A stretch of DNA of 64,000 nucleotides from the NCBI GenBank assembly GCA_017554335.1, contig JAFZIO010000042.1, positions 124,001 through 188,000 on the forward strand, read 5' to 3'. The notes under the pieces were generated by a model. It worked only from the letters and a program-made list of their open reading frames with translations, was not told the DNA's origin and searched no databases. Below are positions 1-64,000 of the stretch, piece after piece. Position numbers and translations under genes: made by a program. The first letter of the stretch is position 1; every line of letters begins with the position of its first letter. Source of the stretch: Bacteroidales bacterium (GTDB taxonomy: Bacteria > Bacteroidota > Bacteroidia > Bacteroidales > UBA932).

Positions 1-1
1 A

Positions 2-2113
2 ATTTTACTGGTATTGCTTCCCGTCCTTCTCGCATGCGAGAAGCCGGACACAGGTATTGACGTACCCCCTCCTTCCGACAAGACTGCTGTTGAAGAGCCC
101 GAAGATCCGGACGATCCCGAGCAGCCCGGCACAGAGGCCTCCGATTTCATAATCGTAGGCTATGCGACCTATTGGGACTCCACCATGCCGGACCCTACCC
201 TGCTGACCCATATCAACTATGCGTTCGCACACATCAAGAACGACTTCGAAAGCCTTGACGTGAAGAACGAGACACGCCTCGCCAAGATTGCCGCGCTCAA
301 GGACAAGAACCCCAAACTGAAGGTATTGCTTTCAGTCGGCGGATGGGAGGCAGGCAACTTCAGCGAAATGGCGGCAGACGACACCCACCGCAAGAATTTC
401 TGCAACAACTGCCTTACCGTTGTGAACAAGCACAAACTGGACGGCATAGACATTGACTGGGAGTATCCTACCAGCAACGCCGCCGGAATCAGTTCGTCCC
501 CCAACGACACCAAGAACTTCACCAAGCTGATGAAGGATCTGCGCGAGACTCTCGGCGAGGGCAAGCTTGTGACCATGGCCTCCTATGCCAAGGCCAAGTA
601 CATAGACTTCAAGAACGCCATCCAGTACATGGATTTCGTGAACATAATGTCCTACGACATGGGCAAGCCGCCGTACCATAACGCCGCCCTGTACAAGTCT
701 TCCATGACCAAGTACAGCTGCGACGAGGCCGTGGCCGCCCACTTCAGTGCAGGCGTGCCTTACAGGAAAATAGTCCTCGGCGTACCTTTCTACGGCCACG
801 GCGACGGCAGCACTTTCAGCTCCGACTGCGTGGACTACAACGAAATAAAGACCAACGGCTACCAGGTCAAGTGGGACCAGAACGCACAGGTACCTTATCT
901 GACCAACTCCTCCGGAGTGATGGTACTCAGCTACGACGACGAGACTTCCGTAGGCCTCAAGGCCGACTATGTAAAGTCCAAGGGCCTACTCGGCGCCATG
1001 TACTGGAACATTGAGGCCGACGACTCCAAGTGGTCGCTCTCCAAGGCCCTTTCCACCCGTCTGTTGCCCGCTACATCTCCTGCGGACAACCCCAACGCCA
1101 TCCTGGTTACCAACCAGTATATTCAGAAGTTCCTGGAAGAAGTGGACTACGGCAACTCCGATTACACCTACTCCAAAGTAATAGGCTACCCCGGCGGCGG
1201 CCCCAGCGAGAACAACATCGAGATTCCTCCTACCGTCACGCTTGAGTGGAATGCAGACGCCTCTGCCGGCGATCTGACCCTCACCCTCCAGGAGAGCGAC
1301 TGGAGCCGCACCTACAGCATGAAGGCCGGCACCAAGTCCTACGGCGTCACCAACCTGGTCCCCGGAACCCGCTACACCTGGCAGGTGACATCCACCAGCG
1401 GCAGCGTCATAGCCAACGGCACCTTCGACACCAAGGGCCTCCTGCATCAGGTGTACTTCACGCCCAACGTGCGCAACGGACGCGACCTTGGCGGCTACAA
1501 GGGCTTGAACGGCAAGACCGTAGCCTTCCATAAGATTTACCGCGGCGGCCGCGTGGACGGCAAGTACCTGAACGACGCCGGCAGGGCAGACATGAGGGCC
1601 GAAGGCATCAAGGCCGAAGTGGACCTTCGTGAGGCTTCCGACGTGCCCAAGCAGTCACCCCTCGGCAGCGACATAGATTTCTACGCTCCCGGCTTCGACA
1701 GCGGCTACAACCACATGGTCCGCGACAACCCCGCCAAGGTGAAGGATACCTTCATGTGGGTGGTCCAGCGCCTTCGCGAGAACAAGCCCGTCTACTTCCA
1801 CTGTGCTGCGGGACGCGACCGTACCGCCACCCTCGCAATACTTATCGAGGGCGCCCTGGGCATAAGCGAAAGCGACATGGCAAAGGACTACGAGCTCACA
1901 TACTTCTCCCCTGCCGACTGGGGTATGTCCACGGAAGACGGAAAGTCCGTGTACAAACACACCCGCGACAACTACAGCTACGGCTCAGTCCGCAAGACCA
2001 TCTACAGCGAGATCTCCAGCGGAACCTATCAGGAACGTATTGTGAAGTATCTGCTCAAGATCGGCGTGCCCCAGAAGGACATCGACGACCTGCGCTCAAT
2101 AATGCTCCGCTAG
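2..2113 (+). CDS. GH18 chitinase-like / tyrosine phosphatase fusion lipoprotein (5' partial)
   Basis: The reading frame is open from base 2 and the start codon lies before the window. The first residues (VLLPVLLACEK) are the end of a lipoprotein signal peptide with a lipobox cysteine, so the protein is probably envelope-anchored. Counting from the TTG at base 14, residues ~40-345 form a glycoside hydrolase family 18 barrel with the catalytic DGIDIDWE motif (acid at E150). Residues ~400-485 resemble a fibronectin III module. Residues ~490-695 form a phosphatase domain with HCAAGRDRT, a CX5R loop (C597, R603). GH18 enzymes cleave beta-1,4-GlcNAc linkages. The phosphatase half resembles secreted Bacteroidetes tyrosine/dual-specificity phosphatases. 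The fusion is unusual and its substrate is unknown. The stop overlaps the stop of the convergent downstream gene. Confidence 0.85.
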   Translation: MLLVLLPVLLACEKPDTGIDVPPPSDKTAVEEPEDPDDPEQPGTEASDFIIVGYATYWDSTMPDPTLLTHINYAFAHIKNDFESLDVKNETRLAKIAALKDKNPKLKVLLSVGGWEAGNFSEMAADDTHRKNFCNNCLTVVNKHKLDGIDIDWEYPTSNAAGISSSPNDTKNFTKLMKDLRETLGEGKLVTMASYAKAKYIDFKNAIQYMDFVNIMSYDMGKPPYHNAALYKSSMTKYSCDEAVAAHFSAGVPYRKIVLGVPFYGHGDGSTFSSDCVDYNEIKTNGYQVKWDQNAQVPYLTNSSGVMVLSYDDETSVGLKADYVKSKGLLGAMYWNIEADDSKWSLSKALSTRLLPATSPADNPNAILVTNQYIQKFLEEVDYGNSDYTYSKVIGYPGGGPSENNIEIPPTVTLEWNADASAGDLTLTLQESDWSRTYSMKAGTKSYGVTNLVPGTRYTWQVTSTSGSVIANGTFDTKGLLHQVYFTPNVRNGRDLGGYKGLNGKTVAFHKIYRGGRVDGKYLNDAGRADMRAEGIKAEVDLREASDVPKQSPLGSDIDFYAPGFDSGYNHMVRDNPAKVKDTFMWVVQRLRENKPVYFHCAAGRDRTATLAILIEGALGISESDMAKDYELTYFSPADWGMSTEDGKSVYKHTRDNYSYGSVRKTIYSEISSGTYQERIVKYLLKIGVPQKDIDDLRSIMLR

Positions 2114-3261
2114 AACAGCGAGACAAGCAGATAAACGAAATGGGCGATCACACCGGCGCAGAGTCCTGCAACGGTGTGGGCGCCCAAAGCTTTTGATATG
2201 GCCTTGCGGAAGCCGAGGGTGTCCAGCATTGCAGTATGGGTGCTCAGGAAGCCGCTCCAGCACATTCCTATTGCCGTAAAGACCGCGATTGCGTTGCCGT
2301 CCAGGATACCTGCATCATTGAAGGTGGGCAGAAGACCCAGCGAGGCTCCTACAGCACCAAGGGCGGTCATGGGGAAGGCTATCAGGCGCATGTCGGTGAA
2401 GCCGAAGAGCCATTCGAACACCCAGTGTATCTTGCCGGCGAGCCAGGGAAGGATGGGCACGCCCTGGTTGGCAGCTCCGGTATAGCCTTCCGGCCCGGCC
2501 CCGAAGGTGATGAGTATCACCATTGTGGTGATGATGAGTACGCCGGGGATTATGGCCAGGCCCAGTTCCACACCGTTCTTGCCACCGTCCAGGATGGCGT
2601 TCAGGAAACGCAGGAAGATGCTGTCTTTCTTGGTCTCTTCCACCTCTTCCGCAGCTTCTACGGGGCCTCCCTCAAGCATGGGAGCGTCCAGTTCCGGGAA
2701 TGCCTTGAGGCAGCTGCGCTGCATTATACGGGTAGAAATAATGGAGCCGCAGAACGCTCCGAACAGGCCCACCAATGCGCCGCCGGCATGGCCGAAGCTT
2801 ATCATGGTGATGATTACCACGAAGCCCATACCGAACGCGGTTCCGAAGTTGGTAAGCGACAGAAGCTGGTATTTCTTGAAATAGGAAGAGAAGGTCTTGT
2901 CTTTTGCGAAGGCTATGATGGCCGGGTTGTCCGACAGGAAGGTCATCAGGCCGCCCAGGGCCGCTACGCCGGGGAGATTGTACAGCGGCTTCATAAGCGG
3001 CCGCAGGAGGCGTTCCAGCATGGTCACCACCCCGAATTCGGAGAGCAGCTTGGACAAGGCTCCGGTGAGTACGGTTATGCCCATCAGGTAGAACACGGTG
3101 TTCAGCAGGAGGTTGTGGGCCGTGTTCATTATGGTGTTAAGAAGGTTTCCGCTGCCCATTCTTGAGCCGAGGGCGAAAGAAACGGCGGCAAACAGCGCCA
3201 GGAATATCAGGGCTTCTATAGAAGAGCGGCGAAGAAAAGGTTTCTTGTTGGATGTGGTCAT
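2110..3261 (-). CDS. Polytopic membrane protein, nucleoside-recognition (Gate)-like
   Basis: A 383-residue inner-membrane protein with about eight to ten hydrophobic segments and a charged cytoplasmic loop (EAAEEVEETKKD) near residue 205. The first half carries a Gate-type pattern: an NTAHNLLLN segment, an LLSEFGV segment and a proline-rich turn before SDNPAI. It resembles conserved membrane proteins annotated as nucleoside-recognition or CD0519/CD1768-like. Transport activity is not demonstrated for these families. It is divergent from the ribokinase-transporter-nucleoside hydrolase genes, which fits a role in nucleoside or ribose handling, but that is inference. Its stop codon shares bases with the convergent GH18 fusion gene. 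No signal peptide is seen. Confidence 0.55.
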   Translation of the reverse strand: MTTSNKKPFLRRSSIEALIFLALFAAVSFALGSRMGSGNLLNTIMNTAHNLLLNTVFYLMGITVLTGALSKLLSEFGVVTMLERLLRPLMKPLYNLPGVAALGGLMTFLSDNPAIIAFAKDKTFSSYFKKYQLLSLTNFGTAFGMGFVVIITMISFGHAGGALVGLFGAFCGSIISTRIMQRSCLKAFPELDAPMLEGGPVEAAEEVEETKKDSIFLRFLNAILDGGKNGVELGLAIIPGVLIITTMVILITFGAGPEGYTGAANQGVPILPWLAGKIHWVFEWLFGFTDMRLIAFPMTALGAVGASLGLLPTFNDAGILDGNAIAVFTAIGMCWSGFLSTHTAMLDTLGFRKAISKALGAHTVAGLCAGVIAHFVYLLVSLF

Positions 3262-3352
3262 CAGTATCGCAATATGTGGCTGCGAATATACTTATTTATT
3301 GCAAAATTATGCGTATCTTGCAGTGATTAATAACACCGAAACCAACCATCTT

Positions 3353-4258
3353 ATGAGAAAAGGCGTAGTCGTCATAGGCAGTTCCAATCTGGATATTACC
3401 GCAAGAGTCAAGAGACTTCCCCGCCCCGGAGAGACCATAGGAGGCGGACACCTGCTTACCGCCAACGGAGGCAAAGGGGCCAACCAGGCAGTCGCCGCCG
3501 CCCGTATGGGGGCCGATGTGCTGCTGCTCACCTGCCTCGGCAGGGACGCCAGCGGAGAGACCCTGTCGCACTCCCTCGCGGCCGAGGGCATAGACACCTC
3601 CAAAATCAAGTTCTCCTCCACACCTACCGGCACCGCACTGATTTTCGTTGACGACAATGCGGAAAACTGCATAGCCGTCGCTCCCGGATCCAACATGGAC
3701 CTTATGCCGGAAGACGTGGACACCATCTCCGCAAACCTCAAGGAAGCGGCCTACATGCTCATCCAGATGGAAATCCCCATGCCCACCGTTTTGCGTGCAG
3801 CGCAGATGGCGGATTCGCTGGGAGCCAAGGTGATACTCAACCCCGCACCCATGGGCCCCGTTTCCAAGGAGCTTATTTCGCACCTGTGGCTTATTACGCC
3901 CAACGAGACCGAAGCCGAAAAACTCACCGGCATAACCATCTCCTCCGAAAACGACGCCCGACTGGCCGCGGAAGCCCTCTTTGCCGAAGGGGTGGAGAAT
4001 GTAATAATAACCATGGGCAGCAACGGCTCCCTGGTGGCCACAAGGGACCGCATGGAGTTCGTGCCGGCAAGGCCTGTCAAGGCTCTTGACACCACTGGAG
4101 CCGGCGACTGCTACAACGGCGCGCTGGTTGCTGCGCTCTCCGAGGGCAAAGACCTGTTCCAGGCTGCAAGGGTGGCAACCCTGGCGTCTTCCATAGCCGT
4201 GACGCGCCTCGGCGCCCAGGCAAGCGCTCCTTACAAGAACGAGATAGAAAGCTTATAA
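3353..4258 (+). CDS. rbsK: Ribokinase
   Basis: PfkB-family sugar kinase of 301 residues that phosphorylates D-ribose to ribose 5-phosphate with ATP in the cytoplasm. The N-terminal signature NGGKGANQA (residues ~38-46) and the C-terminal anion-hole/catalytic motif DTTGAGDCYNGA are intact, and length is normal. The frame is open further upstream, but the ATG at 3353 gives the expected MRKGVVVIGSSNLD start, so I use it. It is followed after 4 bases by a sugar transporter and then a nucleoside hydrolase, so ribose released from nucleosides is the likely substrate. The layout resembles part of the rus ribose locus of Bacteroides (rusK, rusT, rusNH), without the SusC/D pair. No clean -7 box is seen upstream, only a TATCTTG-like match near 3313. 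Confidence 0.93.
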   Translation: MRKGVVVIGSSNLDITARVKRLPRPGETIGGGHLLTANGGKGANQAVAAARMGADVLLLTCLGRDASGETLSHSLAAEGIDTSKIKFSSTPTGTALIFVDDNAENCIAVAPGSNMDLMPEDVDTISANLKEAAYMLIQMEIPMPTVLRAAQMADSLGAKVILNPAPMGPVSKELISHLWLITPNETEAEKLTGITISSENDARLAAEALFAEGVENVIITMGSNGSLVATRDRMEFVPARPVKALDTTGAGDCYNGALVAALSEGKDLFQAARVATLASSIAVTRLGAQASAPYKNEIESL

Positions 4259-4262
4259 TATT

Positions 4263-5285
4263 ATGTTTATAGTCAACAGCTACGCCCTCGCCGTCGTACT
4301 CTGCTTCGTTACGATGCTTTGCTGGGGCTCCTGGGGCAATACCCAGAAACTGGCGTCGAAGAACTGGCGCTACGAACTGTTTTACTGGGATTACGTAATC
4401 GGTATGGTGCTCTTCGCACTCTTGCTGGCGTTCACCCTGGGAAGCACAGGCAGCGAAGGCCGTCCTTTCCTTGAGGACCTTAAGCAGGCCTCGACGGAGA
4501 GCATCCTGTGGATACTTCTAGGCGGCGTGATTTTCAACGCCTCCAACATACTCCTTTCGGCTTCCGTGTCGCTGGCAGGCATGTCGGTGGCCTTCCCCCT
4601 GGGCGTAGGACTCGCCCTGGTGCTGGGGGTCATCAACAACTACAGGGTTGCGGTTCAGCAGGGGTCCAAGACCGGCAACGTGGTGCTGCTCATAATAGGC
4701 GTGCTGCTGGTGGTGTGCGCCATTGTATTCAACGGCATGGCTTCCGCCCGCAAAGGCGACGGCGGAGTGTCCGGATCCGCCAGGCGCAAGGGCGTCATAC
4801 TGGCGCTGATTGCCGGAGTGGTAATGTCCTTCTTCTCCTCCTTCGTAATGAGGGCCATGGACACGGCCAACTTCGTCGACCCCGCACCCGGGAAAGTGAC
4901 ACCGTACACCGCCATTGTAATTTTCACCTTCGGCGTGCTCATCAGCAATTTCGTATTCAACAGCATAGTGATGAAGAAGCCCTTCGTGGGCACCGCCGTC
5001 AGCTACAAGCAATATTTCGCAGGAGACTTCAAGACCCACCTCGTCGGCGTTCTGGGAGGCTGCATCTGGTGCCTGGGAACCGCCCTGAGCTACATTACCG
5101 CTGAGAAGGCTGGTCCGGCTGTTTCCTATGCCCTCGGGCAGGGAGCGCCCATGATTGCCGCCATCTGGGGCGTATTCATCTGGCAGGAGTTCAAAGGAGC
5201 CAAAAAGGGTGTCTACGGCCTGCTGGCTGCAATGTTCTGCTTCTTCATAGCCGGTCTCGCCGCCATAGTCATAGCCGGCAAATGA
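4263..5285 (+). CDS. GRP-family sugar (ribose) transporter, RusT-like
   Basis: A 340-residue inner-membrane protein with about ten transmembrane helices of the GRP/DMT type. The early WGSWGNTQKLA and YWDYVIGM segments are typical of this transporter family in Bacteroidetes. It probably imports a monosaccharide. The ribokinase 4 bases upstream and the nucleoside hydrolase overlapping its stop (ATGA) point to ribose. In Bacteroides thetaiotaomicron the equivalent gene, rusT, is part of a ribose/nucleoside utilisation locus; placing this one as its relative is inference from context and general similarity. A rhamnose/glucose relative of the same fold cannot be excluded. Confidence 0.8.
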   Translation: MFIVNSYALAVVLCFVTMLCWGSWGNTQKLASKNWRYELFYWDYVIGMVLFALLLAFTLGSTGSEGRPFLEDLKQASTESILWILLGGVIFNASNILLSASVSLAGMSVAFPLGVGLALVLGVINNYRVAVQQGSKTGNVVLLIIGVLLVVCAIVFNGMASARKGDGGVSGSARRKGVILALIAGVVMSFFSSFVMRAMDTANFVDPAPGKVTPYTAIVIFTFGVLISNFVFNSIVMKKPFVGTAVSYKQYFAGDFKTHLVGVLGGCIWCLGTALSYITAEKAGPAVSYALGQGAPMIAAIWGVFIWQEFKGAKKGVYGLLAAMFCFFIAGLAAIVIAGK

Positions 5286-6244
5286 GAAGGCTGCTGATCC
5301 TGCTGCCGCTGCTGCTGGCGGCGTGCTCCGCCGGGCCCCAGGGCCCCGTACGCATGATCATAGAGACCGACATGGGCAACGACATCGACGACGCCCTGGC
5401 GCTCGCGCTGGCCTTGCGTGCCGCCGACGAGAGGCAGGTGCAGCTGCTGGCCGTCGGTTGCCATAAGAACTCCCCTTCAGCCGCCGCCTTCACCGATGCC
5501 GTCTGCACCTGGTACGGTCACCCTGAGGTGGAAGTGGCGATGAGCCGCACGCCTGTGCAGGAGTTCTCCGATTATGTGGATTACACTGCCGTGGAGCAAG
5601 CGTTTGCGAAGTCGCACTGGGAGTATCCGGAGCCGGTGAGCCTGTATCGGAAGCTCCTTTCCAAGGCCCCCGACCATTCTGTACGCTTTGTCAGCCTGGG
5701 CTTCGGTACCACCCTCGCCCAGCTGCTGGAGAGCGGACCGGACGAATATTCACCCCTGGACGGAGTGTCTCTGGTCGCCCGCAAGACCTCCGGACTGTCC
5801 GTCATGGCAGGCAGCTACGGAGAGAAGAAGCGTGCTGAATACAATGTAATCAACGACATTCCGGCCATGCAGAAAGTCTTCGAGCTCTGGCCTTCCGCCA
5901 TATGGCAGAACCCCTTCGAAATAGGCAAGCAGGCCATGTTCCCCGGCAGGCTGATAGAAGAGAATCTGGGTTTCGATGAATTGAATCCGGTGGTCGAGGC
6001 CTACAAGGCCTACCGTCCCATGCCTTACGACCGCCCGAGCTGGGATATACTCAGCGTGCTATATGTGCTGCATCCGGAACTGTTTACTGAAAGCGCTCCC
6101 GGGAAAGTGACGGTTGACGATGACGGCTTCACCTGGTTCGCCCCTTCTCCCGAAGGCAGGCATACAGTCCTGAGCGCCACCATCGACCAGCCGCAGGAGC
6201 TGGTAGAGGTCATGAAGGATTATATCTTCCGGCAGAGCATCTGA
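5282..6244 (+). CDS. Lipoprotein nucleoside hydrolase (IUNH family)
   Basis: A 320-residue protein with a lipoprotein signal (LLPLLLAACSAGP) followed by the family's calcium/ribose-binding aspartate cluster in the form ETDMGNDIDDA (canonical DTDxGxDD). Inosine-uridine nucleoside hydrolases cleave the N-glycosidic bond of nucleosides to free base and ribose. Export to the periplasm or outer membrane would release ribose for the adjacent transporter and ribokinase. The ATG overlaps the transporter stop, indicating translational coupling. The 3' end overlaps the convergent PAP2 gene by 25 bases. Base specificity cannot be read from the sequence, and some secreted homologues act on nucleoside-like glycans. 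Confidence 0.88.
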   Translation: MRRLLILLPLLLAACSAGPQGPVRMIIETDMGNDIDDALALALALRAADERQVQLLAVGCHKNSPSAAAFTDAVCTWYGHPEVEVAMSRTPVQEFSDYVDYTAVEQAFAKSHWEYPEPVSLYRKLLSKAPDHSVRFVSLGFGTTLAQLLESGPDEYSPLDGVSLVARKTSGLSVMAGSYGEKKRAEYNVINDIPAMQKVFELWPSAIWQNPFEIGKQAMFPGRLIEENLGFDELNPVVEAYKAYRPMPYDRPSWDILSVLYVLHPELFTESAPGKVTVDDDGFTWFAPSPEGRHTVLSATIDQPQELVEVMKDYIFRQSI

Positions 6245-6822
6245 CCCAGCCAGCCGAAGAACCAGCCCATGAGGGCGCCGACGGCGAAGCCGACGAGCAC
6301 GTCGCCGAGGTAATGCTTACCCACGAATACTCGGCTGACACCCACCAGCACAGCCCAAATATAGATGAACAGCGAGTAGCCACGATAGCTGCTCCGGTGG
6401 TCGTTGCAGAAGCCCATGGTGGAGCAAACCGCGAAGCCGAGGCAGTTGGCTGCATGGGCCGAGAAAAAGCCGTAAAGCCCGCCGTGCCCTTCCAGGACGT
6501 TCAGACCGCGGGCAATCATGTCGGCGTCTTCCATGGGCCTCAGGCGGCAGACCGTGTGCTTTACAAGATTGGCAAACTGGTCGCAGGCCACTACGAAAAG
6601 AATACAGGAGGCCGTGACTATAAGGGCCTTCTTCCACCCAAGGCGGATAAAGAAGAAAACTATTATAATCAGGTACATCGCATACCAGATCTGGACATGC
6701 GAGAAGAACTGCCAGACGGAATCGGTTACGGGATTATGCCAGGCGTTGAGGGCCAGGGTCACATCCCTGTCCAGGGCATCCAGGCGTCCCAGCAGGCCGG
6801 CTACTTCTGCAGCGCCTTCCAT
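6220..6822 (-). CDS. PAP2-family membrane phosphatase
   Basis: A 200-residue membrane protein of the type-2 phosphatidic acid phosphatase family with five or six hydrophobic helices. The three phosphatase motifs are visible: KHTVCRLRP (KX6RP), FFSAH in place of the usual PSGH, and [13 protein letters not shown] (SRX5HX3D). Such enzymes remove phosphate from undecaprenyl pyrophosphate, phosphatidate or lipid A; the substrate here is not known. The active site faces the periplasm in characterised members. It overlaps the end of obg by 22 bases on the same strand, so it is the last gene of that operon, and its 3' end overlaps the nucleoside hydrolase. Confidence 0.87.
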
Positions 6823-7793
6823 AATTCGTCTTTAAGCTTGTCCAGGCCTTCGCCGGTGGCTGAAGAGATGAAGACGTGAGGTATGCGTTTGGGCAGCTTG
6901 CGGGCCAGCTCCTTCTCTATCTCTTCGTCAATTAAGTCGCACTTGGTTATTGCCAGCACGCGCTCCTTGTTCATCAGCTCTGGATTGTAGAGCTTGAGCT
7001 CGGAGATCAGGGTCTTGTAGCTGGCGTTTATGTCGTCTTCCTCGCAGCTGACCATGAACAGCAGCACGGAGTTGCGTTCTATATGTCGGAGGAAACGTGT
7101 GCCTATGCCCTTGCCCTCGTGCGCACCCTCGATTATGCCGGGGATGTCCGCCATGACGAATGAACGGTCGTCGTGGTAGCGTACTATGCCGAGATTGGGC
7201 TCCAGGGTCGTAAAGGCGTACGATGCAATCTTAGGCTTGGCGGAGGTTATGGCGCTGAGCAGGGTGGATTTTCCGGCATTGGGGAAGCCCACCAGTCCAA
7301 CGTCGGCCAGCAACTTGAGCTCCAGGATGAAGGCTCCTTCCTCCCCTTCCTCGCCCGGCTGGGCGTAACGGGGCGTCTGGTTGGTGGCCGTCTTGAAGTG
7401 GTCGTTGCCCCAACCTCCCTTGCCTCCCTGGCAGAGGATACGTTCCTCGCCGTCGGTCATGAGGTCGAATATCTGCTCCCCCGTTTCGGCATTCTTCACC
7501 ACGGTGCCCACCGGCACATCCAGGTAGATGTCCGCTCCGTTCTTGCCGGTACGGGTGGCCGCACCGCCCTTCTCGCCGTCGTCGGCCTTGATGTGCTTGC
7601 GGTACTTCAGGTGGATGAGGGTCCAGAACTGCGCGTTCGCCCGGAGGATGATGTGCCCTCCGCGTCCGCCGTCTCCCCCGTCCGGGCCGCCCTTGGGAAT
7701 ATACTTCGCCCTGTGCAGGTGCATGCTGCCCGCGCCCCCGTGCCCGGAAGCGCAGAATATCTTTACGTAGTCTATGAAATTGGATTCTGCCAT
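6801..7793 (-). CDS. obg: Obg/CgtA GTPase
   Basis: Ribosome-associated GTPase involved in 50S assembly and stress control, 330 residues. It has the glycine-rich Obg N-domain (residues ~1-157, including GGDGGRGGH), then a G domain with P-loop GFPNAGKST, switch [14 protein letters not shown] and base-recognition TKCD. It ends after the G domain without the variable OCT tail. The frame is open 19 codons upstream of the chosen ATG, but [13 protein letters not shown] matches the normal start of the family. It lies 22 bases downstream of the outer-membrane protein gene on the same strand and overlaps the PAP2 gene. Confidence 0.96.
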
Positions 7794-7815
7794 ATCACCG
7801 CAAATATAACGAGAA

Positions 7816-10284
7816 TTAGCCAAAGTTCCATTTGAGTCCGAACAAAACATAGCGGCCCAACACCATCCGGTAGCTGTCTTCCGTGTAATTGGCCGTTATA
7901 GTTCTGGTGAGATTCGTGGTCTGGTTAAGGATGTCGTGGACTTTGAGGAACAGGTTGAAAGGGCCCAGTTTCTGGGACAATTCCGCATTCCATTGCCACT
8001 CGGGCGAACCATAACCTTCTTCGAAACCGTAGTAAAAAACATAGGTAAGGTCCGTGCTGAAATTCAGCCCTCGCTTGCCCAGATACGAAGTTCTGGCGGT
8101 CAGATGGGTTTCCTGGGTGCTCTGATTGGCGCCAGAATCCAGGGAGTAAAGGGCTACCCGGCCCACGGAAGATGCACCGACGCTGAATGAACAGCGGCCG
8201 GGATTGTATTTCAGGCTTATACCCGCCATTGGCGTAATAACCTGCGTACGGCTTTCCCGGAATCTGCTGCTGCCGCTGTAGAAGCGTTCTCCGTCCTTTC
8301 CGCCCCAGAAAGTGCTCATGAATAACGGATAATCGAAGGCCTCAATGTCCAGCCCCGCAAGTTCCGAGCCTGCCTGATAGGAAGTGAGAGCGGCATACTC
8401 GGCCGATCCGCTTACTGAGAAGGCCAAGAGGCCGTCTTTATCCAGAGCCGAAGAGTATCCGGAGGACAACGAAATATCCATGGCAGGCGCCCTGGAGTTC
8501 ACGGGAACCGAGTACTGGATGCCGTCTGCGTCATACCAGAGGGCGGAGCTGATGCTGTTGTAGTCCAGCTGGCCGGATAGTGAGACACTCACCATGGTAA
8601 GATCAGGTTTGTCATTCCGGGTCCAATTGGCATTGAGTGTCGTTGAACCGTAAGGCTTAAGGTATATGTTGCCCGTGCTGATACGCGAAGGGTCGGCGAC
8701 GTTGAGCACCGGAAGCATAAGTGACGGCGACGGCTCCCTGCTGTATCCCGAAACATCCACGGTTAGCCGGTCGATGGAAGTGCTGTGCTGGAAGCGCAGG
8801 CTTGGCGAGAAGAACCACATAAACTCTCCGGCGCCGGTTGTCTCTTCCACATCGAAGCTCCGGGTATAAGTCTCGTTCATGGTTCCGCTTACCCGCCCGC
8901 CGGCGGTCAGCCAGGTCTGCGGCCCGAATACATACTGGAAAGTGAGGTCAAAGACCTGGTTCAAGGTCTTGCTGCTGCTTGACGAACTGTAGTACTTGTT
9001 GTACCCTCCCCTGTCATAGGCGTGAATGTCCTCCGACGGTCGTGAGAAATCTATGCGTCCGGTGGCTGAAAGAGTGAGCTTCGGCCCCAGAGGCTCGGTA
9101 TAGCGGACGGCTCCCTCTATGCCGTACGAACTTGCACGTGTCTCGTTGCGCAGGAAGATATCCTCTTCCGCCGAACCCAGTTCCAATTGGGACTGCTCCT
9201 CAGAATTCGCTTCAGTCGATGAATAGAAAGCGCCGGCGCTGAAGCCCAGGGTACGTCCACTCCTGTCGCCCAGTTCGCGGATGGTAACATCTCCGCTCAG
9301 GCTCAAGTCGCCGGTGTTCTCCACTCCGGACTCGGAGCCTCTTGATTTATTGGTCACGGTGTTCTCCCGCTCCGTTACTGATGAACTCTCTTCGCTTTTG
9401 GAGACACTTTTAAAAACGTAAGACGGGCGTATATGGAACCAGACGCGTCCGTCTTCTTTCAGCAGTTCGGCTTCCGCGCTGGCGGAATTGACATAACGTT
9501 TCCCGCTTTTCCTGGCGTTGGTGGAGAACTCCCCGCCTTCTCCCCAGCTGACGCGGGCAGACTGTGTTTCGGTGTCGGTATCAATGTATTTGTAGTTTGC
9601 GCTTACGGAGGTCTCCACGTCTTTCAGTCGGGAGGTATTGACATTCAGCGCACACTGGGCCGCGGAAGATATGCCCCCATCCGGGGAGCCTGCCTCTTCT
9701 TCATCATCTGAGGCCTCTATTACTACGGCCATGTCTGAACTGTTGATGTTCTGAGAATTCATTACCAGTGTCAGCTGATCCTTGTCTGACCGCACGGACG
9801 CCAGCAAATTGCCGCCGTACAGGAATCTCCGGTCGTCGTGGCGTGTGACTCCGCCTTTCAGCTCCAGGAGTCCGGACCAGCCCTGCATAAACTCCGGCTT
9901 GAGCTCTATGTCCAGTTCCTTCTCCCGTTCGCCGTCCTGTATCCCTGAGGCCCTGGTCTGCTCGCTCTCGTTGTCTACTATCGTCACTTTTTCAACCATC
10001 CTGGCCGGCAAATTGAAAACCGCCGTACTCTGGTCGTCAAAGAAGAAGGGCCAGCCACCTATTTTGATGCAATCCAGTTCTTCGCCGTTGAAGCTGACCT
10101 TGCCGTCCTGGCTGACTTCCATCCCGGGCATATTCTTGAGGAGATCCTTCAGCGTGGCATTCTCTCCTACGCGAAACTGCACGGCCTCGAATTCCACCGG
10201 GCCGGAAAACAGATCCTGCGACCTGGCTGGGATACCGTGCCCGGACAGAATCAGAAGCAACAAAACAAGCAGACCGCGTTTCAT
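7816..10284 (-). CDS. TonB-dependent-receptor-like outer membrane beta-barrel protein
   Basis: An 822-residue exported protein with a cleavable signal peptide (ends near PARSQ). Residues ~40-130 resemble a plug domain ([19 protein letters not shown], then [13 protein letters not shown]). The rest is a long alternating beta-strand region rich in Tyr, Ser and acidic residues, ending in aromatic strand LFGLKWNFG. This architecture matches the Bacteroidetes family of outer membrane barrels related to TonB receptors. It lacks the carboxypeptidase-regulatory N-terminal domain that SusC-type receptors carry. No SusD partner is adjacent. Its ligand is unknown. It heads a leftward operon with obg and the PAP2 gene. 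Confidence 0.8.
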
Positions 10285-10331
10285 ATTTTGCCTTTCTGAA
10301 GTGCTAAGATAGTTAGTTTTTTATCCAATCG

Positions 10332-10554
10332 TGCAAGATTCCGGGAATGTTTGTATTTTTGTAATGAAAATGCATCTATTATGAAAGCGAAATATCTGGT
10401 AATCTACATCTTAGCCGGCGCGGCGTTCCTGGGCGTTTCGCTCTGGGTGTTCCTTTCCAACGGCAAGAGCTCAAAGGCTATACGCTACAAATACAAGCTG
10501 GGCGGCATCCTGCTCACTGCATGGTCTATGCTTACTTTCGCTTCCTGCGAGGGG
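10332..10554 (+). repeat. Left arm of long inverted repeat around the rSAM gene
   Basis: This arm covers the promoter and codons 1-58 of lipoprotein A. It is repeated in inverted orientation at 12365-12587. A 35-base stretch (10501-10535) is identical to the reverse complement of 12384-12418, and codons 32-58 differ at only 3 of 81 bases by my alignment. Upstream, TGCAAGATT and a -7 box are also shared at the same 22-base spacing. Similarity stops soon after the lipobox. Confidence 0.85.
10354..10361 (+). promoter_or_regulatory. -7 promoter box of lipoprotein A / rSAM unit
   Basis: TATTTTTG matches the Bacteroidetes sigma-ABfr -7 consensus TAnnTTTG. TGCAAGA begins 22 bases upstream (10332). 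The ATG at 10381 follows after 19 bases. Confidence 0.6.
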
Positions 10555-10947
10555 GGCAGACCGGTTGTGACATGCTATGAGCCGGCGGTCACCTGTTACG
10601 ACGTGGTGCAGGAGCAGGACCTCGTTGTGGTTGGCATCAAGGATAAAAGCGGTGATTTATTAAAGTGCGGAGACGCCATCGTCATCAAGGTAGAGTACCC
10701 CAGTTATGAGCGCTACCGCTACCGCCTCTCTACTGCCAGCACGTCGCCCAATGCCCCGGCACCTGTGGTTCTCCAGGAGAATGATTTCGAGGTTAAAGGC
10801 GCCCCCTGCGCTTTTGAGATGCTTGTCCGGGACACCGACTATACCGGAACCATCAAGCTCGTAGTTTACGGCCTCTATAATTCTGAGTCCGAAAAAGAGG
10901 CTGAAGCGGAATTGGCTGTCTTCACTTCATTCCACCTGACCAAATAA
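10381..10947 (+). CDS. rSAM-associated putative lipoprotein A
   Basis: A 188-residue protein. Residues 5-25 form a first transmembrane helix, followed by a basic linker (SSKAIRYKYK), a second hydrophobic segment (LLTAWSMLTFAS) and a lipobox-like cysteine at C56. A second cysteine (C65, in VTCYEP) is shared with the paralogue. The start at 10381 is chosen because both paralogues begin MKAKYL there. The first 68 residues match lipoprotein B (12023-12538) at 57 positions, while the C-terminal halves do not align. The stop overlaps the rSAM start (TAATG), so the two are translationally coupled. I recall a computational family called lipoprotein of the rSAM/lipoprotein system. Whether this protein is the enzyme's substrate is inference. 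Confidence 0.75.
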   Translation: MKAKYLVIYILAGAAFLGVSLWVFLSNGKSSKAIRYKYKLGGILLTAWSMLTFASCEGGRPVVTCYEPAVTCYDVVQEQDLVVVGIKDKSGDLLKCGDAIVIKVEYPSYERYRYRLSTASTSPNAPAPVVLQENDFEVKGAPCAFEMLVRDTDYTGTIKLVVYGLYNSESEKEAEAELAVFTSFHLTK

Positions 10948-11960
10948 TGTCTGTTCCCACAATAGGCAACATAGTATTCGAACTGACGGAAGCCTGCAAC
11001 CAGTGTTGCAGGTTCTGTTATAATTACTGGCGGGACGGCAGCACGCCGCTTCCTCCTCCCGACCCCAAGCTCGCCCGCAAGACGTTGCGGCGACTGCTCT
11101 CCCAGGCATCCGTGGGCACGATTTCGTTCTCCGGTGGCGAGCCAATGCTGCTGAAAAATATCCACGACCTCGCACTTGCCGCCCGGTTCAAGGGTACTCA
11201 CGTGAACGTGCTGACCAACGGAACCATGCTTACGGAAGATGCTCTCACGAACTTCGTCAGCCTTGGTGTAGGCGCGATTCAGATTCCGATACTGAGCGCC
11301 AATGCCGCCGTTCATGAGTATCTTACGCAACTCCCCGGCTCATGGGCCAAAGCCACCGACGCCCTCAGGCGTGTTGCCGCCGTAATGCCGACTGGCGCCT
11401 ATGCCGTACTGGTAATAACCGCCGTCAATGCCCCCGGCGTGCCGCAGACGCTGCAACTTATATACGATTCGGGCGTGAGGAACGTGATGGTAAACCGTTT
11501 CAACATCGGTGGGATGGGGCTTCGGAACTGCCGCGAGCTGGTGCTGAAGCCGGAGGTGCTCAAGCAGGCATTCGCCGACGTAGAGGCCTTCGCCGTAGCG
11601 CACCCCGACATGCACTTCGTCAGCGGAGTATGCACGCCCCTTTGCCTGCTGGACGTCAGTCCCTATCCGCACATCAAATTCACCTGGTGCAGCACCGACT
11701 TCAGCCGCAGGCCCGTAGCCGTCAGCTATAAAGGCGACGTACGTTTCTGCAACCATTCGCCCAAGGTAATAGGCAATATCTGGGAGCGCCCCATAGGGGA
11801 GATTCTTTCCGACCCGGAAACGGTCGCCCGTTACGCCGTGGTCCCTGAGAAATGTCGCGACTGCGCTCTTCTGAGCCGCTGCAACGGCGGCTGCCGCGCC
11901 GCCTCAGAGCAGGTCTACGGCAGCTTCGCCGAAGCTGATCCTATCTTGGAGCAGATTTAG
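10947..11960 (+). CDS. Radical SAM/SPASM enzyme of an rSAM/lipoprotein system
   Basis: A 337-residue radical SAM enzyme with cluster motif CX3CX2C (C17, C21, C24) and the SAM-binding GGE at 63-65. The C-terminal SPASM domain has all expected cysteines: C248, C268, and CX2CX5CX3C at C303, C306, C312 and C316, enough for two auxiliary Fe-S clusters. SPASM enzymes usually modify ribosomal peptides or protein side chains, so this is probably a maturase. It overlaps the stop of lipoprotein A and converges on its paralogue, lipoprotein B. No precursor peptide, peptidase or exporter gene is adjacent, which favours the lipoproteins as partners. The modification made is unknown. Confidence 0.88.
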   Translation: MSVPTIGNIVFELTEACNQCCRFCYNYWRDGSTPLPPPDPKLARKTLRRLLSQASVGTISFSGGEPMLLKNIHDLALAARFKGTHVNVLTNGTMLTEDALTNFVSLGVGAIQIPILSANAAVHEYLTQLPGSWAKATDALRRVAAVMPTGAYAVLVITAVNAPGVPQTLQLIYDSGVRNVMVNRFNIGGMGLRNCRELVLKPEVLKQAFADVEAFAVAHPDMHFVSGVCTPLCLLDVSPYPHIKFTWCSTDFSRRPVAVSYKGDVRFCNHSPKVIGNIWERPIGEILSDPETVARYAVVPEKCRDCALLSRCNGGCRAASEQVYGSFAEADPILEQI

Positions 11961-11965
11961 CCCTT

Positions 11966-11997
11966 GCTCAACGGTACATTCTCAGGCACCCTTGAGC
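11966..11997. terminator. Hairpin between convergent rSAM and lipoprotein B genes
   Basis: GCTCAACGGT and ACCCTTGAGC form an imperfect stem (8 of 10 pairs) between two converging genes. The right arm is the same sequence found in the hairpin at 62398-62431. No clear T-run follows, so terminator function is inferred from position. Confidence 0.5.
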
Positions 11998-12022
11998 GTT
12001 ATAAGTAGTCATATGCGGGGCA

Positions 12023-12538
12023 TCAGTTGATTGTGAAGGGGGTATAAACTTGATCCATTTCCATCTCCGAGCCGTCCTCTCCCTGAACAATACGAATGAA
12101 ATATAGTATCGCATCTCCCTTGAAGTCTCCTACGGAGAGGGTTATCTTGCAGTCATTTGTTCCGGCCACGCATTCAAACTCCTGCTCCTGAAGTGTCTCC
12201 CCAGGCTCCGCTTTATCATAAGGGGCAATCCGGCATTTGTATTTGCCGGCAAGATCGGTTACAAAGTGCACAAGCATAACATCCCCGTTAGTGAACGTAG
12301 TCTTGCCCTCGATATAGGCATATTCCGGCGGAACCGGATCATAACAGGTCACAAACGGCCCGGGGCCCTCGCAGGAAGCGAAGGTAAGCATAGACCATGC
12401 AGTGAGCAGGATGCCGCCAAGCTTGTATTTGTAGCGTATAGCCTTGGCGTTCTTGCCGTTGGAAAGCAACACCCAGAGCGAAACGCCCAGGAATGCTACG
12501 CCGACGACGATGTAGATTATCAGATATTTTGCTTTCAT
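12023..12538 (-). CDS. rSAM-associated putative lipoprotein B
   Basis: A 171-residue paralogue of lipoprotein A in the opposite orientation. It has the same architecture: transmembrane helix (residues 5-25), basic linker (residues 29-39), second hydrophobic segment, lipobox-like C56 (TFASCEG) and C65 in VTCYDP. The ATG at 12538 is used because it gives the conserved MKAKYL start; an alternative TTG lies two codons upstream. Residues 32-58 are identical to lipoprotein A. The region after residue 68 differs completely and is acidic (GEDGSEMEMDQ). It has its own promoter, a duplicate of that of lipoprotein A. It converges with the rSAM gene, so the single enzyme may serve two lipoproteins. Confidence 0.75.
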   Translation of the reverse strand: MKAKYLIIYIVVGVAFLGVSLWVLLSNGKNAKAIRYKYKLGGILLTAWSMLTFASCEGPGPFVTCYDPVPPEYAYIEGKTTFTNGDVMLVHFVTDLAGKYKCRIAPYDKAEPGETLQEQEFECVAGTNDCKITLSVGDFKGDAILYFIRIVQGEDGSEMEMDQVYTPFTIN

Positions 12539-12587
12539 AATCAACGACTTTACACTACATAAATACTATTATTCATAAAATCTTGCA
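12365..12587 (-). repeat. Right arm of long inverted repeat around the rSAM gene
   Basis: The inverted copy of 10332-10554, covering the promoter and codons 1-58 of lipoprotein B. The two arms enclose about 1.8 kb holding the rSAM gene and both variable lipoprotein C-termini. Near-identity of codons 32-58 beside total divergence downstream suggests gene conversion or recombination. Confidence 0.85.
12558..12565 (-). promoter_or_regulatory. -7 promoter box of lipoprotein B
   Basis: On the minus strand this reads TATTTATG, one mismatch from TAnnTTTG. TGCAAGA starts 22 bases upstream (12587), the same spacing as at lipoprotein A. Confidence 0.5.
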
Positions 12588-12595
12588 TGTTCGGT

Positions 12596-12630
12596 GGGCA
12601 AGGTCCCATTCTATTGGGCCCACCTTGCCC
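12596..12630. repeat. Intergenic hairpin, GGGCAAGGT class
   Basis: GGGCAAGGT and ACCTTGCCC form a 9-bp perfect stem around an inner GGGCCC. It is one of three copies of this hairpin class in the window (see 12669 and 31596). It lies between the promoter of lipoprotein B and the end of murF. Confidence 0.65.
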
Positions 12631-12668
12631 GCAAATGTGTCTCTGAAACGCCTCTCGGGCATATTGAT

Positions 12669-12703
12669 GGGCAAGGTCCCCCTAATAAAACGGGACCTTG
12701 CCC
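12669..12703. terminator. Perfect 12-bp hairpin downstream of murF
   Basis: GGGCAAGGTCCC and GGGACCTTGCCC form a perfect 12-bp stem with an 11-base loop, 6 bases past the murF stop. No long T-run follows on the minus strand, so intrinsic termination is only likely by position. Same class as 12596-12630 and 31596-31632. Confidence 0.65.
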
Positions 12704-12709
12704 GGATTG

Positions 12710-13999
12710 CTACAGTTCCGGCAAGACTTTCTCCATCTGGATGCCGCGGGAGCCCTTGACGAGGATGGCGCGGCCGGAGACGGGGTGTTCATGAAGCCAG
12801 GCAGCAAGAGAAGCGGAATCCGGGAAGCACTGGCAGCCTGAAGCAGTTTTGCCGAACTCCTCCCCTACCAGGATGGCGGGGATACCGGCGGCGCGGAGCT
12901 GCTCCACAACCTTAACGTGCTCGGCCACCGATTCGGCGCCGAGTTCGCGCATGTCGCCCAGAAGCGCCAGCTTCTCCGGAGCCTGAAGGGCGGCAAAGTT
13001 CTCAAGAGCCGCACGCATGGAGGAAGGATTGGCGTTGTAGGCATCCACGATGAGGGTATTGCGCTCCGTACGCACCATCTGCGAACGCTGGTTGGCAGGC
13101 ACGAACGACTCTATGGCGGCTACGGCATCGGCACGCGGCACGCCGAAGTACTCACCCACGGCAAGGGCGGCAAGCACATTGGCGGCGTTGTACGCGCCGA
13201 CCAGCCGGGTATGCACCTCACAATCGCGCAACTTAAGACCCAGGAAGGGTTCCTCGGGAGTGGTGGGCAGAAGCTCCGCCCCCTGATACTTCAGGCCGTA
13301 GCCGAAGAAGTGGCACGGCAGGCCGGCGGCCATTCCGCGCAGGTCTTCGTCATCTTCGTTGATGAAGATGAGGCTGCCGGGACGGGAGCCCAGCCAGCGG
13401 TAGAGCGCCCCCTTGGCCTGCTTGACACCCTCGAAGGAGCCGAAGCCCAGAAGGTGCGCCCGGCCGACGTTGGTTATGAGGCCGTAGTCGGGCTGCGACA
13501 CCCGGACCAGCTTCTCTATATCATCGGGGTGGTTGGCGCCCATCTCGATTACGGCAATCTCCGTTTCAGGGGTAATACTGAGCAGACTTAGCGGCACTCC
13601 TATGTCATTGTTCAAGTTACCTTTAGTAGCCGTTACCTTAAACTTTCGTTCAAGTACGGCAGCTATAAGGTTCTTGGTGGTTGTCTTGCCGTTGGTACCC
13701 GTAAGACCAAGCACCGGCAGCTTGCCGTCGCGCACGTGGGTGCGATGCCAGATGGCAAGGTCACGCAGCGTAGTCAGCGGATCCGCCACCCTAATCAGGC
13801 GGCCGTCTTCAGGCAGCTCGGCATCATCATTCACTACCGCCCAGGCGGCGCCGTCTTCCAGCGCCTTCATGGCAAAGGCGTTGCCGTCAAACGTCTCACC
13901 CCTCAGGGCGAAGAACACTTCCCCGCCCTGTATTGCCCGGCTGTCGGTCGTCACCCTGTAACCGCAGTCGCAATACAACTTATATAGATTTTCTATCAT
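12710..13999 (-). CDS. murF: UDP-MurNAc-tripeptide:D-Ala-D-Ala ligase
   Basis: A 429-residue cytoplasmic Mur ligase that adds D-Ala-D-Ala to UDP-MurNAc-tripeptide to complete the peptidoglycan precursor. The N-terminal domain has the TTDSRAIQGGEVFFAL signature, which defines MurF/MurE-type UDP binding. The ATP loop is GLTGTNGKTTTKN. Further conserved points are EMGANHPDDI, the NVGRAHL histidine and DAYNANPSS in the C-terminal domain. Length is normal. It stands alone rather than in a cell-wall cluster. Upstream lies a 150-bp structured element (14013-14165) that could form part of its leader. Confidence 0.95.
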   Translation of the reverse strand: MIENLYKLYCDCGYRVTTDSRAIQGGEVFFALRGETFDGNAFAMKALEDGAAWAVVNDDAELPEDGRLIRVADPLTTLRDLAIWHRTHVRDGKLPVLGLTGTNGKTTTKNLIAAVLERKFKVTATKGNLNNDIGVPLSLLSITPETEIAVIEMGANHPDDIEKLVRVSQPDYGLITNVGRAHLLGFGSFEGVKQAKGALYRWLGSRPGSLIFINEDDEDLRGMAAGLPCHFFGYGLKYQGAELLPTTPEEPFLGLKLRDCEVHTRLVGAYNAANVLAALAVGEYFGVPRADAVAAIESFVPANQRSQMVRTERNTLIVDAYNANPSSMRAALENFAALQAPEKLALLGDMRELGAESVAEHVKVVEQLRAAGIPAILVGEEFGKTASGCQCFPDSASLAAWLHEHPVSGRAILVKGSRGIQMEKVLPEL

Positions 14000-14012
14000 A
14001 CCTTGAAATTAA

Positions 14013-14165
14013 TGCTGCTGCTTGTAGCGGGAGCCAGCTGTCTGTTTCGCAATCGTAAGCACTCTCGCTTGTAGAGGGAGGGGCCCAGCCGCAAGGCTGG
14101 GAGGGCGAGGACCGGAGGTCCGAGGATGGAGAAACAGACAGCTGCGGGAGCTAACAGCAGCAGCA
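14013..14165. repeat. Structured intergenic element with 36-bp terminal inverted repeats
   Basis: Arms 14013-14048 and 14131-14165 are imperfect inverted repeats that begin TGCTGCTGCT and share CAGCTGTCTGTTTC at the inner end. Inside are three smaller hairpins: AAGC/GCTT near 14057-14070, CCCAGCC-GCAA-GGCTGGG (14084-14101, a GNRA loop) and GGACC-GGA-GGTCC (14109-14121). It could be a small non-autonomous repeat, a structured leader of murF or a 3' structure of dut. No coding potential is evident. Confidence 0.6.
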
Positions 14166-14173
14166 AATAACAA

Positions 14174-14608
14174 TCATTTAACTCCCGTACTGCCGAAGCC
14201 GCCGGCTCCGCGGGCAGAATCGGCTAGAGAATCCGTCACATCCCACTCAATAACTTCATGCTTCGCCAGCACCAACTGCGCCACGCGCTCCCCTTTCTCC
14301 ACCGTAAACGGCACGTTGGAAAGGTTCACCAGGATGACGCACACCTCGCCGCGATAGTCGGCGTCTATGGTGCCGGGGGCGTTGAGCACGGTAATCCCCT
14401 TCTTGGCAGCAAGCCCGCTGCGGGGACGCACCTGCACCTCGTAACCCGCCGGAATCTCCAGATACAGGCCCGTGGGCACCATTGCACGCCCCAGCGGCTC
14501 AAGCACTATAGGCTCCTCATTCGCCGCCCGCACGTCAAGCCCGGCAGAGAACTCCGTGGCGTACTCCGGCAGCGGATTGGAGCTGCGGTTTATAACCTTG
14601 ACTTTCAT
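14174..14608 (-). CDS. dut: dUTP diphosphatase
   Basis: A 144-residue trimeric dUTPase that hydrolyses dUTP to dUMP and pyrophosphate, keeping uracil out of DNA and feeding dTMP synthesis. The five family motifs are visible: AGLDVRA, the [11 protein letters not shown] phosphate site, [13 protein letters not shown] with the catalytic Asp, RVAQLVL, and the glycine-rich C-terminal arm [11 protein letters not shown]. The frame is open upstream, but the ATG at 14608 gives the usual MKVKVINRS start and sits on the stop of the preceding permease gene (TAATG overlap), so the two are translationally coupled. Confidence 0.96.
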
Positions 14609-15894
14609 TATGCGGCGACTTTCTGTTTCTTCTGGGGGTCCTTGAAGAGGATGGCGAAGAGCACCGCCACCACGAAGGCGTAACCGGCAAAGATGAACCA
14701 TGCCTTGGGCCATGAAGGAACGGCAGCCTTGTAAACGGTGGCGTCCACGACTGCGCCGGCGGCAAGAGTGCCGATGGTGGCGCCGAAGCCGTTGGTCATC
14801 ATCATGAAGAGGCCCTGGGCACTGGAACGGATGTCAACGGCAGCGTTCTGCTCCACATAAAGGGAACCGGAGATATTGAAGAAGTCGAATGCGAAACCGT
14901 AAACTATGCAGCTCAGGATGAAGAGCAGCACGCCCGGCATGGCGGGGTTGCCGAGACCGAAGAAGCCGAAGCGGAACACCCATGCGAACATGGCTATGAG
15001 CATCACCTTCTTGATGCCGAACTTCTTCATTGCGAAAGGTATCAGGAGGATACACAGGGTCTCGGACGCCTGCGAAATGGCTATAAGGGCGTTGGAGTTC
15101 TTGACGGCAAAGGTGTTGGCCAGGGCGGGATCCGCAGCGAAGGAGCTGAGGAAGGTGTTGGCGTAGCCGTTGGTAATCTGCAGGGAGGCGCCGAGCAGCA
15201 TGGAGAAGATGAAGAAGATGGCGAACTGGCCGTCCTTGAAGAGGGTGAAGGCCTTGAGGCCGAATGCGTCCGCCAGGCTCTCGTTCTTCTTGCTCTTGTC
15301 AATCGGGCAGGCCGGCATGGTCAGCGCATAGCCGCAGAGGATAAGCGAAAGGATACCGGAAGAAATGAGCTGGGTGTAGCTGTCCTGCATGGCGACGCCG
15401 CCGATGTGCAGGAAGTTGGTGGTCAGCATGCTGCAGATGAAGCCCACGGTACCGAAAACACGGATGGGCGGGAAGTCTTTCACGGGATCCATGCCTTCCT
15501 TGGCCATGGCGTTGTAAGACACCGAGTTGACCAGGGCGATGGTGGGCATGAAGAAAGCCACGCTGATGCTGTACATGATGAACAGGGGTGCGAACTGGAC
15601 CGCATCGCCTGCATTCATACAATAGATTCCGGCTCCTGCCATTGCCACACCGGCGATGCCGTGGCAGAGGGAAAGCACCTTCTGGGCCTCCATCTTCTTG
15701 TCTGCCAGTATACCCATGAGGGTGGGCATGAAGATGGAAACTATGCCCTGCATGGCAAAGAACCATTTGATCTGCGATCCGAGGCCTATGTTGCCGAGGT
15801 AACGGCCGAGGGAAGTAAGGTAGGCGCCCCAGACGGCAAACTCAAGGAAAAGCATCAAGACGAGCTTGAGAGTAATGGGTTTTATCTTCTGCAT
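14608..15894 (-). CDS. Nucleoside:H+ symporter, MFS (NupG-like)
   Basis: A 428-residue inner-membrane protein with twelve hydrophobic segments. The N-terminus ([18 protein letters not shown]) and the mid-protein [12 protein letters not shown] segment match the nucleoside-proton symporter branch of the major facilitator superfamily (NupG/XapB). It would import nucleosides. Coupling to dut through a TAATG overlap supports a nucleotide-salvage role. It has its own promoter divergent from tgt. Exact substrate range is not readable, and sugar transporters of the same superfamily look similar. Confidence 0.85.
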
Positions 15895-15925
15895 AGTATA
15901 AAGTGTTATTATCTGCTAATTCTTA

Positions 15926-15933
15926 CAAATGTA
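15926..15933 (-). promoter_or_regulatory. -7 promoter box of the symporter-dut unit
   Basis: The minus strand reads TACATTTG, matching TAnnTTTG, 31 bases before the symporter ATG. It is divergent from the tgt promoter. Confidence 0.55.
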
Positions 15934-15945
15934 CGAAAAAATCCG

Positions 15946-15953
15946 TACTTTTG
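15946..15953 (+). promoter_or_regulatory. -7 promoter box of tgt
   Basis: TACTTTTG matches TAnnTTTG and ends 19 bases before the tgt ATG. Confidence 0.6.
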
Positions 15954-15972
15954 CAGCATCAAAAACGCATAG

Positions 15973-17106
15973 ATGTTCAAATTTGTCCCCATTGCCAAAG
16001 ACAAGGCATCATCTGCCCGCACCGGCATTCTTTCCACCGACCACGGAGAGATACACACCCCCATTTTCATGCCCGTAGGCACAGTGGGTTCGGTCAAGGG
16101 AGTCTGGCACAGGGACCTCAAGGAAGACATCAAGGCAGAGATAATACTCGGCAACACTTACCACCTCTACCTCCGGCCCGGACTCGACATACTCAGGCAG
16201 GCAGGCGGACTGCACCGCTTCGAGAACTGGGACCGTCCCATACTCACGGACAGCGGCGGATTCCAGGTGTTCAGCCTCTCCAAAATTCGCAAGATCACTC
16301 CTGAAGGATGCCGCTTCCAGTCGCATATAGACGGCTCCCGACACCTCTTCACTCCGGAGAACAACGTAGACACGCAACGCATAATAGGAGCCGACATAAT
16401 GATGGCCCTGGACGAGTGCTGCCCGGGAGACGCAGACCGACAGTATGCCGCTAAGTCACTGAAGCTTACGCAGGGTTGGCTGGAGCGTTACTCCAAGCAC
16501 TTCAAGGAGACGGAGCCCCTGTACGGGCACGCCCAGACCTTCTTCCCCATCATCCAGGGATGCACCTATCCCGACCTCCGGGTGGAGGCCGCCGAGCACG
16601 CTATCCCCTTCTCCGAAGCCGGAATAGCCATAGGCGGCCTGGCAGTCGGCGAGCCCACGGAAGTGATGTACGAAATGCTCGAGGTGCTCGACCCGGTGAT
16701 ACCCCGGGACAGGGCGCGCTACCTCATGGGAGTCGGCACACCCGCCAACATACTGGAGGCCATCTCCCGCGGCGTGGACATGTTCGACTGCGTGATGCCC
16801 ACCCGCAACGGCCGCAACGGCATGCTCTTCACCTGGGAGGGCATAATGAACATGCGCAACGCCAAGTGGGCTGACGATTTTTCAGTAATAGACCCGCAGG
16901 GCACGTCTTTTGCGGACCATACATATACGCGCGCTTACCTGCACCACCTTTTCATAGCCGGCGAGATGTTCGCCGCGATGCTGGCAAGCGAGCACAACCT
17001 TGCGTTCTACCTTGACGTGGTTCGTCAGGCGCGTGCGCATATAGAAGCGGGTGATTTCGCAGCCTGGAAGGACCAGGCGGTACGCAAGCTCACCCAGAGA
17101 CTGTAA
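15973..17106 (+). CDS. tgt: tRNA-guanine transglycosylase (zinc-cysteine-less)
   Basis: A 377-residue enzyme that exchanges guanine-34 for a queuine precursor in tRNAs with GUN anticodons. Signature segments are intact: DSGGFQVFSL, the IGGLAVGEP pocket and FDCVMPTRNGRNG with the nucleophilic Asp. In characterised enzymes a CXCX2C plus His binds structural zinc. Here the matching stretch is DPQGTSFADHTYTRAYL, with no cysteine, while the later His (SEHNLAF) remains. I recall similar cysteine loss in other Bacteroidetes, so this may be a lineage trait. It is followed after 3 bases by the Lpt-type permease gene. Confidence 0.93.
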   Translation: MFKFVPIAKDKASSARTGILSTDHGEIHTPIFMPVGTVGSVKGVWHRDLKEDIKAEIILGNTYHLYLRPGLDILRQAGGLHRFENWDRPILTDSGGFQVFSLSKIRKITPEGCRFQSHIDGSRHLFTPENNVDTQRIIGADIMMALDECCPGDADRQYAAKSLKLTQGWLERYSKHFKETEPLYGHAQTFFPIIQGCTYPDLRVEAAEHAIPFSEAGIAIGGLAVGEPTEVMYEMLEVLDPVIPRDRARYLMGVGTPANILEAISRGVDMFDCVMPTRNGRNGMLFTWEGIMNMRNAKWADDFSVIDPQGTSFADHTYTRAYLHHLFIAGEMFAAMLASEHNLAFYLDVVRQARAHIEAGDFAAWKDQAVRKLTQRL

Positions 17107-17109
17107 GAA

Positions 17110-18204
17110 ATGAGTTTGAAGCCGAAAATACTCGACAGATACATAATGAAGAAGTTCCTTTCGACCTTCTTCATCGCCCTGCTGATTATAATCGGCATAG
17201 TCATCATCTTCGACATCTCGGAGAAGATAGAGAACTTCGTGGAGCACGAAGTGCCCCTGAAGACCATCATACTGGACTACTACGTCAACTTCATCCCCTA
17301 CTTCATCAACATGTTCTCGCCGCTCTTCGTGTTCATAACGGTCATCTTCTTCACATCCAGGATGGCAGCGAACTCGGAGATCATTGCCATATTGTCAGGA
17401 GGCGTGAGCTATCACAGGATGATGGTGCCGTACGTGGTCTCCGCAGCCCTCATAGCCCTGCTGTCGCTGGGTCTCAACCTCTTCGTGATTCCGCGATCCA
17501 ACGCCACCAGAGTGGACTTCGAGACAAAATACGTAGACCAGAACTACACCAAGTACAGCCGTAACAACGTCCACTACCAGATAGCTCCGGGGCAGTTCGT
17601 GTACGTACAGTCGTTCAGCGCATACAACAATACGGCATACAAGTTCACCCTGGAAACCATAGAGAACAACAAGCTGGTGTCCAAGGTAACTGCCGAATCC
17701 GCCGTCTGGGACAGCACCATGGACGGATGGCACCTGCGCCGCTGGTTCATACGCGACTACGGCACCGGCCTGGAGGACAAGGTTCGCTGCGGCGACAAGC
17801 TGGATACGGTCATAGCCCTCAAGCTGAGCGATTTCTACCGCAACCAGAAGACCGTTGAGACCCTTACCCAGAAAGACCTCAACGCCCTTATCGCGACCCA
17901 GAAGATGCGCGGCGACTCCAACGTGATGTACGCCCAGATAGAGAAGAACCGCCGCATGACCCTCCCCTTCTCCGCCTTCATCCTTACCATAATGGCGGTA
18001 GCCCTGACCAGCAAGAAGAAGCGCGGCGGCATTGGCTTCAACCTGGCCCTTGGAATAGGTCTCGCATTCCTCTATATCCTGTTCCTGAAGTTCAGTGAAA
18101 TGTTCGTTTTCACCGACACTTTACCTGCAGGATGGGCTCTGTGGCTGCCCAACTTCGTATACACCGCAATTGCCGCGGTCCTCTACAAGCTGGCCCCCAA
18201 ATAG
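17110..18204 (+). CDS. LptF/LptG-family LPS export permease
   Basis: A 364-residue inner-membrane protein of the YjgP/YjgQ family, which with LptB moves lipopolysaccharide from the inner membrane to the Lpt bridge. Three N-terminal helices (residues ~13-115) are followed by a periplasmic beta-jellyroll region (~125-270) and three C-terminal helices. The SEIIAILSGGVSYHRMM segment is the coupling region typical of the family. It is cotranscribed with tgt and ends before a strong hairpin at 18258. LptF and LptG cannot be told apart here; Bacteroidetes often place this gene next to tgt. Confidence 0.9.
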   Translation: MSLKPKILDRYIMKKFLSTFFIALLIIIGIVIIFDISEKIENFVEHEVPLKTIILDYYVNFIPYFINMFSPLFVFITVIFFTSRMAANSEIIAILSGGVSYHRMMVPYVVSAALIALLSLGLNLFVIPRSNATRVDFETKYVDQNYTKYSRNNVHYQIAPGQFVYVQSFSAYNNTAYKFTLETIENNKLVSKVTAESAVWDSTMDGWHLRRWFIRDYGTGLEDKVRCGDKLDTVIALKLSDFYRNQKTVETLTQKDLNALIATQKMRGDSNVMYAQIEKNRRMTLPFSAFILTIMAVALTSKKKRGGIGFNLALGIGLAFLYILFLKFSEMFVFTDTLPAGWALWLPNFVYTAIAAVLYKLAPK

Positions 18205-18257
18205 GCCCCGAAACCCCTTTTGAAACAAAATTGTTAACAGTAATAACAAAAAAGTTT

Positions 18258-18295
18258 CCCCTCCTGATTATCAACAATCAAGAGGGGAATATTTT
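18258..18295 (+). terminator. Rho-independent terminator of tgt-lptG
   Basis: CCCCTCCTGATT and AATCAAGAGGGG (11 of 12 pairs) flank a 6-base loop and are followed by AATATTTT, 53 bases past the permease stop. The next gene converges from the right, so it may act in both directions. Confidence 0.75.
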
Positions 18296-18310
18296 AAGTA
18301 AATACGGGTA

Positions 18311-19690
18311 CTATTCCGCGAATGCGTAGCTGAAGCCCTGGATACGGTCCCAGGCGCCGCGGGTGAAGTCCGGAACCTCTACAGGGACACATCCGTTCTC
18401 GATGGAGATGCGGCTCAGCTCGGTGACGCAGCACCACTCGGCGAGGTCGTACACATCCATGTCCAGAGGCAGGCCGTTGTTGAGGCAATAGACCAGACGG
18501 TAGTCCATGATGAAGTCCATTCCGCCGTGTCCGCCTACATGCTTTGCCATCTCCTCAAGCTCGGGAGTGAGGATGGGGTTGCGGTACTTGGCCATGAGGG
18601 CGTCGAGCTCGGCGCCGTCGTATACCTTCTCGAATTCGAGGTCTTCGTAGTTCACGTCACCGGTATTCTCGGTACGCAGGCAGATCTGGCCGACGGGATA
18701 CTTGGCGGCATAGCCGTCTGTGCCCACCAGCTGGTACATGCGGTCGTAGGGGCGCGGGGTCATTACGTCGTGCTCGATGAGGATGCTCTTGCCCTTTGCG
18801 GTGCGGAGCATGGTCATTGTCTCGTCGCCGTTCTTGAAGTCGGTGCAAGGCTCGCCGGTACGCGCCTCAACGAGCTTGGGGCCGTTGAATGCGTCGGTAT
18901 CCATGGACACCAAGGTGGTCAGGCGGTCGCCGCGGTGGATGTTGAGCACCTGGCAGACGGGGCCGAAGCCGTGGGTGGGATAGAGGTCGCCGCGATACTT
19001 CTGGTTGAAGTCGAGGCGCCAGTTGTGCCAGTAGCCGCTCCAATAAGGATCGAGATTGTGATGATAGGAACCCTCGGCATGGATAACTTCGCCGAAGACG
19101 CCCTGCTGCGCCATTTCGAGAGCCGTAAGCTCAAAGAAGTCGTAGCAGCAGTTCTCCAGTATCATGCAGTGCTTGCGGGTGCGCTCGGAGGTGTTTACGA
19201 GGTCCCAGCATGCCTGGAGGGTCTCTGCGGAAGGAACCTCGAGGGCTACGTGCTTGCCGTGCTCCATGGCGTAGAGGGCCACGGGTACATGATGGATCCA
19301 GTCGGTGCAGATATATACCAGGTCGACCTCGGGATCTTCGCAGAGCTGCTTGTAGATTTCCTCGTCGCCGGCATAGACCTTTGCGGTCATGCCGCGTCCC
19401 TGAAGGAACTCGAGGTTCTTCTCCGCCCTGTCGGTCTCCACGTCGCAGATAGCGGCGATATGACTGCCGGGAACATAGGAAAGACGGCGTACGGCACCGG
19501 AGCCGCGGTCACCGAGGCCTACGACACCAATACCTACGTCAGCGATGGGCTCGGCGGCAAACTGAAGCATGTCCTGCTGTCCGGCGGGACGGGGAGGAAC
19601 AGGCGTACGGATGATGCCGTCGTTCTGTGCACAAGAAACCAGGAGCGCCGTCAAGGCAGCGCAAACAATGATTAAACGCGTTCTAAGCAT
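18311..19690 (-). CDS. GH109-like lipoprotein (alpha-N-acetylgalactosaminidase family)
   Basis: A 459-residue Gfo/Idh/MocA-fold protein exported as a lipoprotein (LTALLVSCAQN). The Rossmann motif GVVGLGDRGSG binds NAD+, and EVPSAET, YHHNLDPYWSGYWHNW and GGHGGMDFIMDYRL segments match the GH109 family. Characterised GH109 enzymes remove terminal alpha-GalNAc (blood group A) by an NAD+-dependent oxidation-elimination route. Twenty-four bases upstream, in the same unit, is an N-acetylhexosamine kinase, which fits release and phosphorylation of GalNAc. Substrate is inferred; many family members are untested. Confidence 0.85.
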   Translation of the reverse strand: MLRTRLIIVCAALTALLVSCAQNDGIIRTPVPPRPAGQQDMLQFAAEPIADVGIGVVGLGDRGSGAVRRLSYVPGSHIAAICDVETDRAEKNLEFLQGRGMTAKVYAGDEEIYKQLCEDPEVDLVYICTDWIHHVPVALYAMEHGKHVALEVPSAETLQACWDLVNTSERTRKHCMILENCCYDFFELTALEMAQQGVFGEVIHAEGSYHHNLDPYWSGYWHNWRLDFNQKYRGDLYPTHGFGPVCQVLNIHRGDRLTTLVSMDTDAFNGPKLVEARTGEPCTDFKNGDETMTMLRTAKGKSILIEHDVMTPRPYDRMYQLVGTDGYAAKYPVGQICLRTENTGDVNYEDLEFEKVYDGAELDALMAKYRNPILTPELEEMAKHVGGHGGMDFIMDYRLVYCLNNGLPLDMDVYDLAEWCCVTELSRISIENGCVPVEVPDFTRGAWDRIQGFSYAFAE

Positions 19691-19714
19691 AGTATTTTAT
19701 GAATTACAGAATCA

Positions 19715-20794
19715 CTAAAGGGCTTCCAGGATTGCCTGCATGGCAGGGACCTTGGCGCGGGCGGCCTTGAAGAGGGCCACCTGGTTGCGGGTGCGCACGA
19801 GGTTGTGCTCGGGATACTTTATCTTGTAGTAAGTATCTCCGTTGATGTAGTCGGCAAAGAAGCGTACTGCCTGCATGTACGGGAAGAGGCATGCTGCGTA
19901 AGGCAGATTCTCCCTCTCCACGGGGGTAAGGAAGGTCTTGGCGGATTTGATGTATCCCTGGGCGAAAGCCTCGAAGATGTCCATCCTGAAGTCCACCTTG
20001 TCCACTGCCGGGTCGTCCTCGGCCACGGTGTTGGCCGCGGTGCGGAGGAAGTCGCCGAAGTCGGAGAACACGAAGCTCGGCATTACGGTATCAAGGTCGA
20101 TGACGCAGAGCACGTTTCCGTCGGCGTCGAACATCATGTTGTTCACCTTGGTGTCGCAGTGGCAGATGCGCTTGGGAAGCACTCCCTCGCGGTGCATGCG
20201 CTCGGCCTTGCACATCTCCTCCTCGAAAGGCAGCAGTTCGGCCAGGATGGCCTGCACCTCGGGTTCGGCCATACGTCCGGCCTTGTCGGCGGCCACGGCC
20301 TCATGCAGCTGGCGGGCGCGCAGCTCCATGTTGTGGAAGTCGGGGATGGTCTCCCCCAGGGGCTCCTTAAGGTCGGCCAGCATGGCCTCGAAACGGCCGA
20401 ATGCCTCACCGGCGAAGCGGGAGTACTTGGGATCCACGGTCTCGAAAGTGTATGCGTCGGGGATGAATACCGACACGCGCCAGTACTTGCCCTCATCCTC
20501 GAACCATGTGCAGTCGCTTCCAACCAGGGGAACGAAAGTCAGAACCTTGCGGTCGATGTCGGACTCGCCGGCGAGTTCCAGCTTGCGGCGGATGTGCTTC
20601 GTTACCGCAACTATGTTGCGCTGCAGCAGGTCAACGTCGGTGAAAATGGCGTTGTTCACCCTCTGGAGCACATAAGCCTTGGGGCCGTCCGTGGTAATCT
20701 TGTAAGTGTCGTTGATAAGGCCGTTGCCGAGGGGCTTGATTTCCTTTACATTGCCCTCTATGGCAAAGAGTTTAGCTATATTCTCGAGATTCAT
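19715..20794 (-). CDS. nahK: N-acetylhexosamine 1-kinase-like phosphotransferase
   Basis: A 359-residue cytoplasmic kinase of the aminoglycoside phosphotransferase fold. The catalytic loop is HCDTKVNNMMFD and the metal-binding motif is VIDLDT. The N-terminal LGNGLINDTYKI nucleotide loop and overall layout match NahK, which phosphorylates GalNAc or GlcNAc at C1 with ATP in mucin and milk glycan salvage. It precedes the GH109-like gene by 24 bases, supporting GalNAc as substrate. A separate promoter lies upstream (20814-20821). The sugar specificity is inferred from family and context. Confidence 0.83.
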   Translation of the reverse strand: MNLENIAKLFAIEGNVKEIKPLGNGLINDTYKITTDGPKAYVLQRVNNAIFTDVDLLQRNIVAVTKHIRRKLELAGESDIDRKVLTFVPLVGSDCTWFEDEGKYWRVSVFIPDAYTFETVDPKYSRFAGEAFGRFEAMLADLKEPLGETIPDFHNMELRARQLHEAVAADKAGRMAEPEVQAILAELLPFEEEMCKAERMHREGVLPKRICHCDTKVNNMMFDADGNVLCVIDLDTVMPSFVFSDFGDFLRTAANTVAEDDPAVDKVDFRMDIFEAFAQGYIKSAKTFLTPVERENLPYAACLFPYMQAVRFFADYINGDTYYKIKYPEHNLVRTRNQVALFKAARAKVPAMQAILEAL

Positions 20795-20813
20795 ATTTTA
20801 AATATGGTTTTCG

Positions 20814-20821
20814 CAAATATA
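20814..20821 (-). promoter_or_regulatory. -7 promoter box of the nahK-GH109 unit
   Basis: The minus strand reads TATATTTG, a full match to TAnnTTTG, with a GTTTGC -33-like element about 22 bases upstream. It separates this pair from the pot operon. Confidence 0.6.
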
Positions 20822-20848
20822 GCAAAATAGTCGCTTCCCTGCAAACTT

Positions 20849-22027
20849 TTAATGACCCGCCAGGAAACAAAGCTGATGGCCCGGGTAAGCGGAACGCAGC
20901 GAAGCTACCGGTTCGCGCCCGCAAGCCACACTCTCGAAGAAATCGCGCAGGAGTGCGGCATCGGCGCCCGCATGCAGCGGGGCGTCGTTCAGGGCGGAAT
21001 AGTCGTCCTCGGCGCTGGCAACCACGGAGCCGTCCAGCAACAGGCTCACGCGCCCTCCTTCGGCCAGCACCATGCCCCTCTCCCCTATTATCTGGGTAAC
21101 CCTTCCCTCCTGCATGCTGGTGCCTTCCAGATGCATGTTGATGCGCATACCGTCGTCCAGCACCGCCGTTACCGTCTGGGTGTCGAAGACGTCGTTGTCG
21201 CAATGGTAGACGCAGCGGCCGTAGCGCCCGTTGCGCAGCTCCTCGTCTATAACGTCCGCCAGCGTCTGGCCCTCGGGCACGTCGAAGCCGCTGGTCCAGG
21301 CTCCGCGGCGGCTGTAGAGGTCGACGGCCGAATAGGGGCACTCACGCTCGAGCGGACAGTCCACGCAGCGTCCGGCGGCGCCTTCGGGGGCGTTGGAACT
21401 GCGGAAGCGGGTTATGGCGCCGCGGCTGTGCACCTCCCCCGCCGACTTCGCCCCGGTAAGCCAGAGCAGGAAGTCGGCGTCGTGGCAGCACTTGGACAGG
21501 AAAATAGGGCCCGTAGCGGCCTTCTGCGACCACAGGCCGCGCACGAAGGTGTGGGCCATACGGTCGGGGCCTATATGCTCTTCGTGGTCGATTCTGGAGA
21601 TGGGGCCGAGCTCGGCGGCCAGCTCCCGGATGCGGCGAAAGAAGGGGTGCAGGCGGAGCTCCAGGCACACGCCCACGTACACCTTCGCATTGTCGGCGGC
21701 GTTAAGCAGCATGAGGTACTGCTCCTCGCTGGTGGCGGCAGGCTTTTCCAGCAGCACGTGCCATCCCCTTTCAACGCAGGAAAGGGCCAGGGGCACGTGG
21801 AGTTTGTCCGGGGCGGCTATAATAACCGCCTCCAGGCCAGGATGCTGCTGAGCGAAGAAGTCATCGGGATTGCTGTAGCAGTTCTCGGGCGGCACGTTAT
21901 GGCGCGCTGCAGCCTGGCGCAAACGGATGTCCTCCGGTTCCACCAGGCAGCTCACCCGGACGTTCTCCGGGAGGCAGCTGAGATACTTACGCGCGCGGTT
22001 TCCGACGCCCAGAACTGCAATATCCAT
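20849..22027 (-). CDS. Gfo/Idh/MocA-family oxidoreductase
   Basis: A 392-residue cytoplasmic NAD(P)-dependent oxidoreductase. The Rossmann motif is AVLGVGNRARK and the conserved EKP is in HVLLEKPAATSEE. A cysteine group, RCVDCPLERECPYSA, sits near the middle and is common in this Bacteroidetes subgroup. The frame is open 47 codons upstream, but MDIAVLGVGNR at 22027 starts 2 bases after the potD stop, so it belongs to the pot operon. It lacks a signal peptide, unlike the GH109-like protein nearby. Substrate is unknown; sugars or inositols are typical for the family. Confidence 0.82.
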   Translation of the reverse strand: MDIAVLGVGNRARKYLSCLPENVRVSCLVEPEDIRLRQAAARHNVPPENCYSNPDDFFAQQHPGLEAVIIAAPDKLHVPLALSCVERGWHVLLEKPAATSEEQYLMLLNAADNAKVYVGVCLELRLHPFFRRIRELAAELGPISRIDHEEHIGPDRMAHTFVRGLWSQKAATGPIFLSKCCHDADFLLWLTGAKSAGEVHSRGAITRFRSSNAPEGAAGRCVDCPLERECPYSAVDLYSRRGAWTSGFDVPEGQTLADVIDEELRNGRYGRCVYHCDNDVFDTQTVTAVLDDGMRINMHLEGTSMQEGRVTQIIGERGMVLAEGGRVSLLLDGSVVASAEDDYSALNDAPLHAGADAALLRDFFESVACGREPVASLRSAYPGHQLCFLAGH

Positions 22028-22029
22028 TT

Positions 22030-23328
22030 CTAACGCCTGCGGGAGCGGCTCTTCTTTTTGTTCTTCGCTACACGGGAATAGACTGCAAGGCCGGCTACGG
22101 CAAGCAGGAAGACTACCACTACCACTACGGTCATTGCGCTGGCGTTCTCGCCCTTCACGCGGCTCCACATGGCCACAAGTTCGGGGGTGCGGTCGCCCCA
22201 GTCGTGCTCCTGGGTGCTGCGTTCGATGTCAGCCTTGTCGGGATAGAGCACCGGGTCGAGGCAGACGGCTTCTGCACCGGGGCCGAAGAAATAGCTCACG
22301 TCTATGGGCTCGTATTCCTCCTCGTCGGCGAAGGCCTCAAGCACCTCGGGCGCGCCGCTCACGGACACGTAACCGGTAACGTCCACGTTGCGTATCACGA
22401 TGTCGGGGCGGCTCATGAAATTAATCCAGTATTTCGCGGCTTTGACGTTCTTGGCATACTTGGGTATCACCCAGCCGTCAAACCACACCGTAAAGCCTTC
22501 TTTAGGGCAAACATAGCGAAGATCCACGCCTATCTCGGCGGCTTCCTCGATGGCCCACACTGCGTCGCCGCTCCAGGTGAGGTTTATCCAGCCGCGCTCC
22601 TGGGTCATCTGGTCCTTGCCGAAGTCGGCCTCCCAGCCGGCCACGAGGGGCTTAACCTGCTTCATGTAGGCTTCCACTTCGGCCAGGGCCTGGTCGGACG
22701 AGTCGTGCATGAGTTCGTCAAGCGTGACGGTGCCGGCGGCCAGCTCGTCGCGGTGCAGGAAGATTATTATCTGCGAGAAGACGTCGCGGGCGGAGTCCTT
22801 GATGAAAATCTTGTCGGCGAACTTGGGATTGCGTATCACGTCCCAGGTTGATGCCTCCTCGTCGGTGACATACTTGGCGTTGTAAAGAATGCCGGTGGTA
22901 CCCCACATATAGCCTACGGAATAATCGTTGGCGTCCTTGTCGCCGCCTTCCATCTTGCCGAAGCGCTCGCGGATGTAGGGCGAGAGGTTGCAGTCGATAT
23001 AGTTGGGGGTGTCGCCGAAGTCGCGGTCGATGGGCAGCAGCAGGTCGCTCCTGAGCATACGCTCGATTATGTAATCGGAGGGGCAAACCACGTCGTAGTC
23101 CTCATGGCCCTTCTCTATCTTGGAGAGCATGGTCTCGTTGACGTCGAAGGTCTGGTAAATTACGCTCACCTTCTCGCCGGTCTGCTCTTCATACCAGGTT
23201 TCGAATTCGGGAATCACCGACTCGTCGATGTAGTCGGACCAGTTGTAAACCTTGAGTACGGCGTCGCGGTCAGCGGAGCACGCGGACAGGAGCACCGCGG
23301 CGGCAATTATGCTAAGGATTCTTTTCAT
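22030..23328 (-). CDS. potD: Spermidine/putrescine-binding lipoprotein with C-terminal membrane tail
   Basis: A 432-residue polyamine-binding protein. The lipoprotein signal is AAAVLLSACSADRD, followed by the PotD/PotF hallmark VYNWSDYIDESVIPEFE and, later, INLTWSGDAVWAIEEA. The last ~35 residues add a hydrophobic helix (TVVVVVVFLLAVAGLAVY) and a strongly basic end (KNKKKSRSRRR), which typical PotD proteins lack. The start overlaps the potC stop by one base (TAATG-type). It delivers spermidine or putrescine to the PotBC permease. Double anchoring, lipid and helix, would hold it at the inner membrane. Confidence 0.92.
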   Translation of the reverse strand: MKRILSIIAAAVLLSACSADRDAVLKVYNWSDYIDESVIPEFETWYEEQTGEKVSVIYQTFDVNETMLSKIEKGHEDYDVVCPSDYIIERMLRSDLLLPIDRDFGDTPNYIDCNLSPYIRERFGKMEGGDKDANDYSVGYMWGTTGILYNAKYVTDEEASTWDVIRNPKFADKIFIKDSARDVFSQIIIFLHRDELAAGTVTLDELMHDSSDQALAEVEAYMKQVKPLVAGWEADFGKDQMTQERGWINLTWSGDAVWAIEEAAEIGVDLRYVCPKEGFTVWFDGWVIPKYAKNVKAAKYWINFMSRPDIVIRNVDVTGYVSVSGAPEVLEAFADEEEYEPIDVSYFFGPGAEAVCLDPVLYPDKADIERSTQEHDWGDRTPELVAMWSRVKGENASAMTVVVVVVFLLAVAGLAVYSRVAKNKKKSRSRRR

Positions 23329-24134
23329 TATTTGGCTTGTGCTTTAACTGCGGACCTGTGCTGGCGTATGTTGAAGATGACCAGGAGGACCAGGATGAGC
23401 AGGAAGATTATTGTCATCAGAGGACGAAGTTCAGGGGTGAGGCCGCCCTTGCGGGCATCCGTATAGATGTACGTCGAGAGGGTGTCGAGGCCTATGGTGC
23501 CCCTGGTGAAGAATGTCACGGCGAAGTCGTCGATAGACATGGTGAAGGAGAGCAGGAAGCCGGTAATCATGCCCGGACGGAGTTCAGGCACAAGCACCTT
23601 CCAGAAGGCCTGGGAAGGCTTGGCGCCGAGGTCCAGGGCTGCTTCGTAGATATTGGGATTCATCTGCGCCAGCTTGGGCAGCACGCTCAGCACCACGTAA
23701 GGGGTGCAGAAAGTGATGTGGGCCAGCACGACGGTCACGTAACCCTGGCTGAAGTGCAGGAACACGAAAAGCAGGAACAGCGACACACCGGTGATTATAT
23801 CCGGGTTGATCATGGGGATGTTGTTCACGAACTGCACGGCGGCCTTGCCGCGGCCCTTCATGTTGTGTATTCCCACTGCGGCTACCGTACCCAGGAGCGT
23901 GGACACTATAGATGCTATCAGGGCTATCAGGAGGGTGTTCTTGACCGCGCTGAGCAGCCCGGACCCGCCTCCCATGCTTCCTGTGAACAGATTGGCGTAC
24001 AGCTGGGTGGAGAAACCGGTCCAGTTGCCGAGCACCCTGGCTTCCGTGAAGGAGAATATGCCTATGAAGATCAGAGGGGCGTAAAGCAGGGCCAGAAGCA
24101 CCCACAGATAGGCTTTTGCGATAATCTTTTTCAT
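23328..24134 (-). CDS. potC: Polyamine ABC transporter permease PotC
   Basis: A 268-residue inner-membrane permease with six hydrophobic segments. The EAA loop, which contacts the ATPase, is EAALDLGAKPSQAFWKVLVP. It forms the channel with PotB. The start overlaps the potB stop by 4 bases (ATGA), and its own stop overlaps potD. The order potA-potB-potC-potD is the classic arrangement, all transcribed leftwards. Confidence 0.93.
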   Translation of the reverse strand: MKKIIAKAYLWVLLALLYAPLIFIGIFSFTEARVLGNWTGFSTQLYANLFTGSMGGGSGLLSAVKNTLLIALIASIVSTLLGTVAAVGIHNMKGRGKAAVQFVNNIPMINPDIITGVSLFLLFVFLHFSQGYVTVVLAHITFCTPYVVLSVLPKLAQMNPNIYEAALDLGAKPSQAFWKVLVPELRPGMITGFLLSFTMSIDDFAVTFFTRGTIGLDTLSTYIYTDARKGGLTPELRPLMTIIFLLILVLLVIFNIRQHRSAVKAQAK

Positions 24135-24901
24135 ATCAGACCTCCTTCCGCAGCTTTCTCGTCATTGTTCATGAAGAGAGTTGAAATACCGATTATCAGC
24201 AACATTATGAATGCCAGCGCCGCACCGTAGTTCCACATTGAGGAGTTGATGTTCTCCTGAATGATGGTACCGAAGAGCTTGATCTTGTTGTTGGTAAGGA
24301 ACTCGGAAATGGCGAAGGTGCTGACCGTAGGCATGAACACCATAAGTACCCCGCTCATTACGCCGGGAAGGGAAAGAGGGACGGTGATCTTCCAGAATAC
24401 CTTCCAAGGAGTCGCCCCCAGGTCCTCGGCCGCCTCGGCGTAAGACTTGTCCATACGCGAGAGGGTGTTGTAGATGGGGTAAATCATGAAGGGTATGTAG
24501 TCGTACACCATACCGAAGAGGAGGGTGCCCTTGCCGAGGGTGATTCCGAGCACGTTGAAGAGCTCCGCCGTGGCGAGGGTACGCATGAGGGCGTTGATCC
24601 ACATGGGCATGATGAAGAGCACCGCCGTCACCGCGCTGCGGTTGTAGTCCTTGTTCGACAATATCCATGCTGCCGGATAGCCCAACAGTATGCATATCAG
24701 CGTATTCTCTATTGCTATCTCTAGCGATAGTGCAAATGTAGAGAGGGAGTCCTTGTCCGTGAAGAAGCGGGTGATATTCGCGAAGGTGAAGTGCCCGTTC
24801 CCATCCTGGAAGGCATACATGACAATCAGGAGGAGGGGCAGCACGACGAACACCACCATGAAGATGATGTACGGAATGCTCCAGTGGCTGCGCTTAATCA
24901 T
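24131..24901 (-). CDS. potB: Polyamine ABC transporter permease PotB
   Basis: A 256-residue inner-membrane permease. The EAA loop is [20 protein letters not shown]. Segments such as [16 protein letters not shown] and [10 protein letters not shown] match PotB. It overlaps the end of potA by 8 bases and potC by 4 bases, so translation of the operon is tightly coupled. It partners with PotC in spermidine/putrescine uptake. Confidence 0.93.
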
Positions 24902-26279
24902 TACGCTTGCTGAGTTTAATGGCCCCGGGGGCTATGTTCACGCCCACAAGGTCGCCCTTGTCCCAGATATCGTTGGTGTCTACCCAGATATGGTAGCCCT
25001 CGTCGGTAAGTATGGTCAGGTGGTAGTGGTTGCCCTTGTAGAGCAGGAAATGCACTTCCCCGGCCACTACGCCGTCTTCCTGGTGATCCAGCAGGTCTAC
25101 GTCCTCGAAACGGATTTCGGCACGCACCTCATCCCCTTCCGCCAGACCTTCCTGAGGCTCGCATTCAAAGACGCCGCCCATCATCTCCACATGGCTTTCG
25201 TCCACCATCTTTCCGTCATACACATTGCGTGTGCGCTCCTTGTGCATGACCTGAATGTCGTCCGGATCTATGTAGAGCATAACCTCCGTGCCCACCTCGT
25301 AGGGGTCGTAATCCTGTATCATCAGCTCGTAGCCGGTGTCGGTATCCACCCACATCTCGTAATGGACGCCCTTGAATATGCAGGAATTGACCTTGGCCTT
25401 GAACTGGCACTTGGCGGGGTCGGTCGTGAAGTAAATGTCTTCCGGGCGCACCACCACGTCAACGGGCACGTCTTCGCCGAAGCCCTCGTCCACGCAGTCG
25501 AACTGGTGCTTGATGAAAGCCACGCGGCGGTCGCGTATCATTCGGCCCTTGAGTATGTTGCTCTCCCCTATGAAGTCGGCAACGAAGCAGTTGACGGGCT
25601 CGTTGTAAATGTCTATAGGGGTACCTATCTGCTGTATCTTACCCTCGTTCATCACCACTATGGTGTCGGAGAGCGTCAGGGCCTCCTCCTGGTCATGGGT
25701 AACGTATATGAAGGTAATACCCATCTTGCGGTGTATCTCCTTAAGTTCCAGCTGCATATCCTTGCGCATCTTAAGGTCAAGTGCAGCCAGAGGCTCGTCC
25801 AGGAGGAGCACCTTGGGATAGTTCACGAGGGCCCTGGCGATGGCCACCCTCTGCTGCTGTCCGCCGGAAAGGGAGTCCACGGAACGGTCCTCGTAGTCGG
25901 TCATGGACACCATCTTCAGCATCCTCTTGACGCGCTTCTGGATTTCGTCGGCGGGGAGCTTCTGGAGCTTGAGGCCGAAGGCTATGTTGTCGTAGACGTC
26001 CAGGTGCGGGAAGAGGGCGTAACGCTGGAACACGGTGTTCAGCGGGCGCTCGTAAGGGGGTATGCCGGAGATGTCCTTGCCCTCCAGGAGTATCTTGCCC
26101 TCGTCGGGGGCGATGAAGCCGGCGATCTGCCTCAGCAGCGTGGTCTTGCCGCATCCGGAAGGGCCCAGCAGGGTGATGAACTCTCCCCTGCGTATGTAGA
26201 AATTGATGTCGTCCAGCACCTTGACTCCACCGAAGGACTTGCTGAGGTGCTGTATGTCAATGATATAGTCGTTTGCCAT
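24894..26279 (-). CDS. potA: Polyamine ABC transporter ATPase PotA
   Basis: A 461-residue cytoplasmic ATPase. The Walker A motif is GPSGCGKTT, the signature is LSGGQQQR, Walker B is [12 protein letters not shown] and the switch His is in YVTHDQEEA. Residues ~240-460 hold TOBE-type regulatory domains and make the protein longer than the ~380 residues of the E. coli enzyme. The extra acidic segment (residues ~330-400) looks like an additional TOBE or OB repeat. It powers PotBC and lies 2 bases downstream of the porin gene. Confidence 0.93.
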
Positions 26280-26281
26280 CG

Positions 26282-27352
26282 CTAGAGGGAGAGGAAGGTG
26301 AAGTTAATCTTGACGCCGGCCATTCCGGAGAAGGACTTGGTAAACCAGTCCCATCCCAGGGCCGTATGCAGCTGCATCCACTCGAAAGGATAATAATGGA
26401 AAGCGGCGGCCACGTTGGCGTCGTACAGGGTGCCGAACGCCTCGTAGATGTTGCCCACCAGCTTCACGTCGCACCAGTCCTCCGGAGCCCACGCCAGGCT
26501 GGCGCGGAAGGTATTGCCGTCCAGGAGGCCTGTCGGGCAATCGTCATCGTCGTATTCCACGTCGGCCATGTTGTACCAGTCGAAGCCGAAGGTGAAGTCT
26601 TCCGCGAACTCGAGCTTGTTGGCAAGGGAGATGAGCCACTCGGTGCCGCCGTCGGCACGCTGGATGGCGGAAGCCGACCACATGTTGGAGAAGGGGCCAT
26701 AGTTACCGCTGAGCTTTCCGGAATAGCTGAAGAGCCCGCTGGCGAAAGACCTCTCGCCGAAAGGAGAAGTTACCATCTGGACCTGGAGGTTGGTGTGGTC
26801 CCCTATGCTGTAGCCGACCGATGCGCCCCACTGATAACTGGGGAGGTTATACCAAAGGTTGGAAGCAAGGAGCACCTTGTCTCCCGAGAGGAGGTAATCG
26901 ACGTCCACGTCCCAGTCGTCGTACTCGAAGCCGCCGGAAGCGAGGCAGTCCTTACCTACTGTGAAGGTCCAGTTGCCGAAAGTAAAATCCACCTTGGCAA
27001 TGTCCAGCCAGTTGTTGGTATTGGAGTAGAACAACTGCGGAGCGCCGCTGTTCTCGTTGTAGAACAGGGCCTTGGTATCCCCGAATCCGGGCGTAATCAT
27101 ATCGGCCCAGTGATTGCTGAGCGTAAATGCAACGTGTTCTGAAAATGCGCCCTCTACGAGCGTGTAGATTGAAGAATTGCCGAATGTGTATCCACTCGAT
27201 CCGTCACCTGTTTTCCCCGGTGTGAAATAAGGATTAAAGTCAAAACGCGGAATCAACTGGAACTCGGCGTACTTGCCGTTTTCCTCAGCCTCTTGCGAAT
27301 GCGCAAGGGAGCATAGCAGCAACGCTGCGAAGAACAAAAGCAATTTCTTCAT
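26282..27352 (-). CDS. Outer membrane beta-barrel (porin-like) protein of the pot operon
   Basis: A 356-residue protein with a cleavable signal peptide ([10 protein letters not shown]) and a chain of amphipathic, aromatic-rich strands ending KINFTFLSL, as in outer-membrane barrels. The pore-side sequence is rich in acidic residues (for example [12 protein letters not shown] and VEYDDDDCP), which suits a cationic ligand. It heads the pot operon, 2 bases before potA, and has its own -7 box at 27397. A role as polyamine entry channel is inference from operon position and charge. I recognise no named family. Confidence 0.7.
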
Positions 27353-27396
27353 TTCTACCCATAAAATAGATATTAGTCCAACTTAAATAAAGTTCG

Positions 27397-27404
27397 CAAA
27401 TGTA
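27397..27404 (-). promoter_or_regulatory. -7 promoter box of the pot operon
   Basis: The minus strand reads TACATTTG, matching TAnnTTTG, 44 bases before the porin ATG and just past the HTH gene stop. Confidence 0.55.
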
Positions 27405-27412
27405 CTAATAAT

Positions 27413-27766
27413 TTATTTGATATCAATCACCAATTTTCCATCGGCAACAGATATATCTGCCTGACGGCCGTCTCCGAGGTCCAGACGGGACCTTTCGGCG
27501 GCGCTTCCGGGCGCTCCGGAAAGCTCTGCGGCCAGGGAATCGTAGAGTGACAAGATGCGTATGGCATAGGCATGGAACGTACGGCCCTTCTCCGTGAGTT
27601 TCAAGGGGTTGGCTCCGCGCTCGAACAGGGCGCCGCCGGCCTCTTCCTCCATCAGGGCCACGTTCTGGCTCACCGCCGGCTGGCTCATCTTCAGCTTGTG
27701 GGCCGCCGACGTAAAGCCGCCCGTCTCCGCCACGGCCACGAATATCTTCAGTCTGTTGTCAGTCAT
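27413..27766 (-). CDS. Stand-alone LysR-type winged-HTH protein
   Basis: A 117-residue protein whose residues ~4-65 are a LysR-type DNA-binding domain (LKIFVAVAETGGFTSAAHKL, then MSQPAVSQNVALME, then LFERG and LTEKGRTF). The ~200-residue effector domain of LysR regulators is absent. Instead there is a helix like the LysR linker and a short tail ending VADGKLVIDIK. It lies directly upstream of the pot operon on the same strand and may regulate it. Small LysR-like proteins of this kind occur in Bacteroidetes, so it need not be a fragment. Its -7 box ends only 6 bases before the ATG. Confidence 0.8.
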   Translation of the reverse strand: MTDNRLKIFVAVAETGGFTSAAHKLKMSQPAVSQNVALMEEEAGGALFERGANPLKLTEKGRTFHAYAIRILSLYDSLAAELSGAPGSAAERSRLDLGDGRQADISVADGKLVIDIK

Positions 27767-27772
27767 CAGTCA

Positions 27773-27780
27773 CAAATATA
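27773..27780 (-). promoter_or_regulatory. -7 promoter box of the HTH gene
   Basis: The minus strand reads TATATTTG and ends 6 bases before the ATG, which predicts a leaderless or nearly leaderless mRNA. Confidence 0.55.
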
Positions 27781-27792
27781 CACAAATTTTTC

Positions 27793-27800
27793 TATCTTTG
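27793..27800 (+). promoter_or_regulatory. -7 promoter box of rnpB
   Basis: TATCTTTG, a full match to TAnnTTTG, ends 10 bases before the predicted 5' end of RNase P RNA. Confidence 0.65.
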
Positions 27801-27810
27801 TAAGATTTAA

Positions 27811-28112
27811 GGCGGGACGGTCTGCCGCGGCAGAAATGCTGAGGAAAGTCCGGACAGAACAGGGCGCCCTGCTGTGGAAAGCACAGGTGGGGGTAACCTT
27901 ACGCAAGCCGTAACAGAAAACAACCGCCCGAAAGGGTAAGGGTGAAAACGCGAGGCAAGAGCTCACGACGCAGCGCAGCGATGCGCAGCGGGTACGGCAC
28001 CAGGGTCTGCAAGACCAAGTATACCGGCAGTTGAGGGCGGCCCGCCTGATGCCGGGGGGTAGGTTGCGAAGATAAATGGCAGAATAAACAGAAACCGGCT
28101 TACGGTCCCGCC
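27811..28112 (+). ncRNA. rnpB: RNase P RNA (class A)
   Basis: This is the catalytic RNA that matures tRNA 5' ends. The 5' conserved region GAGGAAAGTCCGGAC lies near 27839-27853, and the 3' conserved region AGATAAATGGCAGAATAAAC, followed by ACCGGCTTA, lies near 28070-28102. The end helix pairs GGCGGGAC (27811-27818) with GTCCCGCC (28105-28112), and a T-run follows (28113-28117). At about 302 nt it is rather compact for a class A RNA. Ends are taken from the terminal helix. Protein frames that cross it are chance. Confidence 0.93.
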
Positions 28113-28120
28113 TTTTTATT
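28105..28120 (+). terminator. 3' end helix and T-run of rnpB
   Basis: GTCCCGCC, the 3' strand of the terminal RNase P helix, is followed directly by TTTTTATTTT, which likely ends transcription. Confidence 0.55.
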
Positions 28121-28146
28121 TTAGAACACGTAAACACAGAACTTAT

Positions 28147-29775
28147 ATGCCAGTCAAAAACGAATTTGATGTAATCATAATCGGTGGCGGTATCACGGGA
28201 GCGGGTACGGCGCGCGACTGCGCCATGCGCGGCCTCAAAGTCCTTCTCATAGAAAGGCAGGACATAGCCACCGGAGCCACCGGCCGCAACCACGGCCTGC
28301 TGCACTCCGGAGCCCGTTACGCCGTAAAAGACAGCGAATCTGCGGAAGAATGCATACGGGAGAACAAGATACTCCGCCGCATCGCCGCCAACTGCGTAGA
28401 AGATACCGGAGGCCTGTTCATCACCCTCCCGGAAGATGCCGACTCGGGCTTCGGCCTTGATTATCAGGCCACCTTCCTGGAGGCTTGCAACAAAGCGGGC
28501 ATCGAGGCTCGGGCCATCTCCCCCAGGGAGGCAATAGAGATGGAGCCCTCCGTCAATCCTACCCTCATAGGCGCCGTAGTGGTGCCCGACGGTTCTGTGG
28601 ACCCCTTCCGCCTCTGCAGCGCCAACGTCACCGACGCCGTGCTCCATGGAGCCAAAGTGCTGGCATATACTGAATTCCTCGATTTCATACGGGAAGGAGA
28701 CACCATCCTGGGCGTGAAGGTGCTGGACACCCGAAGCGGCGAGACCGCCGAGTACAGGGCCCCCGTCACCGTCAACGCCGCCGGAATCTGGGGACACGGG
28801 GTGGCCGAAAAGGCCGGCGTCCACATCGGCATGTACCCCGCCAAGGGAGCACTGCTGGTCTTCGGGCACCGCGTCAACAACGTGGTAATCAACCGCTGCC
28901 GCAAGTCGGCGGACGGCGACATCCTGGTACCGGGCGACTCCGTGACCGTCATCGGAACCACATCCACCAAGGTGCCGTTCGAGGAGTGCGACCACATGGA
29001 AGTAACGCCCGACGAGGTGCGCCTGCTGCTCCGTGAAGGCTGCGCCCTCTGCCCCGCCCTCGCCAGCACCCGCATCCTGCGTGCATACGCCGGCGTACGT
29101 CCGCTGGTGGCCGACGATAGCGATCCTACCGGCCGCAGCATCAGCCGCGGCATAGTCTGCCTGGACCATGAGACCCGCGACGGCGTCAAGGGATTCGTAA
29201 GCATCACCGGCGGCAAGCTGATGACCTACCGCCTGATGGCGGAGCTCGCCACCGACGCCGTGTGCCGCAAGCTCGGAGTCAGCAAGGGCTGCACCACTGC
29301 CGAGACTCCCCTGCCCGGGTCGATGAACGGCCGCATCGAGAGCGTGAGCAAGCGCTTCGAGGGCAAGCCCACCGCAGGCCAGAAAGGCGCCGCGGGACGT
29401 CAGGGAGACATGGTTTCCAAGATTACCTTCGAGACCGAAGCCGACAAGCAGCTGGTCTGCGAATGCGAGAACGTGACGCTGGCGGAGATCAAGTACGCCG
29501 TCCGCGAACTCGGCGTGCGCAACCTGGGAGACCTCAGGCGCCGCACCCGCGTGGGCATGGGCACCTGCCAGGGCACCCTCTGCATACGCAGGGCGGCAAA
29601 AGCACTGGCGGAGGCGCTCGGGCAGCCGGAGCTGGCAGACAAGCTGGCGGCCGATTATCTGGACGAGCGCTGGAAAGGCATGCGCGCCGTCGGCTGGGGC
29701 GACACCCTCCGCGAAATGGAGTTCATGCAGAGAGTTTACAAATACGAAAAACCGTATTCCTACGATGAAGTTTGA
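28147..29775 (+). CDS. glpA: Anaerobic glycerol-3-phosphate dehydrogenase subunit A
   Basis: A 542-residue FAD enzyme that oxidises sn-glycerol 3-phosphate to dihydroxyacetone phosphate and passes electrons through GlpC to quinone. The FAD motif is VIIIGGGITGAGTARDC, followed by the DAO fold and the GGKLMTYR segment. The C-terminal BFD-like [2Fe-2S]-type domain has cysteines in CECENVTLAE and GTCQGTLC. Length matches E. coli GlpA (542). It overlaps glpB by 11 bases and starts the glpABC operon just after rnpB. I see no clear own -7 box. Confidence 0.94.
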   Translation: MPVKNEFDVIIIGGGITGAGTARDCAMRGLKVLLIERQDIATGATGRNHGLLHSGARYAVKDSESAEECIRENKILRRIAANCVEDTGGLFITLPEDADSGFGLDYQATFLEACNKAGIEARAISPREAIEMEPSVNPTLIGAVVVPDGSVDPFRLCSANVTDAVLHGAKVLAYTEFLDFIREGDTILGVKVLDTRSGETAEYRAPVTVNAAGIWGHGVAEKAGVHIGMYPAKGALLVFGHRVNNVVINRCRKSADGDILVPGDSVTVIGTTSTKVPFEECDHMEVTPDEVRLLLREGCALCPALASTRILRAYAGVRPLVADDSDPTGRSISRGIVCLDHETRDGVKGFVSITGGKLMTYRLMAELATDAVCRKLGVSKGCTTAETPLPGSMNGRIESVSKRFEGKPTAGQKGAAGRQGDMVSKITFETEADKQLVCECENVTLAEIKYAVRELGVRNLGDLRRRTRVGMGTCQGTLCIRRAAKALAEALGQPELADKLAADYLDERWKGMRAVGWGDTLREMEFMQRVYKYEKPYSYDEV

Positions 29776-30340
29776 CGTTATTATAATAGGCGGCGGGCTT
29801 GCCGGAATGACAGCCGCCACCGCCCTTCAGGAGGCCGGCCTGCGCTGCGCCATAGTAGCCGAGGGTCTTTCTCTCCAAAATGCACCCAGGCGCGGATTCA
29901 GCGCCGCCGGAGGCACCCTGCTGGCCGGCGACCGGGTAGTTTCCGGACGTTTTGCCGGCGACCGCCTCGTTGCCGTTCGCACGGAGAAACTGGGAGACGT
30001 CGAGCTTGAGGCGGAGAACTTCGTGCTCGCCACCGGAAAGTATTTCTCCCGCGGCCTCGTAGCCGACATGGACAAGGTCTACGAGCCTCTGTTCGGGCTG
30101 GATGTGGAATACGATGAAGACCGTTCGAAATGGTTCGACCCGTCTTTCGCCGCACCCCAGAAGTTCCTGGAATTCGGTGTTAAATGTGAAGGCGGCAAGG
30201 CGGTGAAGGATGGCAAGGCGATTGCCAACCTCTACCCTGCCGGCGAAGTGCTGGCCGGTGTGACCAGCGCCCAGGGAGATGCCACTGAGGCTATAGTGAA
30301 GAGTGCTGTTGAGGCGGTTAATGCAATATGGAGGAAATAG
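29765..30340 (+). CDS. glpB: GlpB, internally shortened anaerobic G3P dehydrogenase subunit
   Basis: A 191-residue flavoprotein subunit. The N-terminus (FDVIIIGGGLAGMTAATALQ) matches the start of GlpB and residues from ~65 on (VRTEKLGDVELEAENFVLATG, APQKFLEFGV, NLYPAGEVLAGV) match its C-terminal half. E. coli GlpB has 419 residues, so roughly 200 central residues are missing. The frame is intact, with no stop or frameshift visible, and both overlaps with glpA and glpC are preserved, so it looks like a stable compact form rather than decay. What the loss does to flavin or partner binding is unknown. Confidence 0.8.
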   Translation: MKFDVIIIGGGLAGMTAATALQEAGLRCAIVAEGLSLQNAPRRGFSAAGGTLLAGDRVVSGRFAGDRLVAVRTEKLGDVELEAENFVLATGKYFSRGLVADMDKVYEPLFGLDVEYDEDRSKWFDPSFAAPQKFLEFGVKCEGGKAVKDGKAIANLYPAGEVLAGVTSAQGDATEAIVKSAVEAVNAIWRK

Positions 30341-30342
30341 TT

Positions 30343-31581
30343 ATGCAGGAGACCAATATAAGCGCCAAGAATTTCGAACAGTGCCAGAAGTGCTCGCTCT
30401 GCGAGACCGTGTGCCCTGTGATGGCCAACAATCCCAAGTATGCCGGTCCCAAGCGTTCCGGTCCCGACGGCGAGCGCTACCGCCTGAAGAACGGCATCTT
30501 CTTCGAGGATTCCCTGAAATACTGCCTCAACTGCAAACGTTGCGAGGTAGCCTGCCCGTCCGGCGTTCGTATCGCCGATCTGATACAGCAGGCACGCATC
30601 GACTACGGCCGCAAGGCTCCCAAGCTCCGCGACGTGATGCTGGCCAGCACGGACCAGGTGGGACCTCTGGCAAGCGCATTTGCGCCTCTGGCGAACTTCA
30701 GCCTCGGACTCTCCCCCGTCAAGGGACTTATGGACCTTACTATCGGCGTGGACAAGCACCGTACGCTTCCGAAGTACGCTTCCGAGACCTTCGTGCATTG
30801 GTTCAAGAAGAATGCGGCCGCGGCCCAGGAGGCTTTTGGCAAGCAGATCAGCTATTTCCACGGATGCTATGCCAACTACAACTATCCTCAGCTGGGCAAG
30901 GACTTCGTGGCGGTGATGAACGCCTTCGGAATCGGCGTACAGCTGATTGACGGCGAACGTTGCTGCGGCGTGGCCAAGATTGCCAACGGCATGATCGCCG
31001 CCGCGACCCGCGATGCGAAGATCAATATAGGGGCTTTCGGGAAGTCAGTGAAGGAGGGGCGTGACATAGTGACCGTCTCCACCACCTGCACCCTGACCCT
31101 CCTTGAGGAGTATCCGGAGCTGCTGAAGGTGGACAATTCTGCGGTTCGGGACCATATTTCGCTCGTTGAGCAATATTTGTATAAGGGCATTGCGTCCGGT
31201 GCGCTCAAGCCCGTATGGAAGGAAGGTTTCAAGGCCCGCGCCGCCTACCACTGTCCCTGCCATCAAGAGCGCCTGGGATGGGGTATCTTCACCACCGAAC
31301 TGCTGAAGATGATTCCGGGCATGGAGCTTATCGAGCTTGAAAGCAACTGCTGCGGTATCGCAGGCACCTACGGCTTCAAGAAGGAGAACTACAAAGTCTC
31401 CCAGGCCATAGGCAAGCCGTTGTTCGACAATATCTTAGCCGTAGCCCCGGACTACGTGGCCTGCGAGTGCGAAACCTGCAAGTGGCAGATAGAAATGAGC
31501 ACCGGCGTGCCCGTGAAAAACCCCGTCAGCATTCTCGCCGAGGCCCTCGACCTGGAAAAGACGGCGAAAGCAAATCGCTAG
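30343..31581 (+). CDS. glpC: Anaerobic glycerol-3-phosphate dehydrogenase subunit C
   Basis: A 412-residue Fe-S subunit that connects GlpAB to the membrane quinone pool. Two 4Fe-4S motifs are present, CQKCSLCETVCP and CLNCKRCEVACP, followed by two CCG domains (GERCCGVAKI and ESNCCGIAGT, with CECETCKWQ). A GGAGG sequence at 30330-30334 sits 8 bases before the ATG at 30343, so I prefer that start; an in-frame ATG at 30328 would overlap glpB. It ends the operon and is followed by a hairpin. Confidence 0.93.
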   Translation: MQETNISAKNFEQCQKCSLCETVCPVMANNPKYAGPKRSGPDGERYRLKNGIFFEDSLKYCLNCKRCEVACPSGVRIADLIQQARIDYGRKAPKLRDVMLASTDQVGPLASAFAPLANFSLGLSPVKGLMDLTIGVDKHRTLPKYASETFVHWFKKNAAAAQEAFGKQISYFHGCYANYNYPQLGKDFVAVMNAFGIGVQLIDGERCCGVAKIANGMIAAATRDAKINIGAFGKSVKEGRDIVTVSTTCTLTLLEEYPELLKVDNSAVRDHISLVEQYLYKGIASGALKPVWKEGFKARAAYHCPCHQERLGWGIFTTELLKMIPGMELIELESNCCGIAGTYGFKKENYKVSQAIGKPLFDNILAVAPDYVACECETCKWQIEMSTGVPVKNPVSILAEALDLEKTAKANR

Positions 31582-31595
31582 GCGGAGTGACTCTC

Positions 31596-31632
31596 TGGGC
31601 AAGGTCCAATTCCATGCCGGGGACCTTGCCCA
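31596..31632. terminator. Hairpin between glpC and the converging serine hydrolase gene
   Basis: TGGGCAAGGTCC and GGACCTTGCCCA form a perfect 12-bp stem with a 13-base loop. It lies between converging genes and is the third copy of the GGGCAAGGT class. An outer pair, CTAGGCGGAGT (31578-31588) and ACTCCGCTAG (31639-31648), includes both stop codons and could extend the structure. Confidence 0.7.
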
Positions 31633-31644
31633 AATTCTACTCCG

Positions 31645-32703
31645 CTAGAGCACTGGCAGGAGGTGGTCCCAGATGAGGTTCAGCTCCTGCTGCATGTTCT
31701 TGACGAAGGCGGTGGTGACAATGACGGCGTCCTTCTCCGGCAGGATGATGATGTACTGGCCGTTGGCACCGTCGGCGCGGAAGGCGTTGTGGCGGCAGCG
31801 CCACATCTGGTAGCCGTAGCCCTGCACCCAGTCGCTGTTTTCCGGCAGGAAGTACGGCAGGTCAGGATGAGCTGCCAGTATCTCCTTCATCTGCTCTTCA
31901 TTCAGGCCGGCGCCCACTGACGGCACCTGGTTGGCAGACATTTCACGCACCCACTCGGCGGGGATGACCTGCTTGCCGCAGAACTTTCCTCCGTTCAGGA
32001 TGCAGAGTCCCATGCGCGCCATGTCTTCCGTATGGATGTAAAGGCCCCAGCCGCCGGTGTTGATGCCGGCAGGGCTCTCGTCCCAGTGCGGCTTTTCTAT
32101 GCCCAGGGGCTGCCAGAGGCGTGAATCCAGATAATCGACCACCTTCTCTCCAGTAACCTTCTGCACTGCTGCGGAAAGCAGGTATGTGCCGAGGCTGTTG
32201 TAGCAGTAGCACTTTCCGGGTTCATATGCGATTGGCCACTCCATGAAGCACTTGATCCAGTCTCCGTCCGTATAGCGGACCGCTCCGGTAGGATCCTTTC
32301 CATGACCGCAGTTCATGGTCAGAAGGTGGCGTATAGTAATCTCTGAAAGCCGCTCCTGAGGCTCTTCGGGAACGCACTCGGGGAACAGGTCGACAATCTT
32401 GTCTTCCAGAGAAAGCAAACCCTCGGAAATTGCAAATCCTACAGCCGTAGAAGTAAAGGTCTTGGAGACGGAATGCATAACATGCGCCGTGTCCGGGGCA
32501 ATCTGCTTCTCCATAATCACTTTACCATGCTGGAGGACCATTACGCTGTGAAGGTCTTCAGCGCTGTCCGCTACGGCCTTGAGATACTGTTCCAGGGTCT
32601 CGGCCATAAGCGGGTCGGCCTTTGCGCGGGGCAGAGGTTTGGACGGAATACAGCAACAGCCGGCCACTATGGCCAGCGTTGCAATTATTGCGGGGATACG
32701 CAT
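31645..32703 (-). CDS. Beta-lactamase-family serine hydrolase lipoprotein
   Basis: A 352-residue exported protein (signal IIATLAIVAGCCC, lipobox cysteine) of the class C beta-lactamase/penicillin-binding fold. The SXXK nucleophile is in HSVSKTF, the YXN-like site is in CYCYNSLG and the third box is DGANGQY. Such proteins act as esterases, D-aminopeptidases or peptidoglycan hydrolases; most are not true resistance enzymes, and there is no sign that this one is. It is the last gene of the purine salvage operon, 6 bases after the phosphorylase, but a functional tie to purines is not obvious. Confidence 0.85.
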   Translation of the reverse strand: MRIPAIIATLAIVAGCCCIPSKPLPRAKADPLMAETLEQYLKAVADSAEDLHSVMVLQHGKVIMEKQIAPDTAHVMHSVSKTFTSTAVGFAISEGLLSLEDKIVDLFPECVPEEPQERLSEITIRHLLTMNCGHGKDPTGAVRYTDGDWIKCFMEWPIAYEPGKCYCYNSLGTYLLSAAVQKVTGEKVVDYLDSRLWQPLGIEKPHWDESPAGINTGGWGLYIHTEDMARMGLCILNGGKFCGKQVIPAEWVREMSANQVPSVGAGLNEEQMKEILAAHPDLPYFLPENSDWVQGYGYQMWRCRHNAFRADGANGQYIIILPEKDAVIVTTAFVKNMQQELNLIWDHLLPVL

Positions 32704-32709
32704 ATGGAC

Positions 32710-33537
32710 TTACAGTTCCTCGATCATGCGGCGGAAGAGCTCGGACATGAGGTCGGCTGCTATGCCGGCCTGCTTGACCACGTCGTCACCGTCGTTGAAG
32801 TTGCGGGGAATGTTACGGCTGTTTGCCTCGTTGGTCACGACGGACATGCCGAAGACGCGCAGGCCGCAGTGGCGTGCCACAATGACTTCCGGGATGGTGG
32901 ACATACCCACGAGGTCGGCGCCGACTTCACGGAAGAAGCGGATTTCTGCCGGAGTCTCATAGGTCGGGCCCGTGCTGCCGAAATAAACGCCCCTGTGGAT
33001 GTTGAGACCCATCTGGATGCCGAGGCGCTCGGCCAGTTTCTGCAGGTCCATATCGTAGGCGCAGGTCATATCCGGGAAACGGGGGCCGAACTCCTCGAGG
33101 TTGGGGCCGATGAGCGGGTTGGGCATCATGTTGATGTGGTCCTTGATGATGACCAGGTCGCCCACATGATACTCGATATTGGTAGCGCCGGCGGCGTTGG
33201 AGGCAAAGAAGTACTCGATTCCGAGCAGCTTCATGACCCTCACGCCGAGGGTGACCAGCTCCATGGGATAACCCTCATAGTAGTGAAGGCGGCCCTGCAT
33301 GGCTATTACTTTCTTGCCGCCCAGGTCGCCGTAGATGAAATTGCCCTTGTGACCGATGGCGGTGGACATGGGGAACTCGGGAACGTCCCTGTAGGGTATT
33401 ACGATGGGGTTTTCAATCTGCTCGGCGAGCTTGCCGAGTCCGCTTCCGAGAACGATGCCGATCTTGGGGGGCACCTTGCCTATACAAGATTTAACGTATC
33501 TCGCAGCGTGCTGGATTTTTTCTTCTCTTTCGTTCAT
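32710..33537 (-). CDS. Purine nucleoside phosphorylase
   Basis: A 275-residue trimeric-type PNP that splits inosine and guanosine with phosphate into base and ribose 1-phosphate. Signature segments are VLGSGLG, GHKGNF, the QGRLHYYEGYP motif, ASNAAGATN, the GSTGPTYETPAEIR substrate loop and VVTNEAN. Length is normal. It follows the adenosine/MTA deaminase-like gene by 4 bases, so deaminated purine nucleosides would be its direct substrates. Confidence 0.95.
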   Translation of the reverse strand: MNEREEKIQHAARYVKSCIGKVPPKIGIVLGSGLGKLAEQIENPIVIPYRDVPEFPMSTAIGHKGNFIYGDLGGKKVIAMQGRLHYYEGYPMELVTLGVRVMKLLGIEYFFASNAAGATNIEYHVGDLVIIKDHINMMPNPLIGPNLEEFGPRFPDMTCAYDMDLQKLAERLGIQMGLNIHRGVYFGSTGPTYETPAEIRFFREVGADLVGMSTIPEVIVARHCGLRVFGMSVVTNEANSRNIPRNFNDGDDVVKQAGIAADLMSELFRRMIEEL

Positions 33538-33541
33538 AGTG

Positions 33542-34813
33542 TTATAACATTCTGGTTATTTGTTTCCTTGCTTGTTCGAGTATTTCTTTCTCGCCCTCGA
33601 TTTCCCTGTGACGCATCACGAACCTGCCGCCGCAGATGACGGAATCTATGCAGTCGGAGTGCGCCGAATAGATGAAATTGGCGAGGAAGGGTGCCGGGGA
33701 CAGGAAAAAGCTGTTGTCCGTGTCCACGATGTTTATGTCTGCAAGTGCCCCTTCTTCCAGCTTGCCGGCGTTGAGTTTCAGCGCCCTGGCTCCGTTGACC
33801 GTGGCCATAGCCAGCAGTTCCTCCAGCGGCAGCGCCTTGGGATCCTCCCTCCACGCCTTCTGGAAGAGGGCGGAGGTCTTCATGGCCTCAAGTATGTCCA
33901 GGTTGTTGGAGGAAGCACAGCCGTCCGTGCCTATGCAGAGGTTGATTCCGGCGTCCCGCATCTCGTTGTAGAGGAACTTGTAGCCGGAGGACAGCTTGGC
34001 GTTGGAGTTTATGTTGTGGATGCAATGGACGCCCCTGGCCGCCAGCAGTTCTATGTCGTGCTCCGTCAGCCAGAGGGTGTGTGCCGCCAGCAGGTTGGGC
34101 CCGAGGACGCCAAGCTCGTCGAGGTACTCCACCGGCGTCAGCCCGCCGTGGGCAGCCTTGCAGTCCTCCACCTCCTTGCGGGTCTCGCAGAGATGGATGT
34201 GGAGGTTGAGCCCACGCTCGCGGGCGAATTCGGAGACCCACCGTATCATGGGCTCGCTGACCGAATAGATGGCGTGGAAGGCCACCTGGTAGATGTTCCC
34301 GCTTTCGCGGACGCCGGCGGCTTTCTCCTCGTACCAGCGGGTGCACTGCTCCTTCTCCCTCTCCGTCTCCTCCGGGTCGTTGCGGTCTATGACGTCGTAG
34401 CCCAGGGCGTGCCGCACGCCCATTTCTGAAGCGGCACGATGGGTGTCCGGGAAGAACCAGTACTGGTCGTTGAAAGTGGTGGTGCCGGTACGTATCATTT
34501 CCATGCATGCCACCTTGGTGCTCCAGTATACGAAGTCGGCGTCGAACTTGTCTTCGATGGCCCAGATGCTCCGTATCCAGTCCTGGAAAACCATATCCTC
34601 GCCGACGCCCCTCATGAGGGCCATGCCGGCGTGGGTATGCATGTTGACGAAACCGGGAACGGCGACCTTGCCGCTGCATTCCATTATTTCTATGTCACCG
34701 GCAAGTTCCCAGGACAGACTGCTGCCGGCAGGCGCTATCTTCGAAATAACGCCGTTCTCTATCAGGACATCCCTGGCAGAGCCTTCAATCCCGATATTCC
34801 TGAGGAGAATCAC
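33542..34813 (-). CDS. Amidohydrolase: MTA/SAH/adenosine deaminase-like
   Basis: A 423-residue metal-dependent amidohydrolase. The metal-binding motif is NMHTHAGMALMRG, with later ligands in HIHLCET and LAAHTLWL and the catalytic Asp in GTDGCASSNN. This pattern is typical of 5'-methylthioadenosine/S-adenosylhomocysteine deaminases (MtaD) and related adenosine deaminases. It would form inosine-type nucleosides for the phosphorylase downstream. The operon order is PUR protein, this gene, PNP, serine hydrolase, with 3-6 base gaps. The precise nucleoside substrate is not certain. Confidence 0.88.
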   Translation of the reverse strand: MILLRNIGIEGSARDVLIENGVISKIAPAGSSLSWELAGDIEIMECSGKVAVPGFVNMHTHAGMALMRGVGEDMVFQDWIRSIWAIEDKFDADFVYWSTKVACMEMIRTGTTTFNDQYWFFPDTHRAASEMGVRHALGYDVIDRNDPEETEREKEQCTRWYEEKAAGVRESGNIYQVAFHAIYSVSEPMIRWVSEFARERGLNLHIHLCETRKEVEDCKAAHGGLTPVEYLDELGVLGPNLLAAHTLWLTEHDIELLAARGVHCIHNINSNAKLSSGYKFLYNEMRDAGINLCIGTDGCASSNNLDILEAMKTSALFQKAWREDPKALPLEELLAMATVNGARALKLNAGKLEEGALADINIVDTDNSFFLSPAPFLANFIYSAHSDCIDSVICGGRFVMRHREIEGEKEILEQARKQITRML

Positions 34814-34816
34814 CGG

Positions 34817-35158
34817 CTACAGGTCTTCGAATTCGACGGACCTGTCTTCCGGTGCACGCTGGGGGATTACACCGCCGAAGCAGGTGTTGGTGATATATGA
34901 GATAACCTCGTCGAGTCCTTCCTTGAACTTCTCGAAGTCTTCCTTGTAAAGGAAAATCTTGTGTTTGTCGTAGGCGTATGAGCCGTCCGGGTTGTTTCTG
35001 CGCTTGCTCTCCGTGATGGTGAGGAAGAAGTCGTTGTTGCCCTTCGTCGATTTCACGTCAAAGAAATAGGTCCTCTTTCCTGCACGGACGGGCTTGGAGT
35101 ACACATCCTCGGAATTGCGGTCCTGAAATCCTGCGCCATCGTAATCTTCTCTGTACAT
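34817..35158 (-). CDS. PUR-domain (DUF3276) DNA/RNA-binding protein
   Basis: A 113-residue basic and acidic small protein with the PUR-alpha-like beta-beta-alpha fold: KPVRAGKRTYFFDVKSTKGN, then FFLTITESKRR, then HKIFLYKEDFEKF. Bacteroidetes and Borrelia homologues bind single-stranded nucleic acid. It is the first gene of the purine operon, with its own -7 box at 35184, and might act as a general regulator. It lies divergent from nusB. Confidence 0.85.
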   Translation of the reverse strand: MYREDYDGAGFQDRNSEDVYSKPVRAGKRTYFFDVKSTKGNNDFFLTITESKRRNNPDGSYAYDKHKIFLYKEDFEKFKEGLDEVISYITNTCFGGVIPQRAPEDRSVEFEDL

Positions 35159-35183
35159 AATAAATAATTTGTGTTGATTTATG

Positions 35184-35191
35184 CAAAAATA
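35184..35191 (-). promoter_or_regulatory. -7 promoter box of the PUR/purine operon
   Basis: The minus strand reads TATTTTTG, a full match to TAnnTTTG, 25 bases before the PUR gene ATG. Confidence 0.6.
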
Positions 35192-35214
35192 TAACTTTTT
35201 CTCAGATTACATAT

Positions 35215-35222
35215 TATCTTTG
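35215..35222 (+). promoter_or_regulatory. -7 promoter box of the nusB operon
   Basis: TATCTTTG, a full match to TAnnTTTG, 22 bases before the nusB ATG and divergent from the PUR promoter. Confidence 0.6.
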
Positions 35223-35244
35223 CAGGAAAATTTGTTTGAAATCT

Positions 35245-36162
35245 ATGCTGAACAGAAGAATCCTCAGGATAAAGGCTTTTAAGGTTATTTATTCACGTGT
35301 GGAAAATCCTGCGATGACGCTCAAGGATGCCGAAAACGAGCTTGAGCGCTCCTGTGAAGCTACGAGGGACCTCTACTTGTTCCTTCTGGCTGTAGCCGGC
35401 CCCCTTACCGGGGAGGCCCGCTCCCGTATTGAGGCTGCCCGCTCCAAGTTCAACCCTTCTCCGGATGAACTGAACCCCAACATGAAATTCGTGGAAAACG
35501 GAATCGCCCCCCTGCTTGAGGAAGATCCCGATTTCTCCAAGATAGTCAAGAAGAAAAAGCTCTCCTGGGAGAACGACGACATGTTCCTGCGCCACCTTTA
35601 CGAGTCGGTGCGCGAGCGCGACTGGTTCAAGGCCTACATGGCCGCCCCGGGACGTTCGCTCCAGGAAGACGCCGCCCTCTTCTCACGCATCTACGAGGAA
35701 GAGTTCCCTGACAACAAGGAACTAGAGGATATACTGGAAGACCTCTCCATCTACTGGAACGACGAGCTGGAGTACGCCCTCAGCTGGTGCTGCCGCAGCA
35801 TGGACGCCTTCGGCCGCGGCCGCCGCTGGTGCCTGCCCGAGCTGTACATGAGCGACATGCCCGGTTCCGCCGGCAAGGAGAGCGACAAGGCCTTCGTGTA
35901 CGACCTCGTGCGCGCCGCATTCCGCAACTTCGACAAGTATTATCAGATGGTGGCGGAGGTGACGCCCAAATGGGACACCAACCGCATCTGCGCCACGGAC
36001 CTGGCACTCATCATCTGCGGCCTTGCGGAGGCCGACACCTTCAGCAACATAGACTACAGGACCACCATCAACGAATTCGTGGAAATCTCCAAGTTCTACA
36101 GCACCCCGGAAAGCAGGGGCTTCGTGAACGGAGTACTCGATAAACTGATAAACAAAAACTAA
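35245..36162 (+). CDS. nusB: Transcription antitermination factor NusB (long Bacteroidetes form)
   Basis: A 305-residue protein. The C-terminal ~130 residues are the NusB fold, with DKAFVYDLVRAAFRN, CATDLALIICGLAE and the closing TTINEFVEISKFY and GFVNGVLDKL motif. The N-terminal half has a short NusB-like arginine-rich start (MLNRRILRIKAFKVIYS) and a long inserted helical region, as is usual in Bacteroidetes. I chose the ATG at 35245 over a TTG three codons upstream. It would bind boxA RNA with NusE and promote rRNA antitermination. It leads a six-gene operon. Confidence 0.92.
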   Translation: MLNRRILRIKAFKVIYSRVENPAMTLKDAENELERSCEATRDLYLFLLAVAGPLTGEARSRIEAARSKFNPSPDELNPNMKFVENGIAPLLEEDPDFSKIVKKKKLSWENDDMFLRHLYESVRERDWFKAYMAAPGRSLQEDAALFSRIYEEEFPDNKELEDILEDLSIYWNDELEYALSWCCRSMDAFGRGRRWCLPELYMSDMPGSAGKESDKAFVYDLVRAAFRNFDKYYQMVAEVTPKWDTNRICATDLALIICGLAEADTFSNIDYRTTINEFVEISKFYSTPESRGFVNGVLDKLINKN

Positions 36163-36168
36163 CGCTTT

Positions 36169-36603
36169 ATGAATATCATTACTATTTTGCTTCAGGCTGC
36201 GGCCGGAGCTGCCGGCCAGGCTGGCGGAGGAATGTCAATGTGGATTATGCTTATTCTCATCTTCGCGGTGATGTGGCTCTTTATGATCCGTCCCCAGCGC
36301 AAGCAGCAGAAAGAGATGGAGCAGTTCCGCAACAGCCTCAAGAAGGGTGACAAGGTCATCACTGCAGGTGGCATCTACGGCACCATCGCCGAGGTCAAGG
36401 ACGGCGAGCGCTACGTGCTCCTCAGGATAGACAACGACGTGAAGATCAAGGTCGACAAGGGTTCCCTCCAGAAGGATCCCAACGCCGCTCCCGCCCCTGA
36501 GGCAAAGGAGAAGAAGGCCGACGAGCCCAAGAAGGCCGAGGAACCTAAGGAAGAGCACAAGCCTTCCAAGGACGCCAAGGAGCCCAAGGCAGAAAAGTAC
36601 TAG
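36169..36603 (+). CDS. yajC: Preprotein translocase accessory subunit YajC
   Basis: A 144-residue protein with one transmembrane helix (residues ~23-42, WIMLILIFAVMWLFMIRPQ) followed by the YajC domain (KKGDKVITAGGIYGTIAEV). The last ~40 residues are a Lys/Glu/Pro-rich, probably disordered tail (EKKADEPKKAEEPKEEHK). YajC binds SecDF and aids Sec-dependent export. It lies 6 bases after nusB. Confidence 0.94.
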   Translation: MNIITILLQAAAGAAGQAGGGMSMWIMLILIFAVMWLFMIRPQRKQQKEMEQFRNSLKKGDKVITAGGIYGTIAEVKDGERYVLLRIDNDVKIKVDKGSLQKDPNAAPAPEAKEKKADEPKKAEEPKEEHKPSKDAKEPKAEKY

Positions 36604-36606
36604 CCA

Positions 36607-37536
36607 TTGAAGAACTGGCCCCACTTCCTGCTCTGCCTCCTGCTCTCTGCGAGCATCTGGCTGATTCACAACCTCGCGCAAGACTATGCGGGGCTTGTGA
36701 CCGTCCCCGTCATGGCCCACAGTGCGCTCAAGGGGCGCGCCGCGGACGCCAAGGAGGCGGTAATGGTCAGCGCGCGCTGCTCGGCAACAGGCTTCAAGCT
36801 GCTGCAGCTTAAGCACCAGCGCCGGGACGCCCAGGTGAGCATTCACGAGGAGGACCTTGTGTGGGCCGGGGAAGACAAGTACCAGGTGTCTGCCGCCGAG
36901 ATGGCCAAATACACGTCGGACATCTTCGGCGACGGGGTAACCCTCATCACCTTCCTCAACCAGAACTACACCTTCGAGTTTGCCGCCGAGAATTACAAGA
37001 CCGTGCCCGTCAAGGCCGTCTTCTCGGCGTACTACAAACCGCAGTACATGGCCGCCGGGCCGATGAAACTGGTCCCCGATTCGGTAACCGTCTACGGAGA
37101 GGCAGACAAGCTCGCCGCCATCGAGGAGGTCGTTACCAGGTCTTTGACTTTCAACGACTTGTCCAAGAGCAAAGGAGGCGTCGTGCGGCTGGTCGAAGAG
37201 CCCGGTCTGCGTATGTCGGACCGCGACGTGACCTGGTCGCTGGAGGTAGTGCGTTACGTAGAGCTGCGGAGCAAGGTACGCCTGGCGGTGCATAATGTGC
37301 CCGCAGGAGTCGCTTTCTCCGTCTATCCTTCGCACGCCGAAGCTGTCTTCCGCTGCGAGTTCCCGGCCAGGGAGGATCCCGCCGAGAGCTGCGAGTTCTA
37401 TGTCGACTATGCCGAATTCGCTTCGTCCCACTCCGGCCGGTGCGTGGCGCACTGCGACAAACTGCCGCCGTACGTAATTGAGTGGCGGCTGGAGCCCGAG
37501 ACCTTCGACTGCATGGTCGTGGAGGATGCCCTATGA
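36607..37536 (+). CDS. YbbR-like domain protein
   Basis: A 309-residue protein with an N-terminal membrane anchor (FLLCLLLSASIWLIHNLA) and YbbR-like beta domains that would lie outside the inner membrane. The only suitable start is TTG at 36607, 3 bases after the yajC stop. YbbR proteins elsewhere sit with the c-di-AMP cyclase; here the neighbours are yajC and coaE, a common Bacteroidetes order. Function is not known. The stop overlaps the coaE start (ATGA). Confidence 0.82.
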   Translation: MKNWPHFLLCLLLSASIWLIHNLAQDYAGLVTVPVMAHSALKGRAADAKEAVMVSARCSATGFKLLQLKHQRRDAQVSIHEEDLVWAGEDKYQVSAAEMAKYTSDIFGDGVTLITFLNQNYTFEFAAENYKTVPVKAVFSAYYKPQYMAAGPMKLVPDSVTVYGEADKLAAIEEVVTRSLTFNDLSKSKGGVVRLVEEPGLRMSDRDVTWSLEVVRYVELRSKVRLAVHNVPAGVAFSVYPSHAEAVFRCEFPAREDPAESCEFYVDYAEFASSHSGRCVAHCDKLPPYVIEWRLEPETFDCMVVEDAL

Positions 37537-38051
37537 CGACTGTCCTCGTTACGGGTCCCATAGGCGGAGGCAAGTCTACCGTCTGCCGTCTGCTGGAGCT
37601 TGCAGGATATCCCGTCTACGACTGCGACTCCCGCTGCAAGGCCCTGTACGACAGCGTCCCCGGGCTTAAAGGGCAGATAGAGAAGGAGCTGGGCATACCG
37701 TTCGCCGAACTCGGACGCATCTTTAGCGACGCCTCCCTGCGCGAAAAGCTGGAAGTTTTAGTGTATCCTCTGCTGATCAAGGACATAGAGGAGTGGAAGG
37801 CCGGGCTTGATTCCGGCGCCGCCTTCATAGAGTCCGCGATAGCCCTGGAAAAACCGGCTTTCCGCCACCTCTGGGACAAGGTGCTTATGGTCACGGCACC
37901 CCTGCAGCAGAGGCTGGCCCGCAACCCCAGGACCGCCGAGCGCAACGCCCTTCAAAGCTACGACGGGACATTGATTGATTATACCATTTGCAACGACTCC
38001 GACTTGATGTCGCTGCACACCAAAGTAGATAAATTTTTAGAAACATTATGA
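37533..38051 (+). CDS. coaE: Dephospho-CoA kinase
   Basis: A 172-residue kinase that phosphorylates dephospho-CoA in the last step of CoA synthesis. The P-loop is GPIGGGKST and the substrate-site acidic pair is in YDCDSRCKALYD; the lid region includes RLARNPRT. The frame is open 17 codons upstream, but the ATG at 37533 gives the family start (MTTVLVTG) and overlaps the ybbR stop by 4 bases. It is slightly shorter than the usual ~200 residues. It overlaps the DUF5606 gene by 4 bases. Confidence 0.92.
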   Translation: MTTVLVTGPIGGGKSTVCRLLELAGYPVYDCDSRCKALYDSVPGLKGQIEKELGIPFAELGRIFSDASLREKLEVLVYPLLIKDIEEWKAGLDSGAAFIESAIALEKPAFRHLWDKVLMVTAPLQQRLARNPRTAERNALQSYDGTLIDYTICNDSDLMSLHTKVDKFLETL

Positions 38052-38479
38052 AAACTGATCTGGCCAAAATCCTGTCCGTCTCCGGACAGCACGGTCTTTA
38101 CCTTTATCTTGCCCAGGCCCGCAACGGCGCCATAGCCGAGTCCCTGAGCGACAAGAAGCGCACCGTCTTCGACACCCACAGCAAAGTATCTACCCTGAAC
38201 GATATCGCAATTTTCACTTCCGAGGGCGAAGTGCGTCTGGCAGAGGTGTTTACGGCAATGAAGAAAGAGGCCGATTCCGGAAAGGAAGTTCCTACTTCCA
38301 AGTCCGATTCCAACGCAATCAAGGCCTTCTTCGCCGCCGCAATTCCCAATTACGACGAAGACCGCTTCTACGTGTCACACATGAAGAAAGTGCTCGACTG
38401 GTACGGTGAGCTGGAGAAATACGCCTCCTTCGATTTCGTTACCGACGAAGAGCGCGAGAAGCAAGTTGAAGAGGCTTAA
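38048..38479 (+). CDS. DUF5606 family protein
   Basis: A 143-residue soluble protein found widely in Bacteroidetes next to coaE. It opens MKTDLAKILSVSGQHGLY and contains KKRTVFDTHSKVSTLNDIAIF, which I recognise as DUF5606. No catalytic motif, signal or membrane segment is visible. Function is unknown. It overlaps coaE by 4 bases and rimO by 14 bases, so it is firmly within the operon. Confidence 0.82.
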   Translation: MKTDLAKILSVSGQHGLYLYLAQARNGAIAESLSDKKRTVFDTHSKVSTLNDIAIFTSEGEVRLAEVFTAMKKEADSGKEVPTSKSDSNAIKAFFAAAIPNYDEDRFYVSHMKKVLDWYGELEKYASFDFVTDEEREKQVEEA

Positions 38480-39743
38480 GGTCATAACCCTTGGCTGTTC
38501 AAAGAACAGCGTGGACACGGAGCATCTGCTGGCGGCCCTGCCGGCGGATGAGTTCTCCGTGGCCGAAGAGGGCCCGCTGGACTACCTCCTGTACAACACC
38601 TGCGGCTTCATAGGAGACGCCAAGGAGGAGTCAATAAATGCCATTTTCGAAGGCGTCGAAGCCAAGCGCCGCGGAGAGACCCACGAGCTGCTGGTATTCG
38701 GCTGCCTCTCTGAACGTTACGCCAACCAGATGCCGGAGCTGATTCCGGAGGTGGACGCCTGGTTCGGGGCCCGCGACCTCAATCCGCTGCTGCGCTACCT
38801 GGGCGCCCCGCCGTCCCGTTTCACACGCCGCCGCCAGGAGAACCGCCGCGGTTACGCATACCTCAAAATATCCGAGGGATGCGACCGCCGCTGCTCATAT
38901 TGCGCCATCCCTTTCATCCGCGGGCCGCACAAGTCGGTGCCCATCGAGGACCTCGTCTCCGAGGCCACCCAGCTTGCATCCGAAGGCGTCAGCGAACTCA
39001 TCCTGATAGCCCAGGACACCACTTTCTACGGCCTCGACCTTTATGGCCGCAGGGCTCTGGCCGACGTGCTGAAGGCGCTGTCGGAGGTGGACGGCATCGA
39101 ACGCCTCCGCATCCATTATTCCTATCCCTCCGAGTTCCCGGAGGACGTGCTGGAGCAGATGGCCTCCAACCCCAAGGTTTGCAAGTACCTGGACATCCCC
39201 CTGCAGCACATTTCCGACGGCGTGCTGGGCTGTATGCACCGCCACATCGACGCCGCCGGCACCCGCAGCATCATTCGCCGGCTGAGGGAGAAGGTGCCCG
39301 GCGTCGTTCTGCGTACCACCATGATAGTGGGGCATCCCGGAGAGGGGCCCGACGAATTTCAGGAATTGCTGGACTTCGTGCGCGAAGCCCGCTTCGAACG
39401 CCTCGGAGCGTTTACCTATTCCGAGGAGGAAGGCACCTGGGGCGCCACGCACCTGGAGGACTCAGTGCCCGAGGAGGAGAAGCGCCGCCGCCTCGACGAG
39501 CTCATGACGCTTCAGTCAGCCATCTCGCTGGAATTCAACCGCTCCCGCATCGGCACCGTGGAGCGCGTGCTGGTCGACGACGTCGTAGGCGACACCCTTG
39601 TCTGCCGCAGCCAGTACGAAAGCCCCGAAGTCGACGGGGAGATCCTCGTGCCCAAGACCGCCGACGTTCCCGTCGGCTCCTACCTCTCCGTCCGCATCAC
39701 CGAGGCCGACGAGTACGATCTGAAGGCGGTCCCGGCTACCTGA
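38466..39743 (+). CDS. rimO: Ribosomal protein S12 methylthiotransferase
   Basis: A 425-residue radical SAM enzyme that methylthiolates an Asp of ribosomal protein S12. The N-terminal UPF0004 domain has cysteines in LGCSKNSVD, YNTCGFIGDA and FGCLSERY for the auxiliary cluster. The radical SAM motif is CDRRCSYCAIP, and a TRAM domain ends the protein (residues ~360-425). I set the start at TTG 38466, which gives MKRLKVITLGC; no ATG is closer. It converges with and overlaps the first PUL-end esterase by 8 bases. Confidence 0.93.
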   Translation: MKRLKVITLGCSKNSVDTEHLLAALPADEFSVAEEGPLDYLLYNTCGFIGDAKEESINAIFEGVEAKRRGETHELLVFGCLSERYANQMPELIPEVDAWFGARDLNPLLRYLGAPPSRFTRRRQENRRGYAYLKISEGCDRRCSYCAIPFIRGPHKSVPIEDLVSEATQLASEGVSELILIAQDTTFYGLDLYGRRALADVLKALSEVDGIERLRIHYSYPSEFPEDVLEQMASNPKVCKYLDIPLQHISDGVLGCMHRHIDAAGTRSIIRRLREKVPGVVLRTTMIVGHPGEGPDEFQELLDFVREARFERLGAFTYSEEEGTWGATHLEDSVPEEEKRRRLDELMTLQSAISLEFNRSRIGTVERVLVDDVVGDTLVCRSQYESPEVDGEILVPKTADVPVGSYLSVRITEADEYDLKAVPAT

Positions 39744-40836
39744 ACAGCGTCGGAGCGAGGACCTGAAGGTCGGCGCGCCAGGTGGTCCAGCTGTGGCCGG
39801 CCTGGGCGTTCTCCAGATACTGGTACTTCACGCCGGCGTCTTTCAAATAACCGAGGGCTTCCTGGCAGTTCTTGTAGGCGATGTCGGCGGGGCCGCCCTG
39901 AGTGAAATAGAGAGCCTTGAAGTTCCTGTTCAGAGCCGGAGCTATCTCATTCAGCTTGATATCAGCAACATACTCCTTCTGTTTGCCGGGCGAGAAACTG
40001 GAGCTCAGCACCCACACGTGGCTGAAAAGTTCGGGATGCTTGAAAGCGGTTTCGATGGTCTCCATTCCGCCCATGGACAAACCCGCCATGGCGCGGTGAG
40101 CCTGGTCGGCAATCACACGGTAGTTGGCCTCCACGAACGGGATGATATCTGCGACCATATCGCGGCCGAAAAGGGGCACTTCGCCCATCATGTCGGAAGT
40201 CTGTATGGTGCCGTTGGGCATAACCACTATCATAGGGACCATCTTGCCTTCTGCGAGCAGGTTGTCGAGTATCCAGCCGGCGGCACCGACTCCGGGCCAG
40301 GAGGCGTCGTTGTCTCCCCCGCCGTGGATCAGATACAGCACGGGCAGCTTCTCGGCGCTCTTCTCATAGCCGGCAGGAGTCCAGACATGCATACGGCGCA
40401 GCTCTCCAAGGGTCGAAGACCAGTACCAGCGCTGGGCCAGGGCTCCGTGAGGAACGTCCTTCACATAGCCCTCCCCTTTCGTCAGCACAGAGGCCTGCTC
40501 CGCTGAAAGCGGCGCCTTGGGGTCCTGCACCCGCACTCCGTCGACCATAAACGAATACCTGAAGCAACCGTCGCCCAGTCCCTCACACAGGCCCTTCCAG
40601 ACGCCGTTCTCCGCCTTTTCGAACTTAACCGGCTTGTCCCAGGGCAGGTCGCCGACAACGGCAACGGAAGAAGCTGAAGGGGCATATATCTGGAACAGCA
40701 CGTTTCCGTCCGGAAGCACGCGCACGGACTTCAAAGTATCATTCGGGGTAGGCTGCCGGAACCACTGTGCCCCGAGGGGAAAAGCCAGCACGGTGCCGAG
40801 CAGCACCGCACTGGCTAAAGTCATTAATCTACGCAT
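39736..40836 (-). CDS. CE1-like esterase (E-set plus alpha/beta hydrolase), PUL gene
   Basis: A 366-residue exported esterase with signal peptide (ending FPLGAQ). Residues ~30-115 resemble a CBM48/E-set module (FQIYAPSASSVAVVGD) and ~130-366 are the esterase D domain. The nucleophile is in AGLSMGGME and the catalytic His in AGHSWTTWR. Such enzymes remove feruloyl or acetyl groups from plant glycans. It is the last gene of the leftward PUL operon, 7 bases after the GH3 gene. Confidence 0.87.
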   Translation of the reverse strand: MRRLMTLASAVLLGTVLAFPLGAQWFRQPTPNDTLKSVRVLPDGNVLFQIYAPSASSVAVVGDLPWDKPVKFEKAENGVWKGLCEGLGDGCFRYSFMVDGVRVQDPKAPLSAEQASVLTKGEGYVKDVPHGALAQRWYWSSTLGELRRMHVWTPAGYEKSAEKLPVLYLIHGGGDNDASWPGVGAAGWILDNLLAEGKMVPMIVVMPNGTIQTSDMMGEVPLFGRDMVADIIPFVEANYRVIADQAHRAMAGLSMGGMETIETAFKHPELFSHVWVLSSSFSPGKQKEYVADIKLNEIAPALNRNFKALYFTQGGPADIAYKNCQEALGYLKDAGVKYQYLENAQAGHSWTTWRADLQVLAPTLFR

Positions 40837-40843
40837 ACCGAGC

Positions 40844-43084
40844 TTAAATGTTTACTTCTGCTGTCTGACGTATGTCGTTGGAAGCGGCGCCGAGGAGGAG
40901 CTGAAGCTTTCCGTGCTCCAGATCCCAGGCATTCGCTTCTTCGTTCCAGTAGCGGAGGTCGTCAAGGGCCACTTCCAGAGTGACGGTCCTGGTCTCCCCT
41001 GCTGCGAGGCTTACGCGCTTGAAGGCCTTGAGCTCCTTGCTGGGCCACTCAACCTTGGACTGGATGCGGCGGACATAGAGCTGCACCACTTCGTCGGCCG
41101 GCATCCCGCCCTCGTTAGTGAGCTTGAAGCTGACCTTCACGCCCTTGGAAGATGCCTTGGCCTTCAAGTCACCGTAGGCGAAGGTCACGTAGCTCAGGCC
41201 ATGGCCGAAGGCGTACATGGGCTTGACCAGCTTGGTGTCGAACCAGCGGTATCCCACCAGCGAGCCTTCGGTATAGTGGGACTCGGGCTTGGGCAGGGAG
41301 TCGATGAACGCCTGGCGCTCGGCCGGAGACATGGCAAGCACGTCGGGACGGAACATCAGGGTGAACAGGTCGCCGCCGGCGCCGTTCGGATCCGGGAAGT
41401 TACCCATGGCGTACGCCGGGGAGTCCTCGAGCTTCACGGGGAAGGTGAACGGGAGCTTGCCGGAAGGGGCGATGTCGCCGAAGAGCACCTCAGCAAGTGC
41501 GGTGCCGCCCTCGGTGCCGTTCCACCATCCCTGAACGATTGCAGGAGATGCAGGCTCGAGCACCTGCAGGTCGGTGGGACCGCCGGAGATGAGCACGCTC
41601 ACCAGGTTGGCGTTGGCCTCACGGAGTGCCTGCACAAGCGTTTCCTGGCCGCACGGGAGCTTGATGTCCTTGCGGTCGGAGCCTTCGGTCTCGATGTTCT
41701 TGTTTGTGCCGCCGAAGAAGATCACGAGGTCGGCCTCACGAGCCAGTGCGACGGCCTCCTCAGCCAGCGCAGGGTCGTATTCGGTAATGTCCGCCGTCTC
41801 AAGAGGTCCCAGGTTCTGGGGGCCCCACATACGGCGTGCGTAATTCTTGTAACCGGGGGCGTAAAGCACCTCCACGTCAGCTCCGGCACGCTTCTGAATG
41901 CCCTCCAGAGGGGTCACCTCGTAAAGGGCCTTCACGCCTGCTCCCATGCCGCCGCTCTGGACCTTCAGCACGGCGTTCTGGCCTATGACGGCGATCTTCT
42001 TGACGTCCTTGGCAATTGGCAGCACTCCTTCGTTCTTCAGCAGGACAATGCTCTTGCGGGCCACCTCAAGGGCGATCTGCTGGCACTCGGGCTGGGAGGT
42101 CATGACGGTATTGGCAACGTCGGCGGGAACTGCCTCAACGGCGTAGCGCACGCGCAGGATCTGGCGTACTTTCTCGTCCACAAGGTCCTCGGTGAGGGCT
42201 CCGGTGGCGATGGAGTCGATGACGGGCTGGCCAAGGTAGTTGGAGCCGGTCATCTGCACGTTGAGGCCATGGAGCATGGCGCCCATGGTGCTGTGCGTGC
42301 CGCCCCAGTCGCTTACGGTCATGCCCTTGAATCCCCACTCGCCGCGGAGTATCTCGTTGAGCAGGTGCTCGTTCTCCGAGCAATAGTCGCCGTTAACCTT
42401 GTTGTAGGCCGGCATTACGCTCATGGCGCCGCCCTCTATGATGGCGCGCTCGAAGGGCTTGAGGTAGATCTCACGGAGCGTACGCTCGTTCACGATGGCG
42501 TTGACGCTGCCGCGGTTGGTCTCCTGGTTATTGACGGCAAAGTGCTTGATACATACGGCAGTGCCTTCATCCTGCACGCCCTTGGTGTACTCCAGGGCCA
42601 GGGCGGCGGAGAGGATAGGATCCTCGCTGAGGTACTCATAGGTACGTCCGCCCACGGGGAGGCGCTGGATGTTCACGGCCGGGCCGAGGATGACGTCCTT
42701 GCCGCGGAGACGGGCTTCCTTGCCCATTCCGGTGCCGTACTTGTACGCCAGCTCCTCGCTCCAGGTGGCGGCAAGGGCCGAACCCGTAGGGAAGAATGTG
42801 GCGGAGTCAAGAGTCCAGCCGGCGCTCATGAAGCCGTTGGGCTGGCCTTCCTCGCGTATGCCGAAAGGACCGTCGGCATAGTTGATGTCGGCAATCCCCA
42901 GGCGCTCGACGCCGGCGGAGGACATGTTGGTCTTGCTGTGGAGCATCTCAACCTTCTCCTCCAGGGTCATCTGGGCTATGATGTCGTTTATGCGTGCATC
43001 ATTCCTTGTCAGACGTTCCTGGGGCAGAGGATTGTTGCAAGCAGCCGCCATCAGGACGGCTGCAATGATAAGTATACGATTCAT
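40844..43084 (-). CDS. GH3 beta-glycosidase lipoprotein, PUL gene
   Basis: A 746-residue GH3 enzyme with a lipoprotein signal (VLMAAACNN). The nucleophile is in GMTVSDWGGTHS, and the KHFAVNNQETNRG segment is the KH substrate-binding motif. The C-terminal ~100 residues form a fibronectin III-like domain. GH3 enzymes remove terminal beta-glucose or beta-xylose. It lies between two CE1 esterases with 6-7 base gaps, so acyl and glycosyl removal are likely coordinated in the periplasm. Sugar specificity is not readable. Confidence 0.92.
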   Translation of the reverse strand: MNRILIIAAVLMAAACNNPLPQERLTRNDARINDIIAQMTLEEKVEMLHSKTNMSSAGVERLGIADINYADGPFGIREEGQPNGFMSAGWTLDSATFFPTGSALAATWSEELAYKYGTGMGKEARLRGKDVILGPAVNIQRLPVGGRTYEYLSEDPILSAALALEYTKGVQDEGTAVCIKHFAVNNQETNRGSVNAIVNERTLREIYLKPFERAIIEGGAMSVMPAYNKVNGDYCSENEHLLNEILRGEWGFKGMTVSDWGGTHSTMGAMLHGLNVQMTGSNYLGQPVIDSIATGALTEDLVDEKVRQILRVRYAVEAVPADVANTVMTSQPECQQIALEVARKSIVLLKNEGVLPIAKDVKKIAVIGQNAVLKVQSGGMGAGVKALYEVTPLEGIQKRAGADVEVLYAPGYKNYARRMWGPQNLGPLETADITEYDPALAEEAVALAREADLVIFFGGTNKNIETEGSDRKDIKLPCGQETLVQALREANANLVSVLISGGPTDLQVLEPASPAIVQGWWNGTEGGTALAEVLFGDIAPSGKLPFTFPVKLEDSPAYAMGNFPDPNGAGGDLFTLMFRPDVLAMSPAERQAFIDSLPKPESHYTEGSLVGYRWFDTKLVKPMYAFGHGLSYVTFAYGDLKAKASSKGVKVSFKLTNEGGMPADEVVQLYVRRIQSKVEWPSKELKAFKRVSLAAGETRTVTLEVALDDLRYWNEEANAWDLEHGKLQLLLGAASNDIRQTAEVNI

Positions 43085-43090
43085 ATGCTT

Positions 43091-44299
<1,209 letters not shown>

Positions 44300-46135
44300 T
44301 TATTTCTTAGCAACATTGTCGAGCAGCAGGCCGCCTACGCCGGCATCGGCATAATTCTCATCCTGCACGGAGCCGGTAAACTTAAACTTAAGACTGCCGT
44401 CCGAATTGGAAGATACGGTAACAGTAGCGTCGTTCGGGATGAAATAGTACTTGCCGTCAACCTTAAAGTAGCATCCTCCGAACATGTTCCAGGAAGCGAA
44501 GCCCCAGCCGTTACCTGCTTTCCCGACTTCGTCAGGATAAGACATAACGGTATAGGTTCCTGCAAGATCCTGGGAACCGGCAGCGACTACGAGGTCGAAG
44601 TTGGCGACCAGGTCAGAGCCCTGATTTACGCTGACTCTCCAGAGAGTAACTCCGCTGAGAGCGGCACCGCTTGCGCTGGTGTTGCTTGCAGTCTGGTCTT
44701 CCATGGAATAAGTAAGACCGGAATTGATCTTGAGAACCACGTCACCGCTTACGTCGTCGCCACCTTCGCCGCCGCCGCTTGCAGGATCGTAATCCGGACC
44801 GGCAGCAGCCAGGTCGAAGATGGAGCAGGTGAAGCGATATGCACCTGTTGCAATCTTGGTTACCTCAACGGTGTAAGCACCGGCTGTGAGGCGAATCTTG
44901 TTACCGGCGTCGTCGATGTAGTAGGAGCCGCCCTCCATGAAGCCCATGCCCCATGCAGTGCCGTCGAACTCCCAACCGTCGGCCAACTGGCCGGCCTGGC
45001 TTGCGTAAGACGTACTGGGATAAGATCCGCTGTAATCTGTCTGACCTTCGGCAAGCAGGAACTCCAGATATGCCCTTACGTTCTTGCTCTTGTCGTAGAT
45101 GGTAACAGGGTGCTTGAGCACGCCGGACACAACTGCGCCGGACTGGTCTGTGACAGGCTGCAGTTCAGCCACCTCATAGGTGTAGTCGAGGGATGCGGGT
45201 CCGTCAGGCTTCTCAGGCTTTGTGAGTGCGGGGATAGCACCTTCGAAGAGGTACTCGACAGGGTAATTCTTGCCCCAGGCAATCCTCCAGCCCTCTTCGG
45301 TCCTGGTAACGGTGACGATACCGTCGGTAATCTTGGCAGCCGATGTTGCGCCGTTGGAGACGGTCCACCAGCAGGTGCCCCAGTCCGTGAAGGGATAACC
45401 TATGTTGTATATATCACCCGGATCCCAGCCTATTCCGAACTCGCCGGCGTTGATGACTCCGCCGACTGCACTGGGCTTATAGACGCCCTCGTGCAGGTAG
45501 CCGTCGTCGCTGAAGATATCCAGTGCCAGGTATCCGCCTTCTCCCTTCCAAACGGTCTGCCAGGTGGTCATGTCGAACTCCTGGGAGATGCCTTCGGTAG
45601 CGAGATTGATAGTCAGGGAGTTGGTGCCGTTGGGCACGTTGCTCTGGGCAGACATCACTACGGGAAGCGAAGTGGGAGCGGGATCCTCCTTGAATCCAAG
45701 GTTGCCCTTCCAGGTAAGGCAGGCGTCCTTGTCGGGAACCACGACGGTAATCTGATACTGGTTGCCGTTGCGTGACACCAGCACATAGCCGGAAGAAACG
45801 GCCTTGCCGTCCAGGAGGGTCTTCTCCGCCACGGCCTGACCTATCTGGGCCTCAGCCTCGGGAACGACCACATACTGGCCGGCCTCGAGCAATGCACCAT
45901 AACCTACCAGTCTGGTAGAGAAGCTGGCGCCGTCTCCGGAGAAGGAGAGGTCGAAGAAACGCCTGTCGTTAGCCCAGGTAGAGGCAGAGCTCGACAGAGA
46001 GCTGAGCTCGACGGCATTTGCAGGAGCGGTATAATGATCTGTGATCTCATTTATGGTGTCGGGGCCGATCTCAGTGCAAGATGCCCAGGCCACAAGAGCG
46101 AGACCAAGTGTTAAAACGTTTAATAACTTTTTCAT
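44300..46135 (-). CDS. Putative surface glycan-binding lipoprotein with repeated modules
   Basis: A 611-residue lipoprotein (signal LALVAWASCTE) in the position usually held by SusE/SusF-type or other surface glycan-binding proteins. At least two C-terminal modules repeat the pattern of an SGSY/AGTY turn, GWxF/GWGF, GGxYY/GGCYF and an Asp-rich strand pair (residues ~375-455 and ~515-605), and a weaker copy lies at ~225-300. A Gly-Asp-rich linker (GGGEGGDD) separates the last. No catalytic motif is seen. Glycan binding is inferred from position and from the aromatic content. Confidence 0.7.
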   Translation of the reverse strand: MKKLLNVLTLGLALVAWASCTEIGPDTINEITDHYTAPANAVELSSLSSSASTWANDRRFFDLSFSGDGASFSTRLVGYGALLEAGQYVVVPEAEAQIGQAVAEKTLLDGKAVSSGYVLVSRNGNQYQITVVVPDKDACLTWKGNLGFKEDPAPTSLPVVMSAQSNVPNGTNSLTINLATEGISQEFDMTTWQTVWKGEGGYLALDIFSDDGYLHEGVYKPSAVGGVINAGEFGIGWDPGDIYNIGYPFTDWGTCWWTVSNGATSAAKITDGIVTVTRTEEGWRIAWGKNYPVEYLFEGAIPALTKPEKPDGPASLDYTYEVAELQPVTDQSGAVVSGVLKHPVTIYDKSKNVRAYLEFLLAEGQTDYSGSYPSTSYASQAGQLADGWEFDGTAWGMGFMEGGSYYIDDAGNKIRLTAGAYTVEVTKIATGAYRFTCSIFDLAAAGPDYDPASGGGEGGDDVSGDVVLKINSGLTYSMEDQTASNTSASGAALSGVTLWRVSVNQGSDLVANFDLVVAAGSQDLAGTYTVMSYPDEVGKAGNGWGFASWNMFGGCYFKVDGKYYFIPNDATVTVSSNSDGSLKFKFTGSVQDENYADAGVGGLLLDNVAKK

Positions 46136-46154
46136 AATTACCTACTTTCTAGAA

Positions 46155-47015
46155 TTACCAGTCACACTCATCCCAGACCACTTCCTCAACGGTGGAGAAA
46201 TCAGCCGAAATCTTGTAGATGGGCGAGAAGTTGTAGTAGTTGTTGGTATTGTAACCGTTGCCGTTAGCCATTGCAGCGATACGGAGATAACGGTCCTGGA
46301 CATAAGGCTCACCGGTATTCTTGTTCACACCGAACAGGTCGGCGTTGGCAGAAGCGGTCATGTCGATCTCGAGGGTAATAAGCTCACCGGGAGTTACGTT
46401 CTTCTTCTTTGCTCCGTTATCCTTGCTGGCCAGGTTCATGTAGTTGCAGCCCACGAACATCTGGGTATTGGCGCAGAATGCTACATTGGCGATGGTGTTG
46501 GCCTTGGTGGGGTCGCTCAGTTCAACATAGAAAGTAGCGACAAGCTTCTTGCCTGCTGCATCGTATTTGAACTGGGGATCCTTGATGCGGCAGTAAGGAA
46601 CCAGACCGAAATTCAGGCGGTTCTTGCCTTTCTTGAGGGTGAAAGCCTTATTCTCGGGCTCATAGCAAGGGAGCTTCTTGGTGCTCAGTACATAATCACC
46701 GGCAAATACCAGGTTGTTGGTGTACATGCCGTCGTAGCGTACCATCCAGTCCTGGTCTGCCTCAGCCTGCCAGCCCTGTTCGATAACCACGAGGGCGCCG
46801 CCGTCGGCAGCGTAGGTATAGCTCCAGGTATTCCAGTCGAATGTGCCGGTCTGGGCGGTCTCTACGCCAATCTTCTCTCCTGTCAAAGCATCCAGGAGCT
46901 TGCCGTTAACCTGTGCATTGGGTCCTTCCATAGGATCCAGCTCGAACATGGAGCAGGAAACTGCTGAAGCAACAACAAGCGCACAAGCGGTAATAGCGTA
47001 TATTATTCTTTTCAT
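46155..47015 (-). CDS. DUF3823 lipoprotein, PUL gene
   Basis: A 286-residue lipoprotein (signal VVASAVSCSMFE). The N-terminal segment MEGPNAQVNGKLLDALTGE is characteristic of DUF3823, whose members follow SusD genes. The first ~110 residues resemble a carboxypeptidase-regulatory-like fold, and the second half (residues ~130-280) is a beta domain. A surface role in ligand binding is likely but not shown. It lies 11 bases after susD. Confidence 0.82.
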   Translation of the reverse strand: MKRIIYAITACALVVASAVSCSMFELDPMEGPNAQVNGKLLDALTGEKIGVETAQTGTFDWNTWSYTYAADGGALVVIEQGWQAEADQDWMVRYDGMYTNNLVFAGDYVLSTKKLPCYEPENKAFTLKKGKNRLNFGLVPYCRIKDPQFKYDAAGKKLVATFYVELSDPTKANTIANVAFCANTQMFVGCNYMNLASKDNGAKKKNVTPGELITLEIDMTASANADLFGVNKNTGEPYVQDRYLRIAAMANGNGYNTNNYYNFSPIYKISADFSTVEEVVWDECDW

Positions 47016-47026
47016 TGTCTTACCGA

Positions 47027-48988
47027 TTATTTATTGTTCTCTTCAATTCTGTTGTTGGCGTAATTGGAGATAGCGCCATAGTAGTCCTCGTTGATGAAGC
47101 GCAGAGTACCGCTGTAGTGGAAAGCGGAGGTAGCGCTGTAAGGAAGGGCGCGCAGGAAAATGTACTTGGCTGAAGCGCCGCTCAGGTCTACCAGAGGAAT
47201 GAGAGTAAGCTTCTGACCGACGGAACCTTCCTCGACAGTAGGGTTGTTGTCGGGATTGTAGAATGCGCGGCGGCGGTAAAGCACGTCGGACCACTTGTTC
47301 TCGAAGGCGAACTCGACCTTCCACTCGTGAAGCACGTTCGCGAGGGTGAGCTCTACGTCGTCGGTGAAGCCGGCACGGTGACGGATCTCGTTCAAGCCCT
47401 TGGCAGCCAGGGTCTTGTCGCCCTTGCCGCTCTCGACCACCGCCTCGGCGTAAGTGAGGAGCACCTCGGCATAACGGAGGTCATACCAGGGGGTCTGGGT
47501 GTTGGCGTTGTCGGCATTCTGGTCCAGATACTTGCGGGGAGTGAAGCAGTAGAACGAACGGTTGTTACCGTTGGTATCGTCCTTCAGCCTGTAGAAGAAT
47601 GAGTTGTCTTCCAGGGCTCCGCCGTAAGGATAGTAAGTCTCCTGGGCGAAAGTAGTCCAGTCGAACTTGGAAAGTGCATCGTTCTCCTTGGGATAGACGT
47701 GCACGCTTCCCTGCTCGTCAACATAACCGCCCTGCATGTAGATGGTCTTGCCGCGGAACTCCACGCCGGGATAAACGACCCAGGCCTGGAAACGGGCGTC
47801 CTTGAGCTCGAAAGGCTCGGTGACCCTGTCGTACTTCTTGTAGGAAGCCACCTTGTCGTCGCTCATCTCAGACTCCACATCATAGAAGAATACGTTCTCG
47901 TCGCCGCTGTTGAGAGTCTGGATCTTGCCGTCCTTGCGGCTGCGGTCTGCTTCGCCGGCATAGTAGTCATACTCGTCTGCAAGGTTCAGGGTAACGGCAT
48001 AGCTGCCGGCGCCTGCGCCCATGTAACCGGTAACCACCTGGTTGGGAGACCAGCCGTTAACTCCGTTGCCGTCGTTGGCATCTCCGGTAACATAAGACCT
48101 GCCGAGCAGACCTTCCTCCTTCTTCCAGCCCTGGAACAGAGCCACGAGGTTGGAGACGGCATCCTTGATGGATCCGGGGGTGGGCTGATACAGCTTGTAG
48201 CGCTCAGACTTGATAACGGCCTCGGCGGCCTCGATAGCCTGAGCGTAGTAGTTGTCCTTGTAAGAATCTTCCATATAGGTAAGCTTCTTCTGTACTGCAA
48301 CGTAGCTGCTGTTGATGGGAGCACGGCTCCAGTACTTGCTCTCGGAAGCGGCCCAGAGTGCCACGCGGGCTTTCATGCCCAGAGCGGTGTACTTGGTAAC
48401 GCGCATTTCCTGCTCCTGGGTCTCGGGGAGGTATTCGGCAGCCTGCTGAAGCTGGTCGAGAACCCAGTCCCAGGTCTCCTTCTCGGTAGAACGGGGGAAA
48501 TAAAGGCCCGCGTTGTCTCCGCCGAGCTGATCGTCAAGGGAGTGGTCAACGATAGGAATACCGCCAAGGGTGCGGACCATTGCGAAGTAGCAATATGCCC
48601 TGAGGAAAAGGCCCTCGCCATAGTAGGCGTTGCGGTTCTGCTCAGTGATGATGCCTCTTTCCTGGGCACCGTCAAGAGCCTCAAGGAACTTGTTGATGGA
48701 ACGGATGGTTCCATAGCTCCAGAAGCTGGAGGTCGAAGAGTAGTAAGACGGCGTCGAACGGCTGCCGTTTGCGAAAAGCTGTCCCTGGTCGCCTGTTGAG
48801 AAGGCGTTCATGGGAATTCCGCTGTAGAGATTGGCCAGAAGGCTAAGCAGACCGGACTCGGTGGCAATCATATCTTCTGCCGCCACCTTGCTGAGGTCGC
48901 CCTCCATATCATCGAAGAACTTGTCACAAGAGACGGTGGTTCCTGCAATAAGGAGCGTAAGTACAAAATATCTGAATATTTTTTTCAT
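47027..48988 (-). CDS. SusD-like nutrient-binding lipoprotein
   Basis: A 653-residue outer-membrane lipoprotein (signal LLIAGTTVSCDKFF). It has the RagB/SusD fold, with an alpha-helical TPR scaffold (for example RAYCYFAMVRTLGGIPIV) and C-terminal LRYAEVLLTYAEAV and NEIRHRAGF motifs. It caps the SusC receptor and captures ligand. At 653 residues it is longer than the prototype (551). It follows susC by 12 bases. Confidence 0.95.
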   Translation of the reverse strand: MKKIFRYFVLTLLIAGTTVSCDKFFDDMEGDLSKVAAEDMIATESGLLSLLANLYSGIPMNAFSTGDQGQLFANGSRSTPSYYSSTSSFWSYGTIRSINKFLEALDGAQERGIITEQNRNAYYGEGLFLRAYCYFAMVRTLGGIPIVDHSLDDQLGGDNAGLYFPRSTEKETWDWVLDQLQQAAEYLPETQEQEMRVTKYTALGMKARVALWAASESKYWSRAPINSSYVAVQKKLTYMEDSYKDNYYAQAIEAAEAVIKSERYKLYQPTPGSIKDAVSNLVALFQGWKKEEGLLGRSYVTGDANDGNGVNGWSPNQVVTGYMGAGAGSYAVTLNLADEYDYYAGEADRSRKDGKIQTLNSGDENVFFYDVESEMSDDKVASYKKYDRVTEPFELKDARFQAWVVYPGVEFRGKTIYMQGGYVDEQGSVHVYPKENDALSKFDWTTFAQETYYPYGGALEDNSFFYRLKDDTNGNNRSFYCFTPRKYLDQNADNANTQTPWYDLRYAEVLLTYAEAVVESGKGDKTLAAKGLNEIRHRAGFTDDVELTLANVLHEWKVEFAFENKWSDVLYRRRAFYNPDNNPTVEEGSVGQKLTLIPLVDLSGASAKYIFLRALPYSATSAFHYSGTLRFINEDYYGAISNYANNRIEENNK

Positions 48989-49000
48989 GACTGTGCAGGA

Positions 49001-52000
49001 TTAGAAATTAAGGTTGAAACCGAAATTGTAAGTCCTGGTGATAGGATACACGCCGCCGGCCACCCAGGAGGTGTCGGAGCTTTCGGGGTCGATGTATTTC
49101 AGGATAGGGTTGCAGATTGTGAAGAGGTTGCCGCCGTTGAAGAACAGACGTGCGCTCTTTACACCCATCTTCTGAAGGAATGCAGGAGAGAAGCGGTAGC
49201 CGATTTCGAGCGACTTCAGACGTATGTAAGAAGCGTCGATGTAGTTGTAAGGCTGGCTGCTCGTGTAAGTTGCATTGTGGGAAGAACCGGCGCCGGTAAG
49301 GCGGACGAGGGCCGGCCAGTAACCGGACACCCACTCGGTCTTGGGATCCCAGGGATCGTCGCCGTAGTTGGCTACACGGTAAGAATCGGTATACTCGCTG
49401 GGCAGGTAGTACAGGTAACCGTAGCTGGAGTAACCACCCATCATGTAGCTCTTATACTTGAGGGCAGAGCCGCTGAAGACAAGGCTGAAGTCGAGGTTCT
49501 TGTAATTTCCGTTGAAGGAAAGACCGAACTGGAGAGGAGGGTTGGAACCGGTACCCCAGTTGTAATATACATCATCGGAATCTATGTAACCGTTTCCGTT
49601 GCGGTCCTCAATCTTGTACATACCGGGAACGATGGCACGGTTGCCTTCTCCGGAAGCGGAAAGCTCATAAAGCACCTGGCTCCGTGCAGCGTCATCCAGC
49701 GAAGTGAACTGGCCACCGGCCCATTCGTACCTGCTACCGCCCATGTAGCCGCTCCAGCGGTTGATATAATACCTCTTCCAGTAATCCATGGAAGAAGAAT
49801 AAACCCTGGTCTTCTCATCTTCTTTATAAGTATAACGTCCGCGGGTGAAGGTGACGTTACCCCTTACCTGATAGAAGAGCTCACCTATGCTGTTGCGGTG
49901 ATAGAGGCTGAGTTCCAGACCCTGGGTCTCATAGACGTCGAGGTTCTCATTAGGGATGGAAACGGCGTAGAAGTCAGGCAGGGAAAGGTCGCGCTTTGCA
50001 GCGAGTCCGTTTATCTCGCGCCTGTACCAGTCAAAGGTACCGCCGAATTTGCCATGCCACAGTTCCCAGTCCACGCCGAAGTCCATCATGCGGACCTTGG
50101 CCCAGGTAAGGACGCTGTTCTCCACGGCGCTGTTGTAGTAACCGGTAGTAGACTTGCCGTCGGTGAACACCCATGAGCCGCTTGCGGAATAACCGCCCAC
50201 GTAATCGTAGGGGCTACCCTGGACGGACCCGGTGAAACCGTCGGACCAGCGCAGCTTGAGGCTGTTCACCACAGGGAGAGCCTGCTTGAAGAACTTCTCT
50301 TCGGAAATACGCCAGCCAAAGGAGTATGAGGGGAAGAAGCCCCAGCGCTTGCCCTTCTTGAACTGGTAGTTGCCGTCGTAGCGGCCCATCACCTCCACGA
50401 GGTACTTGCCTGCGTAGTTGTAATTGATACGGCCGATATAACCGGCGGTACGGGTGTTGGTACGGGTACCGGAGTTGCCGGGACGGTTGGTGCCGGAGTT
50501 GATGGTATCGTGGGTATAGAGCCAGTTGTCTTTGTCTGCACCGTAGAAGATGTCGGCGCCTACGCGGGCAACCAGGATGTCGGTAAGTTCGGCACCGAGC
50601 ATGGCAGACACGTTGTGCTCGCCGAAGTGGTTGTCGTAAAGAGCCTGGGCACGGCCGTAATAGCGGGTATTGTCTACCCAGAGCTCGGCGTACTGGGTCT
50701 CAGCACGGGAATAAGCTACAAGCTCGTCGCTCTCGTAATTGTACAAGGGGTGCTTCTTTACGAGGGTCTGGGTCTTGTTGCGGTCGAAGTCGTATGCACC
50801 GGTTGCAGTGAAGCGGAGTCCCCTGAGGAACGGTGCCTCATAAGTAAGGTCTGCAGTATTGGTGAAACTCTTGCTGTCGGTCTTGGAATAACCGGACACA
50901 TCGGAATCCAGCAGCGCGGCGGCATTGATGTTCTCAAGCTGGTCGCTGTAGTGGGAAGGATTTGCGATGGTAGTGGTATTGGTCATCGGGTTGGCCTGAT
51001 ACACATAGTAGTAGAGGTTCCACTCCATATCAGGGTCGCCGAGGCCGAGGTTGGTGCTCTGGCGGAAAGATGTGGCATAACGGAGGCTGAGGTCCTTCGT
51101 AAGCTTGATGTTCACGTTTCCGTTGAAGCTGTAGCGCTTGTAGCCGAGGTTGTCGGCCTTCATGATGGAATTATCGTCGGTGAAGTTACCGCCGAGGTAG
51201 TACTGGATATTCTCGGTACCGCCGGTGACGGACACGTTGTACTGCTGGTTGAGGGCGGCTTTTCTGTAGATTTCGTTGTACCAGTCCAGGTAAATGTAGT
51301 TGGGGTCACCGTTCTGGTATGCTGCAATCACCTCGTCAGTGAAGCGCTGAGGCATCTTGGCCACATCGGACATGGCGTTGTCCCACTTCATGTAAGAGGT
51401 CCAGCTCTCAACGTTGCGTATGGTTGCGGGCTGAGAGATGTTGAGCATTGCAGAAACATTCACGGACGGCTTCTTCACCTGGCCCTTCTTGGTGGTGATG
51501 AGGAGCACACCATTCTGGGCACCCAGACCGTAGATGGTAGCGGATGCATCCTTCAGCACGGAAATGCTCTCAATGTCGTCTGGGTTGAGCTCCTGCAGCA
51601 CGGAGATATCGTTGTAGGTCTCGAGGGCCGTGATATCCTGCGTGTAGCCGGTGGTCTTGCGGGTCTTCTGGGAGCTGCGGACGACACCGTCCACAACGAC
51701 CATAGGAGCACCGTAGCCACGGAGGTTGATGTCGGAAGCGAAAGCACCCGGCTTACCGTTGTTCTGGTTGATAAGGAGGCCGGGGATCTTGCCCTGAAGG
51801 GCGTTCACTGCGTCCACAGTCTTGGTGGCTGCAATGTCCTCGGAGCGGATCTGTGTGATAGCGCCGGTGAGGGATTCCCTCTTCTGTACGCCGTAACCCA
51901 CGACCACGGTCTCGTTAAGGAGCTCGGAGTCTTCCACCAGGGCCACCTTCATCTTGGGCGCGGCCTTGATGTTAGCGGTCACGAAACCGATGGAGGAGAA

Positions 52001-52231
52001 TTCCAGGATGGAGCCCTCCGGGACGGTAATCTGGAAGTTACCGTCTATATCGGTGGCGGTGCCGTTGACGGTGCCTTGCTGTATGACGGCAACACCGACG
52101 AGCGGCTCCTTCTCAACATCCGTAACCGTGCCGGTCACTGTGATGTTATTCTGCGCCAGCAACGCCCCTGCACTGAGAACGAGTCCCAGTACCGTGGCAG
52201 CTGCGCGCATCAGAAAGTTGCTTTTTCTCAT
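49001..52231 (-). CDS. SusC-like TonB-dependent outer membrane receptor
   Basis: A 1076-residue receptor. After the signal peptide (ending GALLAQ) comes a carboxypeptidase-regulatory-like domain (residues ~28-105, VTGTVTDVEKEPLVGVAVIQQ), then the plug with ETVVVGYGVQKRESLTGAI and LQGKIPGLLINQNNGKPG, then a 22-strand barrel ending FGFNLNF. It imports oligosaccharides with SusD using TonB energy. Gaps on both sides are short (32 bases upstream, 12 downstream), so it lies inside a ten-gene leftward operon. The glycan is not known. Confidence 0.95.
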   Translation of the reverse strand: MRKSNFLMRAAATVLGLVLSAGALLAQNNITVTGTVTDVEKEPLVGVAVIQQGTVNGTATDIDGNFQITVPEGSILEFSSIGFVTANIKAAPKMKVALVEDSELLNETVVVGYGVQKRESLTGAITQIRSEDIAATKTVDAVNALQGKIPGLLINQNNGKPGAFASDINLRGYGAPMVVVDGVVRSSQKTRKTTGYTQDITALETYNDISVLQELNPDDIESISVLKDASATIYGLGAQNGVLLITTKKGQVKKPSVNVSAMLNISQPATIRNVESWTSYMKWDNAMSDVAKMPQRFTDEVIAAYQNGDPNYIYLDWYNEIYRKAALNQQYNVSVTGGTENIQYYLGGNFTDDNSIMKADNLGYKRYSFNGNVNIKLTKDLSLRYATSFRQSTNLGLGDPDMEWNLYYYVYQANPMTNTTTIANPSHYSDQLENINAAALLDSDVSGYSKTDSKSFTNTADLTYEAPFLRGLRFTATGAYDFDRNKTQTLVKKHPLYNYESDELVAYSRAETQYAELWVDNTRYYGRAQALYDNHFGEHNVSAMLGAELTDILVARVGADIFYGADKDNWLYTHDTINSGTNRPGNSGTRTNTRTAGYIGRINYNYAGKYLVEVMGRYDGNYQFKKGKRWGFFPSYSFGWRISEEKFFKQALPVVNSLKLRWSDGFTGSVQGSPYDYVGGYSASGSWVFTDGKSTTGYYNSAVENSVLTWAKVRMMDFGVDWELWHGKFGGTFDWYRREINGLAAKRDLSLPDFYAVSIPNENLDVYETQGLELSLYHRNSIGELFYQVRGNVTFTRGRYTYKEDEKTRVYSSSMDYWKRYYINRWSGYMGGSRYEWAGGQFTSLDDAARSQVLYELSASGEGNRAIVPGMYKIEDRNGNGYIDSDDVYYNWGTGSNPPLQFGLSFNGNYKNLDFSLVFSGSALKYKSYMMGGYSSYGYLYYLPSEYTDSYRVANYGDDPWDPKTEWVSGYWPALVRLTGAGSSHNATYTSSQPYNYIDASYIRLKSLEIGYRFSPAFLQKMGVKSARLFFNGGNLFTICNPILKYIDPESSDTSWVAGGVYPITRTYNFGFNLNF

Positions 52232-52263
52232 TTCGGTTATTATTAATTAGGTTAATTAGTTGG

Positions 52264-53439
52264 CTACTTGAAAAGCTTCTGTGCGAAAGTGTTCAGATAG
52301 AGCCTCCAGTTGGACCATACATGGCCGCCCTCGGACACGAAGTACTCGTGCTCCAGGCCCTGCTCGTTAAGTTTCGCGTGCATTTCCTCGGCGCCCTTGA
52401 AGAGGAAGTCGGTGTTGCCGCAAGCCAGGAAGTAAAGCTTCACACCGGCCTTCTTGAGAGCAGCGATCTGCTCGGGAGTGGCGCTGCCTGCAGCGGACAG
52501 GGGGCAGATATAGTCGAACATCTCAGGATAGAGGATGGATGCGCTGATGGTGTGGCCGCCACCCATGGACAGACCTGCAATAGCGCGGGATGCCGGCTTG
52601 GGAACGGCACGGAAGTTCTTCTCGATGAAAGGAACGATCTCGGTGCAGAGGCTTCTCACATAACCATTCATGAGAAGGTCTCGTTCCTCCTCGCTCAACT
52701 TGGCAAACGCCTCACGGTCCCAGCGGTTGGGCATCGGCTTCTCAGGGATGTTGAGGGTACGTGCAGCCGCCTGGTTGGCATTACCGTTGGGCATGACAAC
52801 GATCATAGGCTCGGCAAGACCCTTCTCGATGAGGTTGTCCAGGATCTGGGCGGCACGTCCCATGGAAGACCATGCTTCCTCGTCACCGCCTGCGCCGTGA
52901 AGGAGATAGAGCACGGGGTATTTCTTCTTGGGGCTGGTCTCGTAACCGTACGGAGTGTAGACGGTGAGGCGGCGGTCCATACCGAGTATCTCGCTGTGAT
53001 ACCAGGGATGGCTTACGGTGCCGTGCAGATGGGCCTCGCCGTAATTCTCGGTGCGTTTGCCGGGAACCAGGAGCATGGGCAGGTAACGGGTGCCGTCACG
53101 CTGCACGAGCACGTTCTGAGGGTCGTTTACACTCACTCCGTCCACCACGAAATTGTAGGTGTAAATCTCGGGCTCGGGAAGGGGAATCTTAACCTCCCAC
53201 ACGCAGTTCTCACCGCGCTTCATATCGATAGTGCCGAACCAGGGATTCTCCATCCAGGAACCGCTGAGCTTCACCACCGTGGCGTAGTCTGCCTTGAGGC
53301 GGAAGGTGACGCTGTCGTTCTGGATTTCGGGGGAAATGATGGGTTTCTGTCCCCAGAAAGCAAAATTGGTAAGTTCCTGTGCATTCATAGCCGCAGAGAC
53401 TGCAAGGCTCATGGCAAGGATAGTAAGAATACGTTTCAT
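52264..53439 (-). CDS. CE1-like esterase, PUL gene
   Basis: A 391-residue exported esterase (signal ending VSAAMNAQ) with an N-terminal E-set module (FRLKADYATVVKLSGSW) and an esterase D domain. The nucleophile is in AGLSMGGGHT and the catalytic His in EGGHVWSNWR. It is the closest paralogue, by motif, of the esterase at 43091-44296. It lies immediately upstream of susC. Confidence 0.88.
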   Translation of the reverse strand: MKRILTILAMSLAVSAAMNAQELTNFAFWGQKPIISPEIQNDSVTFRLKADYATVVKLSGSWMENPWFGTIDMKRGENCVWEVKIPLPEPEIYTYNFVVDGVSVNDPQNVLVQRDGTRYLPMLLVPGKRTENYGEAHLHGTVSHPWYHSEILGMDRRLTVYTPYGYETSPKKKYPVLYLLHGAGGDEEAWSSMGRAAQILDNLIEKGLAEPMIVVMPNGNANQAAARTLNIPEKPMPNRWDREAFAKLSEEERDLLMNGYVRSLCTEIVPFIEKNFRAVPKPASRAIAGLSMGGGHTISASILYPEMFDYICPLSAAGSATPEQIAALKKAGVKLYFLACGNTDFLFKGAEEMHAKLNEQGLEHEYFVSEGGHVWSNWRLYLNTFAQKLFK

Positions 53440-53473
53440 TGTGTTTTGATTATTAATGGTTTATGAATAATTG

Positions 53474-54262
53474 TCAGAAAGAATTGCCTGCTGCAACCAG
53501 GGCCTTGGGAAGGCACTCCTTCCAGAACACCCAGTCATGCGTGCCCGCGCGTTCAATATATTCGCACGTAAGGCCCTTCTGTGTCATGCTGTTGTAAAGG
53601 GATTTTGCCTTGCTGTTGTCTACCGTGGCATCCTGAAGTCCTACCTCGATGGTGAACTTGGGGAACACGGATTTGTCTTGCTTAAGGTCTATGAAAGAAG
53701 CCATGGTGGCATCTGCCGCAGGGCTCATGGCGTAAGCGTATGTGAACTTCTCGGGGTATTTGAGAGCGTGATACAGGGTGCCGTAACCGCCCATGGAAAG
53801 GCCTGCAATGGCCCTCTTGCCATTACATTTATATGCAGCCTCCACGGTGGGCATGAGCTCGGTATGGAAGTAATCTTCATAGTCGCCCATATAGAAGGAG
53901 CTGAGTCCGTTGGGCATCACTATAATCATTGGAACGCCGCCCTTGATTTCATAGTCGGATGCAAGCCTGGATGCGTTGCCCTTATCCAGCCAGCAGCGGT
54001 CCAGACGGCTCTGGTCGCCGTACTCGTATCCGTGCAGGAGATAAAGGAAAGGATAGCTCTGGTTCTCGTCGTAAGAGGCGGGCAGCCACACGGAATAGGT
54101 CATTTTCTGGCGCATAATACTGCTGTTGATGGAGCTTTCTACAACAGTGGCTTGCTTGGGGGTCTTGGTAGGATCTATCACACCCCAGGGATCGTTGTTC
54201 CGGGTTCCGCTACAAGCGAAAAGAACAACGAGTGAAGCAATCAGAAGCAGTACTTTTTTCAT
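53474..54262 (-). CDS. Compact esterase D-family lipoprotein, PUL gene
   Basis: A 262-residue esterase with a lipoprotein signal (SLVVLFACSG) and no E-set module. The nucleophile is in AGLSMGGYGT and the catalytic His in AGTHDWVFW. The frame is open upstream, but the ATG at 54262 gives the lipoprotein start and overlaps the stop of the preceding carboxylesterase gene (ATGA). It is a different subtype from the three E-set esterases and may act on other acyl groups such as acetyl. Confidence 0.87.
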   Translation of the reverse strand: MKKVLLLIASLVVLFACSGTRNNDPWGVIDPTKTPKQATVVESSINSSIMRQKMTYSVWLPASYDENQSYPFLYLLHGYEYGDQSRLDRCWLDKGNASRLASDYEIKGGVPMIIVMPNGLSSFYMGDYEDYFHTELMPTVEAAYKCNGKRAIAGLSMGGYGTLYHALKYPEKFTYAYAMSPAADATMASFIDLKQDKSVFPKFTIEVGLQDATVDNSKAKSLYNSMTQKGLTCEYIERAGTHDWVFWKECLPKALVAAGNSF

Positions 54263-55716
54263 TTCTCTATACTTGATTCTAAATCGATTACGAGGTTGGC
54301 GGGGTACGGTTCCCACTCCGGCATGCCCTCAGCTTCCGGTTTGCCGGTCTTGGCGAAGGAAGTCCAGAGGCGGCTTGCGCGGTGGCCGAGTTCAACGGCG
54401 TCGCAGCCTCCGCCCGTGAAGGTGCGGTGAAGCAGCACATTGTCGAACACGAAAGGTATCTCCAGGCAGTGGGTACTGCCGAAGACTCCGTCGAGCACGG
54501 GCGAGGCCCAGTCGAACCTATATAAATACACGGGCGCACAACCGGCTTCGCTGCGGTCCGCCGCCTGTTCCAGGGCGAGCGGGCGGAAGATCACGTCCTC
54601 CTTGTCCGGAGTGAATTCGTTATACACAGTACCTATAATTACAGGCACGTGCTTGGAGATTTCGAGGGCCTCGGGGGTGGACGGCTGGAAAGGAATCACG
54701 TCACCGTCGACCACGGGCACCTGGCCGAAGAGGATGAGGTCCAGGATGTTCTCCGGGAGCTCTCCGTCCTGCCTGGCTTCCTCCCCCACTTTCTTGATGG
54801 CGCCGTTGTAGGCGGCCAGCAGCTTATCGTAAGGCATGGAGGCGAGGGCGTCGATGCCGGAGGGCTTCACTCCGAGGGCCTGCACGGTGTAGGCACCTAT
54901 GCGGCGGGAGTACTTGGGCTCGAGCAGATGGGTAATGGAACCGCTCTGCACGATAGCCTTGCTGAAGAGGCCCTTTGCGGCCGGCATAGCCATAACGGTG
55001 GACACCTTGCCACCGCCGCCGCTCTGGCCGAAAATGGTCACGTTGGACGGGTCGCCGCCGAAGTTGGAGATGTTGTCACGCACCCACTCCAGAGCCTTCA
55101 CGATGTCCAGCATGCCGACGTTGCCGCTGTGGGCGTACCTGGCGCCGTAAGCGGAAAGGTCAAGGAAGCCGAGCACGTTGAGGCGGTGGTTCAGGGTAAC
55201 GACTACCACTCCGTGGTCGCGGGCGAGGTTGGTGCCGTCGTAGGAGATGAGCTCCTGGCCGCTGCCGGCACGGAAGCCGCCGCCGTGCAGCCAGACCATC
55301 ACCGGACGCTTGGCGCCGTCGTTGATTCCGGCGGTCCAGACGTTCACGCGGAGGCAGTCTTCATCGGGGAAACCGTCGTCCCAGTGCATGGCGAAAGCCT
55401 GGGCGTCGGAGTACCAGCCGGCACGCTTGTCCTGGGGGCAGGTGGGACCGTACGCCCTGCTGGAGCGGACTTCCTTCCAGGATTCGGGGTCCTGGGGAGG
55501 CATGAAGCGCTCGGCCTTTGCGTAAGGGATGCCCTTGTAGATGTAGACGCCGTCGTCGATGTAACCGGCCACCTGGCCGCTGACGGTAGAAACAGTCGTT
55601 GCTTTTGTGGAGGTCTCGAGACTCGAGAGGCACTGGCTTCCGCTGTGGACGTGTCCTTCGCAGGAGCAAAGGATGGTTGCGATGATGCCTAGTGCAGCAA
55701 GAGGTTTGAGTGTCAT
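54259..55716 (-). CDS. Type-B carboxylesterase lipoprotein, PUL gene
   Basis: A 485-residue member of the carboxylesterase type B family. The lipoprotein signal is LGIIATILCSCEG. The oxyanion hole is in WLHGGGFRAGSG, the nucleophile in FGQSGGGGK (usual GESAGG) and the catalytic His in GSTHCLEIPF; EDCLRVNVW is a family signature. It is the first gene of the PUL operon and has its own -7 box. Its broad family gives no acyl specificity, and it is unrelated in sequence to the four esterase D proteins. Confidence 0.9.
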   Translation of the reverse strand: MTLKPLAALGIIATILCSCEGHVHSGSQCLSSLETSTKATTVSTVSGQVAGYIDDGVYIYKGIPYAKAERFMPPQDPESWKEVRSSRAYGPTCPQDKRAGWYSDAQAFAMHWDDGFPDEDCLRVNVWTAGINDGAKRPVMVWLHGGGFRAGSGQELISYDGTNLARDHGVVVVTLNHRLNVLGFLDLSAYGARYAHSGNVGMLDIVKALEWVRDNISNFGGDPSNVTIFGQSGGGGKVSTVMAMPAAKGLFSKAIVQSGSITHLLEPKYSRRIGAYTVQALGVKPSGIDALASMPYDKLLAAYNGAIKKVGEEARQDGELPENILDLILFGQVPVVDGDVIPFQPSTPEALEISKHVPVIIGTVYNEFTPDKEDVIFRPLALEQAADRSEAGCAPVYLYRFDWASPVLDGVFGSTHCLEIPFVFDNVLLHRTFTGGGCDAVELGHRASRLWTSFAKTGKPEAEGMPEWEPYPANLVIDLESSIEK

Positions 55717-55738
55717 TTTAATGCAGTTTTTAACGATG

Positions 55739-55746
55739 CAAAAATA
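55739..55746 (-). promoter_or_regulatory. -7 promoter box of the PUL operon
   Basis: The minus strand reads TATTTTTG, a full match to TAnnTTTG, 22 bases before the carboxylesterase ATG. The direct repeats at 55817-55846 lie 71-107 bases upstream. Confidence 0.6.
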
Positions 55747-55816
55747 AATGATGCCCTTATCTTTCTTTTTTTGTCATTTTCAATTGTTTTCTTTAAAAGC
55801 CAAAGGCAGAAAAAAT

Positions 55817-55846
55817 TTTGTTCAAAAATCTTTCTATTTGTTCAAA
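55817..55846. promoter_or_regulatory. Direct repeat TTTGTTCAAA x2, possible HTCS operator
   Basis: TTTGTTCAAA occurs at 55817-55826 and 55837-55846, exactly 20 bases apart (about two helical turns), between the divergent PUL operon and regulator gene. A third copy lies before the GH3 gene at 59966. An AraC-type output domain would bind such paired sites. Confidence 0.5.
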
Positions 55847-55872
55847 TCGTTAAGAGGATGGCTTTTTTTACT

Positions 55873-55880
55873 TATATTTG
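55873..55880 (+). promoter_or_regulatory. -7 promoter box of the hybrid sensor gene
   Basis: TATATTTG, a full match to TAnnTTTG, ends 5 bases before the chosen ATG, predicting a leaderless or nearly leaderless mRNA. No good -33 match is seen. Confidence 0.45.
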
Positions 55881-55885
55881 TATTT

Positions 55886-58800
55886 ATGAGAATCAAACTG
55901 TTAAGCGGAATTCTGCTCCTTGCGGTGTCTTGCACTGCCTACGAGGGCGGCGAAATAGTCAGCCCCGAAGACGGCAGCATCGTGCTCTCCGAGCGGATCT
56001 CCAACCAGAAAGTCAACGGCTTCACGCAAGATAAAGACGGTCATATCTGGATAGCGACCGCCCGCGGACTCAATAAATACAACTCCAGCGAATTCGAGCA
56101 GTATTTCTGCGCGGACGACACCCTGGGCCTGCCTGCGAACATAATCAACACCGTGTATTCCGCAAAGGACGGCACCCTCTGGGCGGCCACTGTGGACGGA
56201 GTAGCCCGCCGCAACAGCACCGGCGGCTTCAGCCTGGTAAAGGTACTGGACCGCAACAGGAGCATGAACCAGATTCTCGAGAGCCCTGAAGGCGGGATCC
56301 TGTTCTCCAACGCCGGCACGCTTTTCAAGTACGATGAGGCCCAGGACGCCATCCGCCCCGTAATACGCGACTTCAATTCCTTCGGCTCCCCGTCCACAGT
56401 AATGGGACGTGACGGCCGTATTTGGAACATCTCCGGCGGCGGAATGGTCCTCAACTGCTACAGTTCCTCCGACTTCAGCCTGCTCCAGAGCATAGTTCTA
56501 CCCCACCAGTGTTACCATATCTGCACCATGGGCGACGGCGAGCTGTGGATTTCCGGAATGGGACGCATAAGCATACTGGACACTCGCAACGGGCAATGGA
56601 AAGAGCTTCCTGAGGCAATCAGGGCCGAGAAGCGCCTGATGAACGGAGACATAGACATACTCTTCTCTCCGGACGACAAATCCATGCTCCTGAACGTCAT
56701 CGGGAAGGGATTCTTCCATTATTCAAGATCCAGGGACAAGGTGCTTTACCAGGACGACGCCGGCTTCCCTTACAGCATTCCGAACACCGAAATCAGCAGC
56801 ATCTTCCAGGATAACGTAGGCAACCTGTGGTTCGGCACGACCGACAGCGGGTTTGCGGTTTCCTACCACGACAGCGGCCTCTTCGGCAGCAACAAATACC
56901 TCTCCGACGCCTTCCAGGGCAAGAATGTCACCTCACTCTGCCCGGACAAGGAAGGCGGCCTGTGGATCGCCACCCTTCGCAGCGGCCTCTTCCGCTACGA
57001 CCTCGCAGGAGGCACCATACTCCCTGTAGATACTAATCAGCTTATTAGCGACTCCAGCGTCGGCTACATACGTGTTTCCAGCATCTTCTGCGATTCCGAA
57101 GGAGACCTGTGGCTGGTGTTCACGGAAAAGATGAACGTCATTCGCTGCAGCTGGGACGGCCGGCGCCTGAAAGCCCGCAAAGTCCTTTTCTACTACAACC
57201 CCATATCGGTTGCCGAAGACGACCGCGGCTGCATCTGGATAGGCGGAATGAGCAACAAGCTCCTGCGTTACGACAAGCAGGACGACAGCACTACGGACGT
57301 GCCGTTCCTGGACGACACGGAGTGGACGGTTGTGACATGCATGGCCATGGGCGAGCCTGGAAAGCTCTTGCTTTGCGCCTTCGGGCAGAAACCCATAGAA
57401 GTCAACACCTATTCGCTCGAAAGCAGGATACTGCCGGTAAGCGAAGAGGACCATAAGGCATGCATACGCCGTTCCGTCATCATCCCCCATTGCATTCTGG
57501 TGGACAGCGCCTCCGACGTATGGGTCGGCACGCAGGTCAACGGCATTTTGCGTCATCCCGCCGGCGGCGGCTACATGCCAGTGGACGGAGCTCCCTGCCC
57601 CGACATCTGCTCAATCGAGGAGGACCGCCAGGGCAACATCTGGGTATCCACCCTGAACGGACTCGCCCGCTACGACCGCACTGTCGGCACTTTCGTGCAT
57701 TACTTCGAGGACGACGGAATAGGTGGCAACCAATTCAACGAAAGGGCCTCCTGCATACTTCCGGACGGCACCATGGTGTTCGGCCGGACCAACGGCATCA
57801 CCTGGTTCAACCCGCTTGACACCCCCGCCAAGCGCACCGTCCCCCTGGTGTTCGAGAACCTGACCATCCATAACAAGCTGGTGCTTCCGTCGGAGAACGG
57901 CCCCATCGACAAAATGCTGTCGGAGAAGCCGCAGGTGACCATCAGGCACGGGCAGAACGGCTTCGACATCTCCTTCGCCGCCCTGGACTTCAGCGAGTAC
58001 GAGCAGATACGCTACGCCTACAAGCTGGAGGGCTTCGACCCCGACTGGGTCAAGACAGGCACGCGCCACGACGCCTACTTCACCAGCATCCCTCCGGGGC
58101 GCTACAAGCTGCACGTCAGAATCACGAACGGCAGCCACAGCGTCACGGAATCGGTGGAGACGCTGGACATCAAGGTCATGCCGCCGTGGTACAAGAGCTG
58201 GTGGGCCATACTGATAGACGTGGTCTCCGCCATCTTCCTTATCGGCGTCGGCTACACCTTCTGGCGCCATGTGCGCAGGGTGCGGAAGATCGCCGCCCAC
58301 CACATACGCGAGGAGAGGCGCGAGCGCGAGAAGGCGGAGGAGGCGGAGAAGGCGGAAAAGGCCCTCAACCGCATCCAGATGAACTATTTCGCCAACGTGG
58401 CCCACGAATTCCGTACGCCTCTGACCATGATCGCCGGCCCCGCCCAGCAGCTCGCCGGCTCGGAAGGGATAAAGGGTTCCGACCGCAAGCTTGTGGACAT
58501 TATTAACCGCAACGCCACCTGGATGCTTTCGCTGGTGAACCAGTTGCTGGACTTCAACCGCATAGGCAACAGCAAACTGCGGATGAAGGTGGCCAAGATG
58601 GACATAGTAGGGCCGCTCAACAGCATTGCCGAGCTATTCCGCTACAACGCCCAGTCGAAGGGCATAGAGCTCGGAACCTACGGCCTGGAGGACCCCTTCA
58701 CCATGTGGGTGGACGCCGACAAGGTGCAGAAGGTGGTCATGAACCTGCTGTCCAACGCCCTCAAGTTCACGCCCTCCGGCGGCAAGGTGACCCTGGGCTT

Positions 58801-59947
58801 CGACGTGATTCCGAGGGACGACGCAGCGGCGCGCTTCCCGCTTACGGACGCCGACACCGACGGGCAGTACGCCTGCATCAGCGTTACTGACAGCGGCCCC
58901 GGCATTGCCGAGGATGAGCTGGAGAAGATTTTCGAGCGCTTCTACCAGTCGGCGCACAGCCATAAGCTTCAGGGGTCCGGAATCGGGCTTTATTACGCCC
59001 GGGTGCTTTGCAACCTGCATCACGGATATATCAAGGCGTGGAACAGGGAGGAGGGCGGCGCCGAATTCAGCATAGTGCTGCCCGTGAGCGCTTCTTCCTA
59101 TCCGGAAGAGGAGCGTACGGAGGAGAAGCCGCAGCTGCAGCTTGTCACGCCTGCGCCTGTGCCGGCCGTTGAGAACGCGGCTGAAGACGATGCGCCCAAG
59201 AAGCACGTGGCGGTGGTGGACGACGATATAGACATTGCCAATTACCTGAAGATACTGCTCAAGCCGCAGTACAAGGTGTCTTTGTACTTCGATGCCGCTT
59301 CTGCCCTTGCAGGCATGGCGGAGGATGCTCCGGACCTGATTATCAGCGACGTGGTGATGCCGGGCATGGACGGATACGCGCTATGCGAGGCCGTGAAGGG
59401 AGACATCCAGACCAGCCATATCCCGGTGATCCTGGTTACCGCCAAGGTGGCCGTGGAGAGCCAGGTGCAGGGTCTGGACAAGGGCGCCGACGCCTACGTT
59501 ACCAAGCCTTTCCAGCCGGCATACCTGCTGGCGCTGGTGAAGTCCCAGCTCGAGAACCGCGAGAAGCTGCACCGCCAGCTGGGTTCCGTGACCACCACCG
59601 AGGAGATTGCCCCCGAGGCCCTCTCGCCCCGCGACGCGGCCTTCATGAAGGAGCTTTACGAGCTGATGGAGAAGGAGTTGGCCAATACCGACCTGGATAT
59701 TACGAGGATGACGGAAATGATGAAGATTTCCCGCACCAAGTTCTATTACAAGGTGAAGGGCCTCACCGGCGAGAACCCTTCCGTGTTCTTCAAGCGCTAC
59801 AAGCTCAACCGCGCCGCCGACCTGCTGAAGGAGGGCAAATTCAACATGTCCGAGATTGCCTACATGACCGGCTTCAACACCCTCTCCCACTTCTCCACCT
59901 CCTTCAAGAAACAGTTCGGCGTCCCGCCCTCTGAGTACGGGGGGTAG
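55886..59947 (+). CDS. Hybrid two-component system regulator (HTCS)
   Basis: A 1353-residue sensor-regulator in one chain. A signal with a lipobox-like LLLAVSC starts it; residues ~30-690 hold two-component propeller repeats (for example GHIWIATARGLNKYN and GNLWFGTTDSGFAV), then a Y_Y_Y domain (~700-762), a transmembrane helix (~772-794), the HisKA H-box NVAHEFRTPL (H840), an ATPase domain (DSGPGIAEDELEKIFERFY, GSGIGLYY), a receiver (phosphoacceptor D1155 in SDVVMPGMDG) and an AraC-type HTH (~1266-1352). It should sense a PUL-derived oligosaccharide in the periplasm and activate the divergent operon and the GH3 gene. The ATG at 55886 is chosen because upstream sequence is AT-rich and non-coding in character. 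Confidence 0.94.
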   Translation: MRIKLLSGILLLAVSCTAYEGGEIVSPEDGSIVLSERISNQKVNGFTQDKDGHIWIATARGLNKYNSSEFEQYFCADDTLGLPANIINTVYSAKDGTLWAATVDGVARRNSTGGFSLVKVLDRNRSMNQILESPEGGILFSNAGTLFKYDEAQDAIRPVIRDFNSFGSPSTVMGRDGRIWNISGGGMVLNCYSSSDFSLLQSIVLPHQCYHICTMGDGELWISGMGRISILDTRNGQWKELPEAIRAEKRLMNGDIDILFSPDDKSMLLNVIGKGFFHYSRSRDKVLYQDDAGFPYSIPNTEISSIFQDNVGNLWFGTTDSGFAVSYHDSGLFGSNKYLSDAFQGKNVTSLCPDKEGGLWIATLRSGLFRYDLAGGTILPVDTNQLISDSSVGYIRVSSIFCDSEGDLWLVFTEKMNVIRCSWDGRRLKARKVLFYYNPISVAEDDRGCIWIGGMSNKLLRYDKQDDSTTDVPFLDDTEWTVVTCMAMGEPGKLLLCAFGQKPIEVNTYSLESRILPVSEEDHKACIRRSVIIPHCILVDSASDVWVGTQVNGILRHPAGGGYMPVDGAPCPDICSIEEDRQGNIWVSTLNGLARYDRTVGTFVHYFEDDGIGGNQFNERASCILPDGTMVFGRTNGITWFNPLDTPAKRTVPLVFENLTIHNKLVLPSENGPIDKMLSEKPQVTIRHGQNGFDISFAALDFSEYEQIRYAYKLEGFDPDWVKTGTRHDAYFTSIPPGRYKLHVRITNGSHSVTESVETLDIKVMPPWYKSWWAILIDVVSAIFLIGVGYTFWRHVRRVRKIAAHHIREERREREKAEEAEKAEKALNRIQMNYFANVAHEFRTPLTMIAGPAQQLAGSEGIKGSDRKLVDIINRNATWMLSLVNQLLDFNRIGNSKLRMKVAKMDIVGPLNSIAELFRYNAQSKGIELGTYGLEDPFTMWVDADKVQKVVMNLLSNALKFTPSGGKVTLGFDVIPRDDAAARFPLTDADTDGQYACISVTDSGPGIAEDELEKIFERFYQSAHSHKLQGSGIGLYYARVLCNLHHGYIKAWNREEGGAEFSIVLPVSASSYPEEERTEEKPQLQLVTPAPVPAVENAAEDDAPKKHVAVVDDDIDIANYLKILLKPQYKVSLYFDAASALAGMAEDAPDLIISDVVMPGMDGYALCEAVKGDIQTSHIPVILVTAKVAVESQVQGLDKGADAYVTKPFQPAYLLALVKSQLENREKLHRQLGSVTTTEEIAPEALSPRDAAFMKELYELMEKELANTDLDITRMTEMMKISRTKFYYKVKGLTGENPSVFFKRYKLNRAADLLKEGKFNMSEIAYMTGFNTLSHFSTSFKKQFGVPPSEYGG

Positions 59948-59965
59948 GCTTGTTCTTTTTGCCGT

Positions 59966-59975
59966 TTTGTTCAAA
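59966..59975. promoter_or_regulatory. TTTGTTCAAA motif upstream of GH3
   Basis: The same 10-mer as the pair at 55817-55846, with a related CTTGTTCTTT at 59949-59958. It lies about 48 bases before the GH3 -7 box, suggesting shared control by the HTCS. Confidence 0.45.
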
Positions 59976-60022
59976 TGTTTTATCATATGGCATCCGTACT
60001 TGCGCGTATGGATGCTTTTATT

Positions 60023-60030
60023 TATGTTTG
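60023..60030 (+). promoter_or_regulatory. -7 promoter box of the GH3 gene
   Basis: TATGTTTG, a full match to TAnnTTTG, lies 28 bases before the ATG; a CTTG -33-like element is about 21 bases upstream (59998-60001). Confidence 0.6.
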
Positions 60031-60058
60031 CAAAAAGCCAATAACCAATACAAATTAT

Positions 60059-62386
60059 ATGAAGAAATTTTTCCTCACGGGTGCAGCCGTTCTCTGCACA
60101 GTTTCAATGTTCGCACAGCCTCAACTGAAGAAGGACAACATAGACGCTGTCCTTAAGGCCATGACCCTGGAAGAGAAGGCCACCCTGGTGGTGGGCGGCG
60201 GCTGGGGCAGCATGACTGCCGGTTCCCTCACCGCTTCCGACGCATCCCTGGTTTCCGGCGCTGCCGGCACCACCCGCGCCATTCCCCGCCTGGGCATTCC
60301 CAACACGGTTCTTGCCGACGGCCCTGCCGGCCTCCGCATCAACCCTACCCGTCCCGGTACCGACCAGACTTTCTATTGCACCGGCTTCCCTGTGGGAACC
60401 GTGCTCGCATCTACCTGGAACACGGAACTTGTAGAGCAACTCACCACCGCCATGGGCGAGGAGGTGAAGGAATACGGTGCCGACGTGCTCCTGGCTCCCG
60501 GCCAGAACCTGCACCGCAACCCCCTCTGCGGCCGTAACTTCGAGTACTTCTCCGAGGATCCCCTCCTCACCGGCAAGATGTCCGCAGCCTACGTGCGCGG
60601 CATCCAGAGCAACGGCGTGGGCGTATCCGTCAAGCATTTCGCCGCCAACGACCAGGAGGTCAACCGTATGAGCAACGACTCCCGCGTCAGCCCCCGCGTC
60701 CTCCGCGAGCTCTACCTGAAGGGCTTCGAGATCGCCGTCCGCGAGTCCGACCCCTGGACCGTCATGAGCTCTTACAACAAAATCAACGGCGTCTACACCC
60801 AGCAGAACTACGAGCTCCTCACCACCATCCTGCGTGACGAGTGGGGCTTCAACGGCATCGTGATGACCGACTGGGGCAACAAGGAAGGCACCGTGGCCGC
60901 AGTGCGTGCAGGCAACGACCTCATGGAGCCCGGCATGCCCAACGAGATCGAGCGCATAATCGCCGCCGTGAAGGACGGCAGCCTCGCCGAAGCAGACCTG
61001 GACCGCAACGTCCGCCGCATGCTTGAGTACATCGTCCGCACCCCCCGCTTCGCCGGCTACAAGTACAGCAACAAGCCCGACCTCGCCGGTCATGCCAAGC
61101 TCGTGCGTGCCGCCACCCCCGAGGGCCTCGTGCTCCTGGAGAACAACGGCGTGCTGCCCCTCAAGGGCGTTAAGAAGGTCGCCCTTTATGGCACCGGCTC
61201 CTACGACTTCATCGCCGGCGGCACCGGCTCCGGCAACGTCAACAAGGCATACGTCCGCAACATCGCCGAAGGCCTCCGCGTGAACGGACTCGAGGTCGAC
61301 AAAGACATCGAGTCCTGGTACAACCAGTACATCGCCCTCACCAAGACCGAGCTCCGCAACAACACCGCAGACAACGGCCTCGGCATCCTGCTTGGCGACC
61401 CCGTGGTGCCTGAGATGAAGGTCTCCCGCAGCTTCATCGAGAAGAAGGAAAAGGCCACCGACATCGCTGTACTCACGATTTCCCGTAACGCCGGCGAAGG
61501 TGACGACCGCAAGGCCGCCGACGGCGACTGGACCCTTACCGGACAGGAGCGCGAGATGCTTCAGGTCCTGGCTGACACCTACCACGCTGCCGGCAAGCAG
61601 CTGGTGGTGGTGCTGAACATAGGCGGCGTCATCGAGACCGCTTCCTGGAAGAACATCCCCGACGCAATACTCCTCGCCTGGACTCCCGGCCAGGAGGGCG
61701 GATACGCCGTTGCCGACGTGCTCGCAGGTGCAGCCAACCCTTCCGGCAAGCTCCCTATGACCTTCCCCGTGAGCTATCTTGAGATCCCTTCATCCCACAA
61801 CTTCCCTTACAACTACAAGGGCGGCAACTCCATCGACCTCGCCGCTCTCATGGGTGGCGCAAGGGCTCCCAGGGTGCTCCGTAAAGACATCGACTATACC
61901 GAATATGCAGAGGGCCTGAACGTAGGTTACCGCTACTTCACCACTGCCGGCGTGGGTGTTTCCTATCCCTTCGGCTATGGTCTGAGCTACACCACCTTTG
62001 CGTACAGCAAGCCCGTCGTGAAGGTTGCCAAGGACGGTAGCGTGACTGCATCCGTGACCGTTACCAACACCGGTTCAGTTGCAGGTAAAGAGGCAGTCCA
62101 GCTTTATGTGAGCGCCCCTGCAGGCGGCCTTGAGAAGCCCGCTTGCGAGCTCAAGGCCTTCGCCAAGACCCGCGAGCTCAAGCCCGGCGAGAGCGAGGTT
62201 GTGACTATGGTGGTTGATCCCTACACCCTGGCTTCCTTCAACGAGGGTACCAGCGCCTGGGAGACCGCTGCCGGCAACTACAACGCAGCCTTCGGCGCCT
62301 CCGTGGCCGACATCCGCGCCACCGCCGCCTTCAAGCTCGCCAAGGCCCAGTCCTGGCCGGCACACGCCGTCTGCCTGAAGAAATAA
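60059..62386 (+). CDS. GH3 beta-glycosidase, exported, PUL gene
   Basis: A 775-residue GH3 enzyme with a cleavable signal (TVSMFAQP). The nucleophile is in GIVMTDWGNKEG and the substrate-site motif is VKHFAANDQEVNRM. A C-terminal fibronectin III-like domain (residues ~670-775) follows FGYGLSYTTF. It differs clearly from the lipoprotein GH3 of the operon (SDWGG nucleophile) and is transcribed with the regulator strand from its own promoter. The start at 60059 is chosen for the MKKFFLTGAAV signal; the frame is open 28 codons upstream. Specificity for glucosides or xylosides is not readable. Confidence 0.92.
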   Translation: MKKFFLTGAAVLCTVSMFAQPQLKKDNIDAVLKAMTLEEKATLVVGGGWGSMTAGSLTASDASLVSGAAGTTRAIPRLGIPNTVLADGPAGLRINPTRPGTDQTFYCTGFPVGTVLASTWNTELVEQLTTAMGEEVKEYGADVLLAPGQNLHRNPLCGRNFEYFSEDPLLTGKMSAAYVRGIQSNGVGVSVKHFAANDQEVNRMSNDSRVSPRVLRELYLKGFEIAVRESDPWTVMSSYNKINGVYTQQNYELLTTILRDEWGFNGIVMTDWGNKEGTVAAVRAGNDLMEPGMPNEIERIIAAVKDGSLAEADLDRNVRRMLEYIVRTPRFAGYKYSNKPDLAGHAKLVRAATPEGLVLLENNGVLPLKGVKKVALYGTGSYDFIAGGTGSGNVNKAYVRNIAEGLRVNGLEVDKDIESWYNQYIALTKTELRNNTADNGLGILLGDPVVPEMKVSRSFIEKKEKATDIAVLTISRNAGEGDDRKAADGDWTLTGQEREMLQVLADTYHAAGKQLVVVLNIGGVIETASWKNIPDAILLAWTPGQEGGYAVADVLAGAANPSGKLPMTFPVSYLEIPSSHNFPYNYKGGNSIDLAALMGGARAPRVLRKDIDYTEYAEGLNVGYRYFTTAGVGVSYPFGYGLSYTTFAYSKPVVKVAKDGSVTASVTVTNTGSVAGKEAVQLYVSAPAGGLEKPACELKAFAKTRELKPGESEVVTMVVDPYTLASFNEGTSAWETAAGNYNAAFGASVADIRATAAFKLAKAQSWPAHAVCLKK

Positions 62387-62397
62387 GAGATAAAGTT

Positions 62398-62431
62398 CGC
62401 TCAAGGGTGCTTCTAGTTGTACCCTTGAGCG
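62398..62431. terminator. Hairpin GCTCAAGGGT class after GH3
   Basis: CGCTCAAGGGT and ACCCTTGAGCG form a perfect 11-bp stem with a 12-base loop, 11 bases past the GH3 stop. The right arm repeats the one at 11988-11997. No T-run follows on the plus strand. Confidence 0.65.
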
Positions 62432-62450
62432 AGAAAAAGGCCAAAAATTC

Positions 62451-62482
62451 GCCCAAGGGTACAGGGAAAAGCACCCTTGGGC
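62451..62482 (-). terminator. Hairpin GCCCAAGGGT class, likely uvrB-side terminator
   Basis: GCCCAAGGGT and ACCCTTGGGC form a perfect 10-bp stem with a 12-base loop. On the minus strand it is followed by GAATTTTT, which suits an intrinsic terminator for uvrB. The rest of this intergenic region (62483-62617) holds only the hairpin at 62562. Confidence 0.65.
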
Positions 62483-62561
62483 AAATTTGATATATTTTCG
62501 GCTGGTGACGGCCGCCGCGAGGATGGCCTTTCCCCAGAGCCACCCGCAGCGGCGCGCCGTA

Positions 62562-62589
62562 GCCGCCGGAGGTCGCATATTCCGGCGGC
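62562..62589. repeat. GC-rich intergenic hairpin near uvrB end
   Basis: GCCGCCGGA and TCCGGCGGC form a perfect 9-bp stem with a 10-base loop, 28 bases beyond the uvrB stop. It may stall or stabilise the uvrB transcript. Confidence 0.5.
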
Positions 62590-62617
62590 GGCACCAGCAA
62601 CACTGGCAAAAAGAAAG

Positions 62618-64000
62618 CTATTTATCCTTCCAGACCTTAAGGTACTGTTGGAGGGCCCACATTTCGTCACGGTAGCGGGCGGCGGCGGTGAAGTCGAGCT
62701 CGGCGGCGGACTTTTTCATGCGGGCGCGGTCGTCGGCGACCATCTTTTCGATCTGGGCGCGGGACATGGAGCGGATGACGGGATCCTGGAGCACGGCGGC
62801 GAGGTCGGCGCGGACGAAGCCCTCGGAAGAGTAGGCGGCGCCGGATTCGCGGAAGGCGTCGTGGCCGAAGCCGACGGTGACCTCTCCCCTGCCGAGGTCG
62901 GAGGGGTTGGGCACGTAGACCGGAGCGTCGTAGGAGTTGGCGGCGGACACGCGCCCGGTGGTGCCTCCGGCGAGGCCGCGGCCGACCTCCTTGGTGCCGT
63001 CGGCAAAAACGCCGGCCACAGGAACGCCGGCCGCCGGAACGCCCCTGCCGTACACCGGCTTCGTCCCACCCCCGGTAAGCTCCGCCGCCAGCACGTTGCT
63101 GCGGGTCTCCACCTGTCGCGGCGTGATGCCGTGCAGCTTGTTGTACGCTATCTGTTTGGAGCGGCGCCGCTCGGTCTCGCGAATGGTCTGCTCCATGGAA
63201 GGCGTGATGCTGTCGGCGTACATTATCACCAGCCCGTTGACGTTACGGGCGGCACGGCCGGCGGTCTGCGTAAGCGCGCGCCCGGTACGCAGGAAGCCCT
63301 CCTTGTCGGCGTCCAGAATAGCCACCAGCGACACGGAAGGTATGTCCAGGCCCTCGCGCAAGAGGTTCACGCCCACGAGCACGTCGAACAGCCCGTGCTT
63401 GAAGTCCTCTATGATTTCCACCCGCTCGGAGGTGTCAACGTCGGAATGGATGTACCGCACGCGTATGCCGATGCGGCGCAGGTACTCGTCAAGCTCCTCC
63501 GCCATGCGCTTGGTGAGCGTCGTCACCAGCACGCGCTCGTCGTCCTCGGCACGCTTGCGTATCTCCTCCACCAGGTCGTCCACCTGCCCCTCGGTAGGCC
63601 GCACCTCGATGGGCGGGTCCAGCAAGCCGGTGGGACGCACCACCTGCTCCACCACCAGGCCTTCCGACTTCTGCAGCTCGTAGTCGGCCGGAGTGGCGCT
63701 GACGTACACCTTCTGCCCCGTGAGGGCCTCGAACTCCTCGAACTTAAGCGGACGGTTGTCGGAGGCGGCGGGCAGGCGGAAGCCGTACTCCACCAGCACG
63801 CTCTTGCGGGAGTGGTCGCCGCCGTACATGGCACGCACCTGCGGGAGCGTGACGTGGCTCTCGTCGATGAAGGTTATGAAGTCCTTGGGAAAGTAGTCCA
63901 GCAGGCAGAAGGGGCGCTCCCCCTCCTTGCGGCCGTCGAAATAGCGGGAGTAGTTCTCGATGCCGGGGCAGTAACCCATCTCCTTTATCATCTCCAGGTC
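62618..64000 (-). CDS. uvrB: Excinuclease ABC subunit B (5' part outside window)
   Basis: The C-terminal ~460 residues of UvrB, the damage-verifying helicase-like subunit of nucleotide excision repair; the gene continues past base 64000. Visible motifs are [59 protein letters not shown] and the C-terminal UVR motif ([18 protein letters not shown]) that binds UvrC. Between the helicase core and the UVR motif is an added stretch of roughly 80-100 residues rich in Gly, Ala and Val (for example [15 protein letters not shown]), longer than I expect in UvrB. Confidence 0.95.

Follow-up and report, generated by a model that had tools for sequence, protein, structure and literature searches.

The window, a stretch of 64,000 nucleotides from a Bacteroidales genome, contains a radical SAM/SPASM enzyme gene (P0002) that lies between two lipoprotein genes (P0001 and P0003). 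This arrangement raises the question of whether the enzyme acts on its neighbours and, if so, at which residues.

Organization of the locus

The initial annotation described a radical SAM gene coupled by TAATG to a lipoprotein gene and converging on a paralogue of the latter, and this layout was borne out (Table 1). The P0001 and P0002 genes share one base at the TAATG junction. A scan for promoters and terminators at the locus revealed nothing above chance. Eight near loci were examined for conservation of a wider gene cluster around the lipoprotein-enzyme pair, and none was found. Genes that, by eye, we take to be obg, murF and dut recur at some of these loci, but the neighbours vary, indicating that the conserved unit consists of the lipoprotein and the enzyme.

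Table 1. Positions of the genes, motifs and repeats of the locus in the window
Feature	Position	Strand	Evidence or remark
P0001, lipoprotein, proposed substrate 1 (188 aa)	10381..10947	+	tail-profile match E 8.5e-22
P0001 leader: hydrophobic helix, GKSSKAIRYKYKLGG linker, second hydrophobic segment to lipobox Cys	10381..10545	+	
P0001 first Cys-Tyr codons (VTCYEP), proposed modification site	10573..10578	+	invariant C65 Y66, 36-row alignment A2
P0001 second Cys-Tyr codons (VTCYDV)	10594..10599	+	
P0002, radical SAM/SPASM enzyme (337 aa)	10947..11960	+	Pfam PF04055, PF13186
P0002 CX3CX2C, SAM-binding cluster (C17, C21, C24)	10995..11018	+	in 62/62 family members
P0002 SPASM region, 8 conserved Cys (C229, C233, C248, C268, C303, C306, C312, C316)	11631..11894	+	
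P0003, lipoprotein, proposed substrate 2 (171 aa), convergent on enzyme gene	12023..12538	-	
P0003 leader	12374..12538	-	leader-only model search; closer to P0001 leader than to that of its own orthologue
P0003 Cys-Tyr codons (VTCYDP)	12341..12346	-	
Inverted repeat (261 nt, 84%), left arm: 5' flank and P0001 leader	10325..10585		
Inverted repeat, right arm	12334..12594		

The radical SAM/SPASM enzyme

P0002 matches Radical_SAM (PF04055, E 5e-19) and SPASM (PF13186, E 2e-5), both above the Pfam cut-offs, and no N-terminal recognition domain was reported by Pfam. The SPASM pattern comprises seven cysteines, arranged as CX9-15GX4C, CX2CX5CX3C and a last C. The first six are present in P0002 as CX14GX4C and CX2CX5CX3C, and the seventh, C-terminal one is missing, so that the complete SPASM cysteine set ascribed to this enzyme has to be corrected. 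A Cys occurs somewhere after C316 in 13 of the 62 family loci, at variable positions and near the canonical place in two (L063 and L064). Two additional cysteines are located upstream in the SPASM region, C229 (61/62 family loci, versus 0/6 outgroup enzymes) and C233 (62/62).

Among the 25 NCBIfam matches listed of 83, P0002 falls below the cut-off of every model; judged by these scores, the P0002 family is one without an NCBIfam model. The best of the matches listed is GeoRSP (TIGR04303), which covers most of the P0002 length with 89.4 bits, against a cut-off of 400 bits; the enzymes of L100 and L101 score 97–98 bits. Monophyly of the family has moderate support (SH-aLRT 84, from a quick tree search with long outgroup branches). 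In this tree L133, whose partner lies beyond the contig end, is labelled beta by default.

Leader, Cys-Tyr motif and cargo of the lipoproteins

Judged by eye, both lipoproteins carry the leader-like N-terminus originally described for them, in which a basic linker joins a hydrophobic helix to a second hydrophobic segment that leads to the lipobox Cys56. Each proposed substrate has a leader that begins with a hydrophobic helix or an amphipathic segment and continues through a basic linker, containing K-x-x-x-G, into a signal-peptide-like segment. A Cys-Tyr motif, overlooked in the initial annotation, follows just past the lipobox, with two copies in P0001 (VTCYEPAVTCYD) and one in P0003 (VTCYDP). 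In an alignment of 35 rows, 97% have the Cys and 97% the Tyr, compared with a mean of 74% for the leader and 37% for the cargo. Two of the 35 aligned proteins lack the lipobox Cys and retain the Cys-Tyr pair. C65 and Y66 are also invariant in the 36-row alignment A2.

The C-termini of P0001 and P0003 had been considered unrelated. Pairwise BLAST of the two tails gives a weak match (E 0.009), and a profile built from the tails of 38 other members matches both P0001 (E 8.5e-22) and P0003 (E 1.2e-12), with 0.055 as the best of 1000 shuffles. The tails are thus diverged copies of one domain, which rules out paralogues with unrelated cargo. Compared with its orthologue, P0003 shares 95% DNA identity in the tail and 85% in the leader; the P0003 leader shares 92% with that of P0001, as if leaders had been exchanged as modules.

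The cargo behind the Cys-Tyr pair differs among relatives, which have a beta-rich domain, a TonB_C domain, or tiny peptides with no domain. Here "beta-rich" denotes Ig-like Pfam matches below the cut-off (L100 and L130) and the look of the sequence, with no fold claimed. The proposed combination of a conserved leader with variable cargo therefore applies to the relatives, as the TonB_C proteins and tiny peptides illustrate, and not to the two paralogues in the window, whose cargo is homologous. Such differences in cargo speak against the protein having simply been inherited as a whole.

Conservation of the Cys-Tyr partner across the enzyme family

The family set comprises 62 loci out of 70 entered; six outgroups were removed, together with L070 and L071, whose enzymes are cut at contig ends and which both have a CY partner. 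The window is among them as L003; L006 and L011 duplicate L036 and L054, and 57 clusters remain at 95%. L015 is identical to L103. L004, L005, L007–L010 and L013 were omitted because equal or nearly equal lipoprotein scores identify them with L033, L035, L039, L037, L040, L046 and L068.

A partner with a membrane leader is encoded directly upstream of the enzyme in 60 of the 62 loci, upholding the enzyme-lipoprotein association first proposed from this single locus. All 60 upstream partners have C[YH] behind the N-terminal leader, versus a mean of 10.5 and a maximum of 22 in 2000 shuffles. At 70% identity, the motif is found in 23/23 partners and 3.5 in shuffles. Other lipobox ORFs of the fetched loci and the window have C[YH] within 25 residues past the lipobox Cys in only 1/71 cases, and this single case is itself a family protein whose start is shortened (cf. 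L138). A chance dipeptide is ruled out by the shuffles and by these 71 ORFs. A shared motif is also expected among sequences related by descent.

The pair is Cys-Tyr in all of these partners except at L139, which encodes five tandem peptides with Cys-His in its place. The outgroup enzymes (L144, L145, L147 and L072–L074) score 130–208. The upstream ORF lacks C[YH] in L144, L145, L147 and L072, and no C[YH] ORF was found upstream in L073 and L074. In L144, the upstream gene encodes a leader-bearing protein of 531 aa without CY.

As Cys is the most constant residue, one reaction to consider is its oxidation to formylglycine, which anaerobic sulfatase-maturating enzymes (anSMEs) carry out. The sulfatase modification sequence is CxPxR, which differs from the motif observed here, and formylglycine formation would leave the aromatic or His neighbour of Cys unexplained. 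The eight conserved cysteines in the SPASM region of the family are in keeping with this reaction, since both auxiliary clusters of anSME are described as having full Cys ligation (PMC10452713). The best NCBIfam matches of P0002 among those listed, however, are GeoRSP and PqqE, both far under the cut-off, and we regard formylglycine formation as improbable.

Dispersed leader proteins and co-occurrence with the enzyme

Enzyme matches were found in 23 genomes, of which two with partial matches, G130 and G360, were left out. Two leader-only models, A7 and A8, cover the leader alone and end before the Cys-Tyr pair; the P0001 leader is a row of A7 and is matched by it. Matches to A7 and A8 were found in 17/20 and 16/20 enzyme-bearing genomes, respectively, and in 1/38 enzyme-free genomes for each model. 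Since most of the training proteins of both models came from these 20 enzyme-bearing genomes, matches there are partly built in, and the informative results are confined to the absence from controls and the additional matches at dispersed sites. Leader matches far from the enzyme contain CY in 9/11 cases, and those in control genomes in 0/2. Two matches on G279:C7 equal those on G279:C1 in score and length and were excluded from the counts. Among the dispersed leader proteins, L226 lacks CY and has LYGP, and the match on G092:C169 has a broken frame. The match on G000:C73 is probably due to chance. About 5 kb from the leader protein on G085:C326 there is a different, more distantly related SPASM enzyme (112 bits) that might be the partner of this protein. 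Among 61 genomes of the same genus, many of them incomplete, 13 have both genes, 48 have neither and none has one alone.

Cys-Tyr could instead be a structural or a metal- or cofactor-binding motif, with the enzyme targeting the leader, the lipid anchor or a small molecule. Modification of the lipoproteins is inferred, and P0002 could be a co-transcribed cofactor maker. However, the motif is found on short proteins of 68–107 aa as well as on TonB_C proteins, which would hardly have one structural need in common, and the enzyme and the motif proteins are present together and absent together in the sets searched. A purely structural or binding role is thus unlikely, though less so than formylglycine formation.

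Relation to TIGR04133/TIGR04134 and to spliceases

The initial annotation likened the locus to an rSAM/lipoprotein system described by TIGRFAM-type models; assignment to it would make P0002 a known TIGR04133 member acting on TIGR04134-type lipoproteins. TIGR04133, a hypothetical equivalog, and TIGR04134 describe the same layout, also in the order Bacteroidales, with a SPASM enzyme beside signal-bearing lipoproteins that have a short motif after the lipobox and likewise variable cargo. The profile match of P0002 to TIGR04133 is weak (48 bits; cut-off 425). P0001 and P0003 have no match to TIGR04134 (cut-off 39.8 bits) at E up to 1, and G000 has none at E 0.001. TIGR04133 enzymes form their own clade with a support of 100, and a separate gene in the same genome passes TIGR04133, so that both systems coexist there. 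The motifs also differ. A protein near the TIGR04133 enzyme has xYG(x)P in 13/13 loci examined (of 29 above the cut-off, without a shuffle control), in contrast to CY[DE] in the P0002 family, where YG.P occurs in 1/60 substrates (L067), in the cargo. On visual inspection, the signal peptide of TIGR04133 partners is short and ordinary, whereas the P0002 family has a helix-linker-helix leader. Score, tree and motif together led us to reject the assignment, which we consider extremely unlikely.

Radical SAM peptide chemistry at tyrosine is precedented, and P0002 might excise tyramine at its motif in the manner of the splicease PlpXY, which acts at XYG; a keto-beta-amino acid would remain. Both would be radical SAM modifications at a short Tyr-containing motif, and spliceases are reported to act at MYG and LYG (PMC10533398). 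In the P0002 family, however, Tyr is followed by Asp or Glu in 81/89 CY sites and by Gly in 0/89, His replaces Tyr in L139, and the xYG motif is found with TIGR04133 loci instead. Tyramine excision is therefore very unlikely.

Proposed mechanism and implications

It seems likely from the sequence comparisons that the locus encodes a leader-directed protein-modifying system in which P0002 acts at Cys-Tyr before export. At the sequence level, the substrates have the conserved leader, conserved core motif and variable rest that characterize leader-guided radical SAM systems. P0002 would bind the leader or linker of the substrate in the cytoplasm, and its 5'-deoxyadenosyl radical would modify the Cys-Tyr site ahead of Sec export and lipidation. 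Export would place the modified residue immediately beyond the membrane, in the stretch joining anchor to cargo. A single enzyme may act on several substrates, adjacent or dispersed. Because Cys is the constant residue of the site, the reaction probably takes place there; Cys might, for example, supply the sulfur of a thioether bond to a residue nearby. A Cys-centred reaction at the mark is favoured.

Substrate Cys is the sulfur donor for the SPASM/twitch enzymes AlbA, CteB and SkfB, as described for these sactipeptide and ranthipeptide maturases (PMC8326336). P0002 matches SkfB with E 7e-9. These maturases act on small peptides, in contrast to the exported lipoproteins and TonB-like proteins here; P0002 has no reported recognition domain, and its thioether is putative. 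In a report on Bacteroidales RiPP-cluster mining, the words lipoprotein and TonB are absent from the main text (PMC10352776). A literature search, with most subscription papers outside its scope, yielded no paper that we recognised as describing the enzyme family or the Cys-Tyr motif.

We tentatively suggest, as a less certain extension, that this putatively new radical SAM family may install a Cys-Tyr or Cys-His linkage, or another Cys-centred modification, in envelope proteins that are folded and exported. The portable leader would serve as an address tag, allowing one enzyme to modify cargo proteins with no structural relationship to one another, TonB-type energy transducers among them, whether or not their genes adjoin that of the enzyme. 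Small peptides are the best-known targets of radical SAM protein modification. The same logic would extend here to proteins that have ordinary domains and a membrane anchor, in which a two-residue site is predicted and the leader is separable. The vague label of an rSAM/lipoprotein system of unknown chemistry would thereby give way to a testable proposal, with one peptide, one residue pair and natural minimal substrates of fewer than 110 residues. The presence of CY in this family and of xYG(x)P near TIGR04133 enzymes suggests that Bacteroidales possess at least two parallel systems, each marking envelope proteins in its own way.

Organization of the three-gene locus

The radical SAM/SPASM enzyme P0002 (337 aa) is encoded between the genes of two lipoprotein paralogues, its proposed substrates P0001 (188 aa) and P0003 (171 aa). 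The P0001 stop codon shares one base with the P0002 start (TAATG), and P0003 is convergent to P0002. The paralogues share 42% identity over the whole alignment and a common 56-residue leader, recognised by eye, that consists of a helix, a basic linker, a second hydrophobic segment and the lipobox Cys56. The initial annotation correctly outlined a coherent enzyme-lipoprotein system, but the C-termini that it called unrelated prove to be related. Pairwise BLAST between the two tails is weak (E 0.009), and a profile of the tails of 38 other members matches both P0001 (E 8.5e-22) and P0003 (E 1.2e-12), the best of 1000 shuffles reaching 0.055.

A 261-nt inverted repeat (84%) has the two leaders as its arms. 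The P0003 tail is 95% identical to that of its orthologue at locus L004 and its leader 85%, versus 92% between the P0003 and P0001 leaders. Because the P0003 leader is nearer to that of P0001 than to that of its orthologue, the sequences suggest that gene conversion homogenised the leaders while the cargo diverged.

Divergently upstream of the cassette, an ORF encodes an 822-aa protein whose start looks signal-like. A counterpart with the same length and start adjoins the cassette in L033, and none was seen in seven other loci viewed.

Features of the locus and of related loci (L, fetched loci; G:C, genome and contig; G000, genome of the window)
Feature	Location	Coordinates	Strand
Three-gene locus	window	10381-12538	P0001 +, P0002 +, P0003 -
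Inverted repeat, arms	window	10325-10585; 12334-12594	
822-aa protein	window	7816-10284	-
66-aa lipoprotein	L099	4071-4268	-
531-aa lipoprotein and SPASM enzyme locus	L144	3989-6544	-
305-aa leader protein	L226 (G612:C105)	3080-3994	+
Eight CY proteins in a row	L218 (G207:C13)	2350-4814	+
Dispersed leader proteins with CY	G207:C13 (two), G085:C102, G085:C326, G092:C169, G189:C81, G279:C1 (two), G255:C1		

Extent of the family and co-occurrence

A pattern scan of a genome collection (84,980 species) retrieved 42 relatives of P0002. Thirty-nine share 64-91% identity; their records are titled Bacteroidales or Bacteroidia, and 17 of these 39 name rumen, omasum or reticulum. The other three share 25-31%. 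A 19-enzyme profile at E 1e-40 detected the enzyme in 23/393 genomes of the order and 3/395 of the phylum sample, both figures including the window's own genome. Counts below refer to 62 loci with a score of at least 300 (57 clusters at 95% and 25 at 70% identity); of the profile's matches, the low scorers L144, L145 and L147 were excluded from the family, and the partial matches G130 and G360 lie outside these counts. Of 61 same-genus genomes, many of them incomplete, 13 have both the enzyme (at E 1e-40) and the lipoprotein (at E 1e-5), 48 have neither and none has one alone. In G085 and G092, outside the genus, the enzyme was found, and its partner, missed by the lipoprotein profile, is present by inspection. 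The more distant SPASM enzyme of L144 (173 bits) has a 531-aa lipoprotein directly upstream with a similar-looking leader and without Cys-Tyr, possibly a third variant.

A conserved Cys-Tyr motif

At 60 of the 62 loci, an ORF directly upstream (within 150 bases) carries C[YH] after the leader, 59 with CY and one with CH. The remaining two are L133, at a contig edge, and L057, where a CY lipoprotein lies directly downstream instead. Shuffling after residue 50 gave C[YH] in a mean of 10.5 of 60 (maximum 22 in 2000 trials), and with one member per 70% cluster the pair is present in 23/23 versus 3.5 shuffled. Among other lipobox ORFs of the loci fetched by then and the window, C[YH] falls within 25 residues past the lipobox Cys in 1/71, and this ORF itself belongs to the family, its start being shortened (compare L138). 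Across 35 proteins aligned at the genus level, Cys65 and Tyr66 occupy 97% of rows, the only exception (L042, minus strand) having CY a few columns later; the pair is kept in two proteins without the lipobox Cys. The following residue is Asp/Glu at 81/89 sites and Gly at 0/89. Two such pairs occur in many of the proteins. Some substrates in L100, L101 and L218 have a second pair at the extreme C-terminus, as NTCYY or NTCYF.

Leader types and cargo

Type A leaders comprise a helix, GKSxxWIxxKMKxGG and a hydrophobic segment, and type B leaders an amphipathic start, KIxIG and a hydrophobic segment; K-x-x-x-G occurs in nearly all rows of both. The leader-only models A7 and A8, which stop short of the lipobox or of the pair, matched 17/20 and 16/20 enzyme-bearing genomes, partly by construction since they were trained largely on those genomes, and 1/38 enzyme-free genomes each. 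CY is present in 0/2 of the enzyme-free matches. Eleven distinct matches lie far from a family enzyme gene, and nine have CY beyond the leader, one of them (G092:C169) with a broken reading frame. The 305-aa protein of L226 has a type A leader and LYGP without CY, as if leader and motif of this and the TIGR04133 system were mixed, and gave no Pfam match at E 0.01. The match at G000:C73, also without CY, is probably due to chance. For the G085:C326 protein, a different and more distant SPASM enzyme (112 bits), encoded about 5 kb away, may be the actual partner. The wider models A5 and A6, built with some motif columns and therefore not independent evidence, led to further TonB_C proteins and to the eight CY proteins of G207 (68-181 aa for those with an unambiguous start), on a contig other than that of the enzyme gene. 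Judging from these dispersed sequences, one enzyme could therefore serve several substrates in trans.

The cargo is a beta-rich domain in the window proteins and their relatives and TonB_C in L134, L141, L142 and L143 (Pfam E 7e-16 or better). L139 encodes five peptides in tandem (75-81 aa), each with TCH or SCH. NCBIfam scans of one of these peptides and of the 107-aa L136 protein gave no domain. All cargo types fall within a single enzyme clade of a 50-enzyme tree.

Relationship to TIGR04133/TIGR04134

The initial annotation had pointed to TIGRFAM rSAM/lipoprotein models, an assignment that the scores do not support. P0002 reaches 48 bits against TIGR04133 (cut-off 425) and no cut-off among the best 25 of 83 NCBIfam models matched, and neither P0001 nor P0003 matches TIGR04134. 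In the quick 50-enzyme tree, in which outgroup branches are long, TIGR04133 enzymes and the present family form separate clades, with SH-aLRT support of 100 and 84, respectively. One gene of the window's genome, at G000:C7 (locus L099), does pass TIGR04133 (528 bits). Directly upstream of it lies a 66-aa lipoprotein (ACYGPAP ... PEYGVP) with no NCBIfam match at E 0.001. A protein with xYG(x)P occurs within about 1.3 kb at 13/13 TIGR04133 loci examined (L087-L099; 12 fetched and G000:C7, of 29 places over the cut-off), a count made without a shuffle control. This motif is similar to the XYG splice site ascribed to PlpXY spliceases. Several of these proteins do not look TIGR04134-like, so the TIGR04133 system may also have variable cargo. 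The CY system is a variant of the rSAM/lipoprotein kind, with another target motif and a portable leader. Searches of an open-access library brought up no recognised description of it.

Cysteines of the enzyme and proposed function

Pfam assigns P0002 both a radical SAM and a SPASM domain; its match starts at residue 12 with the radical SAM domain, and no N-terminal domain for leader recognition is reported. The SPASM cysteine set, initially annotated as complete, lacks the last canonical Cys. The upstream C229 and C233 are conserved in 61/62 and 62/62 family loci, and some Cys follows C316, at variable position, in 13/62. According to PMC10452713, a proposed AuxI ligand of AhbD, as in SuiB, is a Cys located somewhat ahead of the SPASM pattern, and the C-terminal Cys is the fourth AuxII ligand. 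By analogy, C233 and the missing Cys may map onto these ligands.

Association, motif, leader and change of cargo are established at the level of sequence. The enzyme would act in the cytoplasm on the Cys-Tyr site of its substrate, ahead of export. The Cys is constant while Tyr and His alternate, which favours a reaction at the Cys beside an aromatic or His residue, the product possibly being, for example, a thioether. Formylglycine-type oxidation at this site is a rival reading, and tyramine excision there is disfavoured. Speculatively, the modification might serve envelope attachment, crosslinking or redox sensing, which its site, lying between membrane anchor and cargo and common to TonB-like and lipoprotein cargo, would fit.
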